Assembly: GCA_937136395.1 (NCBI GenBank)
Contig: CAKZOI010000074.1
Coordinates: 1-60,180 of the forward strand
Source of the DNA: an uncultured Opitutia bacterium
GTDB taxonomy: Bacteria > Verrucomicrobiota > Verrucomicrobiia > Opitutales > Coraliomargaritaceae
Length of the DNA: 60,180 nt
Direction of reading: 5' to 3'
In this document: positions 1 to 60,180 of the stretch, piece by piece
How positions within the stretch are numbered: the stretch's first letter is position 1
How the letters are laid out: each line of letters begins with the position of its first letter
The notes under the pieces: generated by a model
What the model saw: the letters and a program-made list of their open reading frames with translations, nothing else
Databases searched by the model: none
Told to the model about the DNA's origin: nothing
Translations under genes and position numbers: made by a program

Positions 1-1241
1 GCTCACCTGAATACGAATTCTCAAAAGAAGATCGCGCGAAATACCTATTACTACTTCGCGATCTTACAGACTCTCCGGTTCAAGCCGACTCAATCACAGA
101 AGATACCGAACTGACCGAAGTGCACCGCACCCACTTCGCCGACCTGCTCGACGCGGAGTCGCAAAAAATTGGCAAGAAGATCGCCCCGGTGGACTTCACT
201 CAAACCATTTCTGGTGTCACCGACGAACAGGAGCGCTATGCTACTATCCTCGCCGAGCTGGAAACCAAGTTGACCGAAGTCGTCGCCACCGCAGACAAAG
301 TCGAGTTCAACAGCCCGGGAATCAGCGAACGCATCGAGACCTTCAAAGAGCTCAACACGCTGTTCTTTGCCAACATGGATGCCCACCTAAGAAAACTGAA
401 AGGCTGGGATCAATCCGCACCCGTAACGATCACACAAGCACTTGGTGCCTTCTTCACCGGTAAAGACTGGGTCACCGCCAGTGACCAACAAGACTGGTAT
501 GGCCTCTTACCTCTCCTTTCAGGCTCGCTTCTCATTTCCGCAATCGCTCTCGTCTTCGCGGTTCCATTCGGCGTTGGCGCCGCGATTTACGTCAATCAAA
601 TCGCCGGCCCAAATGAGCGCAATTTCATCAAACCTTACGTCGAATTTATCTCTGCCATTCCATCGGTTGTCATCGGTTTCTTCGGTGTGGTGGTCTTCGG
701 TGAAGCGATCCGCCTACTCTCACAATGGGATGCCCTGCAATGGGTGCCGTTTTTTCCCGTTCAAGAGCGACTCAACGCCTTTACTGCCGGTTGCCTACTC
801 GCACTGATGGCGATCCCGACTATTTTCACACTGGCTGAAGATGCGATTAACAACATTCCGCGTCACTTCAAGGAAGCGTCACTTGCGATGGGTGCCACTC
901 AGTTGCAAACCACCATACGGGTCATCGTGCCGACCGCCCTCTCCGGAATCATCTCCGCAATCATGCTTGGGTTTGGCCGTGTGATTGGAGAAACAATGGT
1001 GGTGCTGCTCTGCGCCGGCAACCGTATCAAGATCCCGGACTTCACTGAAGGCGTCGGCGTCTTCGTCGAGCCCGTCCACACGATGACTGGCATCATCGCG
1101 CAGGAAATGGGTGAGGTCGTGCAAGGCAGCCTCCACTACCGAGCGCTCTTCATGGTCGGCATCGTCCTTTTCTTCATCTCATTGCTCATTAACTATAGTG
1201 CGCAGTGGGTCGTGAAACGCTACAGCAAGATCGGGGATTAA
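1..1241 (+). CDS. pstC: Phosphate ABC transporter permease PstC (5' partial)
   Basis: Inner-membrane permease subunit of the high-affinity PstSCAB phosphate importer. The reading frame is open from base 3, so the first in-frame GTG at 120 is probably internal and the true start lies outside the window. About 412 residues are visible. A long hydrophilic N-terminal part, with charged Glu/Lys-rich segments, precedes a cluster of hydrophobic segments. The ABC-contacting cytoplasmic loop EASLAMGA is near visible residue 290, followed by the [11 protein letters not shown] helix typical of PstC. The hydrophilic N-terminal extension is longer than in the E. coli protein. pstA follows after 19 bases, so the two are almost certainly co-transcribed. 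Identification is firm; only the start is unknown. Confidence 0.93.
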
Positions 1242-1260
1242 TTTTCAAAATTTACGAGTC

Positions 1261-2466
1261 ATGTCTGAAAAACCAGCAACCAATATCTTCTCAAAGAAGC
1301 CCTCGCGCCAAGCGTTGTTTGAGACCTGCGTCTCTACCTTCTTTCGATTGGCGACTTATTTGGTCATCATCGCGGCAGGATATCTCTTTGTGAATATTGC
1401 CTACAACGGCTCCAAGGCCGTATTCACCACCAAGGCTCCGTTTATCAATATCGACTTCCTCACGCAGAAGCCACAAACGCTCCACGTATACGAACCGAAG
1501 GAAGTCACGACGGAACAGCAAAAGATTAACGCAGAAATCCTATCCACCAAGGCAAAGCGCAACGCACTCGGGTCCGGCGAAAAGGCACAGCGTGCCGAGT
1601 ATGAAGCGCACATCGAGTCTCTGGAGGAACGTTATGACATACTCGATGAACAACGCGTGGAAGGACGCCTCATGTTCAGCGATTCCGAATATCGCCAGCT
1701 CGACGAAACGCCATCCGAAGAACTCTTTAAATACAGCAACTACGCCTATAGTGGCGGCGGCATCGGACCTGCAATTATCGGCACCTGCCTGCTCGTTACG
1801 GGTTCGATTGCAATTGCACTGACACTCGGTGTGCTCTGCGCCGTTTACCTAAGTGAATACAGTCAACCGGGCAAAATGCTGCAACTGATTCGCCTCTCAA
1901 TCATGAATCTCTCGGGCGTGCCGTCCATCGTCTTCGGTCTGTTCGGCTTCGGTATGTTCGTGCTCTTCTTCGGATGGGGCGTTTCGATGATCGCCGGCTG
2001 GTTCACCCTCGCGATCATGGCGTTGCCGATTATCATCACTGCCAGTGAGGAGTCCATGCGAGCGATCCCCAAAGGCTTCCGCGAAGGCTCGCTTGCACTC
2101 GGCGCGTCCAAGTGGACATCGATTCGCACCAACGTTCTGCCCTATGCGTTGCCGGGTATTCTGACTTCCTCGATCATGGGTATTGCCCGTGTTGCCGGCG
2201 AGACGGCTCCGATCATGTTCACCGCCGCTTTTGCGCTTCGCGACCAACTCCCATGGGAGGGTCTCAAAGAGCCGACTGATTTCTTTTTTCAAGGAGTGAT
2301 GGCACTCCCCTACCACATCTACGTGGTGAGCGCTAAAATCCCACAAAACGAATATACGCGTAACATGCAATATGGCGCCGCATTCGTCTTCCTCTTCATC
2401 GTAGGTTTCTTCGCCCTTAGCAGTATCATCCTCCGCGTTAAAATCCGCAAAAAGTATAAGTGGTAA
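1261..2466 (+). CDS. pstA: Phosphate ABC transporter permease PstA
   Basis: Second permease subunit of the Pst phosphate importer, 401 residues. An N-terminal transmembrane segment (residues 28-48) is followed by a hydrophilic periplasmic or coiled insert of about 110 residues rich in Glu and Lys. The conserved permease core starts near residue 165. The loop motif EGSLALGAS lies near residue 275 and the helix [13 protein letters not shown] near 305, both diagnostic for PstA. The ATG at 1261 sits 19 bases after pstC and pstB follows after 39 bases. As in the neighbouring PstC, the extra hydrophilic N-terminal region is unusual relative to enterobacterial homologues. Confidence 0.93.
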
Positions 2467-2505
2467 ACCACCGCACCACGACCAATTTAAAACTCACTTT
2501 TTACT

Positions 2506-3303
2506 ATGGCTCAAACAAGCACACCTTCGGATATGACAGACGAAAACAAGCCAATCATTGAAATTCGCAATTTCGACTTCGCTTACGGCGACGCGCAAGC
2601 ACTCTTCGATATCAACATGGATATTCGCGAGAAGGAAGTCACCTCTTTCATCGGCCCATCCGGTTGCGGCAAGTCCACTTTCCTGCGCTGCTTTAATCGT
2701 ATGAACGACTTGATCGACATCGCCAATATCAAGGGCGGCGAAATCAAGATCAGCGACATCAACATTTACGATAAGGAAGTCGACGTCATCGAATTGCGCA
2801 AACACGTCGGCATGGTATTCCAAAAATCGAATCCATTCCCGAAATCGATTTATGATAACATCGCCTACGGACTCCGCATCCAGGGCATCAAACAAAAGAG
2901 CGTCTTAGATGGTGTCGTCGAAGAATGCCTGCGGGGTGCCGCACTTTGGGACGAAGTCAAAGACCGCCTCAACGAAAGCGCGCTCGGAATGTCTGGTGGC
3001 CAACAGCAACGCCTCTGCATTGCTCGTGCACTCGCAGTGAAGCCTAAGATCCTACTTATGGATGAGCCCTGTTCCGCCCTCGACCCAATCGCAACCGCAA
3101 AAGTCGAAGAGTTGATTCACCAACTCAAGAAGCAATATACTATCATTATCGTGACACACAGTATGCAACAGGCTGCTCGTGTCTCTGACAAGACTGCCTT
3201 CTTCTATCTGGGTAAACTCATCGAATTCGGCAAGACCGATGACATTTTCATGAACCCAACCGACCCACAAACCGAAGCCTACATCTCGGGTCGCTTTGGT
3301 TGA
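2506..3303 (+). CDS. pstB: Phosphate ABC transporter ATP-binding protein PstB
   Basis: ATPase subunit that drives phosphate import through PstCA. It has 265 residues, close to the usual 250-270. Walker [10 protein letters not shown] is near residue 50, the ABC signature MSGGQQQR near 161, Walker B ILLMDEP near 181 and the switch histidine in VTHSMQQ near 217. An N-terminal extension of about 15 residues precedes the core. The gene lies between pstA and phoU on the same strand. In this family expression is normally induced by phosphate starvation through PhoB, but the promoter would be upstream of the window and cannot be checked here. Confidence 0.96.
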
Positions 3304-3347
3304 TCCTTACCCTTAGCTGCCTCCAAAACACTTTAACATTACACACA

Positions 3348-3986
3348 ATGAACCGTTACTTTCACCACGAGCTACACGATCTCAGATCAATGCTAATTCT
3401 CATCGCTGAAAAAGCCAACGAAGCGGGTCGCCTAGCAGTCGAGGGTTTCCTCTCAAGCGATCTCGAAAAAACCCAACACGCCGTCAAACTTGATGACGAA
3501 ATCGATGCACTCGAAATCGCAATCGACCGCGCATCTGTTCGTTACATCACGTTACGCTCACCTGTCTCCAGCGACGTGCGACTTATCTTTGTTGCGATCA
3601 AAGCAAGTCACGACCTGGAGCGTGCAGGCGACGAAGCACACAGCATCGCAAAGCGGACACGTAACATCCTCACCCGTGACGGTAGCGTGCAAAACAAGGT
3701 CGAGATCGAGGCAATGAGTAAACTCGCATTCGGCATGATGAAGGATGCAATCAACTGCTTCCTCGAAGAAGATCTCGACCTCGCAGAGAGCATCATTGAG
3801 CAAGATAAAGAAGTCGACCGCTTGAACAAAGAGAACTTTAAGAACCTCTCCATGGCCCTGCGTGATGGCGGCATCGACCCTGCCACACAAATCGAAACGA
3901 TCCTCATTTCAAAATCCATCGAGCGTATTGCTGACCACGCCAAAAACTTAGCCGAGGAAGTCATCTATCTCTTAACAGGTGAGTAA
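3348..3986 (+). CDS. phoU: Phosphate signalling complex protein PhoU
   Basis: Peripheral regulator that couples the Pst transporter to the PhoR/PhoB system and limits phosphate uptake. It has 212 residues with the two-repeat helical-bundle character of PhoU. Conserved patterns are visible in each half: VRLIFVAIKASHDLERAGDE in the first and SKSIERIADHAKNLAEEV in the second. The open frame extends back to 3300, but the ATG at 3348 begins the expected sequence (MNRYFHHELHDLRSM), so it is preferred. It is the last gene of the pst operon, 44 bases after pstB. Confidence 0.93.
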   Translation: MNRYFHHELHDLRSMLILIAEKANEAGRLAVEGFLSSDLEKTQHAVKLDDEIDALEIAIDRASVRYITLRSPVSSDVRLIFVAIKASHDLERAGDEAHSIAKRTRNILTRDGSVQNKVEIEAMSKLAFGMMKDAINCFLEEDLDLAESIIEQDKEVDRLNKENFKNLSMALRDGGIDPATQIETILISKSIERIADHAKNLAEEVIYLLTGE

Positions 3987-4147
3987 GTCACTCTACTTAA
4001 ACAACCTGTAATCAATTTTTTATAACTTTTAAGTATCCACTTGGCTCTGTTTGTGCTATGCACCCACGCGTCGGTCGATTTGTCCTGAGGAATCGTGCAT
4101 AAGGCCGAGCAAACAATTCACTCAACCAAATTAGAAAATAAACTCAC

Positions 4148-4615
4148 ATGGCTAAGAAAACTACAAAGAAAGCAACTAAGAAAGTTGCGACTAAGAAAGT
4201 AGCGAAAAAGGATCCTGCTAAAAAAGTGGCAGCCAAGAAGGCTCCTGCGAAAAAGGCAGCAGCTGCAAAGAAAGCTCCGGCTAAAAAAGCAGCCGCGCCA
4301 AAGGCAGCAGCTCCTAAGAAAGCCCCGGCTAAGAAAAAAGCAGCCGCTAAGAAAGTTGAACAAACTTCTCTTATCGCACGCGTTGATGTCGGCTTCGGCA
4401 ACAGCCTCTACGTTCGTGGCTCAGGCGCTGGCCTTAGCTGGGCGAAGGGCACACTCCTTGACAACGTCTCCCCATACGAGTGGGCATTCAAGACGACAAA
4501 AGCAAAGGGTGAAGTTGAATTCAAATTCCTACACAATGACGAGATTTGGTCTGAGGGTGAAAACCTCACAGTCGCAGCAGGTGGCACATCCATCAGTTCT
4601 CCGATCTTCGGATAA
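4148..4615 (+). CDS. Lys/Ala-rich KATKK-type DNA-binding-like protein with C-terminal domain
   Basis: A protein of 155 residues in two parts. Residues 1 to about 74 are almost only Lys, Ala, Pro, Thr and Val in repeated KKAPAKKA-type units, resembling the histone H1 tails of bacterial nucleoid proteins. Residues 75-155 form a separate, non-repetitive domain with aromatic residues and alternating hydrophobic positions (GNSLYVRG, GLSW, EFKFLHNDEIW, NLTVAAG), likely beta-rich and distantly recalling starch-binding-type modules. Nucleic-acid binding of the tail is inferred from composition. The role of the C-terminal domain is unknown. The gene stands alone with its own terminator 20-50 bases downstream. 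Confidence 0.8.
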   Translation: MAKKTTKKATKKVATKKVAKKDPAKKVAAKKAPAKKAAAAKKAPAKKAAAPKAAAPKKAPAKKKAAAKKVEQTSLIARVDVGFGNSLYVRGSGAGLSWAKGTLLDNVSPYEWAFKTTKAKGEVEFKFLHNDEIWSEGENLTVAAGGTSISSPIFG

Positions 4616-4634
4616 TTAATCGCCGCATTTCTAC

Positions 4635-4667
4635 AAAAGCCCACCGTGCAAGCGGTGGGCTTTTTTT
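4635..4667 (+). terminator. Rho-independent terminator of the KATKK gene
   Basis: A perfect 8-bp GC-rich stem (GCCCACCG at 4639-4646 and CGGTGGGC at 4653-4660) with loop TGCAAG is followed by seven T residues. It lies just after the stop codon at 4615. Confidence 0.92.
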
Positions 4668-4767
4668 GTGCGCCAAGCCGAAAGCGCTTCGCGCTAACCG
4701 ACAACACTATAGGCTCGCGGCGAGTGCGAACGCCACAAATAACGAAACCGTGGCGTCGCCGCCTAGA

Positions 4768-4957
4768 GAGTGTCTCAAAATTGAAATTACTTTTGAGAAT
4801 TCGTGGTGAGACTCCGCAATTGTAGGTTAGGCACTCTTGCCTGACCAAATTGAGGGTGCGATGAAGCCCACAGAGGTAGTCAGACAAGAGTGTCTGACTT
4901 ACGATCAGCAATGACCCCCATAGCTTTAGTTAATCAACAGGTTTTTGAGACGTTTTC
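4768..4957 (-). repeat. 190-bp REPIN/MITE-like element, family A, copy 1
   Basis: One of three similar copies, the others being at 19299-19489 and 40213-40401. Its ends are imperfect inverted repeats (GTGTCTCAAAA at 4771 and TTTTTGAGAC at 4942). Inside are two hairpins in inverted orientation: 4826-4845 (stem GTTAGGCA/TGCCTGAC) and 4879-4898 (stem GTCAGACA/TGTCTGAC). It lies between the KATKK gene and thrC and is in reverse orientation to the other two copies. It has no coding capacity. Confidence 0.85.
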
Positions 4958-4992
4958 CTTGTGGCGGCCTAAGGGAAGCCCTTCGGTAAAAA

Positions 4993-6351
4993 CTACCGCA
5001 CGATATGCTGACGCATAAATGCCTTGATCGCTTCCGGTGTTGGCTCAACCGCATGTTTCACAATTTCGCGGCTTTTAAGTGCTTCCAAAGACGGATGTGT
5101 CGAGTCCTCTCCGATCGCATCTACAATAGTATCAGGGAATTTAGCCGGATGCGCAGTCGATAGCACGATTTCGGGCCCATCAAATTCGCCCGCAAAACCA
5201 CAGGCCGTGTGTGGGTCGGCTATATAGTCATACTGCGCATACACTCGCTTAATGATCTCTGCGATCTCTGCGTCATCCGTGCGTGAACTGGAAAATCCAT
5301 CAGACTTGAAGTCGTCAAAGGAATACTCACCGGACTCCTTAAACGTCCGAATGATCTCACGAACCTTTGCCGAGTCACAGTTTTCGGAATAATACAGGAA
5401 ACGCTCAAAATTCGATGCTACCTGAATATCCATCGATGGTGCCAAACTCGGTGCCACAGCATCCAATTTATACACACCTGTCTGAAACAGGCGGTGTAAA
5501 ATATCATTTTGATTCGTTGCGACACGGAAGCCCTTAATTGGCACGCCCATACGCTGAACCAACCAGCCTGCTAATACATTGCCGAAATTCCCCGTCGGCA
5601 CGACAAAGGTTACCTGCTCACGAACATCTGCCGGTAAACGGAAAAATGCCGAGAGGTAATAAACACACTGCGCAAGAATTCTCGCGAGGTTAATGGAATT
5701 CACTGCCGAGAGTCCCACTTCTGCCGCAAACTCCCGATCCTCAAACACGGTCTTCATCGCCGCCTGTGCATCATCGAAGCTGCCTTTAATTGCCAATGGA
5801 AAGACATTATCCGCACCTGTGCAGGTCATCTGACGTTCCTGCAATGGAGAGATGCGTCCATCCGGATAGAGAATAAAAGTGGTCACCCCTTGCTTGCCGA
5901 GCAAGCCGTGAATCGCGGCCGCACCGGTATCACCCGAAGTCGCACCCAACACCGAAATAGGATTCCCGGTGCGTGCGATCTGCGCCTCATACAGGTTACC
6001 CAGCAACTGCAGGGCGAAATCCTTGAAGGCAAGAGTCGGCCCATGAAAGAGCTCCAAGACGAACAGCTCGTCGCTCAATTTTACAATTGGCGCGATCTCC
6101 TCGTGATCAAACTTGGTATAGGAACGCTGCACGATACCGCGCAACGCGTCACGATCAATATCCGTCGCGAAGATCGCGAAAAACGCCTCACACAGCTCAG
6201 CATAGCTCAATTGCTCCCACTCCTTCAGGTAAGGCGACAAGTCAGGTAATTGCTCAGGCAGATACAAACCCGCGTCCGGTGCGAGTCCTTGGGCGACGGC
6301 TGTGGAAAATGAAACTGGGGGCACTTGGCCACGTGTGCTAATAAATTGCAT
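4993..6351 (-). CDS. thrC: Threonine synthase
   Basis: PLP enzyme that converts O-phosphohomoserine to threonine and phosphate, the last step of threonine synthesis. It has 452 residues, the length of the longer class of threonine synthases. The PLP-binding lysine is Lys110 in GPTLAFKDFALQ. A further PLP/phosphate-binding segment is LGATSGDTGAAAIHG, and VVPTGNFGNVLAGW follows. The N-terminus MQFISTRGQVPPVSFSTAV matches the family start (MxYxSTRG). Downstream, toward lower coordinates, is the family A repeat. lysC of the same aspartate pathway lies about 1.6 kb further right on the same strand. Confidence 0.96.
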   Translation of the reverse strand: MQFISTRGQVPPVSFSTAVAQGLAPDAGLYLPEQLPDLSPYLKEWEQLSYAELCEAFFAIFATDIDRDALRGIVQRSYTKFDHEEIAPIVKLSDELFVLELFHGPTLAFKDFALQLLGNLYEAQIARTGNPISVLGATSGDTGAAAIHGLLGKQGVTTFILYPDGRISPLQERQMTCTGADNVFPLAIKGSFDDAQAAMKTVFEDREFAAEVGLSAVNSINLARILAQCVYYLSAFFRLPADVREQVTFVVPTGNFGNVLAGWLVQRMGVPIKGFRVATNQNDILHRLFQTGVYKLDAVAPSLAPSMDIQVASNFERFLYYSENCDSAKVREIIRTFKESGEYSFDDFKSDGFSSSRTDDAEIAEIIKRVYAQYDYIADPHTACGFAGEFDGPEIVLSTAHPAKFPDTIVDAIGEDSTHPSLEALKSREIVKHAVEPTPEAIKAFMRQHIVR

Positions 6352-6399
6352 AGAATGGAGTTTGTATCCCCCAAAAGAGAGTCAATCAACAATTCTTAC

Positions 6400-7761
6400 T
6401 CAAAATTCCGACGCAAAACTCTCACGCAAGGCCTGCTTTGCAGGTTCGCCCTCCACCCAGCTTTGACCGTTCAAGCCAACTATCAAAACCGGTTCAAACC
6501 AACCGGAGGACACCGCCTGATTAATGAGATCCTCCGCCGAAAGACAGTGACGCCCCGAATGTTGTTTCAGCTCAAATTGAACCGGACCGATTCCATGATA
6601 GGAACGATAGATCAATTCCGTGCACGCAAGACGATCTGAAGTCGTATAATCAAATACGAAATCATACAATTTTCCGGTGTGCTCAAGCCCGCGGCTGATC
6701 GCTTGCTTGATCTCATCTTCAGCCAATTGAGGGCGTAAGACCACGAACGTATCCACCTGCAGGGTCTCCTTAGCTCTTCGAAGCAGAACTCCGTCACGCT
6801 TCGACTCTAGGAAACTGACAATGTTTTCAATAAACGCATTCCTTTCGATACCCAGCGCGTCCCGCTCATCATTGTCGCCTACGTAAAACGCAGCATGCGG
6901 CCAAAACCCGGGAAGAAATAAATTGCTCAAGGCGTCGTCGTGACGAGTGATCAATACATCTCCCGGCTTAATAAAGTCCTTCAAGCGTGCACGCAGCCCA
7001 GCATCGACACGCTTACCCTCTCCAGGAGCTTTCACAAAGGGTTGCTTCAACTCTGCAATACTGGAGCCACTCAATTCAAAGAGACTAAACATCACTTTTC
7101 GATAACCAGATGCATTCCTCCGCAAAATCGAGTGTATCCGATATCCGATGCGCTTACGTAGCAGCTCATCGCTTCGTAAATCAATGAGCTTCTCCTCTTC
7201 CTTCAACAACTCGATCACTGGCGCAATTGCAGGATCACTACTCAATGCATGGATCGCCTTACGCTTCTTCTGATAAAAACGACTTGCATCGAAGAAGCCC
7301 CACCAACGGCGAGGTGAGGTCAAACTGCCATAGACCTCGGTAAACGTCTTCGCTGGCAACTGATAACGAGGCTCGGGCTCATCCAGCTTCTTGCGAGTCA
7401 CGGGCGCATCTTCGGTGAGCTTAACTAAATAACTTGCCGCCCGAACCAATAGGCACGCCGCAGCATACGCGATGGCAAACTCTTTGAGATCCGCAGAGCC
7501 TTTATGCGACCAGCGCCCTTGGCTCAACTCATCTAAACTCTGTAACAGGGACGACCGAACCGCTAGATATCGCGTGTAAATCTCGCGCAAGCGTTCGTCT
7601 TCATCAGGTAAAAAGTAGCCACGTTCTTCTGCACGTTTAACGTCATCAACATAGCTACTCAGGTCGCTGCTTCGGGGTAGGGCTGCAGCGGAAGCCAAAA
7701 GTATTGAGACATGCTTCACAACTGCACATGAAACACTGATGTTACGTTTCTGCGAGAACAA
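6400..7761 (-). CDS. YiiX/YebB-like (C92) permuted papain-like protein
   Basis: About 453 residues if translation begins at the TTG at 7761. A GTG at 7719, beginning VKHVSILLASAAALP, is a plausible alternative that would give a short hydrophobic start. The C-terminal 200 residues match the permuted papain-like YiiX/YebB fold. FIKPGDVLITRHDDALSN comes first, then WPHAAFYVG carrying the candidate catalytic His, then DRLACTELIYRSYHG carrying the candidate Cys. The N-terminal half is helical and has no recognised domain. Members are thought to be hydrolases or amidases acting on lipid or peptidoglycan-like substrates; the substrate here is unknown. Confidence 0.72.
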   Translation of the reverse strand: MFSQKRNISVSCAVVKHVSILLASAAALPRSSDLSSYVDDVKRAEERGYFLPDEDERLREIYTRYLAVRSSLLQSLDELSQGRWSHKGSADLKEFAIAYAAACLLVRAASYLVKLTEDAPVTRKKLDEPEPRYQLPAKTFTEVYGSLTSPRRWWGFFDASRFYQKKRKAIHALSSDPAIAPVIELLKEEEKLIDLRSDELLRKRIGYRIHSILRRNASGYRKVMFSLFELSGSSIAELKQPFVKAPGEGKRVDAGLRARLKDFIKPGDVLITRHDDALSNLFLPGFWPHAAFYVGDNDERDALGIERNAFIENIVSFLESKRDGVLLRRAKETLQVDTFVVLRPQLAEDEIKQAISRGLEHTGKLYDFVFDYTTSDRLACTELIYRSYHGIGPVQFELKQHSGRHCLSAEDLINQAVSSGWFEPVLIVGLNGQSWVEGEPAKQALRESFASEF

Positions 7762-7805
7762 TTATGCACGAGCAAAGCCTCGCCAAAGTTATGAATAAAC
7801 TGTAG

Positions 7806-7982
7806 GTCAGACACTCCTGTCTGACCATCCCCGCATGGCTACTGATATGGGAAAGAAATGAATTTCCACAACCGAACTTAGGTAAGGGTAGAGAATTGCT
7901 CAGAGCGAATCCCGCAGGCACGCACGAATCCATATCCGGCAAGCACTTAACACACACATTGGGTCAGGCAAGAGTGCCTGAC
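7806..7982. repeat. Family A hairpins as an inverted pair
   Basis: Two 20-bp hairpins face each other in the gap between the C92 gene and lysC. One is at 7806-7825 (stem GTCAGACA/TGTCTGAC, loop CTCC), the other at 7963-7982 (stem GTCAGGCA/TGCCTGAC, loop AGAG). The inverted pair with about 140 bases between is a REPIN-like arrangement. The sequence between the hairpins differs from that of the 190-bp elements. Confidence 0.78.
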
Positions 7983-7993
7983 CTACATTCAAA

Positions 7994-9208
7994 CTATTGG
8001 CCAAGACCGAAAGCGGCGTGCACTAAACGCGTGGCTTCTTCAGCATCCTTTGGATCGATGCCCACCGAAATTTTGATCTCTGATGTGCTAACTAACTGAA
8101 TATTCACGGCACCTTCAGCGAGTGCGGCAAATAGCTTAGCGGCAACCCCTGAATGCGAACGCATACCAACACCGACGACGGAGACCTTTGCAATATCACT
8201 CGCCTCAAAAAGCTTGCCAGCCGCTTCATCAGGAAAGGACTCAAGCACGGCTTTCTCTGCACGGTAAATATCATCGCGTGGCACCGTAAAGGTCATATTC
8301 GCCTTACCGTCACGTCCAATATTCTGCACGATCATATCAACGCTTATTCCAGCATTGCCCAAGGCTTCAAACAACTTTGCTGCCGTCCCAGGACGGTCGG
8401 GCAAGTCGCTAATAACGATCTTTGCTTGGTTCTTATCAAGTGCGACGCCACTCACGACGACGTCTTCCATAGAGGCGGCTTCTTCCTTCACAATAGTTCC
8501 TGGGTTGTTATTAAAACTGGAGCGGACTTCAAAAATGACATTAAATTTTTGGGCAAATTCAACAGCCCGATTTTGCATAACCTTCGAACCGCTACTTGCG
8601 AGTTCGAGCATTTCTTCATACGCAATTTCATCGAGTTTTTTCGCGTCGGGCACGAGTCGAGGATCTGCTGTATAGACACCGTCCACATCTGTGCAAATTT
8701 GACAAAGGTCGGCGTTGAGTGCTGCGGCAATCGCAATCGCACTTAAATCTGAACCGCCGCGCCCCAGTGTGGTAATTTGCCCATCCGCTGAATGCCCTTG
8801 GAAACCTGCCAAGATAACGACCTTACCTGAATCCAGTTGATCTTTTAAATCACCGCCAGTTATCTGCGTAATCCGTGCCCGTGTGTGCGCTGGGTCGGTC
8901 AAAATACCCGCCTGCATCCCTGTGCGTGATACTGCAGGCACTCCAATCGCATGTAACGCCATTGCGGTCAATGCAATCGTCTCTTGCTCTCCAACCGTGA
9001 GCAGCATATCCATCTCACGCTCATCAGGATGAGGATTCAAGGCCTTCGCACGCGCAATCAACTCGTTGGTAACTCCGGAACGCGCCGAAACCACCACCAC
9101 GACTTGATTACCAGCATCGTGAGTTTCCTTCACGCGCTGCGCCACATTCTTAATGCGGTCGATATCGCCGACTGAAGTGCCGCCGTATTTTTGAACAATG
9201 AGTGCCAT
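7994..9208 (-). CDS. lysC: Aspartate kinase
   Basis: Phosphorylates aspartate, the first step toward lysine, threonine, methionine and diaminopimelate. It has 404 residues from the ATG at 9208, which gives the canonical start ALIVQKYGGTSVGD. The open frame runs further back to 9289, but that part has no family similarity. The amino-acid kinase domain covers residues 1-245 (VVVVSARSGVTNELI, GRGGSDLSAIAIAA). Two ACT domains follow in the last 150 residues (IVISDLPDRPGTAAKLFEAL, VSVVGVGMRSHSGVAAKLF), consistent with feedback inhibition by lysine and/or threonine. It appears monocistronic. Confidence 0.96.
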   Translation of the reverse strand: MALIVQKYGGTSVGDIDRIKNVAQRVKETHDAGNQVVVVVSARSGVTNELIARAKALNPHPDEREMDMLLTVGEQETIALTAMALHAIGVPAVSRTGMQAGILTDPAHTRARITQITGGDLKDQLDSGKVVILAGFQGHSADGQITTLGRGGSDLSAIAIAAALNADLCQICTDVDGVYTADPRLVPDAKKLDEIAYEEMLELASSGSKVMQNRAVEFAQKFNVIFEVRSSFNNNPGTIVKEEAASMEDVVVSGVALDKNQAKIVISDLPDRPGTAAKLFEALGNAGISVDMIVQNIGRDGKANMTFTVPRDDIYRAEKAVLESFPDEAAGKLFEASDIAKVSVVGVGMRSHSGVAAKLFAALAEGAVNIQLVSTSEIKISVGIDPKDAEEATRLVHAAFGLGQ

Positions 9209-9400
9209 TTTTTTTGAAAAACTGAAAGGTAGGAAAACTGGAAAGCTGAAAGGCTTGCGACAGCCTACAAGAATTAGAAGACGCTCCAAGCAATACTAGG
9301 TGGGGTAAGTTTCAAGGTGTTTATTTCATAGAAATCACTCGGGGTATAATTAATGTAGGAGATGTGGACACGGAGATCGGCGCACCCGTCACTCAATGAC

Positions 9401-10078
9401 TCAAGGTGACTCCAATAAGGCATCTTCAGTAATCGCATCCATGCGCTCCTTTAAAATCAGTGCCGCGGCCTTTGGATCGTCAGTTCCGAGTTCAAAGGCA
9501 CTCTCGTAATAGACGGTTTTGACTTTTAAGCATGTAAATGGCAGCGGCAGATAAAACCGATCCCAGCTCTTTAAGCGCCACGCACGCCCGAAATTGAAAG
9601 AGAGCAATACGATCGGCGCATCGGTCTTCAGGGCGACTGCAACGGCACCCGGTTTCATTTCGTAGATAGGGCCACGCGAACCATCTGGTGTGACTCCGAT
9701 ATCGTAACCATCCTGATTCGCGGCGATCATCTCTCGAAAAGCCTGGGCCCCACGACCGTAGCGAGACCCTCGAATCGGTAAGATACCGAGGGTTTCAAAA
9801 AAACCAGCGAGCCAGCCTCCATCCGAACTGGCACTGATAACGGTGGCGAGTTTACGCTGACGAAAATAGCGCCTAAAAAACTCAGGGGCCGCAAACAAGC
9901 GATTGTGCCAATTTATCACCACGAGTGGCCCCGGCGGATTATCCATAAGTGCCTGCACATCACTGCCCCATTTAAACCGAAGCGTGCGTGACCACAGGCG
10001 AACTGCTAGAACCACAATCCACAACAACAGGCGCTCATGCCCTTTCAGTTGCTTAGGTGTAGTGGTCTGGCTGCTCAT
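9401..10078 (-). CDS. DUF374 lysophospholipid acyltransferase family protein
   Basis: 225 residues of the LPLAT-like DUF374 family, a membrane-associated acyltransferase probably acting on lipid A precursors or phospholipids. A hydrophobic N-terminal segment ([14 protein letters not shown]) is followed by the block [19 protein letters not shown], where the expected HxxxxD is replaced by the family's HNR pattern. Next come [17 protein letters not shown], the conserved [15 protein letters not shown], and the substrate-binding block [18 protein letters not shown]. The assignment to the family is good; the acyl acceptor cannot be told from sequence. gltA lies 69 bases upstream on the same strand. 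Confidence 0.86.
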
Positions 10079-10147
10079 TGAAATCTAGGAGAGTGGTTCG
10101 CCCTGCCACCGCAGGTCGCCCTGGCAAGGCAGTCCTGCCTCAGAAGC

Positions 10148-11437
10148 TTAACGATCGCCCGACTTCACGAAATCACGAATGCCCTTCCCTGTGTAAATTT
10201 GACGAGGGCGGTGAATACGGCTCTTCGGGTTTTCAGCGATTTCTTTCCAATTCGCAATCCATCCAGGCATACGTCCAATCGCAAACATCACGGTGAACAT
10301 TTCAACCGGAATGCCAATCGCTTTGAGTAGGATACCGCTGTAGAAGTCTACATTCGGATAGAGCTTCCGCTTTACAAAATACTCATCTTCCAAGGCAGCC
10401 TTCTCTAAGTGCTTCGCGATATCCAAAAGGGGGTCATCAATTCCAATTCCAGAGAGCACATGCTCCGCACTCTTACCTAGGATTTTAGCACGTGGGTCGT
10501 AATTCTTATACACACGGTGTCCGAAGCCCATCAACTTGGCTTTTCCTTGCTTAGCCGCCTCAATGAAACGTGAACCATCGTCGCCTGCGCGATGTATTTC
10601 CTCAAGCATTTGAATGACTGCCATGTTGGCGCCACCATGCGATGGACCCCACAACGCACTGACACCCGCAGACACCGATGCAAACAGATTTGCGCCACCA
10701 GAGGCGACCATTCGCACCGTTGAAGTCGAGCAATTCTGCTCATGATCGGCATGCAATAACAAGAAAAGATCTAGAGCATCGGAAGCACCACAATTATCGA
10801 TGTATGTATTATACGGCTCGGAAAACATCATATGTAGGAAGTTTTCTGCATAACGACGCTTATGATCAGGGTATACAAATGGTAGGCCTTGCTTCATGCG
10901 ATAAGTCATTGCCGCAATCGTGCGCACTTTCGAAATAAGTAGCGCCGCTGTTTCATCGAAGTGGAATAAGTCCTGCTCACGATCATTCGAGGACATCTCC
11001 GGATAATAGGCCCCCAATGAATTCAGCATTGAAGACAAGATTGCCATCGGATGAGCATTTGACGGAAATCCATCGAAATGACTATGCATTCCAGTGTGTA
11101 TCGAAGCGTTATTGCGAATGCTTTGGCGGAAGGTGGTCAAGGCATCTGCCTTGGGTAATTCACCATAAATAACCAGCATTGCCGCCTCTAAGAAAGTGGA
11201 CTGCTCAGCCAGTTGTTCGATCGGATAGCCGCGGTGACGCAGGATGCCTTTTTCGCCATCGATAAAAGAGATGTTACTCAAGCAAGAGCCCGTGTTCCCA
11301 TAACCTTCATCAAACATGATATGACCACTCTTCGCTCGTAAAGTGCGCGTATCCAAGGCTTTTTCGCCTTCAGTTCCCTCAATAATAGGGAATTCAAAAT
11401 TCTCGTTGCCAAGTCGGAGTGTGCCAGTCGTTTCCAT
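10148..11437 (-). CDS. gltA: Citrate synthase
   Basis: Condenses oxaloacetate and acetyl-CoA to citrate, the entry step of the TCA cycle. It has 429 residues, typical for the Gram-negative type II enzyme with a beta-rich N-terminal domain (residues 1-45, [20 protein letters not shown]). Catalytic segments are [17 protein letters not shown] near 265-281, [16 protein letters not shown] near 311-326 and the C-terminal Asp-containing [15 protein letters not shown] near 365. The adjacent acyltransferase downstream is probably unrelated in function. Confidence 0.96.
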
Positions 11438-11496
11438 GGTAGTTTTGATCTAATCTTGATTTTAAAAGCTTTGCAAGTGAAGGGGGTATGAAAAAA

Positions 11497-12135
11497 TTAC
11501 AGGAGCTGCAAAAAATTCCGATACAGATCCAAGCCTTTTGACTGGCTCTTCTCTGGGTGAAATTGAGTAGCGTAGCAATTTCCAGACCGAATCCCGGAGA
11601 CAAATGACCCTCCATAATCAGTCGTAAACAAGGTCAAATTCGGGTCCTCTGGTGCAATATAATAGCTATGCACGAAATAGAACTGGTCCTCGCCACTGCG
11701 TAGGCCCTCAGTGATTGGATCTGTGGAGTCGAAGGACACGCTATTCCACCCCATATGTGGAATCTTCAATGATCGATCGATATCGAAGCGCTTCACTTTA
11801 CCCTTAAACACACCAAGTGCTTGAGTATCCCCCTCTTCCGAGTGCTCAAACAAAGCTTGCAGCCCAAGACAAATGCCAAAAAACGGCTTATCCGCAGCAA
11901 TCCATTCACGAATTGCACAGTCAAAGCCTGTCTCTTTCAATAAACGCATCGTATCTACAATGGCTCCTTGCCCAGGAAATACCAATGCATCCGCACCTTC
12001 AATCTGGCACGGACTATCGACGAGATAAGCATCCGCGCCAACGTGCTCCCATGCCCTCACCACGCTACGCAAGTTCCCCATACCGTAATCTATTACGGCA
12101 AGTCGAGGTTTCGCGGATGTCTGGGTGGCGTTCAT
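11497..12135 (-). CDS. hisH: Imidazole glycerol phosphate synthase glutaminase subunit HisH
   Basis: Class I glutamine amidotransferase that releases ammonia for HisF in histidine synthesis. It has 212 residues from the ATG at 12135 ([10 protein letters not shown]); the frame extends back to 12162 but a longer start is not needed. The family start [15 protein letters not shown] is present. The nucleophile Cys lies in [13 protein letters not shown] and the His-Glu pair in [10 protein letters not shown]. It precedes no other his gene directly: hisB and hisC are upstream on the same strand, separated by a 234-bp spacer that contains a family D repeat. Confidence 0.95.
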
Positions 12136-12265
12136 TGGGAAACGCAATACGCTGTCGATCAACGCATAAGATGCAAGCCGACAAAGTTTTTGAATAGGAA
12201 AATTTGTCTAATGGGAGCCATTAGTAAAGCTACATTAGTGGAGCAACATATATTGTTTAGCTAGA

Positions 12266-12351
12266 GTTGGAGGGTTGCGCTCCGTCGCAATCGCCGGATA
12301 TTTGAACAGCCCCGCAAGGTTCATGCGGCGATGACGGAGCATCGCCCTCCA
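12266..12351. repeat. Family D hairpin repeat, copy 1
   Basis: An imperfect inverted repeat of about 86 bp. It begins TTGGAGGGTTGCGCTCCGTC and ends with a complementary arm (GACGGAGCATCGCCCTCC). It is closely similar to 21636-21720, including the arms and part of the loop. It sits in the hisH-hisB spacer and can fold into one long interrupted hairpin. Confidence 0.8.
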
Positions 12352-12369
12352 TAAGAAGCCAACGCCCTG

Positions 12370-12972
12370 CTAACTCGACAAGGTGCCTTTGGTGCTGGGC
12401 AATGCATCGCCCATACGTGGGTCGACAGTGGTCGCCATATCTAGTGCGCGTGCAAATGCCTTAAAGATCGCCTCCGCGATGTGGTGCGGCTCTTCACCGT
12501 ATTCCAAATTGATGTGCAAGTTACAGGCTGCCTCGTTGGCAAAAGCTTGGAAGAACTCCTTCACTAACACAATATTGAAATCGCGGACCATAGGAAACTG
12601 ATAATCCACTTTATAGACAAATGCTTGACGATTCGACAGATCCAAAGCCACGCGAGCCAACGACTCATCCATCGGCAATAAAAAGAACCCATAACGACGA
12701 ATCCCGCGCTTATCGGCCAGTGCCTTTTTGATTAATTGACCCAAAACGATGCCAGTGTCCTCCACCATATGGTGGTAATCCACGTCGATATCGCCCGTCG
12801 CTTTGACCGTGAGATCGAAGAGCCCATGCTTCGCGAATAGCGTGAGCATGTGGTCGAAAAAAGGTATACCCGTATCGATTTCAGACACACCTGTGCCGTC
12901 GACATTCAGCTCCATTTGGATCTGAGTTTCTTTCGTATTACGAGTCAGTTTTGCTATGCGTGTTTCAGCCAT
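12370..12972 (-). CDS. hisB: Imidazoleglycerol-phosphate dehydratase
   Basis: Dehydrates imidazole glycerol phosphate to imidazole acetol phosphate. It has 200 residues, the stand-alone (monofunctional) form, without the histidinol phosphatase domain seen in enterobacteria. Metal-binding histidine motifs are present: [29 protein letters not shown] and [20 protein letters not shown]. The start codon lies inside the 3' end of hisC, a 19-bp overlap, so translation is probably coupled. Confidence 0.96.
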
Positions 12973-14045
12973 GATTCTACGGCGGTTAAAAATGCCTTCA
13001 TTTCAGTATCTGTTCCTATGCTGACTCTGATGAAAGCGCAAGTTAAAGGATGCCCAGGAAAATAACGCACCAACACCTTCGATGCTTTCAAATACTCAAA
13101 AAGTTCGCGAGCAACCTCTGCACCCGACTCACCCAATGCATTTTTTGGCTCGGTAAACAGTAGATTTGCGGCTGATGGGTAAGTGAACCAGCCAAAGCGA
13201 TCGAGCTCGGCACGAGTTTGCTCACGAGTGGCGACCACCTTCGCACACTGCTCGTCAAAATACTGAGTATCTTCGAATGCGGCCAAAGCAGCCGCCTGAG
13301 CGATCCGATCGAGGTTATATGCATCGCGCACCCGATCCAGTATATTAACAATCCCTGCATCCGCCAAAGCAAAGCCCACGCGCATACCTGCCAAGCCGTA
13401 TGACTTCGAAAACGTGCGCACGATGATTAAATTCTGATACTCCTGAAGCAGGGGTGCAGCCGTTTCGCCGCCAAAATCGACATAAGCTTCATCGACCACT
13501 AATAAACCATCGATGCGATCCAGCACACTCGCGATTTCAGCACAAGTAAACGCTACTCCCGTTGGAGCATTTGGAGACGTTAAGAAAAAAACCGAAGTAT
13601 TTAGAGCGGCTATCGCATCTACATCCAACTTCATTTCGCGAGTGAAAGGAACGTCCACCAAGCCCTTATCGGACATCCCTGCAACGACAGGATAAAGCGA
13701 ATAGCTGGGCACGGTATGCCCTGCACCCTCGGCATCTACGAAACAACGTGTAATGAGATCCAGAATATTATCCGAACCATTGCCAATGATTACATTCGAC
13801 TGCGTCAGCCCAAAGCGCTCACCAATCGCTGCACGCAATTCCCGACTCACAGGCTCCGGATATTTCCTCAACTGCAACACTTCCGCAGCTGCCGCTTCCG
13901 CTACTTTTGGGGAGGGTGGATATGGGTTTTCATTGGTGTTCAACTTCACCCATCCCTCACCCTGCGGTTGCTCTCCTGGCACATACGCGTGGAGATTCTG
14001 AACATGCGGCAAAGCCCGCGAGGAAGCATCAAAAGTTCGTTTCAT
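12954..14045 (-). CDS. hisC: Histidinol-phosphate aminotransferase
   Basis: PLP-dependent aminotransferase that forms L-histidinol phosphate. It has 363 residues, typical of class I/II aminotransferases. Visible motifs are [14 protein letters not shown] near 34, [14 protein letters not shown] near 87, [11 protein letters not shown] near 180 and the PLP-lysine segment [17 protein letters not shown] near 205-221. The C-terminus has LVRYFPG and [10 protein letters not shown]. hisB overlaps its end by 19 bases. The hisC-hisB-(spacer)-hisH order suggests a short his operon. Confidence 0.95.
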
Positions 14046-14201
14046 AAATACGTATCCTCATTTTGAAATCACGAAGCGATGATGGTTGCACTCAAATAAT
14101 GACAAAACCTAGAGAATTCACACGACGAATGAATGGACCAGAAGTTAAACAAAATTCTACGTAGCCGAATCGGGAACGATTTGGACGACACCGAGCCAAA
14201 C

Positions 14202-14228
14202 GAACCAAAAGTTGCCACTTTCGGCTAC
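14202..14228 (+). repeat. Family C hairpin unit
   Basis: A short unit reading GAACCAAAAGT...ACTTTCGGCTAC with stem AAAGT/ACTTT. It matches the two tandem units at 41945-42016, whose stems read AAAGC/GCTTT. It abuts the 3' end of rlmN. A direct repeat of 11 bases (CCTAGAGAATT at 14108 and 14228) brackets the surrounding 110-bp segment. Confidence 0.5.
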
Positions 14229-15292
14229 CTAGAGAATTTAACTCGTTTCGCCTTGAGTTGACCACAGCCGGCATTCACATCAATTCCTCGCCGCTGACGC
14301 ACCGTGCTCGGCAAACCTGCATCTTGTATGATCTGCTGAAATGCACGCACACGCATTTCTTCTGGCGCTTGCCCGTCAAAACCCTCAGTCGCGTTCAGCG
14401 GAATCAAATTCACATGGGCATCCATCCCCTTCAATAGCTCCGCTAAACGTCGCGCATGGTCGTCACTATCATTGACACCACGAATCAAGGTCCACGCAAA
14501 AAATACGCGGGCACGCTTGAGCGCTGAATACTCTCGGCAAGAGTCCATCAAGTCAGCCAGCGGCCAGCGCTTATTGATTGGAATCAACTTACCCCGCTCC
14601 TCATCGCTGGCACCATGCAAACTCACTGCGAGTGAATAGCGCTTCGGATGTCGTGCCAGCTTTTGTATACCAGGTATGTAACCAACGGTGCTGATCGCCA
14701 CCCGTGCGGGACCAATGTTCAAGCCTCGGTTATCCGTCAAAATACCCAGGGCCTCCATCGTCGGCTCAAAATTATGCAGGGGCTCTCCCATCCCCATCAT
14801 CACAATATTGCGTAGTCGCTCGCCCGGATTCGTCCGTCGCAACTCGCGCTCCACATGATGTGCCTGTGCCACAATTTCGCCCGCTGTCAAATTGCGCGAG
14901 AAGCCCATCTGCCCGGTCGCACAAAACACACAGCCCATCGCGCAGCCAACTTGGCTACTCAAACATGCAGTAAAGCGCCCCGGAAAGCCCATTTGCACCG
15001 ACTCCACTTCAGCTCCGCCCGCAAGGCGCAAGAGATACTTACGCGTAAACCCATCGGCACTGGGGGTTTCGTCGACCAAGTCCATCTCAGTCATAGGCAC
15101 CACAGTATCGCTATCCAACCAACGCTGCACTGGCGGCAGGATACCAGCCGCACTGCATACACGCTCCCGCAACAACTGACGCTGCACCGCGCTAAATAAG
15201 GGGCGCGCATGGACCGGATTCACTCCAGCTGAGCGTAAAGCAGTTTCCATGGCACTGTAGCTCAGCCCTTCTAATGTTGATTGCGTGTTCAT
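14225..15292 (-). CDS. rlmN: 23S rRNA (adenine-2503-C2) methyltransferase RlmN
   Basis: Radical SAM methyltransferase that modifies A2503 of 23S rRNA, and in many bacteria A37 of some tRNAs. It has 355 residues if translation begins at the ATG at 15292; the frame is open to 15337. The Fe-S motif CAMGCVFC supplies Cys117, Cys121 and Cys124. The block IVMMGMGEPLHNFEPTMEAL is diagnostic. The C-terminal Cys that carries the intermediate is in NAGCGQLKAK. No operon partner is apparent. Confidence 0.94.
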   Translation of the reverse strand: MNTQSTLEGLSYSAMETALRSAGVNPVHARPLFSAVQRQLLRERVCSAAGILPPVQRWLDSDTVVPMTEMDLVDETPSADGFTRKYLLRLAGGAEVESVQMGFPGRFTACLSSQVGCAMGCVFCATGQMGFSRNLTAGEIVAQAHHVERELRRTNPGERLRNIVMMGMGEPLHNFEPTMEALGILTDNRGLNIGPARVAISTVGYIPGIQKLARHPKRYSLAVSLHGASDEERGKLIPINKRWPLADLMDSCREYSALKRARVFFAWTLIRGVNDSDDHARRLAELLKGMDAHVNLIPLNATEGFDGQAPEEMRVRAFQQIIQDAGLPSTVRQRRGIDVNAGCGQLKAKRVKFSR

Positions 15293-15624
15293 CATCGGTT
15301 CGTGCGCCAAATAGACAGTGCAAGACTCACAGTGCAATCTTAACTCTAAGATCTAATACAACGGTTTCTAATATATGTGTGATATCAATCAGGAGACACG
15401 AGCGCGAACCTCCGTGTCCACATACGTTATGAGCCACGGATACACGCAGATGGGCACGGATAGGATTTTTTAATCCGCGTTCATCTGTGACTAAAGGTTC
15501 TCAGTTGCCCCGTCCCAATCCAAGTCCATCAAACGCTCTTATTTTTAGCTTTCTAAAGCTCTAGATAGGGTATTCACTATAGACCTGTCAATTCGGCACA
15601 CTTAATCATTAAACACAGCATATT

Positions 15625-15783
15625 ATGAAAAAATTAACTACACTTACAATTGCAGCACTCATGTTCGGCGGTATCGCATTCCTCACAGGATGTGGTGAAA
15701 AAAGCGAAGCTGAAAAGGCTGCTGATGAGATCGAAGATGCAGGCAGCAAAGCTGCTGACGCCATCAAAGACGCGACAAACTAA
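15625..15783 (+). CDS. Small lipoprotein (entericidin-like layout)
   Basis: 52 residues. A lysine start and hydrophobic stretch (MKKLTTLTIAALMFGGIAF) are followed by the lipobox LTGC at residues 21-24, then a short charged, amphipathic Ala/Glu/Lys/Asp segment (EKAADEIEDAGSKAADAIKD). The layout resembles entericidin-type lipoproteins and other small envelope lipoproteins, but no specific function can be named. It has its own terminator 30 bases downstream, so it is likely a free-standing, well-expressed gene. Confidence 0.8.
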   Translation: MKKLTTLTIAALMFGGIAFLTGCGEKSEAEKAADEIEDAGSKAADAIKDATN

Positions 15784-15811
15784 GTTTAAGCATTCCGCTC
15801 TTTAAACTAAG

Positions 15812-15840
15812 CGCCCCGAGTATATCGAGGGGCGTTTTTT
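15812..15840 (+). terminator. Rho-independent terminator of the small lipoprotein gene
   Basis: Stem CGCCCC/GGGGCG around a short AT-containing loop, followed by six T residues, starting 29 bases after the stop codon. Confidence 0.85.
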
Positions 15841-15940
15841 ATTGCTTGCTGCCAAGCACTCATCCCGTGCGAAGCACTGAATCCTCAATCACTCATCAAC
15901 CATTAGCCATTAGCAATTAGCAATCATTCTATCCAGACAC

Positions 15941-15968
15941 AAAAAAGCCTCGGCGAACCGAGGCTTTT
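15941..15968 (-). terminator. Rho-independent terminator of the PEP-CTERM gene
   Basis: On the minus strand the stem AAAAGCCTCGG/CCGAGGCTTTT with a 4-base loop ends in a T-run. It lies 23 bases beyond the stop of the PEP-CTERM gene at 15991. Confidence 0.88.
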
Positions 15969-15990
15969 GAGAAAAATTGTTTGAAGGAAT

Positions 15991-16620
15991 TTACTTACGG
16001 CGACGAGTCGCAACCCAACCGAGTGCTAGTAGACCTGCGATCGCAGCATAGGCAGATGGCTCGGGAACAGCCGAAATCTGCGCGAGAGACAACGAACCAG
16101 CTGCACCAATGAGTGTTGTATCCCACTGATTTGCACCAGTAAAGCCTACAGGTGGACTTCCTTGTGCAACTGTCTGAAATGTCGTTGTAACAATCCCGAA
16201 ATAGTTACCAACTCCTAAGCTGTTAATATCATCACCGTCATGAATAATAAACACCGCATGGTTGCCAGCAGAACCTGAGTCAATTGCTCCCGAAAAGACG
16301 GGAAGAACTGCAATGGGTGGCTCCCCTATAGCAGCAGCACCTCCAAGCCCATTAAAATTTAAAAAAGACAAAATTCTTCCGTAATCGTCAGTTGTTACAG
16401 AGCTACCAGACCATACATCTTCACCAATAAAAGAAGCAAAGTTCGAATTGCTCACAAAAAAACCAAGAGCATTTAAGTTATTAGAATCTCGATCTGCGTG
16501 ATTTTGAGGATCACCATTAACGATAATTTGATCTACCTCTGCATTGAAAGTAACGCCTGTGGCAAATGCCGAACAAGCAACTAAAAGAGTAGAAATACTA
16601 GATGTTACAATTTTTTTCAT
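15991..16620 (-). CDS. PEP-CTERM sorting domain protein
   Basis: 209 residues. It has an N-terminal signal peptide (MKKIVTSSISTLLVACSAFA), an exported beta-rich body, and a C-terminal PEP-CTERM signal: AVPEPSAYAAIAGLLALGW followed by VATRRRK. Such proteins are exported, then cleaved and anchored or released by an exosortase, often with extracellular polysaccharide production. No exosortase is in the window. The body (LNALGFFVSNSNFASFIGEDVWSG) is not recognised beyond being Gly/Asn-rich. It has its own terminator. Confidence 0.88.
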   Translation of the reverse strand: MKKIVTSSISTLLVACSAFATGVTFNAEVDQIIVNGDPQNHADRDSNNLNALGFFVSNSNFASFIGEDVWSGSSVTTDDYGRILSFLNFNGLGGAAAIGEPPIAVLPVFSGAIDSGSAGNHAVFIIHDGDDINSLGVGNYFGIVTTTFQTVAQGSPPVGFTGANQWDTTLIGAAGSLSLAQISAVPEPSAYAAIAGLLALGWVATRRRK

Positions 16621-16700
16621 ACGATATATTTTTTAAAAATTTTCTATAGTTGGCTATTAAATGAAATAACCGATAATTATATGCTAAAGAGAGATACTGT

Positions 16701-17624
16701 TTATTCAGTATAAGCTGCTGGCAATGTAGCACCTTGCGTCGTATTGGGGCTAACCACAAGGGCACTTGGCGCCGCCTCAGAGATATCTGTAAGTGCGAAA
16801 CCATCAAGATTATACCAGCCACCAGAAGCCAATATGTAGTCCCCAACCTTACTTAACGCACCATCACCTGTGTATATTGTAATCGTAGAGTTGTCAGGGA
16901 GTGAAGCAAGAGCTGCACCTATTGAACCTGAGCCAACAGGAGCCGAAGGATTAACAGAACCTATAATATTAACTGCACCTGCGGTGAGTGGAACGTTGAT
17001 TGCGTCCACATTAACCAGCCCCGTGAAGGTTAGAGTCGTCTGACCTGTAAAAGATGCAACAAACCCTTCTCCAGGAAATACCACAACATTGTCGCTAAGA
17101 GCGAAACCATCCAGATTATACCAGCTGTTGGCAGCCGCAATGTAGTCATCTTTTGAACCATCAGCATTATAAACAGTAATCGTAGTATTGTCTGGTATAG
17201 TATCACCACTTGCAGTATGCAAATCGCCAAGCGTGAAGTGCTCAATAACTTTCACAGTGTCACCCAATGCCAAGCCTGTAATAGCGGATTCAAGAGTTGC
17301 AGTATCTCCATCAGTTGAAAGAACTGAGCTAAATTCACCCGCAGCAGTGCCACTGGTCACCAACAAAAAATGCGGAGTCGCCAGAGTTGGCAACCCTGAA
17401 ACATCAACGTCAGCGCCAGCAACAGTCCCAGCCGCTCCTTGTGCAGCAATTGAACTAAATAGAGGCGCAGACACTAAATGAGTTCCCGCATCAAAAGTCT
17501 GACTCACATACCCAACAGGGTCAGTCGCCACTGGAGTTGGAGCTGAGGCGCCAGCATTAAGAAAAGAGGAAGCAGCGAGCAGAGCTCCCGCGAGGACAAA
17601 AGTGGGTTTTATATAATGCTTCAT
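16701..17624 (-). CDS. Secreted TIGR02597-like verrucomicrobial protein
   Basis: 307 residues with a signal peptide (FVLAGALLAASSFLNAGASA). The mature start VATDPVGYVSQTFDAGTHLVSAP matches a paralogous family of secreted proteins known from Verrucomicrobiota (TIGR02597). The body contains two similar segments ending in WYNLDGFALSDNVVV and WYNLDGFALTDISE, each preceded by a DNTTITVYN/DNSTITIYTGDG block, so it is an internal repeat. The function is unknown; a surface or periplasmic structural role is inferred. A 9-bp tandem repeat occupies the leader immediately before the ATG. Confidence 0.8.
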   Translation of the reverse strand: MKHYIKPTFVLAGALLAASSFLNAGASAPTPVATDPVGYVSQTFDAGTHLVSAPLFSSIAAQGAAGTVAGADVDVSGLPTLATPHFLLVTSGTAAGEFSSVLSTDGDTATLESAITGLALGDTVKVIEHFTLGDLHTASGDTIPDNTTITVYNADGSKDDYIAAANSWYNLDGFALSDNVVVFPGEGFVASFTGQTTLTFTGLVNVDAINVPLTAGAVNIIGSVNPSAPVGSGSIGAALASLPDNSTITIYTGDGALSKVGDYILASGGWYNLDGFALTDISEAAPSALVVSPNTTQGATLPAAYTE

Positions 17625-17627
17625 AAT

Positions 17628-17663
17628 GGGTTTTTAGGGTTTTTAGGGTTTTTAGGGTTTTTT
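17628..17663 (-). repeat. 9-bp tandem repeat in the leader of the secreted protein gene
   Basis: Four units of CCCTAAAAA on the minus strand (the outermost with one change) end 3 bases before the start codon at 17624. No Shine-Dalgarno sequence is visible between the repeat and the ATG, so the array occupies the ribosome-binding position. Confidence 0.9.
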
Positions 17664-17890
17664 GAGGCTTAATAATAGATACTGTTTTATGTAGAACAAG
17701 CAAAAAAAGAACTGCAAGGAAAAGGCGGTGATACTGGATATTTTACAGAAATTTCGAAAGCATTTCAGCATCTACAAGCGATCCACTGCTTACGCGGATT
17801 CACATATTCAGACGCCCAATGCGTAAAATCGACCCTAAAAGCCCATGAATACACACCGTAACACAAGGCAAATACGCACTCGCGGGAGAT

Positions 17891-19090
17891 TTAAGGCCCC
17901 GCCTCGATATCATCGACCAGCAACTGCACTTCGGCATCTGAGAGGTTGAACGCCGATGGCGGCGCAAAAGGCGAAAAAGAGCCGTCAATAAGGGGATCGC
18001 TTGCTTCTACCGGGATTGGCTCCATCTGCAAACGCTCCAAATCCACTCCGAAACTTGAAAAATGTCCAGCATCCTCAGCCCCCGCCAATAAGGCCCCTGA
18101 AGCGCGAGCAAACATCCAAGGCATCACTCCCAAATTAAACTGCACATTGTGCACCACCACAGTATGCACGAGTTCTTCATCGATCGTGAGCTCACTACGC
18201 GCAGGCAGGCGAACACCTTGATGTTCGCGGAAATGCGTGTGCGTAATCACCTCTCGCTTTCCAGTCAACGCATTCTCCGTAATTTGCTGATGTTCTCTAA
18301 AGCCGAGCATTCCTAGCATGTAGGTGACACGCTGACCATTCGGCAGGGCCACCAGCAACTCGAAGCAACGACGGCCCCCTGTAAGTGTAGATCCTTTTAG
18401 TTCTATCGTTTTGCCTGGAAATTGCGGGTAAAACAGATGCCCTCCAGTCGTCGCATCACGTATAAAATTCAGCGCCTCTCCAGTCGACATCGCTCGCGCC
18501 TCTCCAGATATCGCCATATCTATCTGCCAGGCATCTTCACCATCATACCCCATAACTAGGAGCGGTTGAACCCCACGAAACACCACCACTTTACAATAGT
18601 CGGGCTTTTTCTTAAAAGCCACGAAGCGCAGCGTGCCATGCGACGTAATTAACTCCCCCTCAAAACGTATACTTTCAACACCCCCCCATGTCGCTCTGTC
18701 GCTAAAATTGTATTCGTAGTAATCCCTTAAAACGCTCGCTAACTGGCTATCCAAGCCACTGGTCTCCATCGGGTCTAATAGAGCAATCATCTCTCGGTAA
18801 GTCTGAGGACCTTCAAGCTCAACCTCCTCTGACTCGGCAAAAGCAGCCGACCCAACAGCCAATGCGCACACGCATAGCCAAACAATCCCCCCACCTAAGG
18901 AAAGGCGAGTCGACTGAGGAAGACTGGGTTTCTGTTGATGCGGTTTCACTGAGGGCAAGCTGGATACTCGAACAAACAACGAGCTAAAGAAAAAGACCCG
19001 CGCTGAAGCGAAAGTCAAACCAAAGAAACGGGAACGTTCAACCCTGGGCGTAATTAGCCCTAAGCGGGGAAATACCCGACAAGGTTGCAC
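17891..19090 (-). CDS. Exported protein of unknown function, LolA-like
   Basis: Up to 399 residues. The first 47 residues look non-coding. A GTG at 18949 (VKPHQQKP) would place a signal peptide correctly (GGGIVWLCVCALAVGSAAFA), giving about 352 residues. The mature part has repeated short beta strands (SIRFEGELITSHGTLRF, PLLVMGYDGEDAWQID, CFELLVALPNGQRVTYML), a pattern seen in outer-membrane lipoprotein-sorting (LolA/LppX-like) folds. This resemblance is weak and inferred. The acidic C-terminus (SDAEVQLLVDDIEAGP) is unusual. No clear operon partner. Confidence 0.65.
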   Translation of the reverse strand: MQPCRVFPRLGLITPRVERSRFFGLTFASARVFFFSSLFVRVSSLPSVKPHQQKPSLPQSTRLSLGGGIVWLCVCALAVGSAAFAESEEVELEGPQTYREMIALLDPMETSGLDSQLASVLRDYYEYNFSDRATWGGVESIRFEGELITSHGTLRFVAFKKKPDYCKVVVFRGVQPLLVMGYDGEDAWQIDMAISGEARAMSTGEALNFIRDATTGGHLFYPQFPGKTIELKGSTLTGGRRCFELLVALPNGQRVTYMLGMLGFREHQQITENALTGKREVITHTHFREHQGVRLPARSELTIDEELVHTVVVHNVQFNLGVMPWMFARASGALLAGAEDAGHFSSFGVDLERLQMEPIPVEASDPLIDGSFSPFAPPSAFNLSDAEVQLLVDDIEAGP

Positions 19091-19298
19091 GGGGCTGCGT
19101 GGGGCAACGCGAGCTTACCGACTCAGCGTAGCACCGAACGCGCCACCTCCGCGAACGGTCGCCCCAGAGGGGTGGCCGCATCTTTTAAACTGTAGGTCAG
19201 GCACTCTTGCCTGAGCCAGTTGCAGGTGGGCGCAAGCAGCAGAGGTTGCCAGACCTACGGATAAAGACAGAAATCTTGCACTTCGAGGCCGTCGACAA
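19091..19298. other. Spacer with one family A hairpin
   Basis: No gene seen. It contains a family A hairpin at 19196-19215 (GTCAGGCA/TGCCTGAG, one mismatch) and a degraded partner near 19248-19258 (GCCAGACCTAC). The remainder is GC-rich with no recognised signal. Confidence 0.6.
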
Positions 19299-19489
19299 GG
19301 AGACTACTTCAAAAACCTGTTGATTAACTAATGTTCTGGGCTTCATCGCCGATCGTAAGTCAGACACTCTTGTCTGACTACCTCTGCGGGCTTCATCTCT
19401 CCGTCAACTTGGTCAGGCAAGAGTGCCTAACCTACAATTGCCGAGTCTCACCACGAATTCTCAAAAGTAATTTCAATTTTGAGACACTC
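19299..19489 (+). repeat. 190-bp REPIN/MITE-like element, family A, copy 2
   Basis: Same order as copy 3: left end with TTCAAAAACCTGTTGATTAAC, hairpin 19359-19378 (GTCAGACA/TGTCTGAC), hairpin 19412-19431 (GTCAGGCA/TGCCTAAC), then AATTTCAATTTTGAGACACTC. It lies just downstream of ugd. Confidence 0.85.
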
Positions 19490-19525
19490 GACAAGCGACG
19501 ACGCCACGAAAGATGAATTCCGAAG

Positions 19526-20884
19526 CTATCCCCGACCAATACCAGAAGCTTCGAAGCCAATCTCACGCAATTGGCTAAGATCCAGCAAATTGCGGCCATC
19601 AAAAAGAAACGCAGGCAGCTGCATTTGCTCGTAGATTTTCTGATAATCCAAGGCCTTAAACTCATCCCATTCTGTTAAGATGAGGGCGGCGTGTGCATCT
19701 TTAGTCGCTTCGTAGGCGTCCTTGCAAATGGTCACATACGGGTTTGCGCTATCGATGCCTAAGTCCTTATGAATCTGCTCGGAAGAAACTTTCGGATCGT
19801 AAATGGCAAGATTTGCCTGCTCCTCAAGCAAGTCGCCACATACATAGATGGCGGCTGACTCACGAGTGTCATTGGTGTCTTTTTTGAATGCAAAGCCTAG
19901 AATCGCAATTTTCTTATCGGAAACCGTATTAAACATACTCGCGAGCACACGGCGGCTAAAGCGGTGCTTCTGATAGTCATTCATCTCGATCACAGCATTC
20001 CAATACGCAGCGACATCAGGTAGACCGAAGTGCTCACAGAGATAGACTAAATTATAGATATCCTTCTGAAAGCAAGAGCCACCAAAGCCGACGGAAGCTT
20101 TTAAGAATTTTGGACCTATACGACTATCCGTGCCGATCGCATGGGCGACTTCGTCGACATCAGCGCCAGTCGCTTCACAGAGCGCTGAGATCGCGTTGAT
20201 CGACGAGATACGTTGCGCTAAAAATGCGTTGGCAGTCAATTTCGAGAGTTCCGAGGACCACAAATTGGTGGTCAAAATACGCTCACGTGGCACCCATGCC
20301 GCATAGACATCCACTAGTTTTTGAATCGCAGCAAGCCCCTCCGGTGTCTGATCTCCGCCAATAAGCACACGGTCAGGCGCTTCGAGGTCTTGCATCGCCG
20401 TGCCCTCAGCAAGGAACTCTGGATTGGAAAGAATTTGAAACTTCCGTCCATTGCAGTTCGACTCTAAAATTCGCTTAACTGATTCTGCCGTGCGCACTGG
20501 CAATGTCGACTTCTCGACAACAATCTTCCCCTCCTCGGCGACTTCGGCAATTTTACGTGCACACTTTTCCACGTAGCGTAAGTCTGCGGCGCGCCCAGCA
20601 CCGACCCCGTAGGTCTTGGTTGGCGTATTCACACTGAGGAAAATAATATCCGCTTCTTTAATTGCCCCATCAATATCGGTGGAGAAAAAGAGATTTTCAC
20701 CGCGATTGGCTCGGACAATATCATCGAGACCAGGCTCAAACACAGGCAAGTCGTCCGAATTCCATGCATCAATACGCGCTTGATTAATATCGACCACCGT
20801 TACCGCGTGATCCTTGCACTTGTGCGCAATCATCGCCATTGTTGGCCCACCGACATATCCAGCTCCAATGCAGCAAATCTTCAT
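19526..20884 (-). CDS. ugd: UDP-glucose 6-dehydrogenase
   Basis: Oxidises UDP-glucose to UDP-glucuronate with two NAD+, a precursor for surface polysaccharides. It has 452 residues. The Rossmann start is [19 protein letters not shown]. Signature segments are [14 protein letters not shown] and [12 protein letters not shown]. The catalytic Cys lies in [19 protein letters not shown], and the C-terminal NAD-domain block is [19 protein letters not shown]. The length and the [13 protein letters not shown] start resemble animal-type UGDH more than the short bacterial form. It is divergent from the TIGR04282-type transferase gene and may supply sugar nucleotides to this locus. Confidence 0.93.
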
Positions 20885-20986
20885 AATTCAGTTTGGTATA
20901 GCTTATGAGACTACTGACAAGGGAATTTTCCCTAAGCAAATGGCTCCAATTGAATATTCTACAACGATCCTCTAAATCACATAGCC

Positions 20987-21601
20987 ATGCCAACGATTCT
21001 ACTATTCTTAAAAGCACCTCGTAGAAAGCATGTGAAAACACGCCTAGCCCACAAGGTGGGCCCTGAGCGAGCTCTTTCCACTTACCGGGCTCTCGTCGAG
21101 AGACAGTGGCGAGATCTTCCACATGATGCTACAATCGAAGTGCACTATACACCACGCGACGCGGAGTTTGAAATGAAACAATGGCTCGGCCATGAACATG
21201 AATATTACCCGCAATCTGACGGTGAACTCGGCTCAAGGCTTACCGATTCCGTCGCTGGCGCCTTCAGCCGCGGGGCTAAAACTGTGATTTGCATCGGAGG
21301 CGATTGCCCAGAACTAAACGCCTCCCATTTCGAGCAGACCACCGCCATGCTTAACAGTGGCGACGATGTAGTGTTTGGCCCAAGCGAGGATGGCGGCTAT
21401 TACTTGATCGGCCTAAAGACCCCCGAAAAGGCACTATTTCAGGACATTCCTTGGAGCACGCGCAGCACATTAAAATCCTCTTTGGAACAAGCCGACAAAC
21501 TAGGGCTGCGTGTAGGCTTACTTGAAACACTCTACGACATTGATGAAGCCAGCGAGCTCGAGAGAGCTATCAACGAAGGGCTGATTGAGCCGCCTACGTG
21601 A
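20987..21601 (+). CDS. TIGR04282/DUF2064 arsenosugar-associated transferase
   Basis: 204 residues of the DUF2064 family (rSAM/selenodomain-associated transferase 1), a cofC-like nucleotidyl/glycosyltransferase fold. Motifs are ILLFLKAPRRKHVKTRLAHKVG at the N-terminus, AKTVICIGGDCPELNASHFE near 98-118, and VVFGPSEDGGYYLIGLKTP near 130. Families of this type co-occur with the radical SAM enzyme ArsS and with TIGR04283 transferases. The role is inferred to be sugar or nucleotidyl transfer in arsenosugar formation; the reaction is not established. It is the only plus-strand gene of the locus and is divergent from ugd. Confidence 0.85.
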   Translation: MPTILLFLKAPRRKHVKTRLAHKVGPERALSTYRALVERQWRDLPHDATIEVHYTPRDAEFEMKQWLGHEHEYYPQSDGELGSRLTDSVAGAFSRGAKTVICIGGDCPELNASHFEQTTAMLNSGDDVVFGPSEDGGYYLIGLKTPEKALFQDIPWSTRSTLKSSLEQADKLGLRVGLLETLYDIDEASELERAINEGLIEPPT

Positions 21602-21635
21602 ATGGCACGACCTTAAGGACCTTTTGATTCAAAAA

Positions 21636-21720
21636 GTTGGAGGGTTGTGCTCTGTCGCAACCGCCGAGCATTCGAACGTAGCGATCGTTTCGGCGGCGAT
21701 GACGGAGCATCGCCCTCCAA
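21636..21720. repeat. Family D hairpin repeat, copy 2
   Basis: About 85 bp that begins TTGGAGGGTTGTGCTCTGTC and closes with the arm GACGGAGCATCGCCCTCCAA. It matches 12266-12351 over both arms; the central part differs more. It lies between the convergent transferase and arsM genes and might act as a bidirectional 3'-end hairpin. Confidence 0.8.
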
Positions 21721-21837
21721 AATAAAGTCATATCATTCCTTAACTTCGTCTTAAAGTAGTGCCATTCGCATATACGTAGCCTATCCAAGGCTTTACCGAC
21801 AACTCTCTACGGTAACATTTTGGACCTGCACCTCACC

Positions 21838-22983
21838 TTAGCAGCACTCCCCAGCTTCGAGGTAATTTGCCGCCTCAGTAGTCGCATCGTAATCCTGCCC
21901 TTTGGTTTCTTTGGGGTGTCGGCGGGCGCCTTTTGCGCAGTTAAATGGTTGCGCCTCCTCGATGGCGACTGAGTCCAACGGCTCGATTACGGCAAACTGC
22001 CCTGCATACGGACCGGCCTGAAGTAATTGAAAGGTCTTGTCGCATACAGCTGCGCGCACGCCGCGATCATAGCGGTGCCCGTCATCGTCGAGAACGGATT
22101 TAAAGGGTCCTTGATACACGACCGCTTGGTTACGCTCATAACAAGCGCCCTGCTTACCCTTGAATGCCTGCACCGTAACCGAGCGAAATTCAATACCCTC
22201 GACCGTCTGCCACGGCTGCGTCTCAAATTTGACCAGTTCGATGCCGTAAAATCCAGCCTCTTCAAATGCCTTCAAGAAGGCTTCTTCAGTTAACGCTCCA
22301 GAAATACAACCACTCCATAAATGCGTATCCTCACGCATCGCTTCGGGAACGGACTCGTCGCTAACGATATCCGAGATCACCGCACGCCCGCCATTCTTCA
22401 ACACGCGAAAAATCTCCTGAAAGAGTTTCGGCTTCTGTTCGGGCTCAACCAAATTTAATACACAGTTGGAAACCACGACGTCGATCGAATCGCTTTTCAC
22501 CAATGGCTGTTTTACACGTAAACTCTCCGCGATCTCATCAAGTTTCAGAAAATCATTTGCGTCAGCCACGGGATGCTTCTCCAGCGCCTGCCCCAACAAA
22601 TCAAGGTCTAGACTGAGATCTTGAATACGCCCTTTTCGAAACTCAACATTCGCATAGCCAATTTGGTCGGCTACGATCGGCGCATTACGATTCGCCACCT
22701 CCAACATATCATCGGTCATATCGACACCAATCACTTTGCCCGACGCACCGACTACTTGAGACGCGATGAAGCAAATTTTCCCAGTTCCAGAACCCAAATC
22801 TAAAACAGTCTCCCCCTCCTTCAACCATTTAGACGGATCTCCACAGCCATAATCCTTTTCGATCACCTCCTCCGGGATGACTTCCAAATACTTAGGGTCG
22901 TAATCGACAGGGCAACAGAGTGCTGCCTCGGGTTGTTTCGCAGCGTCGGCATAGCGTTTCTCAACAGAAGATCGGGTATTCAT
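21838..22983 (-). CDS. arsM: ArsM-type arsenite methyltransferase
   Basis: 381 residues. The SAM-binding motif is LDLGSGTGK at residues 61-69. Cysteines expected for As(III) binding are present: Cys174 in VSNCVLNL and Cys226 in WSGCISGAL, with Cys23/Cys24 in ALCCPVDYD as a further N-terminal pair. The C-terminal extension (ACYERNQAVVYQGPFK, YDRGVRAAVCDKTFQLL) and terminal ECC match the longer ArsM form found next to ArsS. The established family reaction is stepwise methylation of arsenite to dimethylarsenite, the substrate of ArsS. The glycosyltransferase fusion gene is 57 bases upstream on the same strand. Confidence 0.88.
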   Translation of the reverse strand: MNTRSSVEKRYADAAKQPEAALCCPVDYDPKYLEVIPEEVIEKDYGCGDPSKWLKEGETVLDLGSGTGKICFIASQVVGASGKVIGVDMTDDMLEVANRNAPIVADQIGYANVEFRKGRIQDLSLDLDLLGQALEKHPVADANDFLKLDEIAESLRVKQPLVKSDSIDVVVSNCVLNLVEPEQKPKLFQEIFRVLKNGGRAVISDIVSDESVPEAMREDTHLWSGCISGALTEEAFLKAFEEAGFYGIELVKFETQPWQTVEGIEFRSVTVQAFKGKQGACYERNQAVVYQGPFKSVLDDDGHRYDRGVRAAVCDKTFQLLQAGPYAGQFAVIEPLDSVAIEEAQPFNCAKGARRHPKETKGQDYDATTEAANYLEAGECC

Positions 22984-23040
22984 AAATATAATATCTAATA
23001 ATTAATGGCTGATAAGTAATAAGAACACAGGGGCCTGATT

Positions 23041-25116
23041 TTATTTCCCATTGGTATAGTATTCCTCATAAAGTGCGTCGCAGAGCGCTTGCGCCTCCTC
23101 GCGGCTACGCAGCCTTGCGAACCGATAACGCGACACCAAGCTCATCACCAAACGGAACCGAGTCAACCACTCGGAAGCCTTCCAACTGCGATGACAGGCC
23201 TCACATGGCTGGTTCAAAAACAAGAATCCCCCTGCCTCTCGCAAACGCCAACTCGACTCAACATCTTCCATCAATGCTTGCTTGGGCATAAACTCATAAC
23301 GCAGTGCGCTTTCGCGGTGAAAAAACTGCACCTGGTCACCAAAGGCGGTGCGCGTAAAGATACCACGCAGATCGTTCAGTAGTTCAATCGGTAATAACTC
23401 TGCCTGACTCTCCTCAAAACGCTGCCCGAAAGCTCCACCCAAAATGGCAGGATCCGACTGCACACTTAAAGTTAAGTTATCTAAAGCGGTGACGGGCAAC
23501 AGCGCATCAGCATGTAACACACACACCCACGTTCCTCTCGCAACCTCAATCCCTACAGCGATCTGCTGCCCTCGCCCTTTAGGCCCCTGGATCACACGCA
23601 AGGGCAAGTCACTCCTCCTCGCGATTTCCAGGGTCGTATCTACCGAACCAGCATCGACACAAATCACCTCAATTGGCTGACATGTCTGGCGCGCGATACT
23701 GCCAAGTGCACCTTCCAGATGCTTTGCCACATTCAGCGTAGGGATGACAATAGAGATACTGACGGCTTCACTTGAATCTCGTGTAAGAGGAAAGACGATT
23801 CGGCCACGCGTGCTCCACAACTCATACAGTAAGGCTATGAAAAATGGCACCCAGAATATCAAAAGCTGCCCGATCGTGAGGCCCCAAAATTCATTGATCC
23901 AAACATAAAAGTAAGCTCCGCTCGTCACGGAGAGGACCAACCAAGGCATACTGGGCCGCAAGCACACGAATGGCAAAATCCATGCGATATACCAAAAGTG
24001 AACCGTAGGCGAAAGCACGATCAACGAACCCAGCATCCAACGACAATGAGCATCCAAACTACATGTCCGTCGAACACTCCAACGCCATAAAAGCACAACA
24101 CCAAATAGTCCAGCAACGATCACAGTGCAAGCCACACGCGGCAAACCAAGACCTAACAACAAGGTTTCGTAAATCGGTCCGTTAAAACTTCGAGTGCCAC
24201 CAAACTTAAACAAGCCCTCAAATAAAGCCGGAAGTGAACTCCAGAAAAACAGCGCGGGCACGAGCAAGCTCACACCTGCGATGAATAGGTAAAGTATCTT
24301 AAGGTAGCGGCGTTCGCCCCGAACGCCACTCAGCCCTGCAAGCTCTGGACTAACCGCACCCCCACCAACAGCAAAGAACGGTAGCAATGGCAGCGTCACC
24401 CATTTCACACCCGTCGCGACAGAAACCAGCAAAACAGCCCACTTTCGACGTCCGACTTCAACCGCCCACAACGCCCAAATCAGTGCAGCGAGCATCCATG
24501 AATCAAAATGAGCCTCACCCGCAAATGAGATCAACGTCACAGGACTAAATGCATACAATCCGGCAAATGCCTGTGACAGACCACGTCGCCGCAAAAGCGA
24601 AAGGATGGCAGCCAAAGTCAACAAATCTGCAGCTACAAAAATCACCTTAAATGCCAGTGGATGATACACCAATGTAGCCACGCCCGCAAAGCCGATCTCT
24701 GCCAGTGGAGGATACGCCGTTGGCTTATCTTTATGATTCATCGCTTGCCAAACATCATCACGATACTCGACCAAAGAGACATCGTCTGCAGCCTGCGCAT
24801 ACGGACTCACCCCATCAGCTACCAAACGCCCTTCCCACAAATAACGGTTCACATCATCAGATGGAGCGCTCGGCAACAGCACAGATCGCAAAAGCAAAGC
24901 GGGTATCCATATGCCAAATACAGGCAATCGCCACCCCTTAAAACGTGGCATCAGAAATACCAGCAACAAGCTTAACGCTCCTAAGCCTGAAAATAAAAAT
25001 ACTCGCCACTCACTTGACGCATCAAAGGTCGTCGCGATCAAAGCATAACTCAACCCAGTTATACAGCTAGCGATTAGCAAACCCAGCCATGCAATGAAGC
25101 GTGCACTCATAATCAT
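23041..25116 (-). CDS. GT-C membrane mannosyltransferase-like / TIGR04283 GT2 fusion
   Basis: 691 residues in two modules. Residues 1-445 form about ten hydrophobic segments with DDVNRYLWEGRLVADG near 92-107, the pattern of GT-C (GT87/MptB-like) transferases that use lipid-linked sugars. Residues 455-690 form a GT2 domain (SIVIPTLNVAKHLEGALGSI, GPKGRGQQIAVG, LHADALLPVTALDN) of the TIGR04283 type (rSAM/selenodomain-associated transferase 2). The two are usually separate proteins. Lipid-linked sugar transfer at the membrane is inferred. The next gene upstream is 40 bases away. Confidence 0.85.
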   Translation of the reverse strand: MIMSARFIAWLGLLIASCITGLSYALIATTFDASSEWRVFLFSGLGALSLLLVFLMPRFKGWRLPVFGIWIPALLLRSVLLPSAPSDDVNRYLWEGRLVADGVSPYAQAADDVSLVEYRDDVWQAMNHKDKPTAYPPLAEIGFAGVATLVYHPLAFKVIFVAADLLTLAAILSLLRRRGLSQAFAGLYAFSPVTLISFAGEAHFDSWMLAALIWALWAVEVGRRKWAVLLVSVATGVKWVTLPLLPFFAVGGGAVSPELAGLSGVRGERRYLKILYLFIAGVSLLVPALFFWSSLPALFEGLFKFGGTRSFNGPIYETLLLGLGLPRVACTVIVAGLFGVVLLWRWSVRRTCSLDAHCRWMLGSLIVLSPTVHFWYIAWILPFVCLRPSMPWLVLSVTSGAYFYVWINEFWGLTIGQLLIFWVPFFIALLYELWSTRGRIVFPLTRDSSEAVSISIVIPTLNVAKHLEGALGSIARQTCQPIEVICVDAGSVDTTLEIARRSDLPLRVIQGPKGRGQQIAVGIEVARGTWVCVLHADALLPVTALDNLTLSVQSDPAILGGAFGQRFEESQAELLPIELLNDLRGIFTRTAFGDQVQFFHRESALRYEFMPKQALMEDVESSWRLREAGGFLFLNQPCEACHRSWKASEWLTRFRLVMSLVSRYRFARLRSREEAQALCDALYEEYYTNGK

Positions 25117-25156
25117 ACGGGAATAGACGGAGCTATCTTATACAACTCGATCCACA

Positions 25157-26632
25157 TCACGCGCGTGCCTCACTCAGGCTCTTCGCCCCAACGACACCGT
25201 AGCCCATGGCATAAATAACAACAAACGGGACCAACCCGAACTGCCCAAGGTAGCCCAAAACAGTCACAGTAAGTGCACAATAAGCAGCCAACATCACCTC
25301 AACACGCGGCACCCAATTCGTTTTAACTGCGTAGTGGTTCACGCTTTTCCCGCCAGACTTTGGCGTGCGCACAAAAGTGCTATCACTTCCAAACAAACCT
25401 TCCAACACGGCCTTGGCATTCGACAGGCAAATACCAAAACCAACAACTAGTAGATAGGGCAAACGAAGCACCCGCTCTTTCCATTCCTTAGGATGCGCAT
25501 AATACTGACACACCAAATAGCCTAGGCTCGGCCCTACCGCCGCAGGAATCAAAAAGATAAAAAATAAAGTCGAGCGATACAGCGCAATGCCTTCACGGTG
25601 ACTCAATATCAGCGGCAATACCAATAAGGACAAAATCGCCATCTGCAGATGCAGTGTGTAATGCGTCAAATGCACTGTAGCCTGTATTTTTTCAAAAAGC
25701 GAAAAAGACGATCTCCAAACGCGAGGTAGCATCTTGCGGGCGGTCTGCATCGAGCCTTTTGCCCATCGATACTGCTGACTTTTAAAAGCACTATAAGTCG
25801 TCGGCAGCTCTGCTGGCACAAGTAGGCTCGGCAGATAATGAAAACGCCAACCGCGCAATTGCGCACGATAGGAAAGATCCAAATCCTCTGTAATCGTGTC
25901 GTGTTGCCAGTTGCCCGCATCTTCGATCGCCGCACGTCGCCACACGCCAGCAGTGCCGCAAAAGTTCATAAACAATCCGTTGCGATTACGAGCGGTTTGC
26001 TCGATAACGAAATGTCCATCAATCCCCATGGCCTGTGCACGTGTGAGCCAGGATTCGTTTTGGTTGATATGATCCCATCGTGCCTGCACGAGCGCACAAC
26101 GCTCATCCGCCCAAAGATGCGGCAAACTGCGGCGTAAGAAATCTGCCGGCGGTATGAAATCGCTGTCAAAAATCGCAATAAACGTCCCTTTGCACACCGT
26201 CATCCCAGCCTCTAAAGCACCCGCCTTATATCCTATTCGATTCTTACGCCGAAACACTTCAACCCAATGCCCATTGTCACGCAGTTCCGCTGCAACGGCA
26301 TCAACTAAAGCACAGGTGTCATCATCGGAATCATCCAAAATCTGTATTTCATGGCGCGACTGCGGATAGTCAATTTTCGAAACCGCACGAATCACTCGCT
26401 CTGCCACGTTGATCTCATTATAAAGTGGGATCTGCGTCGTCACGACGGGTAAGTCGTCCTCATTTTCAAAACGATCGAGAAAACTCGCCTCTGTCGATGC
26501 ATCGCTCGCTACATTCGCCTGCCGCTTACGCAGGAACAAATGAATGATAATGTATGTATTCAAACCATACAGCAGCAAAAGCAGGCTACAGGCAGTGTAT
26601 AAAATGAGAATGAGTGTGCTGATTAAATCCAT
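25157..26632 (-). CDS. Membrane GT2 glycosyltransferase, cellulose synthase-like
   Basis: 491 residues of the processive GT2 group (CESA/CSLA-like or ceramide glucosyltransferase-like). An N-terminal membrane segment (LILYTACSLLLLLYGLNTYI) precedes the catalytic domain. Motifs are QIPLYNEINVAERVIRA (first Asp region), ILDDSDDDTC, FDSDFIPPADF (DxD), TITEDLDLSYRAQLRGW (TED) and QQYRWAKGSMQ (QxxRW). Four C-terminal membrane segments follow. Donor and acceptor cannot be read from sequence; synthesis of a glucan/mannan or glycolipid is possible. It may be co-transcribed with the fusion gene downstream. Confidence 0.88.
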   Translation of the reverse strand: MDLISTLILILYTACSLLLLLYGLNTYIIIHLFLRKRQANVASDASTEASFLDRFENEDDLPVVTTQIPLYNEINVAERVIRAVSKIDYPQSRHEIQILDDSDDDTCALVDAVAAELRDNGHWVEVFRRKNRIGYKAGALEAGMTVCKGTFIAIFDSDFIPPADFLRRSLPHLWADERCALVQARWDHINQNESWLTRAQAMGIDGHFVIEQTARNRNGLFMNFCGTAGVWRRAAIEDAGNWQHDTITEDLDLSYRAQLRGWRFHYLPSLLVPAELPTTYSAFKSQQYRWAKGSMQTARKMLPRVWRSSFSLFEKIQATVHLTHYTLHLQMAILSLLVLPLILSHREGIALYRSTLFFIFLIPAAVGPSLGYLVCQYYAHPKEWKERVLRLPYLLVVGFGICLSNAKAVLEGLFGSDSTFVRTPKSGGKSVNHYAVKTNWVPRVEVMLAAYCALTVTVLGYLGQFGLVPFVVIYAMGYGVVGAKSLSEARA

Positions 26633-26703
26633 TAAACTATTTTGAGTGCTCTATACAGAGACCACACTGAGTCGATTATTCCCAGAAGTGGCAAGCCACC
26701 AAC

Positions 26704-27087
26704 TTAATAGCTTTGCACTTCTAATCCTACAAGACGCTCAAAGTGCACATGATTGTTCGTCACTAGCGGCATTTGTTGCGCCAATGCGGTCGCCGCGATT
26801 AAGATATCGAAGTCACCAATTAGCTCACCGTTCAATCGAAAATTTAGGCGAATTCTCGCAGCAATCTTGCTGACTTCGGAGTCGACCTCAATCTAGGGAA
26901 ATGACTGCAACAAGCGCTCACCGAGGCTAGGATCTTCGAACCCCTCCAAAAACTCAGTTACCGAAATTACGGAGAGATGAAATCGGGTGTGCGCGTTCTT
27001 TTCTAGAAACTGACGCGCTGGGCCCAAGACCTTGCCACGAAACTCACGCTGAAGATCGATCAAGAAACAAGTGTCTAAGATCGCACG
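26704..27087 (-). pseudogene. VapC-like PIN-domain toxin, broken
   Basis: In one reading frame it encodes a full-length PIN domain of about 127 residues with the acidic residues in place: ILDTCFLIDLQRE at the start, SVTEFLEGFED, and GDFDILIAATALA followed by MPLVTNNHVHFERL. A TAG at 26893-26895 interrupts it in frame after LLQSFP. No start codon lies between the upstream in-frame stop and the first conserved Asp. Both defects indicate a dead toxin ribonuclease. It follows the VapB-like gene and sits inside the arsenosugar-type locus. Confidence 0.85.
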
Positions 27088-27349
27088 CTATCGCCCAAGC
27101 GCTTGGAGAAACTCGTGGTGTCGCCGCAGCATCCTTCTGAGCTGCATCCCAATACGCTAAAGTTTTCGAGCTCACCCCCTTATTCGCCGCATAGAGCGCC
27201 GCCGTCTCCTCCAAAATTGAAGCACCCGTTGAAGGCTCGGGAGCAAAACTGGCACGCCTTACTACCGAGGAAAACGACTCATTTCCACGCTTTGCACGCT
27301 TTAAGCGCTCGTAAGCATCCAATTCTAAGCTAATTGCCTTAATAGCCAT
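27044..27349 (-). CDS. VapB-like antitoxin (DUF217 type)
   Basis: 98 residues as read. The N-terminus AIKAISLELDAYERLKRAKR followed by ESFSSVVRR matches the DUF217/VapB antitoxin family, whose small dimer binds DNA and neutralises VapC. The last roughly 15 residues overlap the toxin sequence in another frame, so the natural 3' end may have been changed by a small mutation. With the toxin dead, the antitoxin may be a relic or may still regulate its own promoter. Confidence 0.65.
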   Translation of the reverse strand: MAIKAISLELDAYERLKRAKRGNESFSSVVRRASFAPEPSTGASILEETAALYAANKGVSSKTLAYWDAAQKDAAATPRVSPSAWAIACDLRHLFLDRSSA

Positions 27350-27400
27350 GCATGAACAAATTCATGAAAAATAGAATACGTCAAATACAGGAACAAAAAA

Positions 27401-29695
27401 TTAAGACTTCCCGGCCAACAGCTTATCCACCGGTGACATGCTATGGGCTTCTTGCATACGAACTGGCGAGGCGGCGAGTTTATCATAAATGACATCACCT
27501 TTCCCATCGAAACGACCAAAACTCAACACTCCCGTCGGGCACGACTGCACGCAGGCCGAACAACGCACGCACTCAGGATCTTCCATCGGCAACCCTTTGT
27601 TGGCAAAGTTCATGATGTCGATCCCTTGGTGACAGACCGAGGTACACACATTGCAGGAAATACATTTCTTCTTTTCTGCAAAAATCCGAAACTTGGTGAA
27701 GCGCGCGTAAATGTGCATGAGCGCCGCAAGTGGACAAGCAAAGCGACACCAAGCGCGCCCCGATAAATGAAAATACAAACCATAGCCAATCGCTCCAGCC
27801 AGCCACAGGTCGACCATCACTTTGTAGCTAAATAGCTCATTCTTATCGATAAAGCCTGCGATCGCTTTGTCAAAACCCTCCCAGGGCGTGACCCAACCAA
27901 TAATCCGCAGAATCAATAAAACAAAGGCTAGGGCTAGAATCCATTGCCCAATCATATTCAACTTATTCCACTTGGGGCCATGCGGCATCTTATGACGATG
28001 CTGATCTCCTAAGGTTTCCGCCATTGCCCCGCAAGAGCAAATCCATCCGCAATACGCTCCCTTACCCCAGCGCCGCACGATCAAGGGTATAATGACAAAG
28101 GTCTGAATCGAACCAAAAACTATCCAACCCCATATCGGGGCCTCGGTGAAAATGTTATAGATAAACAACGGCCACGCTAAGATAAAACCGAAGGCACGCC
28201 AAAACTGATTCGGATCACCTCCCTGCCCATCGGACAAAAACGTCATACCGAACCATTCGCCAAAGCCGCCATTCGTAAACAGGCCATGATGATACATCCA
28301 AGGGAATAACAAGTAAGGCAGGATAAACAAGGGGATCACTTGAATCGCCATCAAGGTCGATGTCTGTGAATTCACGTAAGGCGTCTTTCGTCGGCGCATA
28401 CGTCGCACTCCAAACACGACAATCACAGTCGTATAAATCAGCGCAAAGGTAAACCCAGGATCACTGCGCGCGGCATTCATAAATGTGGAGAGCAGACTGC
28501 CCTCTGCACCTAAGCTCGGAAGATTAAACGGGAACCACTGCTTACTGGCAAAGACTTGCCACAAATTGGTGCCCTCAATCCCGAGAACAGTCTTGTATGC
28601 CTTAAGGTGATACAAGAAGGCCATCAGCGTTAAGAAGCCAACCAAGCCGAGCCAAGCTTTCGGGGTCCAATCACCGGTAACATGAATACTAGACTTGCGA
28701 AAAAAATCCAAGGGCGGCTCACGACCGATCAAGGTAAAAACATAATCGTTATCAATCGAGAATTCCTCATCGTCTTTACCACAGAGCACGACATAGCTGT
28801 CATTAATCTCTTGAACATTCGTGCCCATAAATAAGCGCAACTTCCCTGCAGCCTCGAGCGACTTTAACTTTTCAACATTTTCAGGTTTCGCCCTAGAAAA
28901 CTCAGACTTTCGATAACTCATGGAGACCTTTGCTCCAGTCTCCGCCAGTGAAATCGCCGCTTCAAGTGCGGAATCCCCACCGCCGACAACTAAGACCTTT
29001 TGCCCATTGTGCTCACTGGCATCAATCAAACGATTCGAGACTTTATCTAAACTTTCACCTGGCACATTTAGCTTTCGAAAATTACCGGTTCGCCCAATCG
29101 CAACAATCACACGTTGCGACTTCACTGGTGCTTGCTCACCAGTAAACTCAATCGTCAGAATGCCACCACCACGGGTGATATGCGCCACTTTCGCTTGAGT
29201 CGTTTCAATCCCATGTGATTCCTGCTGTGCCCTTAGCTCATTGAGCAAGTCTTCCTTAATATCTGACTTAAACTGCAGCTCGCCCGCTTGCTGCATATCG
29301 GTTGGATACGTGTAAATTGGCTTCTTTCGCGGAAAATTGTGTATCGTCGAAAACGGCTCGTCTGCTTCATACATTACAAAATTAAGCCCGGCCTTCTTCG
29401 CTTCGATCGCCGCAGACAAACCTGAGACACCCGCCCCAATGATCGCAAGGTCATACACGTCACGATCCGTGCCAGCTCCTTTTTTAAAATCAGGCTCCGC
29501 TAAGATACCCGCAACAGCCTTTGCGCCAGTGTCCGCGGAAAATTTCAACAAGGGCACTCCTGTGAGGTCACCAACTACGCGCACCCCCTTTAATTCAGTA
29601 GTTCCATCGCCTCGAATGTCCGGGCCTTTTTCGACGCCTCCCGATGGCCATTTCCCGTGAAGCCAGTTGTAGTAGCGAGTGATTGGATTAAGCAT
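27401..29695 (-). CDS. FAD/NAD(P) oxidoreductase fused to NapH/NosR-like polyferredoxin
   Basis: 764 residues. Residues 80-330 are a thioredoxin-reductase-like flavoprotein with two nucleotide-binding glycine motifs (AIIGAGVSGLSAAIEAKKAG, LVVGGGDSALEAAISLAETG). Residues 340-670 contain several membrane segments and the NapH-type WICSCGAMAETLGDQH. Two [4Fe-4S] motifs follow, CISCNVCTSVCHQG and CVRCSACVQSCPTG. The protein could pass electrons between NAD(P)H, flavin and Fe-S centres at the membrane. A role as electron donor to ArsS or to arsenic reduction is inferred only from position, 43 bases downstream of the DUF547 gene in the arsS direction. Confidence 0.85.
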   Translation of the reverse strand: MLNPITRYYNWLHGKWPSGGVEKGPDIRGDGTTELKGVRVVGDLTGVPLLKFSADTGAKAVAGILAEPDFKKGAGTDRDVYDLAIIGAGVSGLSAAIEAKKAGLNFVMYEADEPFSTIHNFPRKKPIYTYPTDMQQAGELQFKSDIKEDLLNELRAQQESHGIETTQAKVAHITRGGGILTIEFTGEQAPVKSQRVIVAIGRTGNFRKLNVPGESLDKVSNRLIDASEHNGQKVLVVGGGDSALEAAISLAETGAKVSMSYRKSEFSRAKPENVEKLKSLEAAGKLRLFMGTNVQEINDSYVVLCGKDDEEFSIDNDYVFTLIGREPPLDFFRKSSIHVTGDWTPKAWLGLVGFLTLMAFLYHLKAYKTVLGIEGTNLWQVFASKQWFPFNLPSLGAEGSLLSTFMNAARSDPGFTFALIYTTVIVVFGVRRMRRRKTPYVNSQTSTLMAIQVIPLFILPYLLFPWMYHHGLFTNGGFGEWFGMTFLSDGQGGDPNQFWRAFGFILAWPLFIYNIFTEAPIWGWIVFGSIQTFVIIPLIVRRWGKGAYCGWICSCGAMAETLGDQHRHKMPHGPKWNKLNMIGQWILALAFVLLILRIIGWVTPWEGFDKAIAGFIDKNELFSYKVMVDLWLAGAIGYGLYFHLSGRAWCRFACPLAALMHIYARFTKFRIFAEKKKCISCNVCTSVCHQGIDIMNFANKGLPMEDPECVRCSACVQSCPTGVLSFGRFDGKGDVIYDKLAASPVRMQEAHSMSPVDKLLAGKS

Positions 29696-29738
29696 AGTAT
29701 ATTTTAAGTAAAGTGTAAGCGCATCGGCCCTTGATTCC

Positions 29739-30482
29739 CTATCTCACGGCATTCAATGACCAATCATACGATACCCAATCAAACGTTTGGCTTACTGACA
29801 ATGGCTCTGATCGATATTGATTCAAGTAAAGCGCTGGGTGCTCACCGGGGAAATCATCATCATACCATTTAAACAACTCAGAAAATGCATAACGCCCCGC
29901 CTCATTCTTTCGAAAGGCGCGATCACTCTCGGCAAAGAGACGCGTTTGCTCTTCGAGTTGTGCCTCCAACTTGGAACCTAGGAACGGCTCCGCACGCAGC
30001 GGTGGACAACTCTCGCTCGCGCAATTCACCGCGAAGTGAATACGCGGATCTGCGAAAGCTTTGAGCAAAATACCTTTTTCCACATCATCCAAACTCAGCT
30101 TTCTACCTGATTGATGAATGAAATCTTTTTTAAAAATACTAAATGGTATCAGCCCAATGTGCTTCACCGACTTTAGCGGGTAGTGCTTGAAGACTACCTG
30201 CAACATAGCGGCATTGTAGAGATTTATATAAAATGCCTTTTGTTCCGCTTTCGACAAAGCCGCTACATCGACCTGAGCCCATGCAGCAAGAATCGAGTCT
30301 AAGTGCCTTAAATCAACTTCGTTCCGCGACCACTCCTGATATGCAATGCCATGCTCATCCACATATCGCTCTAATAATTCACCATATAAAGCGTAATCGA
30401 CCTTTGCCGTCGCAGAAGAAATAAATAGCGAAAGTGAGAGTGCGATAATCACTGTAATAATGAAGCGTGTAAACTGATTCAT
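29739..30482 (-). CDS. DUF547 exported protein
   Basis: 247 residues from the ATG at 30482, chosen because it begins a signal peptide (FIITVIIALSLSLFISSATA); the frame is open to 30542. The rest is a DUF547 domain: QKAFYINLYNAAMLQVVFKHYP, LSLDDVEKGIL, and DPRIHFAVNCASESCPPLRAEPF with conserved Cys and Ser. DUF547 proteins have a fold distantly related to papain-like/transglutaminase proteins and often occur beside arsS, but no activity is established. Located between the polyferredoxin gene and arsS, all on one strand. Confidence 0.85.
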   Translation of the reverse strand: MNQFTRFIITVIIALSLSLFISSATAKVDYALYGELLERYVDEHGIAYQEWSRNEVDLRHLDSILAAWAQVDVAALSKAEQKAFYINLYNAAMLQVVFKHYPLKSVKHIGLIPFSIFKKDFIHQSGRKLSLDDVEKGILLKAFADPRIHFAVNCASESCPPLRAEPFLGSKLEAQLEEQTRLFAESDRAFRKNEAGRYAFSELFKWYDDDFPGEHPALYLNQYRSEPLSVSQTFDWVSYDWSLNAVR

Positions 30483-30623
30483 GGCTGTAGGATAACAAAG
30501 CAAGCGACTTATTCCGCAAAAAATTACTGTGCCAAGAACCACACTGCATTAAAGTTAAAAATACAATGAGGCTAAGTGAATTTGACCACCGACGTAGCGT
30601 GCCGCTTCAGCAAACGGCCACGC

Positions 30624-31625
30624 CTACACCGTCGCACCGCCACAGCTAGAACCTTGTCCGGCCGTGCAACCATAGCAATGCGCACTGGTTTGAATCGGAC
30701 GCTGTTTCCAATTGTCTAAATTTAAATTCCATAGCCGATCGGGATTAGACTTCAGACCGTGTTGCATACCCATTTGTTGATTGAAATCACAGTCAAACAA
30801 ATCGCCTTCCCATCCGACGCTAATCGTGTCGCGACACATTAAGCCATCGATAGAAGCCGGATTAAAATTATCGAGTAGCAATTGCATATATTCCGCATAG
30901 CCACCTTGGCGTTTGAGATACGAAGTAAATCGGGCAATCGGCATGTTGGTAATCGCGTAGAGCTTATTGAAAATAATATCGAAATGAGCCTTCAACTCGC
31001 GTTTATAGTCCGCCTCCAGTTCGGTTTGCTCAGGCGGCAACTTTGCACCATTCGGATTATACACTAGGTCCAGCTGCAAGGTAGGCTCCGTTCCGTAACC
31101 AAGGCCATTCAAAGTCTGCAGCGCTTTAATACTCGAATCAAAAACCCCTTCCCCTCGCTGAGCATTCACATTTTCAGGACAATAACACGGCATCGACGCA
31201 ACGATGTGCACGCCTTGTTCCGCATGAAACTCAGCCACCCACTCATAGCCAGGCTCATTCAAAATCGTCAAATTACAACGGTCCATCACCTCACGCCCCA
31301 TCCCACGAATCGACTGCACCATGTAGCGAAAATCTGGAATCATTTCAGGTGTGCCGCCGGTGAGATCGACCACCTCGATATCCGTTCCGCTAAGCCACTC
31401 TAAAATACGCTCCACAGTATCACGTGTCATAATTTCCTTACGCCGTGGACCGGCATTTACATGGCAATGCACACAAGTGAGATTGCAGATTTTACCCGTA
31501 TTCACTTGCAGCACTCTCGGCGACTGACGTGTCAGCTTCAACCCACGTGTGGACAAGGTCGTATTAAAGTATGGAAGCTCAGTGTCGATTGAAGGCATGG
31601 GCATATGAAAACTCAAAGTGTTCAT
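30624..31625 (-). CDS. arsS: Arsenosugar biosynthesis radical SAM protein ArsS
   Basis: 333 residues. The radical SAM motif CNLTCVHC places Cys47, Cys51 and Cys54 on the [4Fe-4S] cluster, followed by HVNAGPRRKEIM. VVDLTGGTPEMIPDFRYMV is the SAM-binding GGE-like region. The C-terminus has the Cys-rich tail CYGCTAGQGSSCGG; some homologues of TIGR04167 carry selenocysteine in this domain, here all Cys. ArsS of cyanobacteria joins a 5'-deoxyadenosyl group to dimethylarsenite, committing arsenic to arsenosugars. The start at 31625 is divergent from corA. Confidence 0.9.
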   Translation of the reverse strand: MNTLSFHMPMPSIDTELPYFNTTLSTRGLKLTRQSPRVLQVNTGKICNLTCVHCHVNAGPRRKEIMTRDTVERILEWLSGTDIEVVDLTGGTPEMIPDFRYMVQSIRGMGREVMDRCNLTILNEPGYEWVAEFHAEQGVHIVASMPCYCPENVNAQRGEGVFDSSIKALQTLNGLGYGTEPTLQLDLVYNPNGAKLPPEQTELEADYKRELKAHFDIIFNKLYAITNMPIARFTSYLKRQGGYAEYMQLLLDNFNPASIDGLMCRDTISVGWEGDLFDCDFNQQMGMQHGLKSNPDRLWNLNLDNWKQRPIQTSAHCYGCTAGQGSSCGGATV

Positions 31626-31693
31626 TTATTCCATCGTGTTTTGCAGAAACTTTACCGATTGCACTTCCATCAGTTATCACAACACTTGACACT

Positions 31694-32890
31694 GTGAAAC
31701 AACCACTCGATTCAGCCAAAGACGTTGCCAATGCCGCTGGCGACGCGATCTCCAAAACGGCTAGCTTTTTTACCTCGACCATTATCGGAATCGGCAAGAG
31801 CGCCTTTCAACCGATTCAACCAACACGAGCCTCTCCCCAAAAACCGGCGCCAGGAACCGCCCCTGGCATTGAGCATTATCTCGAAAAAACGGATACCGCC
31901 CATCCTGTAAAAATCACCACCATCAACTATGGTCCTGATTTCTTCAACATTTCCGAACATGACACAATCGAGGAAACGATCAATGAGCCACGCCACAAAA
32001 ACCAAACTGTCCGCTGGATAAATATTGATGGGCTCAACGCCAAAGTCCTCGATCAAATCTGTAAACATTTTGGAGTGCATACCCTCGCCGCAGAAGACAC
32101 GCTGAACACCTACCAGCGCCCCAAGCTGGAAGCCTTTGCAGACCACATGCAAATCATAGCTAGGCAGATACAGGTTCAAGATCGTAAACTCAAGAACGAG
32201 CAAATCTCCTTTTTTCTATTCAAAGATCAACTTATCTCAATCCAAGAAGAACCAGGCGATGTATTCGACCCTGTGCGTAAACGACTGCAAAGCCCGAATG
32301 GCCGCTTCCGCAAGCGGCAAGCCGACTACTTATTTTACACACTCATCGACTGCATCGTCGACCACCTGTTTCCACTACTTGAAGGCTATGGTGCGGCCCT
32401 TGAAGAACTCGAAGAAGAAATCACTTTAAACCCCAGCCCAACCTGCCAGCAAAAGCTCTTCTCGATGAAGCGCGATCTCTCTTTACAGCGACGTATCCTA
32501 TGGCCACTACGAGAAATGATTGATGGCCTCTATCGCGACGAGTCTGGACTCATCGATGACGCAATCAAGACCTTCTATCGCGACGTGCAAGACCACACAA
32601 TGCAAGTGATCGACCTGCTCGAGACCTATCGAGAAACGGCTTCTGGCCTGAACGACCTGTATCAATCTTCGGTAGGTAACAAGATGAACGAGATCATGAA
32701 AGTCCTAACGATCATGGCGAGTTTCTTCATCCCCATCACCTTTGTCGCAGGCGTCTATGGCATGAACTTTGAATACATTCCCGAGCTCCAGTGGCAGTAT
32801 TCATATTTCGTCTTTTGGGGCATTTGCTTAAGCATGACCGGCGGCCTTGCCTTTTACTTCTGGCGCAAAGGATGGATCGGGAAAAATTAA
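31694..32890 (+). CDS. corA: CorA-family magnesium/divalent cation transporter
   Basis: About 398 residues from a GTG at 31694. An ATG at 31571 in the same frame would overlap the divergent arsS by 55 bases and adds sequence without family similarity, so the start is uncertain. The N-terminal 310 residues are the cytoplasmic alpha/beta funnel (IEETINEPRHKNQTVRWINI, AAEDTLNTYQRPKLEAF). Two C-terminal transmembrane helices follow, with the selectivity motif YGMNFEYIPEL and a basic tail. Mg2+ or Co2+ channel function is established for the family. It appears to be transcribed alone. Confidence 0.92.
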   Translation: MKQPLDSAKDVANAAGDAISKTASFFTSTIIGIGKSAFQPIQPTRASPQKPAPGTAPGIEHYLEKTDTAHPVKITTINYGPDFFNISEHDTIEETINEPRHKNQTVRWINIDGLNAKVLDQICKHFGVHTLAAEDTLNTYQRPKLEAFADHMQIIARQIQVQDRKLKNEQISFFLFKDQLISIQEEPGDVFDPVRKRLQSPNGRFRKRQADYLFYTLIDCIVDHLFPLLEGYGAALEELEEEITLNPSPTCQQKLFSMKRDLSLQRRILWPLREMIDGLYRDESGLIDDAIKTFYRDVQDHTMQVIDLLETYRETASGLNDLYQSSVGNKMNEIMKVLTIMASFFIPITFVAGVYGMNFEYIPELQWQYSYFVFWGICLSMTGGLAFYFWRKGWIGKN

Positions 32891-32947
32891 CTGTCGGGGC
32901 GCGACTTGACCTGCACAGTGCTTGCCTTAAGACAGTTTAACCCATAA

Positions 32948-32967
32948 GTCAGACAAGAGTGTCTAAC
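32948..32967. repeat. Single family A hairpin
   Basis: GTCAGACA, loop AGAG, TGTCTAAC (one mismatch) between corA and the nuclease gene; no inverted partner nearby. It may serve as a terminator-like hairpin for corA, but no T-run follows. Confidence 0.7.
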
Positions 32968-33018
32968 TTACAATTTCCTTCCCCTTTCACGTGTGAGTTG
33001 GCTTAATCTCATATAGCC

Positions 33019-34002
33019 ATGTCTGACTACAAAACGATCCAAGAACTCAAACAAATTGATACCGCGCTCGCGGCTCCCTTTCGGGGCATCTTCATTCTTC
33101 GTCGCAAGACGGTGAAGACCGCCCGCAACGGCAATCCCTTCCTCAGTGTCGAACTCGGCGACAGCTCCGGCAGCTTCACCGCAAATTGCTTTGATAACAC
33201 TCCACCCTTCAATGCGCTCAAAGATGTCAACGAAGGGGCCATCGTGCGTATCTCTGGAAAAACCGAATACTATCAAGACCGCTTCTCCCCAAAATTACAG
33301 GCAGCCGAAGAAATCACAGACAAGGAGGCAGACGAAGAAGGCGTGCTTAGCCAACTAGTTGAAGTGCCACCTGAATCAGAGAGTGAACTCTGGGCACATA
33401 TTGAAGAAGCAATTGCCGCCATCGAGCACCCACAATTACGTGAAACCGTGCAACGCGTGATGGATGAATGGGGCGACCAATTTCGTGTCGGCACTGCCGC
33501 GATCAGCATGCACCACGCATACCGTCACGGACTACTCGAACACACCACGCATATGGTGCGCGCCTGCCGCGCGCTACTTCCGCTCTACCCTCAAGTCGAT
33601 GGCGATCTCGCCATTGCCGGCATTATTCTGCACGACATCGGCAAACTCGAAGAATACCAAGGCGACTTTGCGGCTAAGGTCAGTCGCATCGGCACCCTGC
33701 AAGGCCACGTCGTGCTAGGCTTTCGCACCGCGCGGAAGGCCGCGCTACAATCGAAACTCAACGCCGACCTAACCGAACGCCTAGAGCACATCATCCTCAG
33801 CCACCAAGGTGAAAAAGAATGGGGTGCCGCTGCGATGGCCGCCACACCTGAAGCCGTTTTCGTTTCGATGGTCGACAATCTCGACGCAAAAATGGGCATG
33901 GTGCAACGCGTATTACGCAATACCCCAGAAGGCGAAGAGTTCTCCGAATACCTCATGGGCTTACAAACCCGTGTGCTGGTGACTCCGCCTGATAAAAGCT
34001 AG
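33019..34002 (+). CDS. YhaM-like 3'-5' exoribonuclease (OB fold + HD domain)
   Basis: 327 residues. An N-terminal OB-fold nucleic-acid-binding region covers residues 20-95 (RGIFILRRKTVKTARNGNPF, SVELGDSSGSFTANCF). An HD phosphohydrolase domain follows from about 150: MHHAYRHGLLEHTTHMV, then IAGIILHDIGKLEEY with the metal-binding HD, and later GHVVLGF and ILSHQGEKEWGA. This is the layout of YhaM/CBF1-type 3'-5' exoribonucleases involved in RNA turnover. It is transcribed alone; the 226-bp gap downstream has no recognised gene. Confidence 0.9.
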   Translation: MSDYKTIQELKQIDTALAAPFRGIFILRRKTVKTARNGNPFLSVELGDSSGSFTANCFDNTPPFNALKDVNEGAIVRISGKTEYYQDRFSPKLQAAEEITDKEADEEGVLSQLVEVPPESESELWAHIEEAIAAIEHPQLRETVQRVMDEWGDQFRVGTAAISMHHAYRHGLLEHTTHMVRACRALLPLYPQVDGDLAIAGIILHDIGKLEEYQGDFAAKVSRIGTLQGHVVLGFRTARKAALQSKLNADLTERLEHIILSHQGEKEWGAAAMAATPEAVFVSMVDNLDAKMGMVQRVLRNTPEGEEFSEYLMGLQTRVLVTPPDKS

Positions 34003-34228
34003 ATTAAACTTCTCGACCTCGTCACTAATCTCTTTCCACTCAGGGTATTACTCAATGCCCTGTCGCACAGTCGCAATTAAAGTCGGCATGCAACATCCCA
34101 GACTCGCGACGGCTCTCGCTCGTTTACATTTCGCAAATTCACTGACCACGACCTCTGTGCTATTTCTGCAGTCACCCACTCAGCAATCGACAGTCTCTGT
34201 CCAGCCACATGGCACATGCCAAAAGAGA

Positions 34229-35191
34229 CTAAGACTGAAGAACCTTAGCTGCAGCCGTGAGACCAGACAATGCGGCACCTTCCACTCGCGGCCCACCAAA
34301 CGCATCGCCTGCTAAAGTCAGCTTCAAATTTGGGTTATGGAAATAGGATTTCGCCAACGGATTAATAGGCAAGGTGTATCCCCATCGGTGACAGTTATAC
34401 TCAACAACATTAGCTTTTAAATAAGGCATTGCCGCGTCCAACATAAGCGGACCACGCACTTCATCTGGCGAATCCCAATGAGCTTCTGCAAAAGCGGCAT
34501 CAGAATGTATCGTTATTGCGGATACACCTGGCGAAACTCCTTTCTGTTGATTATCCGCAACCCATGTCAACGGCGATTCATACAACTTCACACCTCCCGG
34601 GGAAGGCAAGCCACTAGCACCATCAAGTATGGCTAACACGGCAAGGCCTTTTTCATAACGCACCGCCTGGAGTTCCGTTTTCTGCGCACCTGCGTAGTCT
34701 ATGCCCGTCGATTCGAGCAGAGCTAATGCCTGCGGCAACGGCGCAGTGACGATAAGATGCTCCGAAACATATGTGCGCCCAGATTGAGTGCGCACAATCC
34801 ATTGACCTAAGTCGCGAATCAGCTCAAGCACCTGCTCGGATGTTCGCACATCCAAACCTCTGGCTAGATACTTAGCAACATCGGTCATACCAGAGATACC
34901 GCAGTAACGTGAATAACCATCAGTATTGGAATCTTCAGGCGCATGACGAAACCACTCTTTGATCACACCATCCGCCAGCCATTGATTCGCATACGCTTGC
35001 AACCGAGGATCACGGACCGTGAAAAATTGCGCGCCATGATCTAGGCGACCAGCGCCCATTCGACGAGTTGCCATACGCCCGCCAAGTCCACGACCTTTAT
35101 CAAGAATACGGACGGAATAGCCTCCTTTGTGTAACTCAGTGGCACAAAGGAGACCTGCAATTCCAGCACCAATAATTAGGACATCTGTCAC
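34229..35191 (-). CDS. Renalase-like FAD-dependent oxidoreductase
   Basis: 320 residues from a GTG at 35191, six bases after the upstream gene ends; the frame is open to 35260 but that would overlap the upstream gene. The FAD-binding start TDVLIIGAGIAGLLCATEL, the block ILDKGRGLGGRMATRRM and DHGAQFFTVRDPRL are typical of renalase/COG3380 proteins. The C-terminus has LTLAGDAFGGPRVEGAALSG. Known members oxidise dihydropyridine forms of NAD(P); the substrate here is not known. It is the last gene of a run with the epimerase and two photolyases. Confidence 0.87.
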   Translation of the reverse strand: MTDVLIIGAGIAGLLCATELHKGGYSVRILDKGRGLGGRMATRRMGAGRLDHGAQFFTVRDPRLQAYANQWLADGVIKEWFRHAPEDSNTDGYSRYCGISGMTDVAKYLARGLDVRTSEQVLELIRDLGQWIVRTQSGRTYVSEHLIVTAPLPQALALLESTGIDYAGAQKTELQAVRYEKGLAVLAILDGASGLPSPGGVKLYESPLTWVADNQQKGVSPGVSAITIHSDAAFAEAHWDSPDEVRGPLMLDAAMPYLKANVVEYNCHRWGYTLPINPLAKSYFHNPNLKLTLAGDAFGGPRVEGAALSGLTAAAKVLQS

Positions 35192-35196
35192 GGTCT

Positions 35197-36102
35197 TCAA
35201 GGCTCGGGTTCCGAATAGATCGTCTCTCTTAGAGCTTCTTCGAGATCGGGATTCTGCCACTGAAAGCCGAACTTGGTTAAACGCTGGGGAAGCACGCCGA
35301 GATCGCTGAGCACGGTTTCTTTACCCATTTCTCCAAAGAGTAGCTTAATGACCGCCGCCGGAATTGGAAAGATCGTTGGACGCCCGATAACAAAGCCTAA
35401 ATTTTTCGTAAATCCTAGATTAGAAGCTGGCTGCGGCGCGACCACATTGATCGGGCCGTCGACATTCTCATTTTCTACGGCAAACACATAAGCGCTCACA
35501 AGATCTGGCAAACTAATCCAGCTCATCAACTGCTCACCAGAACCAATACGACCACCAACTCCGAATCGAAATGGTGTTAACATTTTAGCCAGTGCACCGC
35601 CTTCTCTGCTTAACACAATGCCCGTGCGCATGAAAGCGACGCGCACCCCAGCATCAACGAGCGACTGCGCAGCGCCTTCCCATTGACGCGTCACTTCAGC
35701 CAAGAAGCCATCACCCGATGGCGTGGATTCATCGACGGGCCCATCGACTTGTATCCCGTAGTAACTAATACCCGATGCCGAGATCAGTGCTGGTCGTTTT
35801 TCTTGTTTCAAAATCGCATCGACAAGCAGCTTTGTGCTGTCGACACGACTATTTAGAATGCGCTTCTTCGCGGGGTCGGACCAACGCTGCGCAACTGTTT
35901 CACCAGCAAGGTGAATCACAAGGTCGACTCCATCCAATGCCTTTGAGTCAAATTCACCCTTGTCGACATCCCACTGATAGTCGCCATTCTGACTGCGCGA
36001 AACTGTACTCACGTGATGACCTCTCTGCTCTAAAGCCTGACAAAGTGGCTTACCGACGAGACCAGTGGCTCCAGTAACTAAAATATTCTTTGGATGAATC
36101 AT
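35197..36102 (-). CDS. TIGR01777 family NAD(P)-binding epimerase (SDR39U1-like)
   Basis: 301 residues. The Rossmann start is ILVTGATGLVGKPLCQALEQ. DGVDLVIHLAGETVAQRWSD and ISASGISYYGI are conserved in TIGR01777 (YfcH/SDR39U1). The C-terminal DUF1731 block is seen in VLPQRLTKFGFQWQNPDLEEAL. The biochemical activity of the family is not settled. Six bases separate it from the renalase-like gene and five from the photolyase stop upstream, so the four genes form one transcript. Confidence 0.9.
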   Translation of the reverse strand: MIHPKNILVTGATGLVGKPLCQALEQRGHHVSTVSRSQNGDYQWDVDKGEFDSKALDGVDLVIHLAGETVAQRWSDPAKKRILNSRVDSTKLLVDAILKQEKRPALISASGISYYGIQVDGPVDESTPSGDGFLAEVTRQWEGAAQSLVDAGVRVAFMRTGIVLSREGGALAKMLTPFRFGVGGRIGSGEQLMSWISLPDLVSAYVFAVENENVDGPINVVAPQPASNLGFTKNLGFVIGRPTIFPIPAAVIKLLFGEMGKETVLSDLGVLPQRLTKFGFQWQNPDLEEALRETIYSEPEP

Positions 36103-36107
36103 ACTAC

Positions 36108-37658
36108 TTAATTGTTTTTACCAGAACACAGGTTTGAGTTAACGCGAATCTGATCCGCAGCTTCTGTGATCTCTACCCGCGTTTCAGGTTTCAATCGGTC
36201 AAGATTGCGCAGTTGTAGGGACATGCGGTGATTACCACGCAAGGTATCTTTGTGACGGATCAAGTAATCCCAATACAATGTGGTAAATGGACATGCATCT
36301 GGTCCTGTTTTTTGCTTCGGATCTTTAGGGCAATGCCGGCAATAGTTACTCATCTTGTTGATGTAGCTACCGGTTGCGATATACGGTTTCGATGCCATTA
36401 GACCACCGTCGCCATACTGAGACATTCCTAAAGTGTTCGGGAGCTCAACCCACTCCACAGCATCCACATATATCGCAAGATACCACTCATGAACTTTCTT
36501 GGGATCGACCCCGAGCAGCAGTGCATATAAACCAGTAACCATCAAACGCTGAATATGATGCGCGTAGCCATGCTCTAGTGTTTGCCCAATAGACTGGCGT
36601 AGACATTCCAAATCCGTATTGCCAGTCCAATAGAATTCAGGAAGCGACTCCTTGGCAGACATCGAATTAAGCTCTAGATAATCAGGCATTCGCATCCAAT
36701 AAATCCCGCGCACATACTCACGCCAACCTAGAACTTGACGAATAAACCCTTCCACTGCAGCTAGTGGTGCTTGACGATCGCGGTAGGCTTGCTCGGCCGC
36801 AGCCACAACTTCACGTGGGTTGAGCAATTTCAAATTCAACGATGTGCTAAGTAAGGAATGATAGAGCCAGGGCTCATTTGTCCACATCGCATCTTGATAC
36901 TTACCGAAATTGGGCAAACGCTGTTCAATGAATTTGTTTAGATCGCGAAGCGCTTCAGCGCGTGTCACCGCCCACGAAAACGATTTCAAAGAACCAGGAT
37001 GATCCGCAAAGCGCTTCTCTACGAGATCGATCACACCTTGGGTAATTGCATCATTAGAATGACTCGGCCCGCAGTTCAAATCTTGAGGGCCTGATTTACC
37101 GAAAACACCGCGGTTCTCTGGGTCATAATTCCAATCACCACCGGCCGGCTTGCCATCTTCCATCAACACGTCGAATCGCTTGCGCAACTCACGGTAAAAA
37201 TACTCCATGCGCACACTTTTGCGACCTGCTGCATGCTCAACAAAATCTTCTGGTGTGGTGTAAAAATGGGAGTCTTCACGCACCTCCAAAGGAACCGCTG
37301 CAGCACTACAGACTTTTTTCAAGCCTTGCAGCACACGCCATTCGCCGGGCTGTGTAACGATCACTCTCTCTGGCGAGAGGCGGCGAATATCAATCGTAAG
37401 ACGATTCGAAAAACGATCCGCTTGCTTACGCGCATCTAGCTCCGTATAAACCACCTCAATACCTTTTTCGCGCAGTTCATCTCTAAAATGTCTCATCGCA
37501 GACAGAAAGAGCGCGATCCGCTGCTTATGTGACCAGACATGCGTCGCCTCGTAATCAACTTCCGCCATCCACACGGTGTCGCGCGATGCATCAAAACCAT
37601 TAAACACTGCAGCTTGATGATCGAGCTGATCGCCAAAGATGATGTGAAGATTTCGCAT
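36108..37658 (-). CDS. phrB: Fe-S cluster (6-4)-type photolyase / cryptochrome
   Basis: About 516 residues from the ATG at 37658; the GTG at 37667 is an alternative. The N-terminus RNLHIIFGDQLDHQAAVF is typical of the FeS-BCP photolyase group. Three of the four cluster cysteines are spaced as in the characterised PhrB (C-x2-C-x12-C, in YCRHCPKDPKQKTGPDACPF), and the fourth is in DLECLRQSI. The FAD-binding region has VEWVELPNTLGMSQYGDG and YINKMSNY. Family members repair (6-4) photoproducts using light. It lies 15 bases downstream of the CPD photolyase gene. Confidence 0.93.
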   Translation of the reverse strand: MRNLHIIFGDQLDHQAAVFNGFDASRDTVWMAEVDYEATHVWSHKQRIALFLSAMRHFRDELREKGIEVVYTELDARKQADRFSNRLTIDIRRLSPERVIVTQPGEWRVLQGLKKVCSAAAVPLEVREDSHFYTTPEDFVEHAAGRKSVRMEYFYRELRKRFDVLMEDGKPAGGDWNYDPENRGVFGKSGPQDLNCGPSHSNDAITQGVIDLVEKRFADHPGSLKSFSWAVTRAEALRDLNKFIEQRLPNFGKYQDAMWTNEPWLYHSLLSTSLNLKLLNPREVVAAAEQAYRDRQAPLAAVEGFIRQVLGWREYVRGIYWMRMPDYLELNSMSAKESLPEFYWTGNTDLECLRQSIGQTLEHGYAHHIQRLMVTGLYALLLGVDPKKVHEWYLAIYVDAVEWVELPNTLGMSQYGDGGLMASKPYIATGSYINKMSNYCRHCPKDPKQKTGPDACPFTTLYWDYLIRHKDTLRGNHRMSLQLRNLDRLKPETRVEITEAADQIRVNSNLCSGKNN

Positions 37659-37672
37659 AAACGCCACGGCAA

Positions 37673-39106
37673 CTAGCCCTTAAACTCAGCAAGTGCAGAG
37701 AGTGCACGCTCACGGCCCGCCTTGTGTTCGATTATCGGCTTTGGATAATCTTCGTCTAATACAACTCCTGCATACTCTAAAATATTATCGGGCGCTTCCC
37801 ATGGCGTATGAATAAATGTGTTTGGCATTTTCTTTAACTCTGGCACATAGCGCCTCACATAATCGCCATCGGGGTCAAACTTCTGCCCCTGTATTATAGG
37901 ATTGAATACGCGAAAATATGGAGCCGCATCGGCACCGCAACCACCGCTCCACTGCCAGCCAAGCGTATTACTCGCAAGGTCGGCATCGACTAGAGTATCC
38001 CAAAACCACTTTGCCCCTTCATGCCAATTATGTAGGAGATGCTTCACCAGCAAGGAAGATACAATCATGCGCACACGATTATGCATCCACCCCGTCTGCC
38101 AAAGCTGTCGCATACCCGCATCGACAATGGGATAGCCCGTATGACCAGTCTGCCATGCCTTTAAAACCTCAGAATCGTGCTCCCACGGGAAGCTAGCATA
38201 CTCAGAACGCAATGGTTCGTCTGGTGTATTTGGAAAATGATACAACACATTATAAGCAAACTCGCGCCAATAGAGCTCTTTCAAATAAGTAAGCGGTCCC
38301 TTTTGTGTGAGGTCGCAGCTCGCTTTTAGTTTATGCGCAATTTGCCGCGGCCCAATTTGCCCCCAGTGCAAATATGGCGACAAGCAAGAGGTGCCATCAA
38401 AATCAGGGCGATCACGGGCCATTGCATATTCATTAACAGAACTTTCTAAAAACGAGTCCAAGCGCGTCATCGCGCCTGCTTCGGAGACATCCCAGTGTTC
38501 ATAAAATGGCGCATCCCAAGGGATTTTGGGCAATAACTTCCACGCATCTAAACTCTCCGATGATGGAAATGTTCTTGGGAATCGAAGCGCAGTCAATACG
38601 GGCTCAGCCAAGGGAGTCCATTCACGATCTTTGACCTTCTTCCAATAAGGCGTATAAACTTTGTAGGGCTTCCCTTCACCTGTGCTGGCGGTGTGTGGCT
38701 CATTCAGCAGTGAGCTGTTAAAACTTTCGACCTCAACCCCCTCCTGCCGCAGGGTGCGCTTGATCGACGCATCCAACTCTCGAAGGGGCGGTTCATAGCG
38801 TCGATTCCAGAAAACACGCGTCGCCCCAGTCTCTTGAATCAATGAGCGTAAGGTCTTCAAACTCTCGCCTTCTCGTAAAATCAATCGCCCACCATGCGCC
38901 TTCAGAGAATCGCTCAAACTTGCCAGCGCGTGATGCAGCCACCACTTCGAAGCACCTCCCAGCGGCCAAGCACCGGCCTCTTGAGGAGACGATATAAATA
39001 CAGGAATGATCGGAGCCCCAACGGCAATCGCTTCGGCGAGCGCGGAGTTATCCGTAAGACGGAGATCTTTTCGAAACCAAAGAAGTGTGGGTGCATTTTG
39101 CGACAT
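37673..39106 (-). CDS. phr: Deoxyribodipyrimidine (CPD) photolyase
   Basis: 477 residues of class I CPD photolyase/cryptochrome. The N-terminal antenna domain begins TLLWFRKDLRLTDNSALAEA. The FAD domain has SCLSPYLHWGQIGPRQI, ELYWREFAYNVLYHFPN, GYPIVDAGMRQLWQTGWMHNRVRMIV and DADLASNTLGWQWSGGCG, all signature blocks. The enzyme reverses cyclobutane pyrimidine dimers with blue/UV-A light. It heads a four-gene minus-strand run with the (6-4)-type photolyase, the TIGR01777 epimerase and the renalase-like protein. Confidence 0.95.
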   Translation of the reverse strand: MSQNAPTLLWFRKDLRLTDNSALAEAIAVGAPIIPVFISSPQEAGAWPLGGASKWWLHHALASLSDSLKAHGGRLILREGESLKTLRSLIQETGATRVFWNRRYEPPLRELDASIKRTLRQEGVEVESFNSSLLNEPHTASTGEGKPYKVYTPYWKKVKDREWTPLAEPVLTALRFPRTFPSSESLDAWKLLPKIPWDAPFYEHWDVSEAGAMTRLDSFLESSVNEYAMARDRPDFDGTSCLSPYLHWGQIGPRQIAHKLKASCDLTQKGPLTYLKELYWREFAYNVLYHFPNTPDEPLRSEYASFPWEHDSEVLKAWQTGHTGYPIVDAGMRQLWQTGWMHNRVRMIVSSLLVKHLLHNWHEGAKWFWDTLVDADLASNTLGWQWSGGCGADAAPYFRVFNPIIQGQKFDPDGDYVRRYVPELKKMPNTFIHTPWEAPDNILEYAGVVLDEDYPKPIIEHKAGRERALSALAEFKG

Positions 39107-39207
39107 ACGATTGAAATATAACTGTATTCTTCAAGGATGCTTACAAACGTTTTGCTGAAAACACCTGACTACTTGATTCTTCTCTAAAAAGCCACACCCT
39201 CTCGACC

Positions 39208-39813
39208 ATGGATACAACTACCGCAATTCACCAACGCCGCTCTGTGAAGCACTACGACCCGAATCACGAAATGCCTGAAGCCGAGATTCAGGCATTGCTA
39301 GAGCTAGCACTCCTCTCTCCCACTTCTTTTAATATGCAAAACTGGCGTTTTGTAGTGGTAACCGACCCTGCCAAAAAAGCCGCGATCCAAGCGGCTGCTT
39401 GGAACCAGGCGCAGGTCACAGAATCATCGATCACCATTCTACTCTGCGCAGACCTGAAAGCGCACATCGGTGGCGAGCGTTATTGGGTGAATGCCCCTCA
39501 ACCGGTGAAAGACATGCTCGTGCCCATGATCGCACCTTTTTACGAAAACAGCCCCCAACTCCAGCGCGATGAAGCGATGCGATCGGTCGGCATCGCGGCG
39601 CAAACTCTGATGCTTGCCGCCAAATCGATGGGCTACGACTCTTGTCCGATGATCGGCTTTGATCCGGTTAAGGTGGGCGAGATCATTCAATTACCGGAAA
39701 ACCATGTCATCGGTATGATGCTAACCGTGGGCAAAGCCCTCAAAGATGCCAACGTGCGTGGCGGACAGCTTCCCTTCGACGACGTGGTTTTCCGGGACGG
39801 ATTTCCAGGGTAA
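39208..39813 (+). CDS. Nitroreductase family protein
   Basis: 201 residues of the FMN-dependent nitroreductase fold. The FMN-phosphate contact is in TTAIHQRRSVKHYDPNHEMP near 2-21, with LALLSPTSFNMQNWRFVVV near 32. The C-terminal pattern SVGIAAQTLMLAAKSMGYDS and the FDPVKVGEIIQLPENHVIG block are typical. Such enzymes reduce quinones or nitro compounds with NAD(P)H; the physiological substrate is not predictable. It is divergent from the CPD photolyase gene, with a shared 101-bp spacer. Confidence 0.9.
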   Translation: MDTTTAIHQRRSVKHYDPNHEMPEAEIQALLELALLSPTSFNMQNWRFVVVTDPAKKAAIQAAAWNQAQVTESSITILLCADLKAHIGGERYWVNAPQPVKDMLVPMIAPFYENSPQLQRDEAMRSVGIAAQTLMLAAKSMGYDSCPMIGFDPVKVGEIIQLPENHVIGMMLTVGKALKDANVRGGQLPFDDVVFRDGFPG

Positions 39814-39863
39814 AGACGCTTCTCGAGAATGGCTTCCCAAAAACCGAGTTCGGGCGCTACGCA

Positions 39864-39930
39864 GGATGTCCCCCGAAACAGAGTTTCGAGGCAACGCATT
39901 TCAGTAGCCTCGGTGCTATGCACCGGGGTC
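39864..39930 (+). repeat. Family B REP-like unit downstream of the transposase
   Basis: Two adjacent hairpins: CGAAAC/GTTTCG at 39874-39888 and GGTGC/GCACC around 39912-39924. The same pair of hairpins in the same direction is found on the other side of the transposase at 40675-40743. Confidence 0.75.
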
Positions 39931-40660
39931 TTGGGATTTTCGATAGGCTGCATAACAGCGCCAAAATGCATTACTATCCCATTCATCCAAGTCAGGAAAA
40001 CCAGGCACTAGGCTACCGGCAAACGCCCACTGCTCTGCGGACTCTACCAATTCTGCACGCACTGGATTATTCTGCAAATAATTGCACGCATCCGCCAAAA
40101 AACCTTGGTCGCGTTCCTCCTCATGCAAGACGTGATCGTGCGCTTGTTTTTGACATTTGAGCGGTAAATGCGTTCGCAAAAATTTAGTCGCTTTGAGTTG
40201 ATCGCTCGACTGGAAAACGTCTCAAAACCTGTTGATTAACTAAAGCTCTGGGGGGCATTGCTGATCGTAAGTCAGACACTCTTGTCTGACTACCTCTGTG
40301 GGCTTCATCCCACCCTCAACTTGGTCAGGCAAGAGTGCCTAACCTACAATTGCGGAGTCTCACCACGAATTCTAAAAAGTAATTTCAATTTTGAAACACT
40401 CCCCCTGCGAAGCGCCAACCCAAATCAGATGAAAATGATCCGGCATCAACACATAGCGGGCACAACCGAGATGATAGCGGGCACAGGTGTGCAAAAGCGT
40501 TTCACGAAAGATGCCATGAAAGCGAGTATTCAACCAATCTTGACGTCGATCTTTGACCACATGCGTCCAGAGAACATGCGCATAGCCTTGATAAAATTCA
40601 GGTGCTAAAAGTGGTAGGCGCCGTTCATTCCACATCGTTTGAGCATGGACGAATGTAAAG
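39916..40660 (-). pseudogene. REP-associated tyrosine transposase (RAYT), split by a repeat
   Basis: Two pieces on the minus strand. The 5' piece (about 40660-40402) encodes WTHVVKDRRQDWLNTRFHG and YVLMPDHFHLIWVG, which carries the HUH motif (HFH). The 3' piece (about 40212-39916) encodes SDQLKATKFLRTHLPLKC and ACNYLQNNPVRAELVES, which contains the likely nucleophile Tyr, and ends with VPGFPDL. Joined, the two pieces make one Y1/RAYT protein. They are separated by the family A element at 40213-40401, which introduces a stop. The 5' end of the gene runs into family B repeats and its start codon is unclear. Confidence 0.85.
40213..40401 (+). repeat. 190-bp REPIN/MITE-like element, family A, copy 3 (inside RAYT)
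   Basis: Ends GACGTTTTC-type/GTCTCAAAACCTG and TTGAAACACTC. Internal hairpins are at 40271-40290 (GTCAGACA/TGTCTGAC) and 40324-40343 (GTCAGGCA/TGCCTAAC). It resembles copies 1 and 2 over its full length. The transposase reading frame is present on both sides of it but not within it. Confidence 0.88.
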
Positions 40661-40674
40661 GTTTGGCCAATAGA

Positions 40675-40806
40675 ATCTCCCCGAAACAGAGTTTCGAGGC
40701 TACACAGATGCTCAATCGTGGCCTCGGTTCTCGGAACCGGGGTGAGTGGATGTCCCCCGAAACAGAGTTTCAAGGCTACGGGACCTGAAAGAGTTTTGAG
40801 GCTACG
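40675..40806 (+). repeat. Family B REP-like units upstream of the transposase
   Basis: One complete unit at 40675-40743 (hairpins CGAAAC/GTTTCG and GGTTC/GAACC) is followed by a partial one at 40748-40778 (GAAACAGAGTTTC) and a further remnant near 40786-40806 (GAGTTTTGAGGCTACGC). All are in the same direction as the unit at 39864-39930. Confidence 0.75.
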
Positions 40807-40887
40807 CGAGACGGACGACTCGCGCATCTGATTAAATTTCAATAAAAATGTTTTGCCTCTCGAAGCTGGCACAGCTTGACTCCCGAC

Positions 40888-41229
40888 ATGTATGAACTAT
40901 CTGGAACTGTAAAAGAAATCTTTGAAGAGCAGACCTTTGCGAGTGGCTTTAATAAGCGCGAGTTTGTGGTGACTTCCACTGCCGACAAATTCCCTCAAGA
41001 CATCAAATTTGAATGCTTGAAGGATAAAGTTGAGCTCGTCAACCGTCTCAACAAGGGCGATCAAGTCAAAGTCACTTTCGACATCAATGGCCGTGAATGG
41101 CAGGGCAAATACTTCATCAATCTCGCCGCATGGAAGGTCGAAGCCGCAGGCTCCGCACCTCGCAGCGACGACGAGCCACCTCCCTTCGATCCAGGCGACG
41201 AAGTGCTCGACGAAGAGCCACCTTTCTAA
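40888..41229 (+). CDS. DUF3127 protein
   Basis: 113 residues from the ATG at 40888; a TTG at 40876 is possible. It matches DUF3127: [20 protein letters not shown] at the start, [20 protein letters not shown], and [20 protein letters not shown], with the predicted beta-barrel (OB-like) pattern. The tail after residue 90 is acidic and Pro-rich ([20 protein letters not shown]), like the C-terminal tails of single-strand DNA-binding proteins. A role in binding DNA or a DNA-repair partner is inferred, not known. It is transcribed ahead of the DUF4136 gene. Confidence 0.85.
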
Positions 41230-41267
41230 GAACACTCATCACAGTTGCATTTCGCACACAAAGACGC

Positions 41268-41849
41268 ATGATTCTACCTATGAGCATGCGTCTTTTGCAT
41301 ATCCCCGTTCTCACTGGCATCCTGATTTCACTCAGTGGCTGTGCCACGAACACGACTGTCGACTATGACCGTGCAGCTGCCACCAAATTCGGCAGCTACA
41401 AATGCTTCGTTATCGATTCGAGAGAAATACGCACGAATTATCAGGATGTGGTTCTAAGCCCGATCGTCGATCGACGTATCGAAAGGGCGATTGGCCGAGA
41501 GCTACAGGCAAAAGGCTTTCAGCAGAATTGCGGCAAGCATGACTTCCGAGTGACTTTCAGCACACTCACAAAAACAAAAACTGAGATTAATGACCTAGGC
41601 GTCGGACCGACAGCATTCCGGCGCTATCCCTACATGGGCTATGGTGGCTATTCACGCATCGACGTGGATCAATACGAAGAAGGCACATTTATCATCGATA
41701 TCATCGATAACGATGATAAAGAACTCGTCTGGCGTGGCGCCTATACAAAACGCTTAGGTTGGAGCGCCCCGTCCGAGGAAGAAGTCCGACTGATCGTCAG
41801 CAGCATCTTGGCTGAATTTCCTCCAGGCAGTGCGAGCAAGGGAAAATAA
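41268..41849 (+). CDS. DUF4136-like lipoprotein
   Basis: 193 residues from the ATG at 41268; the ATG at 41280 is also possible. A hydrophobic start (MRLLHIPVLTGILISLSGC) ends in the lipobox LSGC. The mature protein has the DUF4136 pattern: VDYDRAAATKFGSYKCF at the start, RRIERAIGRELQAKGF, and a GTFIIDIIDNDDKELVWRG strand near the C-terminus. Lipidated, probably periplasmic or outer-membrane; function unknown. It begins 39 bases after the DUF3127 gene. Confidence 0.85.
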   Translation: MILPMSMRLLHIPVLTGILISLSGCATNTTVDYDRAAATKFGSYKCFVIDSREIRTNYQDVVLSPIVDRRIERAIGRELQAKGFQQNCGKHDFRVTFSTLTKTKTEINDLGVGPTAFRRYPYMGYGGYSRIDVDQYEEGTFIIDIIDNDDKELVWRGAYTKRLGWSAPSEEEVRLIVSSILAEFPPGSASKGK

Positions 41850-41944
41850 TATCACGCCTTCTTCAGCTGTAGCTGAACCGAAGCAAGGTAAGGCCGACAA
41901 CCCCCATCGGTGACGATTCGGTGGACAGTCATCTCAGCCCACTC

Positions 41945-42016
41945 GCTGGACCAAAAGCTTCCGCTTTCGGCTACGATTCTGCTGGACCCAAAGCTTATGC
42001 TTTGAGCTACGATGCT
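41945..42016 (+). repeat. 36-bp tandem repeat, family C hairpins
   Basis: Two 36-bp units at 41945-41980 and 41981-42016, each beginning GCTGGACC and ending with GCTACGAT plus three bases. Each contains a hairpin AAAGC-(4 nt)-GCTTT. If the thrH frame is read back to 41921, they encode two copies of an AGPKAxAxxYD repeat. A related unit with stem AAAGT/ACTTT is at 14202-14228. Confidence 0.7.
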
Positions 42017-42124
42017 GATTTGCAAAACCTGATCGCGATTATGGCCATTCACAACCGTTTCTCAAAAAAGGTTTCAGATATGAATGAGATTGACTCTGCC
42101 TATGATTCTCGCGGTCTAGAAAGC

Positions 42125-42724
42125 ATGAATATCGTTTGTCTCGACCTAGAGGGTGTCCTTATCCCTGAAATCTGGATTGCCTTCGCCGAAAAAACTGGAA
42201 TCGAAGCCCTTAAACGCACGACTCGTGACGAGCCCTGCTACGACACTTTGATGCGCTACCGCCTTGATATTCTGGATAAAGAAGGTTTCAAGCTTTCCGA
42301 TATTGAAGAGGTCATCGGCACACTTGATCCCTTACCTGGCGCGCAAGAATTTGTCGCTTGGGTAAAGTCGCAGACACGACTGGTCATCCTTTCCGACACC
42401 TTTAGTCAATTTGCGGGCCCGCTCATGGCCAAACTCGACCACCCGACGCTTTTCTGCCACGACCTCGTGATTGATGAGACCGGCCGCATCGCCGACTACA
42501 AGCTGCGCCTCCCGGATCATAAACGCAAGGCAGTCGAAGCATTCAAGGCACTCAACTTCGATACTTTTGCAGCAGGCGATTCCTACAATGATCTCAGTAT
42601 GATCGATTGCGCGGACCACAAGTCACTTTTTTGCCCGCCCGAACGTTTGATCAACGAGCGCCCGGATCTCTCTGTCGCGACTGATCACGGACAATTACGC
42701 GCCATCATCTCGGAAGTCCTATAA
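42125..42724 (+). CDS. thrH: ThrH-type HAD phosphatase (phosphoserine phosphatase / homoserine phosphotransferase)
   Basis: 199 residues from the ATG at 42125, where the family start MNIVCLDLEGVLIPEIW occurs. The frame is open upstream to 41921 through the tandem repeat, so a longer form is formally possible. HAD motifs are DLEGV (nucleophile Asp), RLVILSDTFSQF, and FAAGDSYNDLSMI. The sequence closely fits ThrH of Pseudomonas, which removes or transfers phosphate between phosphoserine and homoserine. The gene is followed 18 bases later by a Dabb protein. thrC lies elsewhere in the window. Confidence 0.93.
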   Translation: MNIVCLDLEGVLIPEIWIAFAEKTGIEALKRTTRDEPCYDTLMRYRLDILDKEGFKLSDIEEVIGTLDPLPGAQEFVAWVKSQTRLVILSDTFSQFAGPLMAKLDHPTLFCHDLVIDETGRIADYKLRLPDHKRKAVEAFKALNFDTFAAGDSYNDLSMIDCADHKSLFCPPERLINERPDLSVATDHGQLRAIISEVL

Positions 42725-42742
42725 CCTCTAATCAACATCCTT

Positions 42743-43039
42743 ATGCTCATACACACTGTATTATTTTGGCTTAGAAAAGATATCACTGAAGATCAACTCA
42801 AGGGATTCACTGAAGGCCTTGAATCGATGAAAGCGATTCAGCACGCCGAAGCCGTTTATGTTGGCACACCAGCAGCGACTGCAGAGCGTCCAGTGATCGA
42901 CACAAGCTATGACTACTGTCTGACAGTCGTGCTCAAGGATGTAGCTACACACGACGCCTATCAACTCGACCCTATCCATATCGAATTCCTTAAGAATAAG
43001 GATCTCTGGGAACGGGCAGTCATCTACGACGCAGATTAA
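42743..43039 (+). CDS. Dabb (stress-responsive alpha/beta barrel) protein
   Basis: 98 residues of the dimeric alpha/beta-barrel Dabb family: IHTVLFWLRKDITEDQLKGF at the N-terminus and a C-terminal block with DVATHDAYQLDPIHIEFL. Dabb proteins are ferredoxin-like dimers with varied or unknown activity. Located 18 bases after thrH and 29 before pnuC, likely in the same transcript. Confidence 0.88.
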   Translation: MLIHTVLFWLRKDITEDQLKGFTEGLESMKAIQHAEAVYVGTPAATAERPVIDTSYDYCLTVVLKDVATHDAYQLDPIHIEFLKNKDLWERAVIYDAD

Positions 43040-43068
43040 AACTGCGGCAGCTCACCGCCACCGAAGAG

Positions 43069-43686
43069 ATGCTTGACTCGATCTGGCTACAAATCATCGC
43101 GACCAGCTGGATCGAATGGCTCGGCACAGTTGCTGGCGTCGTTGGCGTATACCTCAGCATAAAGGAGAAGACCATCGCATGGATGCTCTTCATCGTTTGC
43201 TACTCTGCTTACGTGTATCTGAGCTTTGAAGCAGGCCTCTTTGCGGCCTTGCTAATGAATTCCATATTTATTGTCATCTCGATTTATGGTTGGCTGAGCT
43301 GGACAGAATCGACAAAGGTCGTCGACACAGTCAGCCAGATCGGACACCTGCCGAGGAGCCTCCTCTACCGAGTCATCCTTTTTGTCGGCACAGTCACCGT
43401 CACGCTCGGCTGGGTGCTCAATACCTATACTGAGGCATTCCTCCCCTACTTAGACGCCTTTGCGACTAGTTGTGCTTTTACCGCACAGTGGATGCTCAGT
43501 CGTAAGTATATCGAAAACTGGATCTGTTGGATCTGCGCCGACACCGTTTACATTTACCTATGGGGCCTGCAGGGCTACTATGTCAGCGTTGGTTTATTTA
43601 CGATCTTCATTATTCTTGCGATCAAAGGCTGGATCGAATGGCGACATACGATACGAACGCGTGAGAGCGCATCCCTCCAAACATGA
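43069..43686 (+). CDS. pnuC: Nicotinamide riboside transporter PnuC
   Basis: 205 residues with about seven hydrophobic segments. The PnuC pattern is present: SWIEWLGTVAGVVGVYLSIKE at the N-terminus, YGWLSWTESTK, and WICWICADTVYIYLWGLQGY near the C-terminus. The family carries nicotinamide riboside across the inner membrane by facilitated diffusion, pulled by phosphorylation inside. The stop codon overlaps the next gene, a NadR-like kinase, by four bases, which fits a coupled transport-and-trap pair for NAD salvage. Confidence 0.92.
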   Translation: MLDSIWLQIIATSWIEWLGTVAGVVGVYLSIKEKTIAWMLFIVCYSAYVYLSFEAGLFAALLMNSIFIVISIYGWLSWTESTKVVDTVSQIGHLPRSLLYRVILFVGTVTVTLGWVLNTYTEAFLPYLDAFATSCAFTAQWMLSRKYIENWICWICADTVYIYLWGLQGYYVSVGLFTIFIILAIKGWIEWRHTIRTRESASLQT

Positions 43687-44195
43687 AACGCATCGTTTTA
43701 ACCGGCGCCGAATCGACCGGCAAAAGCACCTTGGCCGCCGCACTCTCAGGCTACTACGGCGAACCGTGGACCCCCGAGTATGTGCGAGCCTATGTCGATG
43801 GCTTAGATCGTGAATTAAACGAATCCGATCTCACGCGTATCGCACAGGGACAATTCAACACCGAAGACAACGGTGCAAAACAGGCAAAACGCTTCGTGCT
43901 GCACGACACGAACATCCTCTCCTCAATCCTGTATGCGAACCATTACTTCGGAAAGACATTAGACTGGGTGAATGAACGCTTCCTCGAGCGAGACTACACC
44001 CTATATTTACTCTGCATGCCGGACATACCTTGGATCCCCGACCTCGGTCAACGCGAAGGACCGCAGGTGCGCGCTGAATTGCACAAAGTGTTCATGACGA
44101 GCTTAGACAAACTTGAGCTACCCTACGTCGTGATTAGCGGCAATCAGACCGAACGCTTCGGGGCGGCGATTCAAGCAATTGATGCGGTGCTCTAG
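43683..44195 (+). CDS. NadR-like nicotinamide riboside kinase (AAA ATPase)
   Basis: 170 residues. P-loop GAESTGKSTLAAALSGYYG near 7-25, the conserved EYVRAYVDG, and FVLHDTNILSSILYANHYFG near 77 are typical of the C-terminal ribosylnicotinamide kinase domain of NadR. The adenylyltransferase and DNA-binding domains of NadR are absent, so it is a stand-alone kinase. It probably phosphorylates nicotinamide riboside imported by PnuC, with whose gene it overlaps. Confidence 0.9.
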   Translation: MKRIVLTGAESTGKSTLAAALSGYYGEPWTPEYVRAYVDGLDRELNESDLTRIAQGQFNTEDNGAKQAKRFVLHDTNILSSILYANHYFGKTLDWVNERFLERDYTLYLLCMPDIPWIPDLGQREGPQVRAELHKVFMTSLDKLELPYVVISGNQTERFGAAIQAIDAVL

Positions 44196-44212
44196 GCGCA
44201 ATCTGCTAGACA

Positions 44213-44251
44213 CAAAAAATCCGGCCTCGCATGTGCGGCGACCGGACTTTG
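44213..44251 (-). terminator. Rho-independent terminator of pfp
   Basis: On the minus strand the interrupted stem AGTCCGG/CCGGATT, with a smaller inner hairpin, is followed by a run of six T residues, 23 bases beyond the pfp stop. It lies between the convergent kinase and pfp genes. Confidence 0.75.
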
Positions 44252-44273
44252 AAAAACGATGAATCGCTACAGC

Positions 44274-45536
44274 TTATTCAAATGAGTAGGCGCCGAGCTT
44301 GCGATCAACCTTCTCCATATTGAGCTTAATCAAAGCTGGCACACCATTCTCGTAAGGCACTTGCACCTCACCTTGGATGAGAGGTAATGCATACTTGTAG
44401 AAATTGTAGTTCATGCTCACGCCGTCTTCGTTGATCCAGCTCTCAGGAAGCTTTTTCACTCCGTTGGCGATCTCCGAAAGATCTGCAAGACCTGTCTCGC
44501 ATGTATAACCGTCGCCTTCACCGCGAAGGAGTGTCACCATTTTATCCGTCTCACCTGCTACCGCAGCTTGAACCGCAGCTTGGCCTGCAAGATACGCCTC
44601 GTCGTTGTCCGCTTGTGATGAACAATGAACGGCCGCGCGCTGAGCCATTCCGAGCTTTACAGAGCGTGCCTTCACCTGAAGTGCTTCTTCTGCGAGGCCA
44701 CGTAGGTATTCACCAGCACCACCGAGTTGAGAGTGTCCGAATGCATCTGCTGCTGCACCGTCCGTCGAAATGTAGTTACCATCGGCATCGACAAGACCTT
44801 CACCGACGACAACCACACAGTATTTCTCCTTCTGAAGGACATGCTGCACGTCAGAGATAAATTTCTCAGCCGAGAATGCGACTTCTGGAAGATAAATCAA
44901 GTGTGGCGCAGCATTTGGATCATCGCGGCGTTTTGCAAGTGCAGCTCCTGCTGCAATCCAACCAGCGCTACGCCCCATCACTTCAATGATTTGCACTAGG
45001 TCGTGTTGCCCCATGCCTGCGTTATCCGCAGCAATCTCCTTAACTGTCGTGGCAATGTATTTGATCACAGAACCATAGCCTGGAGTATGGTCTGTAGTGA
45101 CCAAATCGTTATCAATCGTTTTTGGAATACCAATCACGCGTAGCGCATAGCCTCGTTCTTGGGCAAGCTTAGAGATCTTATCAGCAGTGTCTTGAGAATC
45201 GTTACCGCCTGCGTAGAAAAAGTAGCGAATATTGTGCGCCTCAAACACTTCGAGCACGCGGTCAAAATCAGCCTGCTTCTTGAGCTTGTAACGGCATGTG
45301 CCCAGCGCGGCACCTGGTGTGTAACGAAGGCCACGGATGTTTTGCTGAGACTCTGCTGCGAGATCGATAAGTTGCTCGTTCAAGATCCCTAGCACACCAT
45401 TGAGGCCGCCATAGATTTCTTCGATACACTCATGATTGAGCGCTTCAGCAACCATACCGGAAAGGCTGGCGTTAATTACAGATGTTGGGCCGCCAGATTG
45501 GGCGACGAGGCAATTTCCTTCGAGTTCTTCGGACAT
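44274..45536 (-). CDS. pfp: Diphosphate-dependent 6-phosphofructokinase
   Basis: 420 residues. The phosphofructokinase start AQSGGPTSVINASLSGM is followed by FFYAGGNDSQDTADKIS, where ATP-type enzymes read GGDGS, and by IGIPKTIDNDLVTTDHTPG, whose Lys in PKTIDND is the mark of pyrophosphate-dependent enzymes. EVMGRSAGWIAAGAAL is the substrate site. It reversibly phosphorylates fructose 6-phosphate with PPi. Preference for PPi is inferred from these residues. Transcribed alone. Confidence 0.92.
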   Translation of the reverse strand: MSEELEGNCLVAQSGGPTSVINASLSGMVAEALNHECIEEIYGGLNGVLGILNEQLIDLAAESQQNIRGLRYTPGAALGTCRYKLKKQADFDRVLEVFEAHNIRYFFYAGGNDSQDTADKISKLAQERGYALRVIGIPKTIDNDLVTTDHTPGYGSVIKYIATTVKEIAADNAGMGQHDLVQIIEVMGRSAGWIAAGAALAKRRDDPNAAPHLIYLPEVAFSAEKFISDVQHVLQKEKYCVVVVGEGLVDADGNYISTDGAAADAFGHSQLGGAGEYLRGLAEEALQVKARSVKLGMAQRAAVHCSSQADNDEAYLAGQAAVQAAVAGETDKMVTLLRGEGDGYTCETGLADLSEIANGVKKLPESWINEDGVSMNYNFYKYALPLIQGEVQVPYENGVPALIKLNMEKVDRKLGAYSFE

Positions 45537-45610
45537 AATATATATTAGTTAACTATAAAAATTGGGGGAATTCAGTGTCTGTGTAATTTGAGCGTTGCTG
45601 AACGCAATAC

Positions 45611-47035
45611 TTAAAGAATTGCCCCAGGTTGATAGTCTGCGGCTGCGGGAAAATTCTGCGCATCCTCGCGAACGGCGGCACAGAAATTTTCGACCTGCGT
45701 CTTTGCTAGACCCGTCATCGCTTGCGCTCTTGCCATCACAGCGGAAAGCTCATCGAGCGGCAAACCTAAGCGAGAATCGGCAGCTAAGCGATTCGCCAAA
45801 TCGTTGTGAGTGATCTCGCCTGCGCGGAGGTCACGAACCACTTGAACCGCATGCTCTTTAATGGCTTCATGAGCTTCTTCACGGCCTGCTCCAGCTTTAA
45901 CTGCCTCCATGAGCACGGTAGTGGTGGCGAGGAATGGGCCATATCGTTGATTTTCTTGATCAATCACTGCTGGATACACTTCCATTTGATTCAAGATAGT
46001 CAGGAATGTATCAATCAAACCATCGATCGCAAAGAAGCTGTCAGGTAGGAAAACGCGGCGCACGACCGAGCAAGACACATCGCCTTCATTCCATTGATCG
46101 CCACTGAGTTCAGCAGCCATAGTGAGGTGTCCTTTGAGGATCGCAGCAAAGCCATTCAATCGCTCACAGCTACGGCTGTTCATTTTGTGTGGCATCGCTG
46201 ACGAACCCACTTGCCCCTTCGCAAAACCTTCACTGGCAAGCTCATGGCCTGCCATAATACGCAAGGTCTTCGCAAAACTGGATGGTCCGGACGCTAGGCG
46301 AACAAATACGGAAACCACCTCAAAATCAAGGCCTCGTGGATACACTTGCCCGACAGTATCGAGCGACGCGCCCACACCAAGATGATCCAGAATGCGATCT
46401 TCAAGCGAGGCAACTTTCTCGGCATCACCACCAAAGAGTGTCAGCAAATCCATCTGAGTGCCTACAGGGCCTTTGAGCCCACGAACTGGATAGTTATTGA
46501 TCACACGGTCAAGCTCACGCACCGCGATCAATAGATCTTCACCGAACATAGCGAGACGCTTACCAAAGGTAGTCGGTTGCGCTGGCACATTGTGTGTGCG
46601 TGCGGTGATGACCAAATCTTTCCACTGCTCCGCGCGCTCAGAGAGCTTGAGCAATGCGGCGATTGCCTTCGTGCGAACGATCTCAAGCGCTTGTATAATT
46701 TGGAGCTGCTCGACGTTTTCAGTCAAATCACGACTAGTCAGCCCTTTGTGAATGTGCTCATGACCTGCAAGAGCGCAAAACTCTTCGATACGTGCCTTCA
46801 CGTCGTGACGAGTAATCGCTTCACGTTCGTTGATCGAATCCAAGTTAATCGTGCCTTTGACGCGCTCGTAGGCATCGATTGCCTCTTGTGGAATGTCAAG
46901 ACCGAGGTCTTTCTGGGCGCGTAAAACGGCGATCCAGTAATCACGCTCAAGTGCGATACGGCCTGATGCGCTCCAAACCGAACGCATCTGCTTGGATGCG
47001 TAACGAGTAGCTAATACGTTGGGGATGTTCTCCAT
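45611..47035 (-). CDS. purB: Adenylosuccinate lyase
   Basis: Cleaves adenylosuccinate and SAICAR to release fumarate in purine synthesis. It has 474 residues. The fumarase/aspartase superfamily signature KGQVGSSAMPHKMNSRSCER lies near 275-295. LAGHEHIHKGLTSRDLTENV and TARTHNVPAQPTTFGKRLAM supply the catalytic His regions. It is transcribed alone, 149 bases from the start of the next gene. Confidence 0.95.
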   Translation of the reverse strand: MENIPNVLATRYASKQMRSVWSASGRIALERDYWIAVLRAQKDLGLDIPQEAIDAYERVKGTINLDSINEREAITRHDVKARIEEFCALAGHEHIHKGLTSRDLTENVEQLQIIQALEIVRTKAIAALLKLSERAEQWKDLVITARTHNVPAQPTTFGKRLAMFGEDLLIAVRELDRVINNYPVRGLKGPVGTQMDLLTLFGGDAEKVASLEDRILDHLGVGASLDTVGQVYPRGLDFEVVSVFVRLASGPSSFAKTLRIMAGHELASEGFAKGQVGSSAMPHKMNSRSCERLNGFAAILKGHLTMAAELSGDQWNEGDVSCSVVRRVFLPDSFFAIDGLIDTFLTILNQMEVYPAVIDQENQRYGPFLATTTVLMEAVKAGAGREEAHEAIKEHAVQVVRDLRAGEITHNDLANRLAADSRLGLPLDELSAVMARAQAMTGLAKTQVENFCAAVREDAQNFPAAADYQPGAIL

Positions 47036-47183
47036 GATATCTGTAATTTGGGAAAACGGAGAAAAATACAGCTATCGCCAGCCCATGCCATCAAAAAACA
47101 GCAAAAAGTGACGACAGGCTTACTTATCTGACAAAGCAGAACTAAAAGTGCCACTCCCCCCATAAAAAGTAGAGGGGTTTGGG

Positions 47184-50100
47184 CTACTTCAATGGCGCGA
47201 GAACGATACGAAAACCCAAGGCACTCGTCCGCGTCTCTGGGCTCACATCTTGCCGAATAGCCGAACGCACTGCTGTGGCAAAGTCTTCCCAACTGCCTCC
47301 CTTCACGGCGATGCGAGACCCGTCAGCTCTGGGAGCTGGATCAGCCAATTGACCTCCGGGAAGTCGGCCATTGTAAAAATCTAGTGTCCACTCCTGCACA
47401 TTACCATGGACATCATACAGACCAAAGGCGTTCGGCTTGTATGATCCAACAGGCAATGTGCCATAATGATTCGCAGTGGTGGCCGATACAACACGGCTAA
47501 TCGGATAGACCCCGCGAAAATTACCATGCGTGAGATCTGCCTCAGCGCCAAATGAGAAGGCCGTTTCAGTCTCTGCGCGTGCGACATATTCCCATTCTGC
47601 TTCAGTAGGTAATCGATAGATGTATCCTTCGGGCAGGCGACCAGCATCCTTCTCAAATTGTATTAACAATTGGCAAAACTGCTTCGCCTCCGCCCATGTG
47701 ACACTCTCCACAGGCTTTTGCAAACCGACAAAATTCGATGGGTTATGCCCCATGATCTCAACGAATTTCGCTTGCGTCACCTCATGAGTGGCCACCCAAA
47801 AACCTTGCGTAAAGCGCACTTCAGTCTGCGGCCCCTCATTCGGTAAACGACCTGATTCGACCGGCAGACTGCCCCACGTAAACACCCCCGCTGGCACCCA
47901 AACAAAGGCATGCCCCAGATAGGGAATGGTCCAGGATTTGCCCGCTTGCGGGCCCGGTATCGCAACGGGTTCGACCTCCCATACAAAATGCTCATTGGGG
48001 TCTAATGTCACTTCACGAGTCATCGTTAAATGATTTTGAATACTCAGCTCTAGCTGAACGGCCTGACCTGCTATGATACCGACTCGACCATCCACAAGCT
48101 CAACCAACTTTCCATCCACTCGCAAGGAAGCGCTCATCGCCTTCGGAATTACAAGCTCCAACATACCTGGTCGCGGCGAGAGTTGAGCGTTTACCCGCAT
48201 CTTCTGCGAATCGGCGACATTTATCGTATGTGCCGCCGAGATGTAGAGCGGATGTATCAAACGCACTTGCACCAAACCTTCATTAATCCCCTCAAAAACA
48301 CCATCCGCGTAAGGCATCAAATCACCATTGAGCTCAACACTTAAGTCCTTAATCAGCGCCTCAACTTGATCCTCTGCAACTCCAAGAAACGAAACGTCAA
48401 ATGCCAGTGTTCCAGATCGTGGCGCCAGCTCTCCAAAATCAAGCTCCAGTTGTTGCCCTGCGCTCACCTCAACACGGCGACCCAGCGACCGGCAGCCGTC
48501 TAAGTGCGCAACAATTAAGTGTTCTTTACCCGGCTCAATCGATTCCAAGGTCAGCGGTGTCACACCTACGGGCTCATCATTCACTAGAATACGTGCACCT
48601 TCTGGCTGCGTATGAATCTGCAAGCTCGTCGGCAAAGGCATCAGCTCCACTTTCAACTCAGTGATTTCTCCGAAAGCGATTTCTTGGTCGTTTATAATAT
48701 GCGACGCATAACCCTCCTTATCTACTAGGATTTGATAGGTGCCTGCAAAAATACCCTTCTTGAGAAAGAAAATACCCTCGCTATTAGTCACACCGAGCTC
48801 GACCTCCCCACCACGTTCGTCGATGACGGAGATGGTTGCATTGGGCTCAGAAGAAACTTTGATATCCGCCCATGCGGGCTGTAGTTCGACGTCCAAATTC
48901 ACCGGTTCAAGCTTCCCCTCTGGAATGGTAATGTTTAGGCGCTTGTTATTATGGTGGGGTGCAGTGATGGCTAAATCATATTTACCTGCTTGGACCCTCA
49001 GACGGATCACACCATTATTCGAAACAAATTTCTCACCAAAATCCACAAACTGTATCTTGGCTACTGAAGGTTTCACCGAAACGACGAAATTCGGAGTTTC
49101 GGTGCCCACGACTTGCTGCGCAATATTTCTGGAGTATTCCTCAGATTCGGTAAACGAAACACGCATAAAATAAGCGGCCAATGCCGTCAAAGACACCCCA
49201 ACTAAGCCAATCAAGCACAACCTAAATACACGCGCACGCGAGGCACCATCCTCTGTATTTTTTTTGGGAGCTAGAATTCGATCTATCTGTCGCTGCACAA
49301 AGCTTTCGGCCTCTACAGCGCCATCAGGCTCGACATCTCTGATCCCAAGCAAGGCAATCTTGCAGGATCGATACCGCGCATCCGATTCACGCGCGATACA
49401 GTTGCGAAAAAATACATCCCAACCTTCCGAGAGGCCTTCAACATGAGTGCTCACCTCATGGTATGTCGTGATACCCGCCTTATGCCCGGTCACCAGCCAA
49501 TACCCGATCATGCCGACGGCAAAGACATCGACTCGTGAATCTTCACTTTGCCCCGCCTTATACTCTGGGCTCATGACATCGAAAGAGTTCAGGCGCCCGA
49601 TAGACTTATTGGAAACAAGAGGTGAAACAGAAGCGGAGACAATCGACTCAAACAATTCCACACCTAGAGTCAGCTTAATGCCCACACCTAAAATTTGCAA
49701 AGAACCATCCTCTTGAATGAAGATTAGATCCGATTCTAAATCACGATGATCCAGTCCTTTTGAATGTGCATAACCGAGCACACCCAGTAGTTGAGCCATC
49801 ACACGCGTGCACGTATTCGTATCTAAGCCTTGCTCACCTGGTTGGCCATGCGTTTCGAAATACTGGCTTAATGGCTGCCCTCTTACGGGCTCTAGAAAAA
49901 TACAATGACGCCCGTTAATCAATCCGCTATCTTTTATCTTGGGAATGCTCTCATGATCAAAATTCTCTAGCGTCTTTTGCAGGCTCTGTAAGCGCTTCAA
50001 GAAGCGGCCATCTTCAACCGTGCGAGAATGAAAAATACCAACGGTAACATCACTCAAGTCACGCACATGCTGCATGTGGTAGTAATTCGCAATCAAGCCA

Positions 50101-50225
50101 GCGGTTAAACACTTAACCACTCGAAAGTTACCAAAACTTTCCCCTGCTTCCATGATGCGATCCTTCGCAGGTTCATTTTTATAATCAGCGCTCGGCGGCT
50201 TTGACTGCGGCTCTTCGTTATCCAT
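47184..50225 (-). CDS. Pseudokinase-PEGA-SUMF1 (FGE-sulfatase) membrane receptor
   Basis: 1013 residues. Residues 27-315 are kinase-like (FGNFRVVKCLTAGLIANYYH) but catalytic residues are lost: HRDLESDLIFI has Glu for the expected Lys, and the DFG position reads LGVG. A transmembrane helix (LCLIGLVGVSLTALAAYFM) lies near residue 340. PEGA-type beta modules follow at about 390-640 (LQIHTQPEGARILVNDEPVG). Residues 765-1010 are a SUMF1-like domain (VWVPAGVFTWGSLPVESG, THEVTQAKFVEIMG, HGNVQEWTLDFYN). A sensor or scaffold role is inferred. Confidence 0.88.
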   Translation of the reverse strand: MDNEEPQSKPPSADYKNEPAKDRIMEAGESFGNFRVVKCLTAGLIANYYHMQHVRDLSDVTVGIFHSRTVEDGRFLKRLQSLQKTLENFDHESIPKIKDSGLINGRHCIFLEPVRGQPLSQYFETHGQPGEQGLDTNTCTRVMAQLLGVLGYAHSKGLDHRDLESDLIFIQEDGSLQILGVGIKLTLGVELFESIVSASVSPLVSNKSIGRLNSFDVMSPEYKAGQSEDSRVDVFAVGMIGYWLVTGHKAGITTYHEVSTHVEGLSEGWDVFFRNCIARESDARYRSCKIALLGIRDVEPDGAVEAESFVQRQIDRILAPKKNTEDGASRARVFRLCLIGLVGVSLTALAAYFMRVSFTESEEYSRNIAQQVVGTETPNFVVSVKPSVAKIQFVDFGEKFVSNNGVIRLRVQAGKYDLAITAPHHNNKRLNITIPEGKLEPVNLDVELQPAWADIKVSSEPNATISVIDERGGEVELGVTNSEGIFFLKKGIFAGTYQILVDKEGYASHIINDQEIAFGEITELKVELMPLPTSLQIHTQPEGARILVNDEPVGVTPLTLESIEPGKEHLIVAHLDGCRSLGRRVEVSAGQQLELDFGELAPRSGTLAFDVSFLGVAEDQVEALIKDLSVELNGDLMPYADGVFEGINEGLVQVRLIHPLYISAAHTINVADSQKMRVNAQLSPRPGMLELVIPKAMSASLRVDGKLVELVDGRVGIIAGQAVQLELSIQNHLTMTREVTLDPNEHFVWEVEPVAIPGPQAGKSWTIPYLGHAFVWVPAGVFTWGSLPVESGRLPNEGPQTEVRFTQGFWVATHEVTQAKFVEIMGHNPSNFVGLQKPVESVTWAEAKQFCQLLIQFEKDAGRLPEGYIYRLPTEAEWEYVARAETETAFSFGAEADLTHGNFRGVYPISRVVSATTANHYGTLPVGSYKPNAFGLYDVHGNVQEWTLDFYNGRLPGGQLADPAPRADGSRIAVKGGSWEDFATAVRSAIRQDVSPETRTSALGFRIVLAPLK

Positions 50226-50237
50226 CCGATTTTCACA

Positions 50238-50789
50238 TCAGCCTAAGAAATTCACGACGGTATCCACGATGCGCTCGACAGCAGCTAATTTGCCCGGCCC
50301 CTCGTAGCCGCAGGCCAGCATCCCCGTATCGGGCTCGATAAAATGGTAACCACGCTCACGCAATACAGCCAAATTGGCTTGGGTTGCGGCATGGGCCAGC
50401 ATCTTACCGTTCATTGCTGGCGCGATCATCACCGGCGCGGGTGTCGCCAAATGAATCGAAGTCAACAAATCTGCTGCAAGGCCATGCGCAAACTGCGCGA
50501 TGCAGTGCGCCGTGGCTGGTGCCACCAACAAGAGATCCGCCTGGTCTGCCAACTCGATGTGCCCCGGTTGCCAAGCTTCGCCCTCATTCCAGAGGTCTGA
50601 ACTGACTGGCTGGCGTGCAAGCGTCTGCAAAGTCAGTGGCTGAATGAAGCTACAGGCCCCCTTAGTCATCACAGGGAACACCTGAGCGCCGAGCTCTGTT
50701 AAGCGACTCGTAATGTCGGCAGCCTTGAACGCAGCGATCGATCCAGTCACCCCAAGAATAATTGTGCGGCCCTTCAAAACTGCTTTCAT
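50238..50789 (-). CDS. coaC: Phosphopantothenoylcysteine decarboxylase (stand-alone CoaC)
   Basis: 183 residues from the ATG at 50789; the frame is open to 50834. The HFCD flavoprotein fold is shown by IILGVTGSIAAFKAADI, the active-site His in WQPGHIELADQADLLLVAPA, the PAMN motif in MIAPAMNGKMLAH, and GMLACGYEGPGKLA. The reaction is decarboxylation of phosphopantothenoylcysteine in CoA synthesis. In most bacteria this domain is fused to the CoaB synthetase; here the frame stops and the next gene is the pseudokinase, 12 bases away, so coaB must be elsewhere. Confidence 0.88.
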   Translation of the reverse strand: MKAVLKGRTIILGVTGSIAAFKAADITSRLTELGAQVFPVMTKGACSFIQPLTLQTLARQPVSSDLWNEGEAWQPGHIELADQADLLLVAPATAHCIAQFAHGLAADLLTSIHLATPAPVMIAPAMNGKMLAHAATQANLAVLRERGYHFIEPDTGMLACGYEGPGKLAAVERIVDTVVNFLG

Positions 50790-51132
50790 TTCTGACACTC
50801 GTCTAAAAATGAGGACTTTCACCCAGACAAACAAGTCTCAATTCAGCTTTCATAAGCTGCGTATGTGACTCGACTGAATACTAGAATGAGCAGACTCTTG
50901 ACAGTAGATGCACTCAATGAATGCTCCTACACGATGCAAACCACTATCGGCACTCATGCGAGCCTACTAGGGCGACTCAACGAACCACTCCCCCTGTGGG
51001 ACTTGAAATAAACGAACTGCGGCACCAAAGCCCGCCATCTGCTCATACGAGCGAGTGTTCAAAGCTGTAAAGTCAGTTTCGCTTTGGCATTTAGGTAAAA
51101 CCACACAACCATATTGAACCGATTGATCCACG
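50790..51132. other. 343-bp spacer upstream of leuA and coaC
   Basis: Divergent region between coaC and leuA, presumably holding both promoters. No hairpin with a T-run, leader peptide, repeat or conserved regulatory site was recognised. The minus-strand open frame that crosses into leuA has no family features. Confidence 0.5.
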
Positions 51133-52824
51133 ATGACTATGCAAACAGGCAACATCACCAAATACATTCCCTTTAAAACCATACCTTTAACCGACCGAAC
51201 TTGGCCGGACGAGGTGATCGAGCATCCGCCAATTTGGGCGAGCGTTGACTTGCGCGATGGCAACCAAGCCCTCGCGACACCCATGAACGTGGATGAGAAA
51301 CTCGAACTCTTTCAACTCCTCGTCGAAATCGGGTTTAAAGAAATTGAGGTCGGATTTCCGTCTGCAAGCGATACTGAGTTTAATTTCATTCGCCGCCTTG
51401 TTGAGGAAAACCGGATACCTCAAGACGTCACCTTGCAGGTCTTAGTGCAAGCGCGTGAGCATTTAATACGACGCACTTTTGAAAGCCTTGAAGGCGTCTC
51501 AAAAGCCATCGTGCACCTATATAACTCGACCTCGCCACTGCAACGCCGCGTGACCTTCAATAAAACCAAGGAAGAAATCAAAGACATCGCCGTCGAGGGC
51601 ACCCGCTTAGTAAAAAGCCTAGTTGCGAGCATTCCAGACACACACGTCCGCCTACAATATTCACCGGAGAGTTTCTCCGATACCGAAGTCGATTATGCCC
51701 TAGAGGTCTGCGAAGCGGTCATGGCAGAATGGCAACCCACCGAAGATGCTAAGATCATCCTAAATTTGCCAGCAACTGTCGAAGTCGCCACCCCCAACGT
51801 GCATGCCGATCAAATCGAATGGTTCTGCCGCAACTTAAAAGAGCGCAATAAGGCAATCATCAGTTTACATACTCACAATGATCGCGGCACAGGCGTCGCC
51901 GCCACTGAATTGGGGCTCATGGCCGGAGCAGACCGAGTCGAAGGCACGCTTTTCGGCAACGGTGAGCGCACGGGAAACCTCGACATTGTGACGGTCGCGC
52001 TCAATCAATACACACAGGGTGTCGACCCTTTGCTTGATTTTAGTAACTTATCACACATTCGTTCGGTTTACGAGCGCGTAACTCGCATGTCTGTGCACGA
52101 TCGCCACCCCTACGCTGGCGATCTCGTCTTCACCGCATTCTCAGGATCACACCAGGATGCGATTAAAAAAGGCATGGACCTACGCGCAAAAGACACCTCC
52201 GATACGACTCGCTGGGAAGTGCCCTACCTTTTAATTGACCCCGAGGACATCGGGCGCGATTACGAAGCAATCATTCGTATCAACAGCCAAAGCGGTAAAG
52301 GTGGCGTCGCCTATATTTTGGACCGCGACTACGGTTTAGATCTACCCAAGGCAATGCACCCAGAAGTGGGCACAGTCGTCAACAATGCCGCTGATACAGG
52401 CAGCCGCGAACTTTTACCCAACGAAGTGCACGATGTATTCCAGCGCGAATACGTAAACGTGAAGGAGCCACTCGAGATCGTGTCAATCAACCGTGAAGAC
52501 TTTTCCAAAACGGGCGAAGTCAAAGTTGAGGCCGCCATTCGATACAAGGGGGAAGCCAGTGAAATCACTGGTATTGGTAATGGCCCTATTAGTGCATTTG
52601 TGGATGCCCTTGAGCAAAAAGGTTGGAAGAACTTCACACTCATTGATTACCGTCAACACTCGATTGGCAGCGGATCAAAAACTCAAGCAGCCGCCTATAT
52701 TCAAATCAAACAAGAGGATGGCATGCCAGCTTTTGGCTGTGGAATCGACGGCAGCATCGAGCTCGCAGGGCTTAAAGCCTTGGTAAGTGCAATCAACCGC
52801 GCCTACCTCGCACAGACTGAATAA
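51133..52824 (+). CDS. leuA: 2-isopropylmalate synthase (LeuA type 2)
   Basis: Condenses acetyl-CoA and 2-oxoisovalerate, the first step of leucine synthesis. It has 563 residues, the longer type 2 form. The catalytic DRDGNQ-like motif reads DLRDGNQALATPM. The metal-binding block is IISLHTHNDRGTGVAATELG, with GNGERTGNLDIVTVAL nearby. The C-terminal 130 residues form the leucine-binding regulatory domain (FTLIDYRQHSIGSGSKTQAA). Feedback inhibition by leucine is expected. It is transcribed alone. Confidence 0.95.
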   Translation: MTMQTGNITKYIPFKTIPLTDRTWPDEVIEHPPIWASVDLRDGNQALATPMNVDEKLELFQLLVEIGFKEIEVGFPSASDTEFNFIRRLVEENRIPQDVTLQVLVQAREHLIRRTFESLEGVSKAIVHLYNSTSPLQRRVTFNKTKEEIKDIAVEGTRLVKSLVASIPDTHVRLQYSPESFSDTEVDYALEVCEAVMAEWQPTEDAKIILNLPATVEVATPNVHADQIEWFCRNLKERNKAIISLHTHNDRGTGVAATELGLMAGADRVEGTLFGNGERTGNLDIVTVALNQYTQGVDPLLDFSNLSHIRSVYERVTRMSVHDRHPYAGDLVFTAFSGSHQDAIKKGMDLRAKDTSDTTRWEVPYLLIDPEDIGRDYEAIIRINSQSGKGGVAYILDRDYGLDLPKAMHPEVGTVVNNAADTGSRELLPNEVHDVFQREYVNVKEPLEIVSINREDFSKTGEVKVEAAIRYKGEASEITGIGNGPISAFVDALEQKGWKNFTLIDYRQHSIGSGSKTQAAAYIQIKQEDGMPAFGCGIDGSIELAGLKALVSAINRAYLAQTE

Positions 52825-54217
52825 GCCGAGATAATGCAAGCGGTCGAATCGGCGCATGAATGACGTCGTGAAAGCCAGATAGTTTACACATTTCTATCGA
52901 AACCGCTCGATCCCTTGGCGCATAGCCGATGATAGATGCGGTTTTTTTGATCGCGATGTTATTACTGATCTGGCGACACAACTCCAAAGCTCGAGACTCA
53001 TCCTCCATACAGATAAAGATAATGTCGTAGTGACGCCGCATGAAAGCACCTGTGCTTAGATCAAAGTCGGGACACTGGTGAGGAATGTAGCCCAATTTCC
53101 GACAAGCATAGAATAAGTGCCGAGTCGCCTCCTTCGAGCCTGCTACGACAATATCGCACGGATGCTGATTGGCGATTTGATCGACTCTCTCAAATGGATT
53201 CGGTGTCAAGCTTGCGAAGGCTGTATCCTCAGCTATAAATTCAGTGCGAACCGTAAAATTAAAAGTCGTCCCCTCCCCCTCGGTGCTTTCCAGCCATATC
53301 GTTCCCCCCATGGCATTCACTAATCGCTTCGAGATCGCGAGGCCGAGCCCAGTGCCACCATACTTACGGGTTGTAGACGCATCCACCTGACTGAATGCGC
53401 GAAACAAGACATGTAATCGCTCCTCAGGGATACCAATTCCAGTATCTCGAACAGACACCTTGAGATAGGCGCATTCACCCCCATCCAAATAGCCTACTTT
53501 CAACATCGGATCTGGCCGATGAGCTTCTGGTAATGCCTCCAGTTTAACTCGATTAACACGAATTTCTACCTCTCCTGAATCTGTAAACTTCAAGGCGTTC
53601 GACAAAAGATTCTGGACCACTTGTCGCAACCGCTCCATGTCGCCGAGCGCAAATTCTGGCAGCTCACGATCAATGTTTAAATCGAGCTTGATCGCTTTCT
53701 CGTCTGCTCGAACTTTAAACAACTTTAAGCATTCTTTAAAACACAGATGTAAGGGATACTCTTGCACCTCTAAATCAATTCGGCCCGAATTAACCTTAGA
53801 AAAGTCCAAAATTTCATTCACTAAAACCAGCAAACTGTTACCGCTATTGTTAATCGTCTGAGCGAGATCCAACTGATCTTCATCGAGCTCTGAATCAGCT
53901 AAAAAGCTTGAAAGCCCAATAATGGCATTGAGGGGCGTGCGTATCTCGTGCGAGATCGTCGCTATAAACTCCCCCTTTGCCTCACTCGCCATCTCGGCCT
54001 CCTCCTTCGCATGCCGGAGTTCAATCTCAGCCTGCTTAAGCTCGGTGACATCCTGCAGCGTCCCAATTATACGCTTAATTGAACCATCATCGAGGCGTTC
54101 CACCACACTCACGTAGTCTTGAACCCAGATGAAGCCTTCGGCTCCTTTGCGTATCCGATAATCAATACGAACAGACTCTCCGGCGTCTTCAAAATAATCA
54201 CGATAGGCAGCATGCAC
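52793..54217 (-). CDS. Hybrid-type histidine kinase, 5' truncated (PAS remnant, HisKA, HATPase, degenerate receiver)
   Basis: 474 residues from a GTG at 54217. The frame can be read back to about 54243 and gives HPDDRDRVHAAYRDYF, the middle of a PAS/PAC domain, with no start for the rest. HisKA is seen in EFIATISHEIRTPLNAIIGL (His near 92). The ATPase has LRQVVQNLLSNALKFTDSGE, DTGIGIPEERLH and YGGTGLGLAISKRLV. The C-terminal 130 residues resemble a receiver but have MED instead of the phosphate-accepting Asp region. It probably lost its membrane sensor by deletion. The stop overlaps the 3' end of leuA. Confidence 0.8.
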   Translation of the reverse strand: MHAAYRDYFEDAGESVRIDYRIRKGAEGFIWVQDYVSVVERLDDGSIKRIIGTLQDVTELKQAEIELRHAKEEAEMASEAKGEFIATISHEIRTPLNAIIGLSSFLADSELDEDQLDLAQTINNSGNSLLVLVNEILDFSKVNSGRIDLEVQEYPLHLCFKECLKLFKVRADEKAIKLDLNIDRELPEFALGDMERLRQVVQNLLSNALKFTDSGEVEIRVNRVKLEALPEAHRPDPMLKVGYLDGGECAYLKVSVRDTGIGIPEERLHVLFRAFSQVDASTTRKYGGTGLGLAISKRLVNAMGGTIWLESTEGEGTTFNFTVRTEFIAEDTAFASLTPNPFERVDQIANQHPCDIVVAGSKEATRHLFYACRKLGYIPHQCPDFDLSTGAFMRRHYDIIFICMEDESRALELCRQISNNIAIKKTASIIGYAPRDRAVSIEMCKLSGFHDVIHAPIRPLALSRLIQSVRGRRG

Positions 54218-54227
54218 ACGATCTCGA

Positions 54228-54572
54228 TCATCTGGGTGGATACGTCATCAGTCCAGAGCGAAAGGGCCCAATATCAAAAATCGAAAAAATAAGTGCCAAC
54301 AAACACGTCACCACTGTCACTGCAATCGCCCCGCGCATACGTAAACGCAATCCACCCAAGACAGCCACACCCAAAGCCAACGGTAAAAGCAAGTCACCCG
54401 CAAATCCAGCAGCCCCCAAGCCCATCAACGCGAAGCCTTGAGTGATCGAAAATACCAAACAAAATAGAATCAACTCTAGTGCGCCAAGATCACTATGACT
54501 CGCTCCGCTCCTACGATTTCGCTGCCTATAAACATCCATACTACCAGCAGCATCTAATGTAACAAGCAGCAC
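54228..54572 (-). pseudogene. MASE1-like membrane sensor remnant
   Basis: A 114-residue frame immediately before the histidine kinase, in a different frame. It has hydrophobic segments (LELILFCLVFSITQGFALMG, AIAVTVVTCLLALIFSIFDI) and ends ...DIGPFRSGL, like the C-terminal part of MASE1 sensor domains. The first half of MASE1 is missing, and the join to the PAS domain is out of frame with most of PAS deleted. Best read as the broken N-terminus of the adjacent kinase. Confidence 0.6.
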
Positions 54573-54651
54573 CGCTAAATGATGCGCTCTCTTCAGCCGA
54601 CCCGCAAACGAATTGCATCCCGAACGAGAAGATCCACAGCGTGACGATCGC

Positions 54652-55638
54652 TCAACTAGGACGCAGCAAAACCTTACCTAAGCGCGGCAATGAATCATGC
54701 GCCAGCGCCGCGCTATATTCATTGAACGTATAGGTGCGCTCAATCGGCAAGCGAAGGCCCCCCTCACGCATCATTTCATAGACCGCATCCATCACCGATC
54801 GCACCGCTTCAGGGCCACGACTTTGCGACCACTGATCCCACCAAAAACCAACCAAACGCACATCATTGAAAATTAAAAAACGTGTCGGAAAACGCACCAG
54901 ATCGCCGACCATGCCACCAAAGGTCACCTGAGTGCCGCCCTCGCCAAGCGCCTTGATTTGATCGATCGCACTGTCCCCACCTACTGAGTTTAAAGCCAAA
55001 CGTATCGGCGCACCATCAGTCAAATCATTGACTTGCTTGGCCCAGCCACTGCCCTCAACCACCACATGATCCGCCCCCATTGCCTTCAAAGGTGCCGCAA
55101 GTGACTCACGACGCACTTGGCTGATGGTCTTATAGCCGAAAGCTTTCGCCATCTGAACCACCGAAAGACCCACTGCTGAATTACCTGCATTTTGGACCAC
55201 CCAAGACCCAGGCTCTAAATCCACAACATGCTTCAGCAAACAATAAGCAGTCGGTGGATTAATAAATGAAATTGCTGCCTGCTCAACTGGCACATCGCGA
55301 GGCACGACAAACACCTCAGAGGCAGGCATACAGGCATATTCACACCAAGCGCCTTGCTTCTCGGAGAAGCGCACATGCATACCCACCGATAAACCACTCA
55401 CACCAGCACCCAAAAGATCAATCACCCCCACGCCTTCTCGACCAGCAATGGCTGGCAACTCTCGCAGCTTTCCATAACTACCACCAATCATACCGCGGTC
55501 CGATGGATTGATCGCTGCCATCAATAAACGCACCCTAACTTCACCAGCCTTTGGCTCAAGCAAAGGAACCGTCTCCAACACTAACACCTCCTCAGGTTTG
55601 CCAAATGAGTGATGTCGAATTGCTTTCTGTGATTGCAT
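54652..55638 (-). CDS. MECR-like trans-2-enoyl reductase (zinc-free MDR)
   Basis: 328 residues from the ATG at 55638 (MQSQKAIRHHSFGKPEEV); the frame is open to 55713. It belongs to the medium-chain dehydrogenase/reductase group: VRVRLLMAAINPSDRGMIGG near 34, AIAGREGVGVIDLLG, and the nucleotide-binding stretch WVVQNAGNSAVGLSVVQMAK near 150. The NPSD...GxYG pattern fits mitochondrial-type 2-enoyl thioester reductases, which complete fatty-acid elongation. Exact substrate is inferred. Confidence 0.82.
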   Translation of the reverse strand: MQSQKAIRHHSFGKPEEVLVLETVPLLEPKAGEVRVRLLMAAINPSDRGMIGGSYGKLRELPAIAGREGVGVIDLLGAGVSGLSVGMHVRFSEKQGAWCEYACMPASEVFVVPRDVPVEQAAISFINPPTAYCLLKHVVDLEPGSWVVQNAGNSAVGLSVVQMAKAFGYKTISQVRRESLAAPLKAMGADHVVVEGSGWAKQVNDLTDGAPIRLALNSVGGDSAIDQIKALGEGGTQVTFGGMVGDLVRFPTRFLIFNDVRLVGFWWDQWSQSRGPEAVRSVMDAVYEMMREGGLRLPIERTYTFNEYSAALAHDSLPRLGKVLLRPS

Positions 55639-55761
55639 AGAACCAGTCGTGCCGAAAGTTGCACTCAATCGCAAAACAAAATGATTCAAGGTTCGACCTA
55701 AGACCGCCTTCATTCCAACTTTTCAGTTTTACTAATTTTCAATTTAACTTCCTCTCATCCC

Positions 55762-57858
55762 ATGCACCCATTTCTCACAAAAGACTTCCACATCCGCTGG
55801 TCCACACTCACACCTGAGCATATCGAAACCGATATCACGAAAGCACTCAACGATGCCAAGTCATCGGTCGATGCGGTTGCAGCCCTAGCCCAGTCGAACG
55901 AAGCCTTGAGCTATCAAAATACAATCGTCGCCCTTGATGATGGTCTCGAAGCGCTCAACCGCGCATGGGGGCTCATCAGCCATTTAGATTCCGTCTGCAA
56001 CAGCTCCGAATTGCGCGATGCACACAATAAAATGCTCCCCAAAGTCTCTGAGTTTTACTCCAGCATACCACTCAATCAAAACCTTTGGAATACACTCAAG
56101 GCATTTGGCGAAAGCGATGCTGCACAGACACTCTCCACAACGAAGCAACGCTACTTAAAGGAAACACTCATGGATTTCCGTGAGCAAGGTGCCGACCTCC
56201 CACCCGAACAAAAGAAGCGCGCAGGTGAGCTACAAAGCCGCCTCGCAGAACTCACGCAAAAATATTCTGAAAACTGCCTCGATGCCACCAATGCTTGGGA
56301 AAAAATCATCACCGATGCATCCGAACTAGCGGGCCTACCACAGTCCGCACTTGATGCCGCCAAGCAAAGCGCAACACAGAAAGGTCACGACCAAGCTTGG
56401 CGCTTCACACTCCAAGCGCCTTCATACATCGCAGTCATGACCTACGCCGAAAACGACGCATTACGCAAAGAAGTATGGCAGGCATTCGCAGCGATTGGCC
56501 GCAATGAGCCCCACAACAATCGCGAGCTCGTGCGCGAGATCCTCGACTTACGCCACGAATTTGCACAACTCGTCGGACAAGCCAACTTCGCCGACCATGT
56601 TACCGAGCGCCGCATGGCAGCCTCTGGCAGCGCAGCACTCAAATTTGGCGAAGCCATCTTTGAAAAAATCAAAGGCGCATTCGACGATGAAGTAGCCACT
56701 TTGCGCAGCTACAAAGCCAAAGCCTCCGAGCAAACAATCGAGCCACTCGAACCGTGGGAAATCGGCTATTGGGCAGAACAACAACGCAAAGCAAACTACG
56801 ATTTCGACGAAGAAGCCCTGCGCCCCTACTTCCCGATAAACCGAGTGATCAGCGGCATGTTCGATATCGCACAACAAATTTTCGGGCTTCGCATCGAAGC
56901 ACGTGCCACGCATTACAACGCCCCAGAAAGCCCCACCGAAAACCCAGAAAACTTGCCTGAAGTTTGGCACCCCGAAGTCAACTACTACGACCTTTTCGAT
57001 TCCGAAACCAACGAACAACTCGGCTCTTTCTACGCAGATTGGCATCCTCGTGAATCCAAACGTGGCGGCGCATGGATGAACTACTTCATCACCGGAAATC
57101 GCGATTCAAGCGTCGGCCCCCGCACCCCACACCTAGGACTCATCTGCGGAAACCTGACCCCATCTATCGGCGATCAACCCGCACTCTTAAACCATCGCGA
57201 AGTCGAAACCATCTTTCACGAATTCGGACACCTACTCCACCACCTCTGTGGCGAAGTCGAAGTCAAATCTCTCAACGGCGTCAATGTCCCATGGGACTTT
57301 GTCGAACTCCCCTCACAAATCATGGAAAACTGGTGCTGGGAGCGCGAAAGCCTCGACCTCTTCGCGCGTCACCACGAAACCGGTGAACCCATCCCCCAAG
57401 ACCTATTTGATAAAATGATCGCTGCGCGCAACTACATGAAAGCCAGCGCCAACACACGCCAACTCTCCATGGGTAAGATGGACCTCGAGCTACACATTAA
57501 CTGGCCCGACTCAGACAAATCCGACCTCGACAGCTTTATTAAAGCAAAACTCGAAGGCTACATCCCCAGATACAAGACAGAACCCCAATCAAACGTCTTC
57601 AACTTTAGCCACCTCTTCAGTAGTCCGACTGGATACGCCGCAGGCTACTACTCCTACAAATGGGCCGAAGTCCTCGATGCCGATGCCTTCACACGCTTTC
57701 AAAAAGAAGGTATCCTCAACGCCCAAACTGGCCGCGACTTTCGCCAAAGCATCCTATCCAAGGGCAACTCTCAAGACCCCGCCCAACTCTTCAAAGATTT
57801 CATGCACCGCTCCCCAAACCCCAACGCACTACTCATCCGCGACGGCCTACTCAATTGA
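55762..57858 (+). CDS. prlC: M3 family oligopeptidase (PrlC/OpdA-like)
   Basis: 698 residues, the usual length of oligopeptidase A. The zinc-binding HExxH motif is in ETIFHEFGHLLHHLCG near 482-497, with the third ligand Glu in LPSQIMENWCWE. The C-terminal block SSPTGYAAGYYSYKWAEVLDAD is characteristic. It degrades short peptides in the cytoplasm, including cleaved signal peptides in E. coli. It is divergent from the enoyl reductase gene; no operon partner. Confidence 0.94.
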   Translation: MHPFLTKDFHIRWSTLTPEHIETDITKALNDAKSSVDAVAALAQSNEALSYQNTIVALDDGLEALNRAWGLISHLDSVCNSSELRDAHNKMLPKVSEFYSSIPLNQNLWNTLKAFGESDAAQTLSTTKQRYLKETLMDFREQGADLPPEQKKRAGELQSRLAELTQKYSENCLDATNAWEKIITDASELAGLPQSALDAAKQSATQKGHDQAWRFTLQAPSYIAVMTYAENDALRKEVWQAFAAIGRNEPHNNRELVREILDLRHEFAQLVGQANFADHVTERRMAASGSAALKFGEAIFEKIKGAFDDEVATLRSYKAKASEQTIEPLEPWEIGYWAEQQRKANYDFDEEALRPYFPINRVISGMFDIAQQIFGLRIEARATHYNAPESPTENPENLPEVWHPEVNYYDLFDSETNEQLGSFYADWHPRESKRGGAWMNYFITGNRDSSVGPRTPHLGLICGNLTPSIGDQPALLNHREVETIFHEFGHLLHHLCGEVEVKSLNGVNVPWDFVELPSQIMENWCWERESLDLFARHHETGEPIPQDLFDKMIAARNYMKASANTRQLSMGKMDLELHINWPDSDKSDLDSFIKAKLEGYIPRYKTEPQSNVFNFSHLFSSPTGYAAGYYSYKWAEVLDADAFTRFQKEGILNAQTGRDFRQSILSKGNSQDPAQLFKDFMHRSPNPNALLIRDGLLN

Positions 57859-58626
57859 GAGCACACGCAAAAGATCACGAAGCACAACGCCGCTGCAATA
57901 TCCTAACCGCCATCTCACTCATCATCTGAATTTTTTTAACAGATTAGTTAAACATTCTAACACAGCGTATTGAGTAAAATTACGATTAATACCACTTCTA
58001 ATATTGTTTATCCGGTAGCGCAGGCGTGTCTCACGCCGCACGAAAGTTGGAGGTGCCTCGCAAGGGTCCATGCGCACCAAGAACGGGCCGCACTACCCTG
58101 TAAGTGAACCGATCCATCATCCTAAAGAAAGCAGTCAGGATTCAGAAGTCGGAATACAGGATTCACAATCAACCGATTGCAAAATTATACGCTTCGCCAA
58201 TTTGGCGAAGCTCTCTGTCTATAAGTTCCTCAGGATAAACTACTGACTCCTGATTTCAGCATTCTGACTCCCTGCTTACGTAATTATCAGTAAGGAAGGC
58301 AGGAAAGCAGGAAACACTTACGAGACACACTGCAGCCTTCCGTGGCGTCCGAGGCGAAAAGGTAGCGGCGCACGTCCCCGAGCACCATCGTAGTCACGAC
58401 ACTCTGCCGACAAGTGTCTTCGTTTTCTTTTCATTGGTTCGAATTTCGGGGCTTCGCCCTTCATCCGACCAGTTCAAAATCATCAACGAATCTCTGGCGC
58501 CGTTTTCTGGGACCACTTCACTGTCCGCTTGACGGGGAAGCTTACACGGTTTACCACTTAAACCGTCCCACTAATAAATACTGTTCCACAAAAACAAAAC
58601 ACTACACACTTGTCTTATGAAAGTAA
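57859..58626. other. 768-bp spacer before the cassette region
   Basis: No gene with family features. An imperfect inverted repeat of about 30 bases (near 58139-58166 and 58242-58272, arms around CAGGATTCAGAAGTCGGAA and its complement) can form a foldback. A 207-bp open frame at 58414-58620 has no start context or family match. This spacer is the boundary between the conserved genes and the attC-bearing region. Confidence 0.55.
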
Positions 58627-58776
58627 AATACAACGACGGATGGATTTGATGGTGCCGGAGACGATTATGCACCGATTATCAGCCTTACTTTCACACCCAT
58701 TCCGGAACCATCCTCAGCACTTCTTCTTGGTCTTTTTGGATTAGGAATTGCAGCGAGACGACGCAGAACCAAATAG
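58627..58776 (+). pseudogene. PEP-CTERM protein C-terminal remnant (cassette 0)
   Basis: After an in-frame stop the sequence encodes 49 residues without a start codon. They end in PIPEPSSALLLGLFGLGIAA and ARRRRTK, a complete PEP-CTERM signal. The stop is directly followed by attC site 1, as in the intact cassette. It is the tail of a cassette whose front has been lost. Confidence 0.82.
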
Positions 58777-58835
58777 GTCGAACAAGTAGGTGGACTCAAC
58801 GCGCTATGGCGCGGGAGTCACCTTTGCCGTTCGAC
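58777..58835 (+). other. attC-like recombination site 1
   Basis: A 59-bp imperfect palindrome. R'' box GTCGAAC (58777-58783) and R' box GTTCGAC (58829-58835) are exact complements. The inner arms AGGTGGACTC and GAGTCACCT pair except for one extra G on the 5' arm, as expected for an extrahelical base of a folded attC. The centre GCGC/GCGC forms a further stem. The site follows the PEP-CTERM remnant directly. Confidence 0.82.
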
Positions 58836-58852
58836 TAACAAAAATAAAGACA

Positions 58853-59428
58853 ATGAATAAAATAATAATAAGCACTTCACTAGTAGCCATGGCAATTGGA
58901 TTAACCTCAGAAAAGGCAAACGCTGCCGTGGTGATAACCAGTGATTTTTCATTCCTCTCTGGAGCACCTGTTTCTGGCACGTTTACTCAACTTGATATTA
59001 CTACAACTGTATCTTCAACAAATACAGAATTGTTCGGGATGACTTCTTTCCGAGATAATACAGGATCAGTAGCAACTGTGACTATTGGTTTCTCTCACGT
59101 TATTACATCCTTTAGTCTAGATGTTTCCTTTATGCGAAATGACGAATTTATAAATTCTTTCAACATTGGCAATCCAACTTCTCTTTCTGGAGATTTAGTC
59201 CAAGTCACTGAAGGAGTGTCTACTTCTAATATAGGAGACTCCGGCGCAGGTAGTATTTCGTGGACAGGTTTAAATACCAATTCGATCTCTTTCTCTATAG
59301 AGACCCCAGTAGGAGGGGCGTTGGCTGTTGACAGTTTTGAAGCTACTGCAGTCCCTGAGCCATCTTCAGCTTTACTTCTAGGCCTAGCATCTCTCGGTCT
59401 AGTTGCACGTCGTCGGCGAATCAACTGA
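58853..59428 (+). CDS. PEP-CTERM protein in a gene cassette
   Basis: 191 residues from the ATG at 58853, 18 bases after attC site 1. Signal peptide IIISTSLVAMAIGLTSEKANA, a Ser/Thr-rich beta body (VTIGFSHVITSFSLDVSFMR) and the PEP-CTERM tail VPEPSSALLLGLASLGLVA with ARRRRIN. Export and exosortase-dependent anchoring are expected. The stop codon directly abuts attC site 2, the normal position of a cassette gene. The body has no named family. Confidence 0.87.
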   Translation: MNKIIISTSLVAMAIGLTSEKANAAVVITSDFSFLSGAPVSGTFTQLDITTTVSSTNTELFGMTSFRDNTGSVATVTIGFSHVITSFSLDVSFMRNDEFINSFNIGNPTSLSGDLVQVTEGVSTSNIGDSGAGSISWTGLNTNSISFSIETPVGGALAVDSFEATAVPEPSSALLLGLASLGLVARRRRIN

Positions 59429-59487
59429 GTCGAACAAGCAGGTGGACTCAACGCGCTACCGCGCGTGAGTCACCTTTGACGTTCTAC
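59429..59487 (+). other. attC-like recombination site 2
   Basis: 59 bp, identical to site 1 at 53 positions by direct comparison. R'' box GTCGAAC (59429-59435) complements the core site GTTCGAC that opens the same cassette at 58829. The R' box is GTTCTAC (59481-59487) and belongs in part to the next cassette. The arms AGGTGGACTC/GAGTCACCT keep the extra G. Confidence 0.83.
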
Positions 59488-59520
59488 CACAGAAAACATT
59501 TGACCACCCCCCTAGTAGCT

Positions 59521-59536
59521 GGACAGTATCCTGTCC
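59521..59536 (+). promoter_or_regulatory. Candidate YefM operator
   Basis: Palindrome GGACAG-TATC-CTGTCC ends two bases before the yefM start codon. YefM-type antitoxins repress their own operon through a palindrome at the promoter. A weak TTGACC element lies about 20 bases upstream (59500). No Shine-Dalgarno is visible. The role is inferred. Confidence 0.5.
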
Positions 59537-59538
59537 AT

Positions 59539-59796
59539 ATGAATGCAATTACTTATACCGCAGCAAGAGAAAATCTTGCATCTACGATGGATCGAGTATG
59601 CCTCGACAGAGACCCAGTTATTATTACACGAAAGCGTGACCAATCAGTCGTAATGATCTCGCTTGAAGACTATGAGTCTCTCGAAGAAACAGCTTACCTA
59701 TTACGCAGCCCTGCTAATGCTAAGCGACTTATTGCTTCAATAGAAGCGGCAGAACAAGGCCAGACCCTTGAAAAAGATATCGATTTAAGCGAATGA
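59539..59796 (+). CDS. yefM: YefM-type antitoxin
   Basis: 85 residues from the ATG at 59539; the frame is open to 59476 but that part is cassette leader. The Phd/YefM fold is clear: NAITYTAARENLASTMDRVC at the N-terminus, VIITRKRDQSVVMISLEDY, and ESLEETAYLLRSPANAKRL. It binds and neutralises the YoeB ribonuclease and represses the operon. It overlaps yoeB by four bases (ATGA), so the two are coupled. The pair is the payload of a cassette between attC sites 2 and 3. Confidence 0.93.
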   Translation: MNAITYTAARENLASTMDRVCLDRDPVIITRKRDQSVVMISLEDYESLEETAYLLRSPANAKRLIASIEAAEQGQTLEKDIDLSE

Positions 59797-60047
59797 ACAT
59801 TACTTTCACTCCACAGGCTTGGGAAGATTATCAATACTGGCAGAAGACCGACAAAATCCTAAAAAGAATCCACCTATTAATTCTAGATATTAAGCGTTCA
59901 CCGTATGAAGGCATCGGGAAACCTAAAGCCCTTAAGCACAATCTAAGTGGATACTGGTCTCGACGAATTACCGAAGAGCACCGAATCATTTACAAGCAAT
60001 TTGATCATGGCATCACATTCGTCCAGATGCGATATCACTACAAATAA
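59793..60047 (+). CDS. yoeB: YoeB-type mRNA interferase toxin
   Basis: 84 residues. The RelE-like YoeB pattern is complete: ITFTPQAWEDYQYWQKTDKI at the start, LILDIKRSPYEGIGKPKALK, and GYWSRRITEEHRIIYK, ending in the catalytic MRYHY. Family members cut mRNA at the ribosomal A site. The toxin appears intact, in contrast to the dead VapC at 26.9 kb. In integron arrays such pairs stabilise the cassettes. Confidence 0.94.
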   Translation: MNITFTPQAWEDYQYWQKTDKILKRIHLLILDIKRSPYEGIGKPKALKHNLSGYWSRRITEEHRIIYKQFDHGITFVQMRYHYK

Positions 60048-60051
60048 TACA

Positions 60052-60114
60052 GTAGAACAATAAACGTTCTAGCCGAGCTGAGGGACGAAGCTCGGACTTG
60101 AAAGATGGTTGAAC
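60052..60114 (+). other. attC-like recombination site 3 (candidate)
   Basis: R'' box GTAGAAC (60052-60058) is the exact complement of GTTCTAC at 59481, the core site that opens this cassette. A stem CCGAGCT/AGCTCGG lies inside, and the R' box GTTGAAC (60108-60114) fits the consensus GTTRRRY. The total of 63 bp is close to sites 1 and 2, but the sequence between the boxes is unrelated to theirs and the inner pairing is weaker. Confidence 0.65.
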
Positions 60115-60180
60115 AAGCCGCGTAGCGCCTGTTGACTCAGACTGGCTTTAATGCGTTTTCTTTTTTGTCCGTAGTGCTCC

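Follow-up and report, generated by a model that had tools for sequence, protein, structure and literature searches.

A REPIN-bearing, MITE-like element that probably inserted into a REP-associated tyrosine transposase gene of an uncultured Opitutia bacterium

Genes for REP-associated tyrosine transposases (RAYTs) have been described as single-copy, long-inherited and domesticated transposase genes of unknown function (PMC8049555). For MITEs, the definition given in PMC3733652 comprises terminal inverted repeats, lack of coding capacity and a size of 70-300 bp; the same source describes REP dimers nested in longer palindromic repeats, i.e. GTAG-15 in A. variabilis and CGTC-1 in H. neapolitanus, and in the account given there REP-free forms of these outer repeats were not found. 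Among insertion sequences (ISs), ISPsy8 inserts into REPs at their axis of symmetry and is flanked there by a 3-bp repeat, and ISRm22 inserts at the axis of REPs or palindromes (PMC1525189), and new insertions of IS1272 (IS1182 family) are reported to target inverted repeats of differing sequence with no duplication, older copies of it being located at inverted repeats or elsewhere (PMC5678879).

We report here a split RAYT gene on the minus strand of the window, by which we mean the whole stretch of 60,180 nucleotides that was analysed (contig CAKZOI010000074.1 of assembly GCA_937136395.1, an uncultured Opitutia bacterium related to Coraliomargarita); its ATG is at 40635. In common with described RAYTs (TnpA-REP, NF047646; PMC2817692, PMC3733652) it has an HUH motif, a tyrosine region, a single match in its genome and GT(A/G)G-headed REPs on both sides, but it differs from these in that it is split by an insert and, by score, belongs to a divergent subfamily. 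The insert carries two inverted GTA(A/G)G-headed REPs within 81 bp that are members of a dispersed family, as in REPINs (PMC3116915), whereas here this REPIN is, in four places, nested in a larger element with inverted repeats of its own and a flank duplication. As for GTAG-15 and CGTC-1, a REP dimer thus lies inside a longer repeat and, here too, no arm-only match was present in the own genome among the matches listed; the difference is that the arms (54 and 57 bp) terminate in inverted repeats and that 3-bp repeats flank four of four copies. Our data make it very probable that a non-autonomous MITE-like element with a nested REPIN inserted into an intact RAYT gene, and that 3 bp (CAG) were duplicated in the process. 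The features of the gene and of the element, with their positions in the window, are:

40405..40635, minus strand: 5' part of the RAYT gene, in which the HUH (HFH) motif is located, including one copy of the 3-bp duplication (translation, profile match)
39916..40212, minus strand: 3' part of the RAYT gene, which contains the tyrosine region and ends at the normal stop codon, including the other copy of the 3-bp duplication (translation, profile match, homologue alignment)
40213..40404, no strand assigned: inserted MITE-like element, 192 bp (repeat copies, ends)
40210..40212, no strand assigned: target duplication copy 1, CTG on the plus and CAG on the minus strand (homologue comparison)
40405..40407, no strand assigned: target duplication copy 2, CTG on the plus and CAG on the minus strand (homologue comparison)
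40213..40227, plus strand: terminal inverted repeat at one end, GAAAACGTCTCAAAA
40389..40404, minus strand: terminal inverted repeat at the other end, GGGGAGTGTTTCAAAA
40267..40347, no strand assigned: nested REPIN, 81 bp, two inverted GTA(A/G)G-headed REPs
40267..40290, plus strand: REP 1 of the nested REPIN
40324..40347, minus strand: REP 2 of the nested REPIN
4765..4956, plus strand: second copy of the element, 192 bp, flank repeat CCT, within a palindrome lying 36 bp beyond a gene that we take, from its translation, to be threonine-synthase-like
19300..19492, minus strand: third copy of the element, 193 bp, flank repeat CTT, within a palindrome lying 33 bp beyond a gene that is, judged from its translation, presumably UDP-glucose-dehydrogenase-like

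The N-terminal half of the RAYT gives a stop-free translation over 40668-40402 with the HUH motif present as MPDHFHLIWVG, and the C-terminal half is open from 40212 down to the normal stop at 39916-39918 and contains ACNYLQNNPVRAELV, a tyrosine region that aligns with those of the homologues in the protein alignment and in which the catalytic tyrosine is presumably located. Both halves match the NCBIfam profile NF047646 (REP_Tyr_transpos) with significant E-values (4e-7 over profile positions 13-64 and 1.4e-5 over positions 106-145), at scores (30 and 25 bits) under the cut-off of 80 bits. Two intact RAYT homologues are also under this cut-off (54.7 and 47.5 bits; 1e-14 and 1.6e-12), which suggests that the RAYT studied here represents a divergent subfamily. 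With Pfam, the first half alone reaches E < 0.001 (19.9 bits, cut-off 23). The frame of the first half enters the element for ten codons and ends at a stop at 40372-40374, and the truncated product predicted from the ATG comprises 87 residues without the tyrosine region. The two halves have no additional stop or frameshift, and the insertion is therefore probably not very old. A scan of the region against Rfam gave one sub-threshold match, to mir-2366 (23.3 bits, threshold 68), which was judged to be due to chance.

The first half of the RAYT was found in 12 of 57 genomes, its own genome counted, where its one match at E ≤ 0.001 is itself; the nearest homologues over this half are those of Coraliomargarita sp. 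SDUM461004 (79 and 82%) and of an Opitutales MAG (78 and 79%). Seven homologous loci, two of which are duplicates, were aligned, giving five distinct proteins, i.e. Coraliomargarita sp. SDUM461004 (L030/L045), Opitutales MAG_113 (L031/L046), L032, L035 and L037 (L033, L034, L036 and L038 were left out). The insert is absent from all five, which are of the same length at the junction, and with one CAG counted the two open halves in the window align with them without any gap. The preliminary description had placed an element of about 190 bp at 40212-40402, had the frame resume on its far side, held that the element had entered a whole gene and asked for an alignment across the junction with an uninterrupted orthologue; this alignment bears out the reading, with the segment now measured as 192 bp (40213-40404). 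As judged from the sequences compared, the RAYT gene was whole before the insertion. Beyond the RAYT and its REPs, the surroundings gave no convincing alignment with those of L045 and L046.

The REPs on either side of the split gene are:

39871..39895, minus strand: REP of the RAYT's own type (..CCTCGAAACTCTGTTTCGGGG)
40679..40703, minus strand: REP of the RAYT's own type
40755..40779, minus strand: REP of the RAYT's own type
39904..39928, plus strand: related REP, GTAGCCTCGGTGCTATGCACCGGGG
40718..40742, plus strand: related REP, GTGGCCTCGGTTCTCGGAACCGGGG

The own-type REP, GTAGCCTCGAAACTCTGTTTCGGGG (GTAGCCTCGAAA...), has six sites in the own genome, three of which are at the split RAYT, nine sites in the congener G002, where three flank the RAYT homologue on both sides, and none in G001, also a congener (≤3 mismatches). 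GT(A/G)G-headed REPs flank the RAYT here as well as the homologues L046 (in G002) and L045, those at both homologues having the same outer letters and changed inner stems, and this links the RAYT to the GT(A/G)GCCTCG...CGGGG type in the two relatives examined. On its sequence, the inserted REPIN is of a different REP family from the REPs that flank the split RAYT. The inserted family (GTAGGTTAGGCA... / GTAGGTTAGGCACTCTTGCCTGAC) has 29 sites in the own genome, 8 in G001 and 0 in G002 at ≤3 mismatches, and a reversed-pattern control for GTAGGTTAGGCACTCTTGCCTGAC gave 0 in each of the three genomes.

As regards an intact RAYT elsewhere in the genome, which the preliminary description had proposed to look for, other Y1/RAYT-type genes are present (six Pfam matches at five loci) but none is close to the split RAYT. 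At least two of the remaining RAYT-type genes, L010 and L013, are flanked by REPs. The former (G000:C39:86962-90237, where G000 is the own genome) has nine flanking REPs, GTAGAAGCGACACTCTTGTCGCTT, which have the same loop as the inserted family and some of which are arranged in tandem with a spacing of 60-61 bp. In the latter (G000:C70:56122-59343), the RAYT-like domain is part of a long open frame, behind a stretch that we take to be acyl-CoA-synthetase-like, and REPIN pairs of the GTAGGGGCTTCA type are located on both sides. A Y1 transposase gene at L011 (G000:C22:354309-357506) contains a single in-frame TGA, located after the HUH motif and before the tyrosine region, and is perhaps a second damaged gene of the Y1/RAYT class in this genome. 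Inspection of approximately 1.5 kb on either side of the other Y1 genes revealed no REP of the inserted family; one REP of this family with 4 mismatches (L025) lies approximately 1.6 kb from the L011 gene.

A search with the insert in its own genome gave 26 matches, far more than chance would produce, of which four (itself included) extend over 178 to 221 bases with 92-100% identity, and the other 22 comprise the REPIN core or single REPs only. Besides the RAYT site, the long matches are at C71:129816-130021 and, in the window, at 4768-4958 and 19312-19489. After trimming, the four copies are 192, 193, 192 and 193 bp with the flank repeats CAG, CCA, CCT and CTT, respectively, and their ends form imperfect inverted repeats around GTCTCAAAA. 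Two places drawn at random share a 3-bp match in 1.7% of cases, or in 4.9% when one base of slop is allowed; the element boundaries were placed by eye after the sites had been seen, so that a joint chance calculated for four such repeats would be too kind. The right end of the copy at 4765-4956 is one base shorter, the first three element bases differ between copies, and by eye the common flank letters can also be read as 4 bp (C71 copy) or as up to 8 bp (19300-19492 copy); the length of the duplication is firm at the RAYT only, because there the homologues fix it. The element has the properties of a MITE, i.e. terminal inverted repeats, no coding capacity, a size within 70-300 bp and a 3-bp target duplication at four of four copies (boundaries by eye, confirmed by homologues at the RAYT only). 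Among the 57 genomes, its own included, matches were obtained in its own genome and, as short REP pieces, in G001 only, and the composite was thus seen in its own genome alone. No match was found among plasmids, nor was one end of the element, used as an exact 19-base pattern, present in viral contigs.

The preliminary description had called the insert REPIN-like. It does carry a REPIN that is repeated elsewhere, with two inverted REPs whose GTAG-type heads point outwards and which are dispersed in many copies, but the mobile unit would be the 192-bp MITE-like element in which the 81-bp REPIN is nested, since the four copies have 192-193 bp in common, the arms outside the REPIN included. Folded as single-stranded DNA, the nested REPIN is predicted to form two hairpins, both in the centroid (z = -2.5; 1 of 200 shuffles as good). 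Comparing the four copies, 5 of 81 columns vary in the core versus 24 of 112 in the arms (Fisher p = 0.004), and 5 of 81 versus 12 of 84 when the outermost 12 and 16 columns are removed (p = 0.12). All five variable core columns are in the spacer while the two REPs have 0 of 48 (for REPs versus arms we give the counts alone), and these invariant REPs could mean that the REPIN takes part in the movement. Selection, conversion among REPINs or a late capture may each account for the low core variation. Another piece of the inserted REPIN family is located at 19188-19254 of the window, 45 bp from the element copy at 19300-19492, and two inverted REPs of the broad inserted family are found at 7802 (plus) and 7986 (minus; window 7802-7986), with no listed match to the MITE arms.

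With respect to target sites, the C71 copy is inserted at the axis of a REP and divides it in two; this REP is the second one of a REPIN of the GTAGGGGCTTCA type, a third REP family, and its intact partner is in place; 11 hairpins of this family, this partner included, were found in the 460 kb examined. Empty sites were scored for palindromes against 20,000 random places. The C71 site and the two other sites in the window are each matched by approximately 1.0 to 1.2% of the random sites, while the RAYT site, a short and imperfect palindrome, is only weakly palindromic and 24% of the random sites score as high; the mean of the four scores has p = 1.3e-4, and as boundaries and scoring were designed after seeing the sites these p-values are optimistic. 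Strict patterns for the palindromes at the two other window copies gave no member in the own genome. When the pairing between an element's own flanks was tested, p was 0.80 for the inverted-repeat elements of G001 (n = 15; own flanks pair no better than swapped flanks of other copies), 0.04 for G000 (n = 4) and 0.12 for all 20. The proposal that all four full copies lie in palindromic targets was rejected on account of the score at the RAYT site and the pairing test in G001. Three of the four sites in the own genome suggest that the element may prefer the axes of hairpins or REPs. IS1397 is also said to insert at the axis of REPs or palindromes. The C71 copy resembles ISPsy8 in having a 3-bp repeat at the axis of a REP, but the element, unlike these axis-targeting ISs, codes for nothing. 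It differs from IS1272 as well, which makes no duplication, in its 3-bp duplications, and its target is palindromic at three of four sites in the own genome but not at the RAYT. Moreover, in contrast to the IS1182/IS1272 type, no gene was found in the three genomes of the genus with DUF772, a domain that we take to mark IS1182-type transposases.

The congener G001 has a family of inverted-repeat elements without a REPIN, the ends of which are like GGAAACTGTCTCAAAA (loci L093, L096, L098, L099, L104, L107, L109 and L111-L126). There are 18 matches, and in most of these the inner ends CTGTCTC and GAGACAG enclose 143-147 bp; 15 of the 18 have the end pair at ≤5 mismatches, two of these being 118 bp, and several contain CGGCTAC..GTAGCCG as an internal inverted repeat. 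In many of their flanks a GTAGGGC..CGCTT motif can be seen by eye, which may either belong to the element as its outer portion or be a REP into which the element inserted. Also by eye, the flanks of the copies at 4765-4956 and 19300-19492 in the window resemble each other and the outer ends of the G001 elements, and the element at these two sites could hence be longer than 192 bp. A short GTAGGGC..GCCCTAC palindrome was not found in 153,632 bases of G001 loci, except for one REP of another family, and a hairpin rule flagged 0 of 33 GTAGGGC sites in 400 kb of G001, two of which look like imperfect hairpins by eye. The consensus of these two gave three matches in G001 at ≤9 mismatches versus none for the reversed control, of which one is independent as the other two had built the consensus, and eight versus four at 10 mismatches; in G000 the corresponding numbers were two versus two (9 mismatches) and six versus six (10 mismatches). 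The evidence for unoccupied GTAGGGC hairpins in G001 is thus thin.

Taken together, a mechanism can be proposed in which an element of 192-193 bp with ends around GTCTCAAAA would have inserted into the intact RAYT gene with duplication of CAG. The insertion would have split the enzyme between the HUH motif and the tyrosine region, and its activity would be lost. Ends that are common to all copies, inverted repeats and short direct repeats are the traces expected of a DDE transposase that acts in trans; from the presence of all three we infer that the whole composite, with the REPIN as a passenger, was moved as a MITE by a DDE-type IS transposase supplied in trans. An autonomous parent IS with the same ends was not found: matching end pairs at 600-3000 bp were absent from the stretches and loci searched, which are a minor part of the genome, and in five loci with rve, presumably IS3-type transposase genes, no pair of matching ends was present, single weak internal matches being obtained in L147 and L148 only.

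Alternatively, a RAYT might have moved the whole unit by recognising the hairpins of the nested REPIN and carrying the arms along in single-stranded, IS200/IS605-like form. We regard this as unlikely: the invariance of the two nested REPs in the four copies and the presence of REP-flanked RAYT-type genes in the genome would fit, but the copies have inverted-repeat outer ends, arms of 54-57 bp and 3-bp flank repeats in common, the REPIN cores without arms elsewhere indicate that the REPIN also exists as a separate unit, and, to our knowledge, IS200-type enzymes do not leave target duplications. Given a 192-bp unit with terminal inverted repeats and a 3-bp duplication, a RAYT most likely did not move the element. 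It had been suggested that an element here kills a transposase of the class that moves such elements. The RAYT is indeed split, but it is most likely not the mover, and because the nested REPIN and the REPs at the RAYT are of different families the element probably did not kill a mover of its own.

Recombination, such as gene conversion or an ectopic exchange involving a short REP-like site, as the source of the insert appears highly improbable, even though there is a short imperfect palindrome at the RAYT site and the likeness between the flanks of the two other window copies is what exchange could leave. At the RAYT site the insert is flanked by ordinary RAYT coding sequence that is common to the homologues, and a 3-bp duplication would not be expected from gene conversion. 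An assembly error that joined the RAYT halves through a repeat deserves mention as the element is present in four copies and the genome is a draft of 106 contigs; both flanks, however, match the same gene, are correctly ordered and oriented and have a CAG in common, the RAYT's own type of REP is present on either side, and there is no second match to the first half in the genome, which together make such an error exceedingly unlikely. That the segment is a conserved spacer or an in-frame part of this RAYT subfamily, as would be the case had the orthologues carried it, is virtually impossible: it is refuted by its absence from all five distinct proteins aligned, it introduces a stop codon, and near-identical DNA is present at three other places in the genome.

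Returning to the insertion of a MITE-like element moved in trans, one can go further and picture a REPIN that captured, or was captured by, a MITE homing on the axes of REPs or hairpins, and which now spreads by means of a DDE transposase instead of a RAYT, invades sites that belong to other REP families and, in one such family, has inactivated the RAYT. Such competition between REP systems with a change of vehicle is a speculative and rather doubtful extension.

As far as the literature was searched, the parts seen here are known but their combination is new, with a MITE-like element that carries a REPIN interrupting a RAYT associated with a different REP family: in titles and the openings of abstracts, from a literature that lacks most subscription papers, we found no earlier description of a RAYT gene interrupted by an element with a REPIN. 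The case shows clearly how a gene of one family of mobile DNA is disabled by a member of another, and it does not represent a new kind of system. The clean loss of a RAYT beside RAYT-type genes of other REP families amounts to a natural knock-out, and a comparison of sister strains that carry or lack the insertion would reveal whether the loss of its RAYT leads to the decay of a REP family; furthermore, the nested REPIN suggests that REPINs can change vehicle. Finally, GTAGC-headed hairpins with other stems (GTAGCCGAATCG.., GTAGCCGAAAGT.., GTAGCCGAAAGC.. and GTAGCTCAAAGC..) are present at 14161-14228 and 41951-42010 of the window, hinting at more REP families in this genome.
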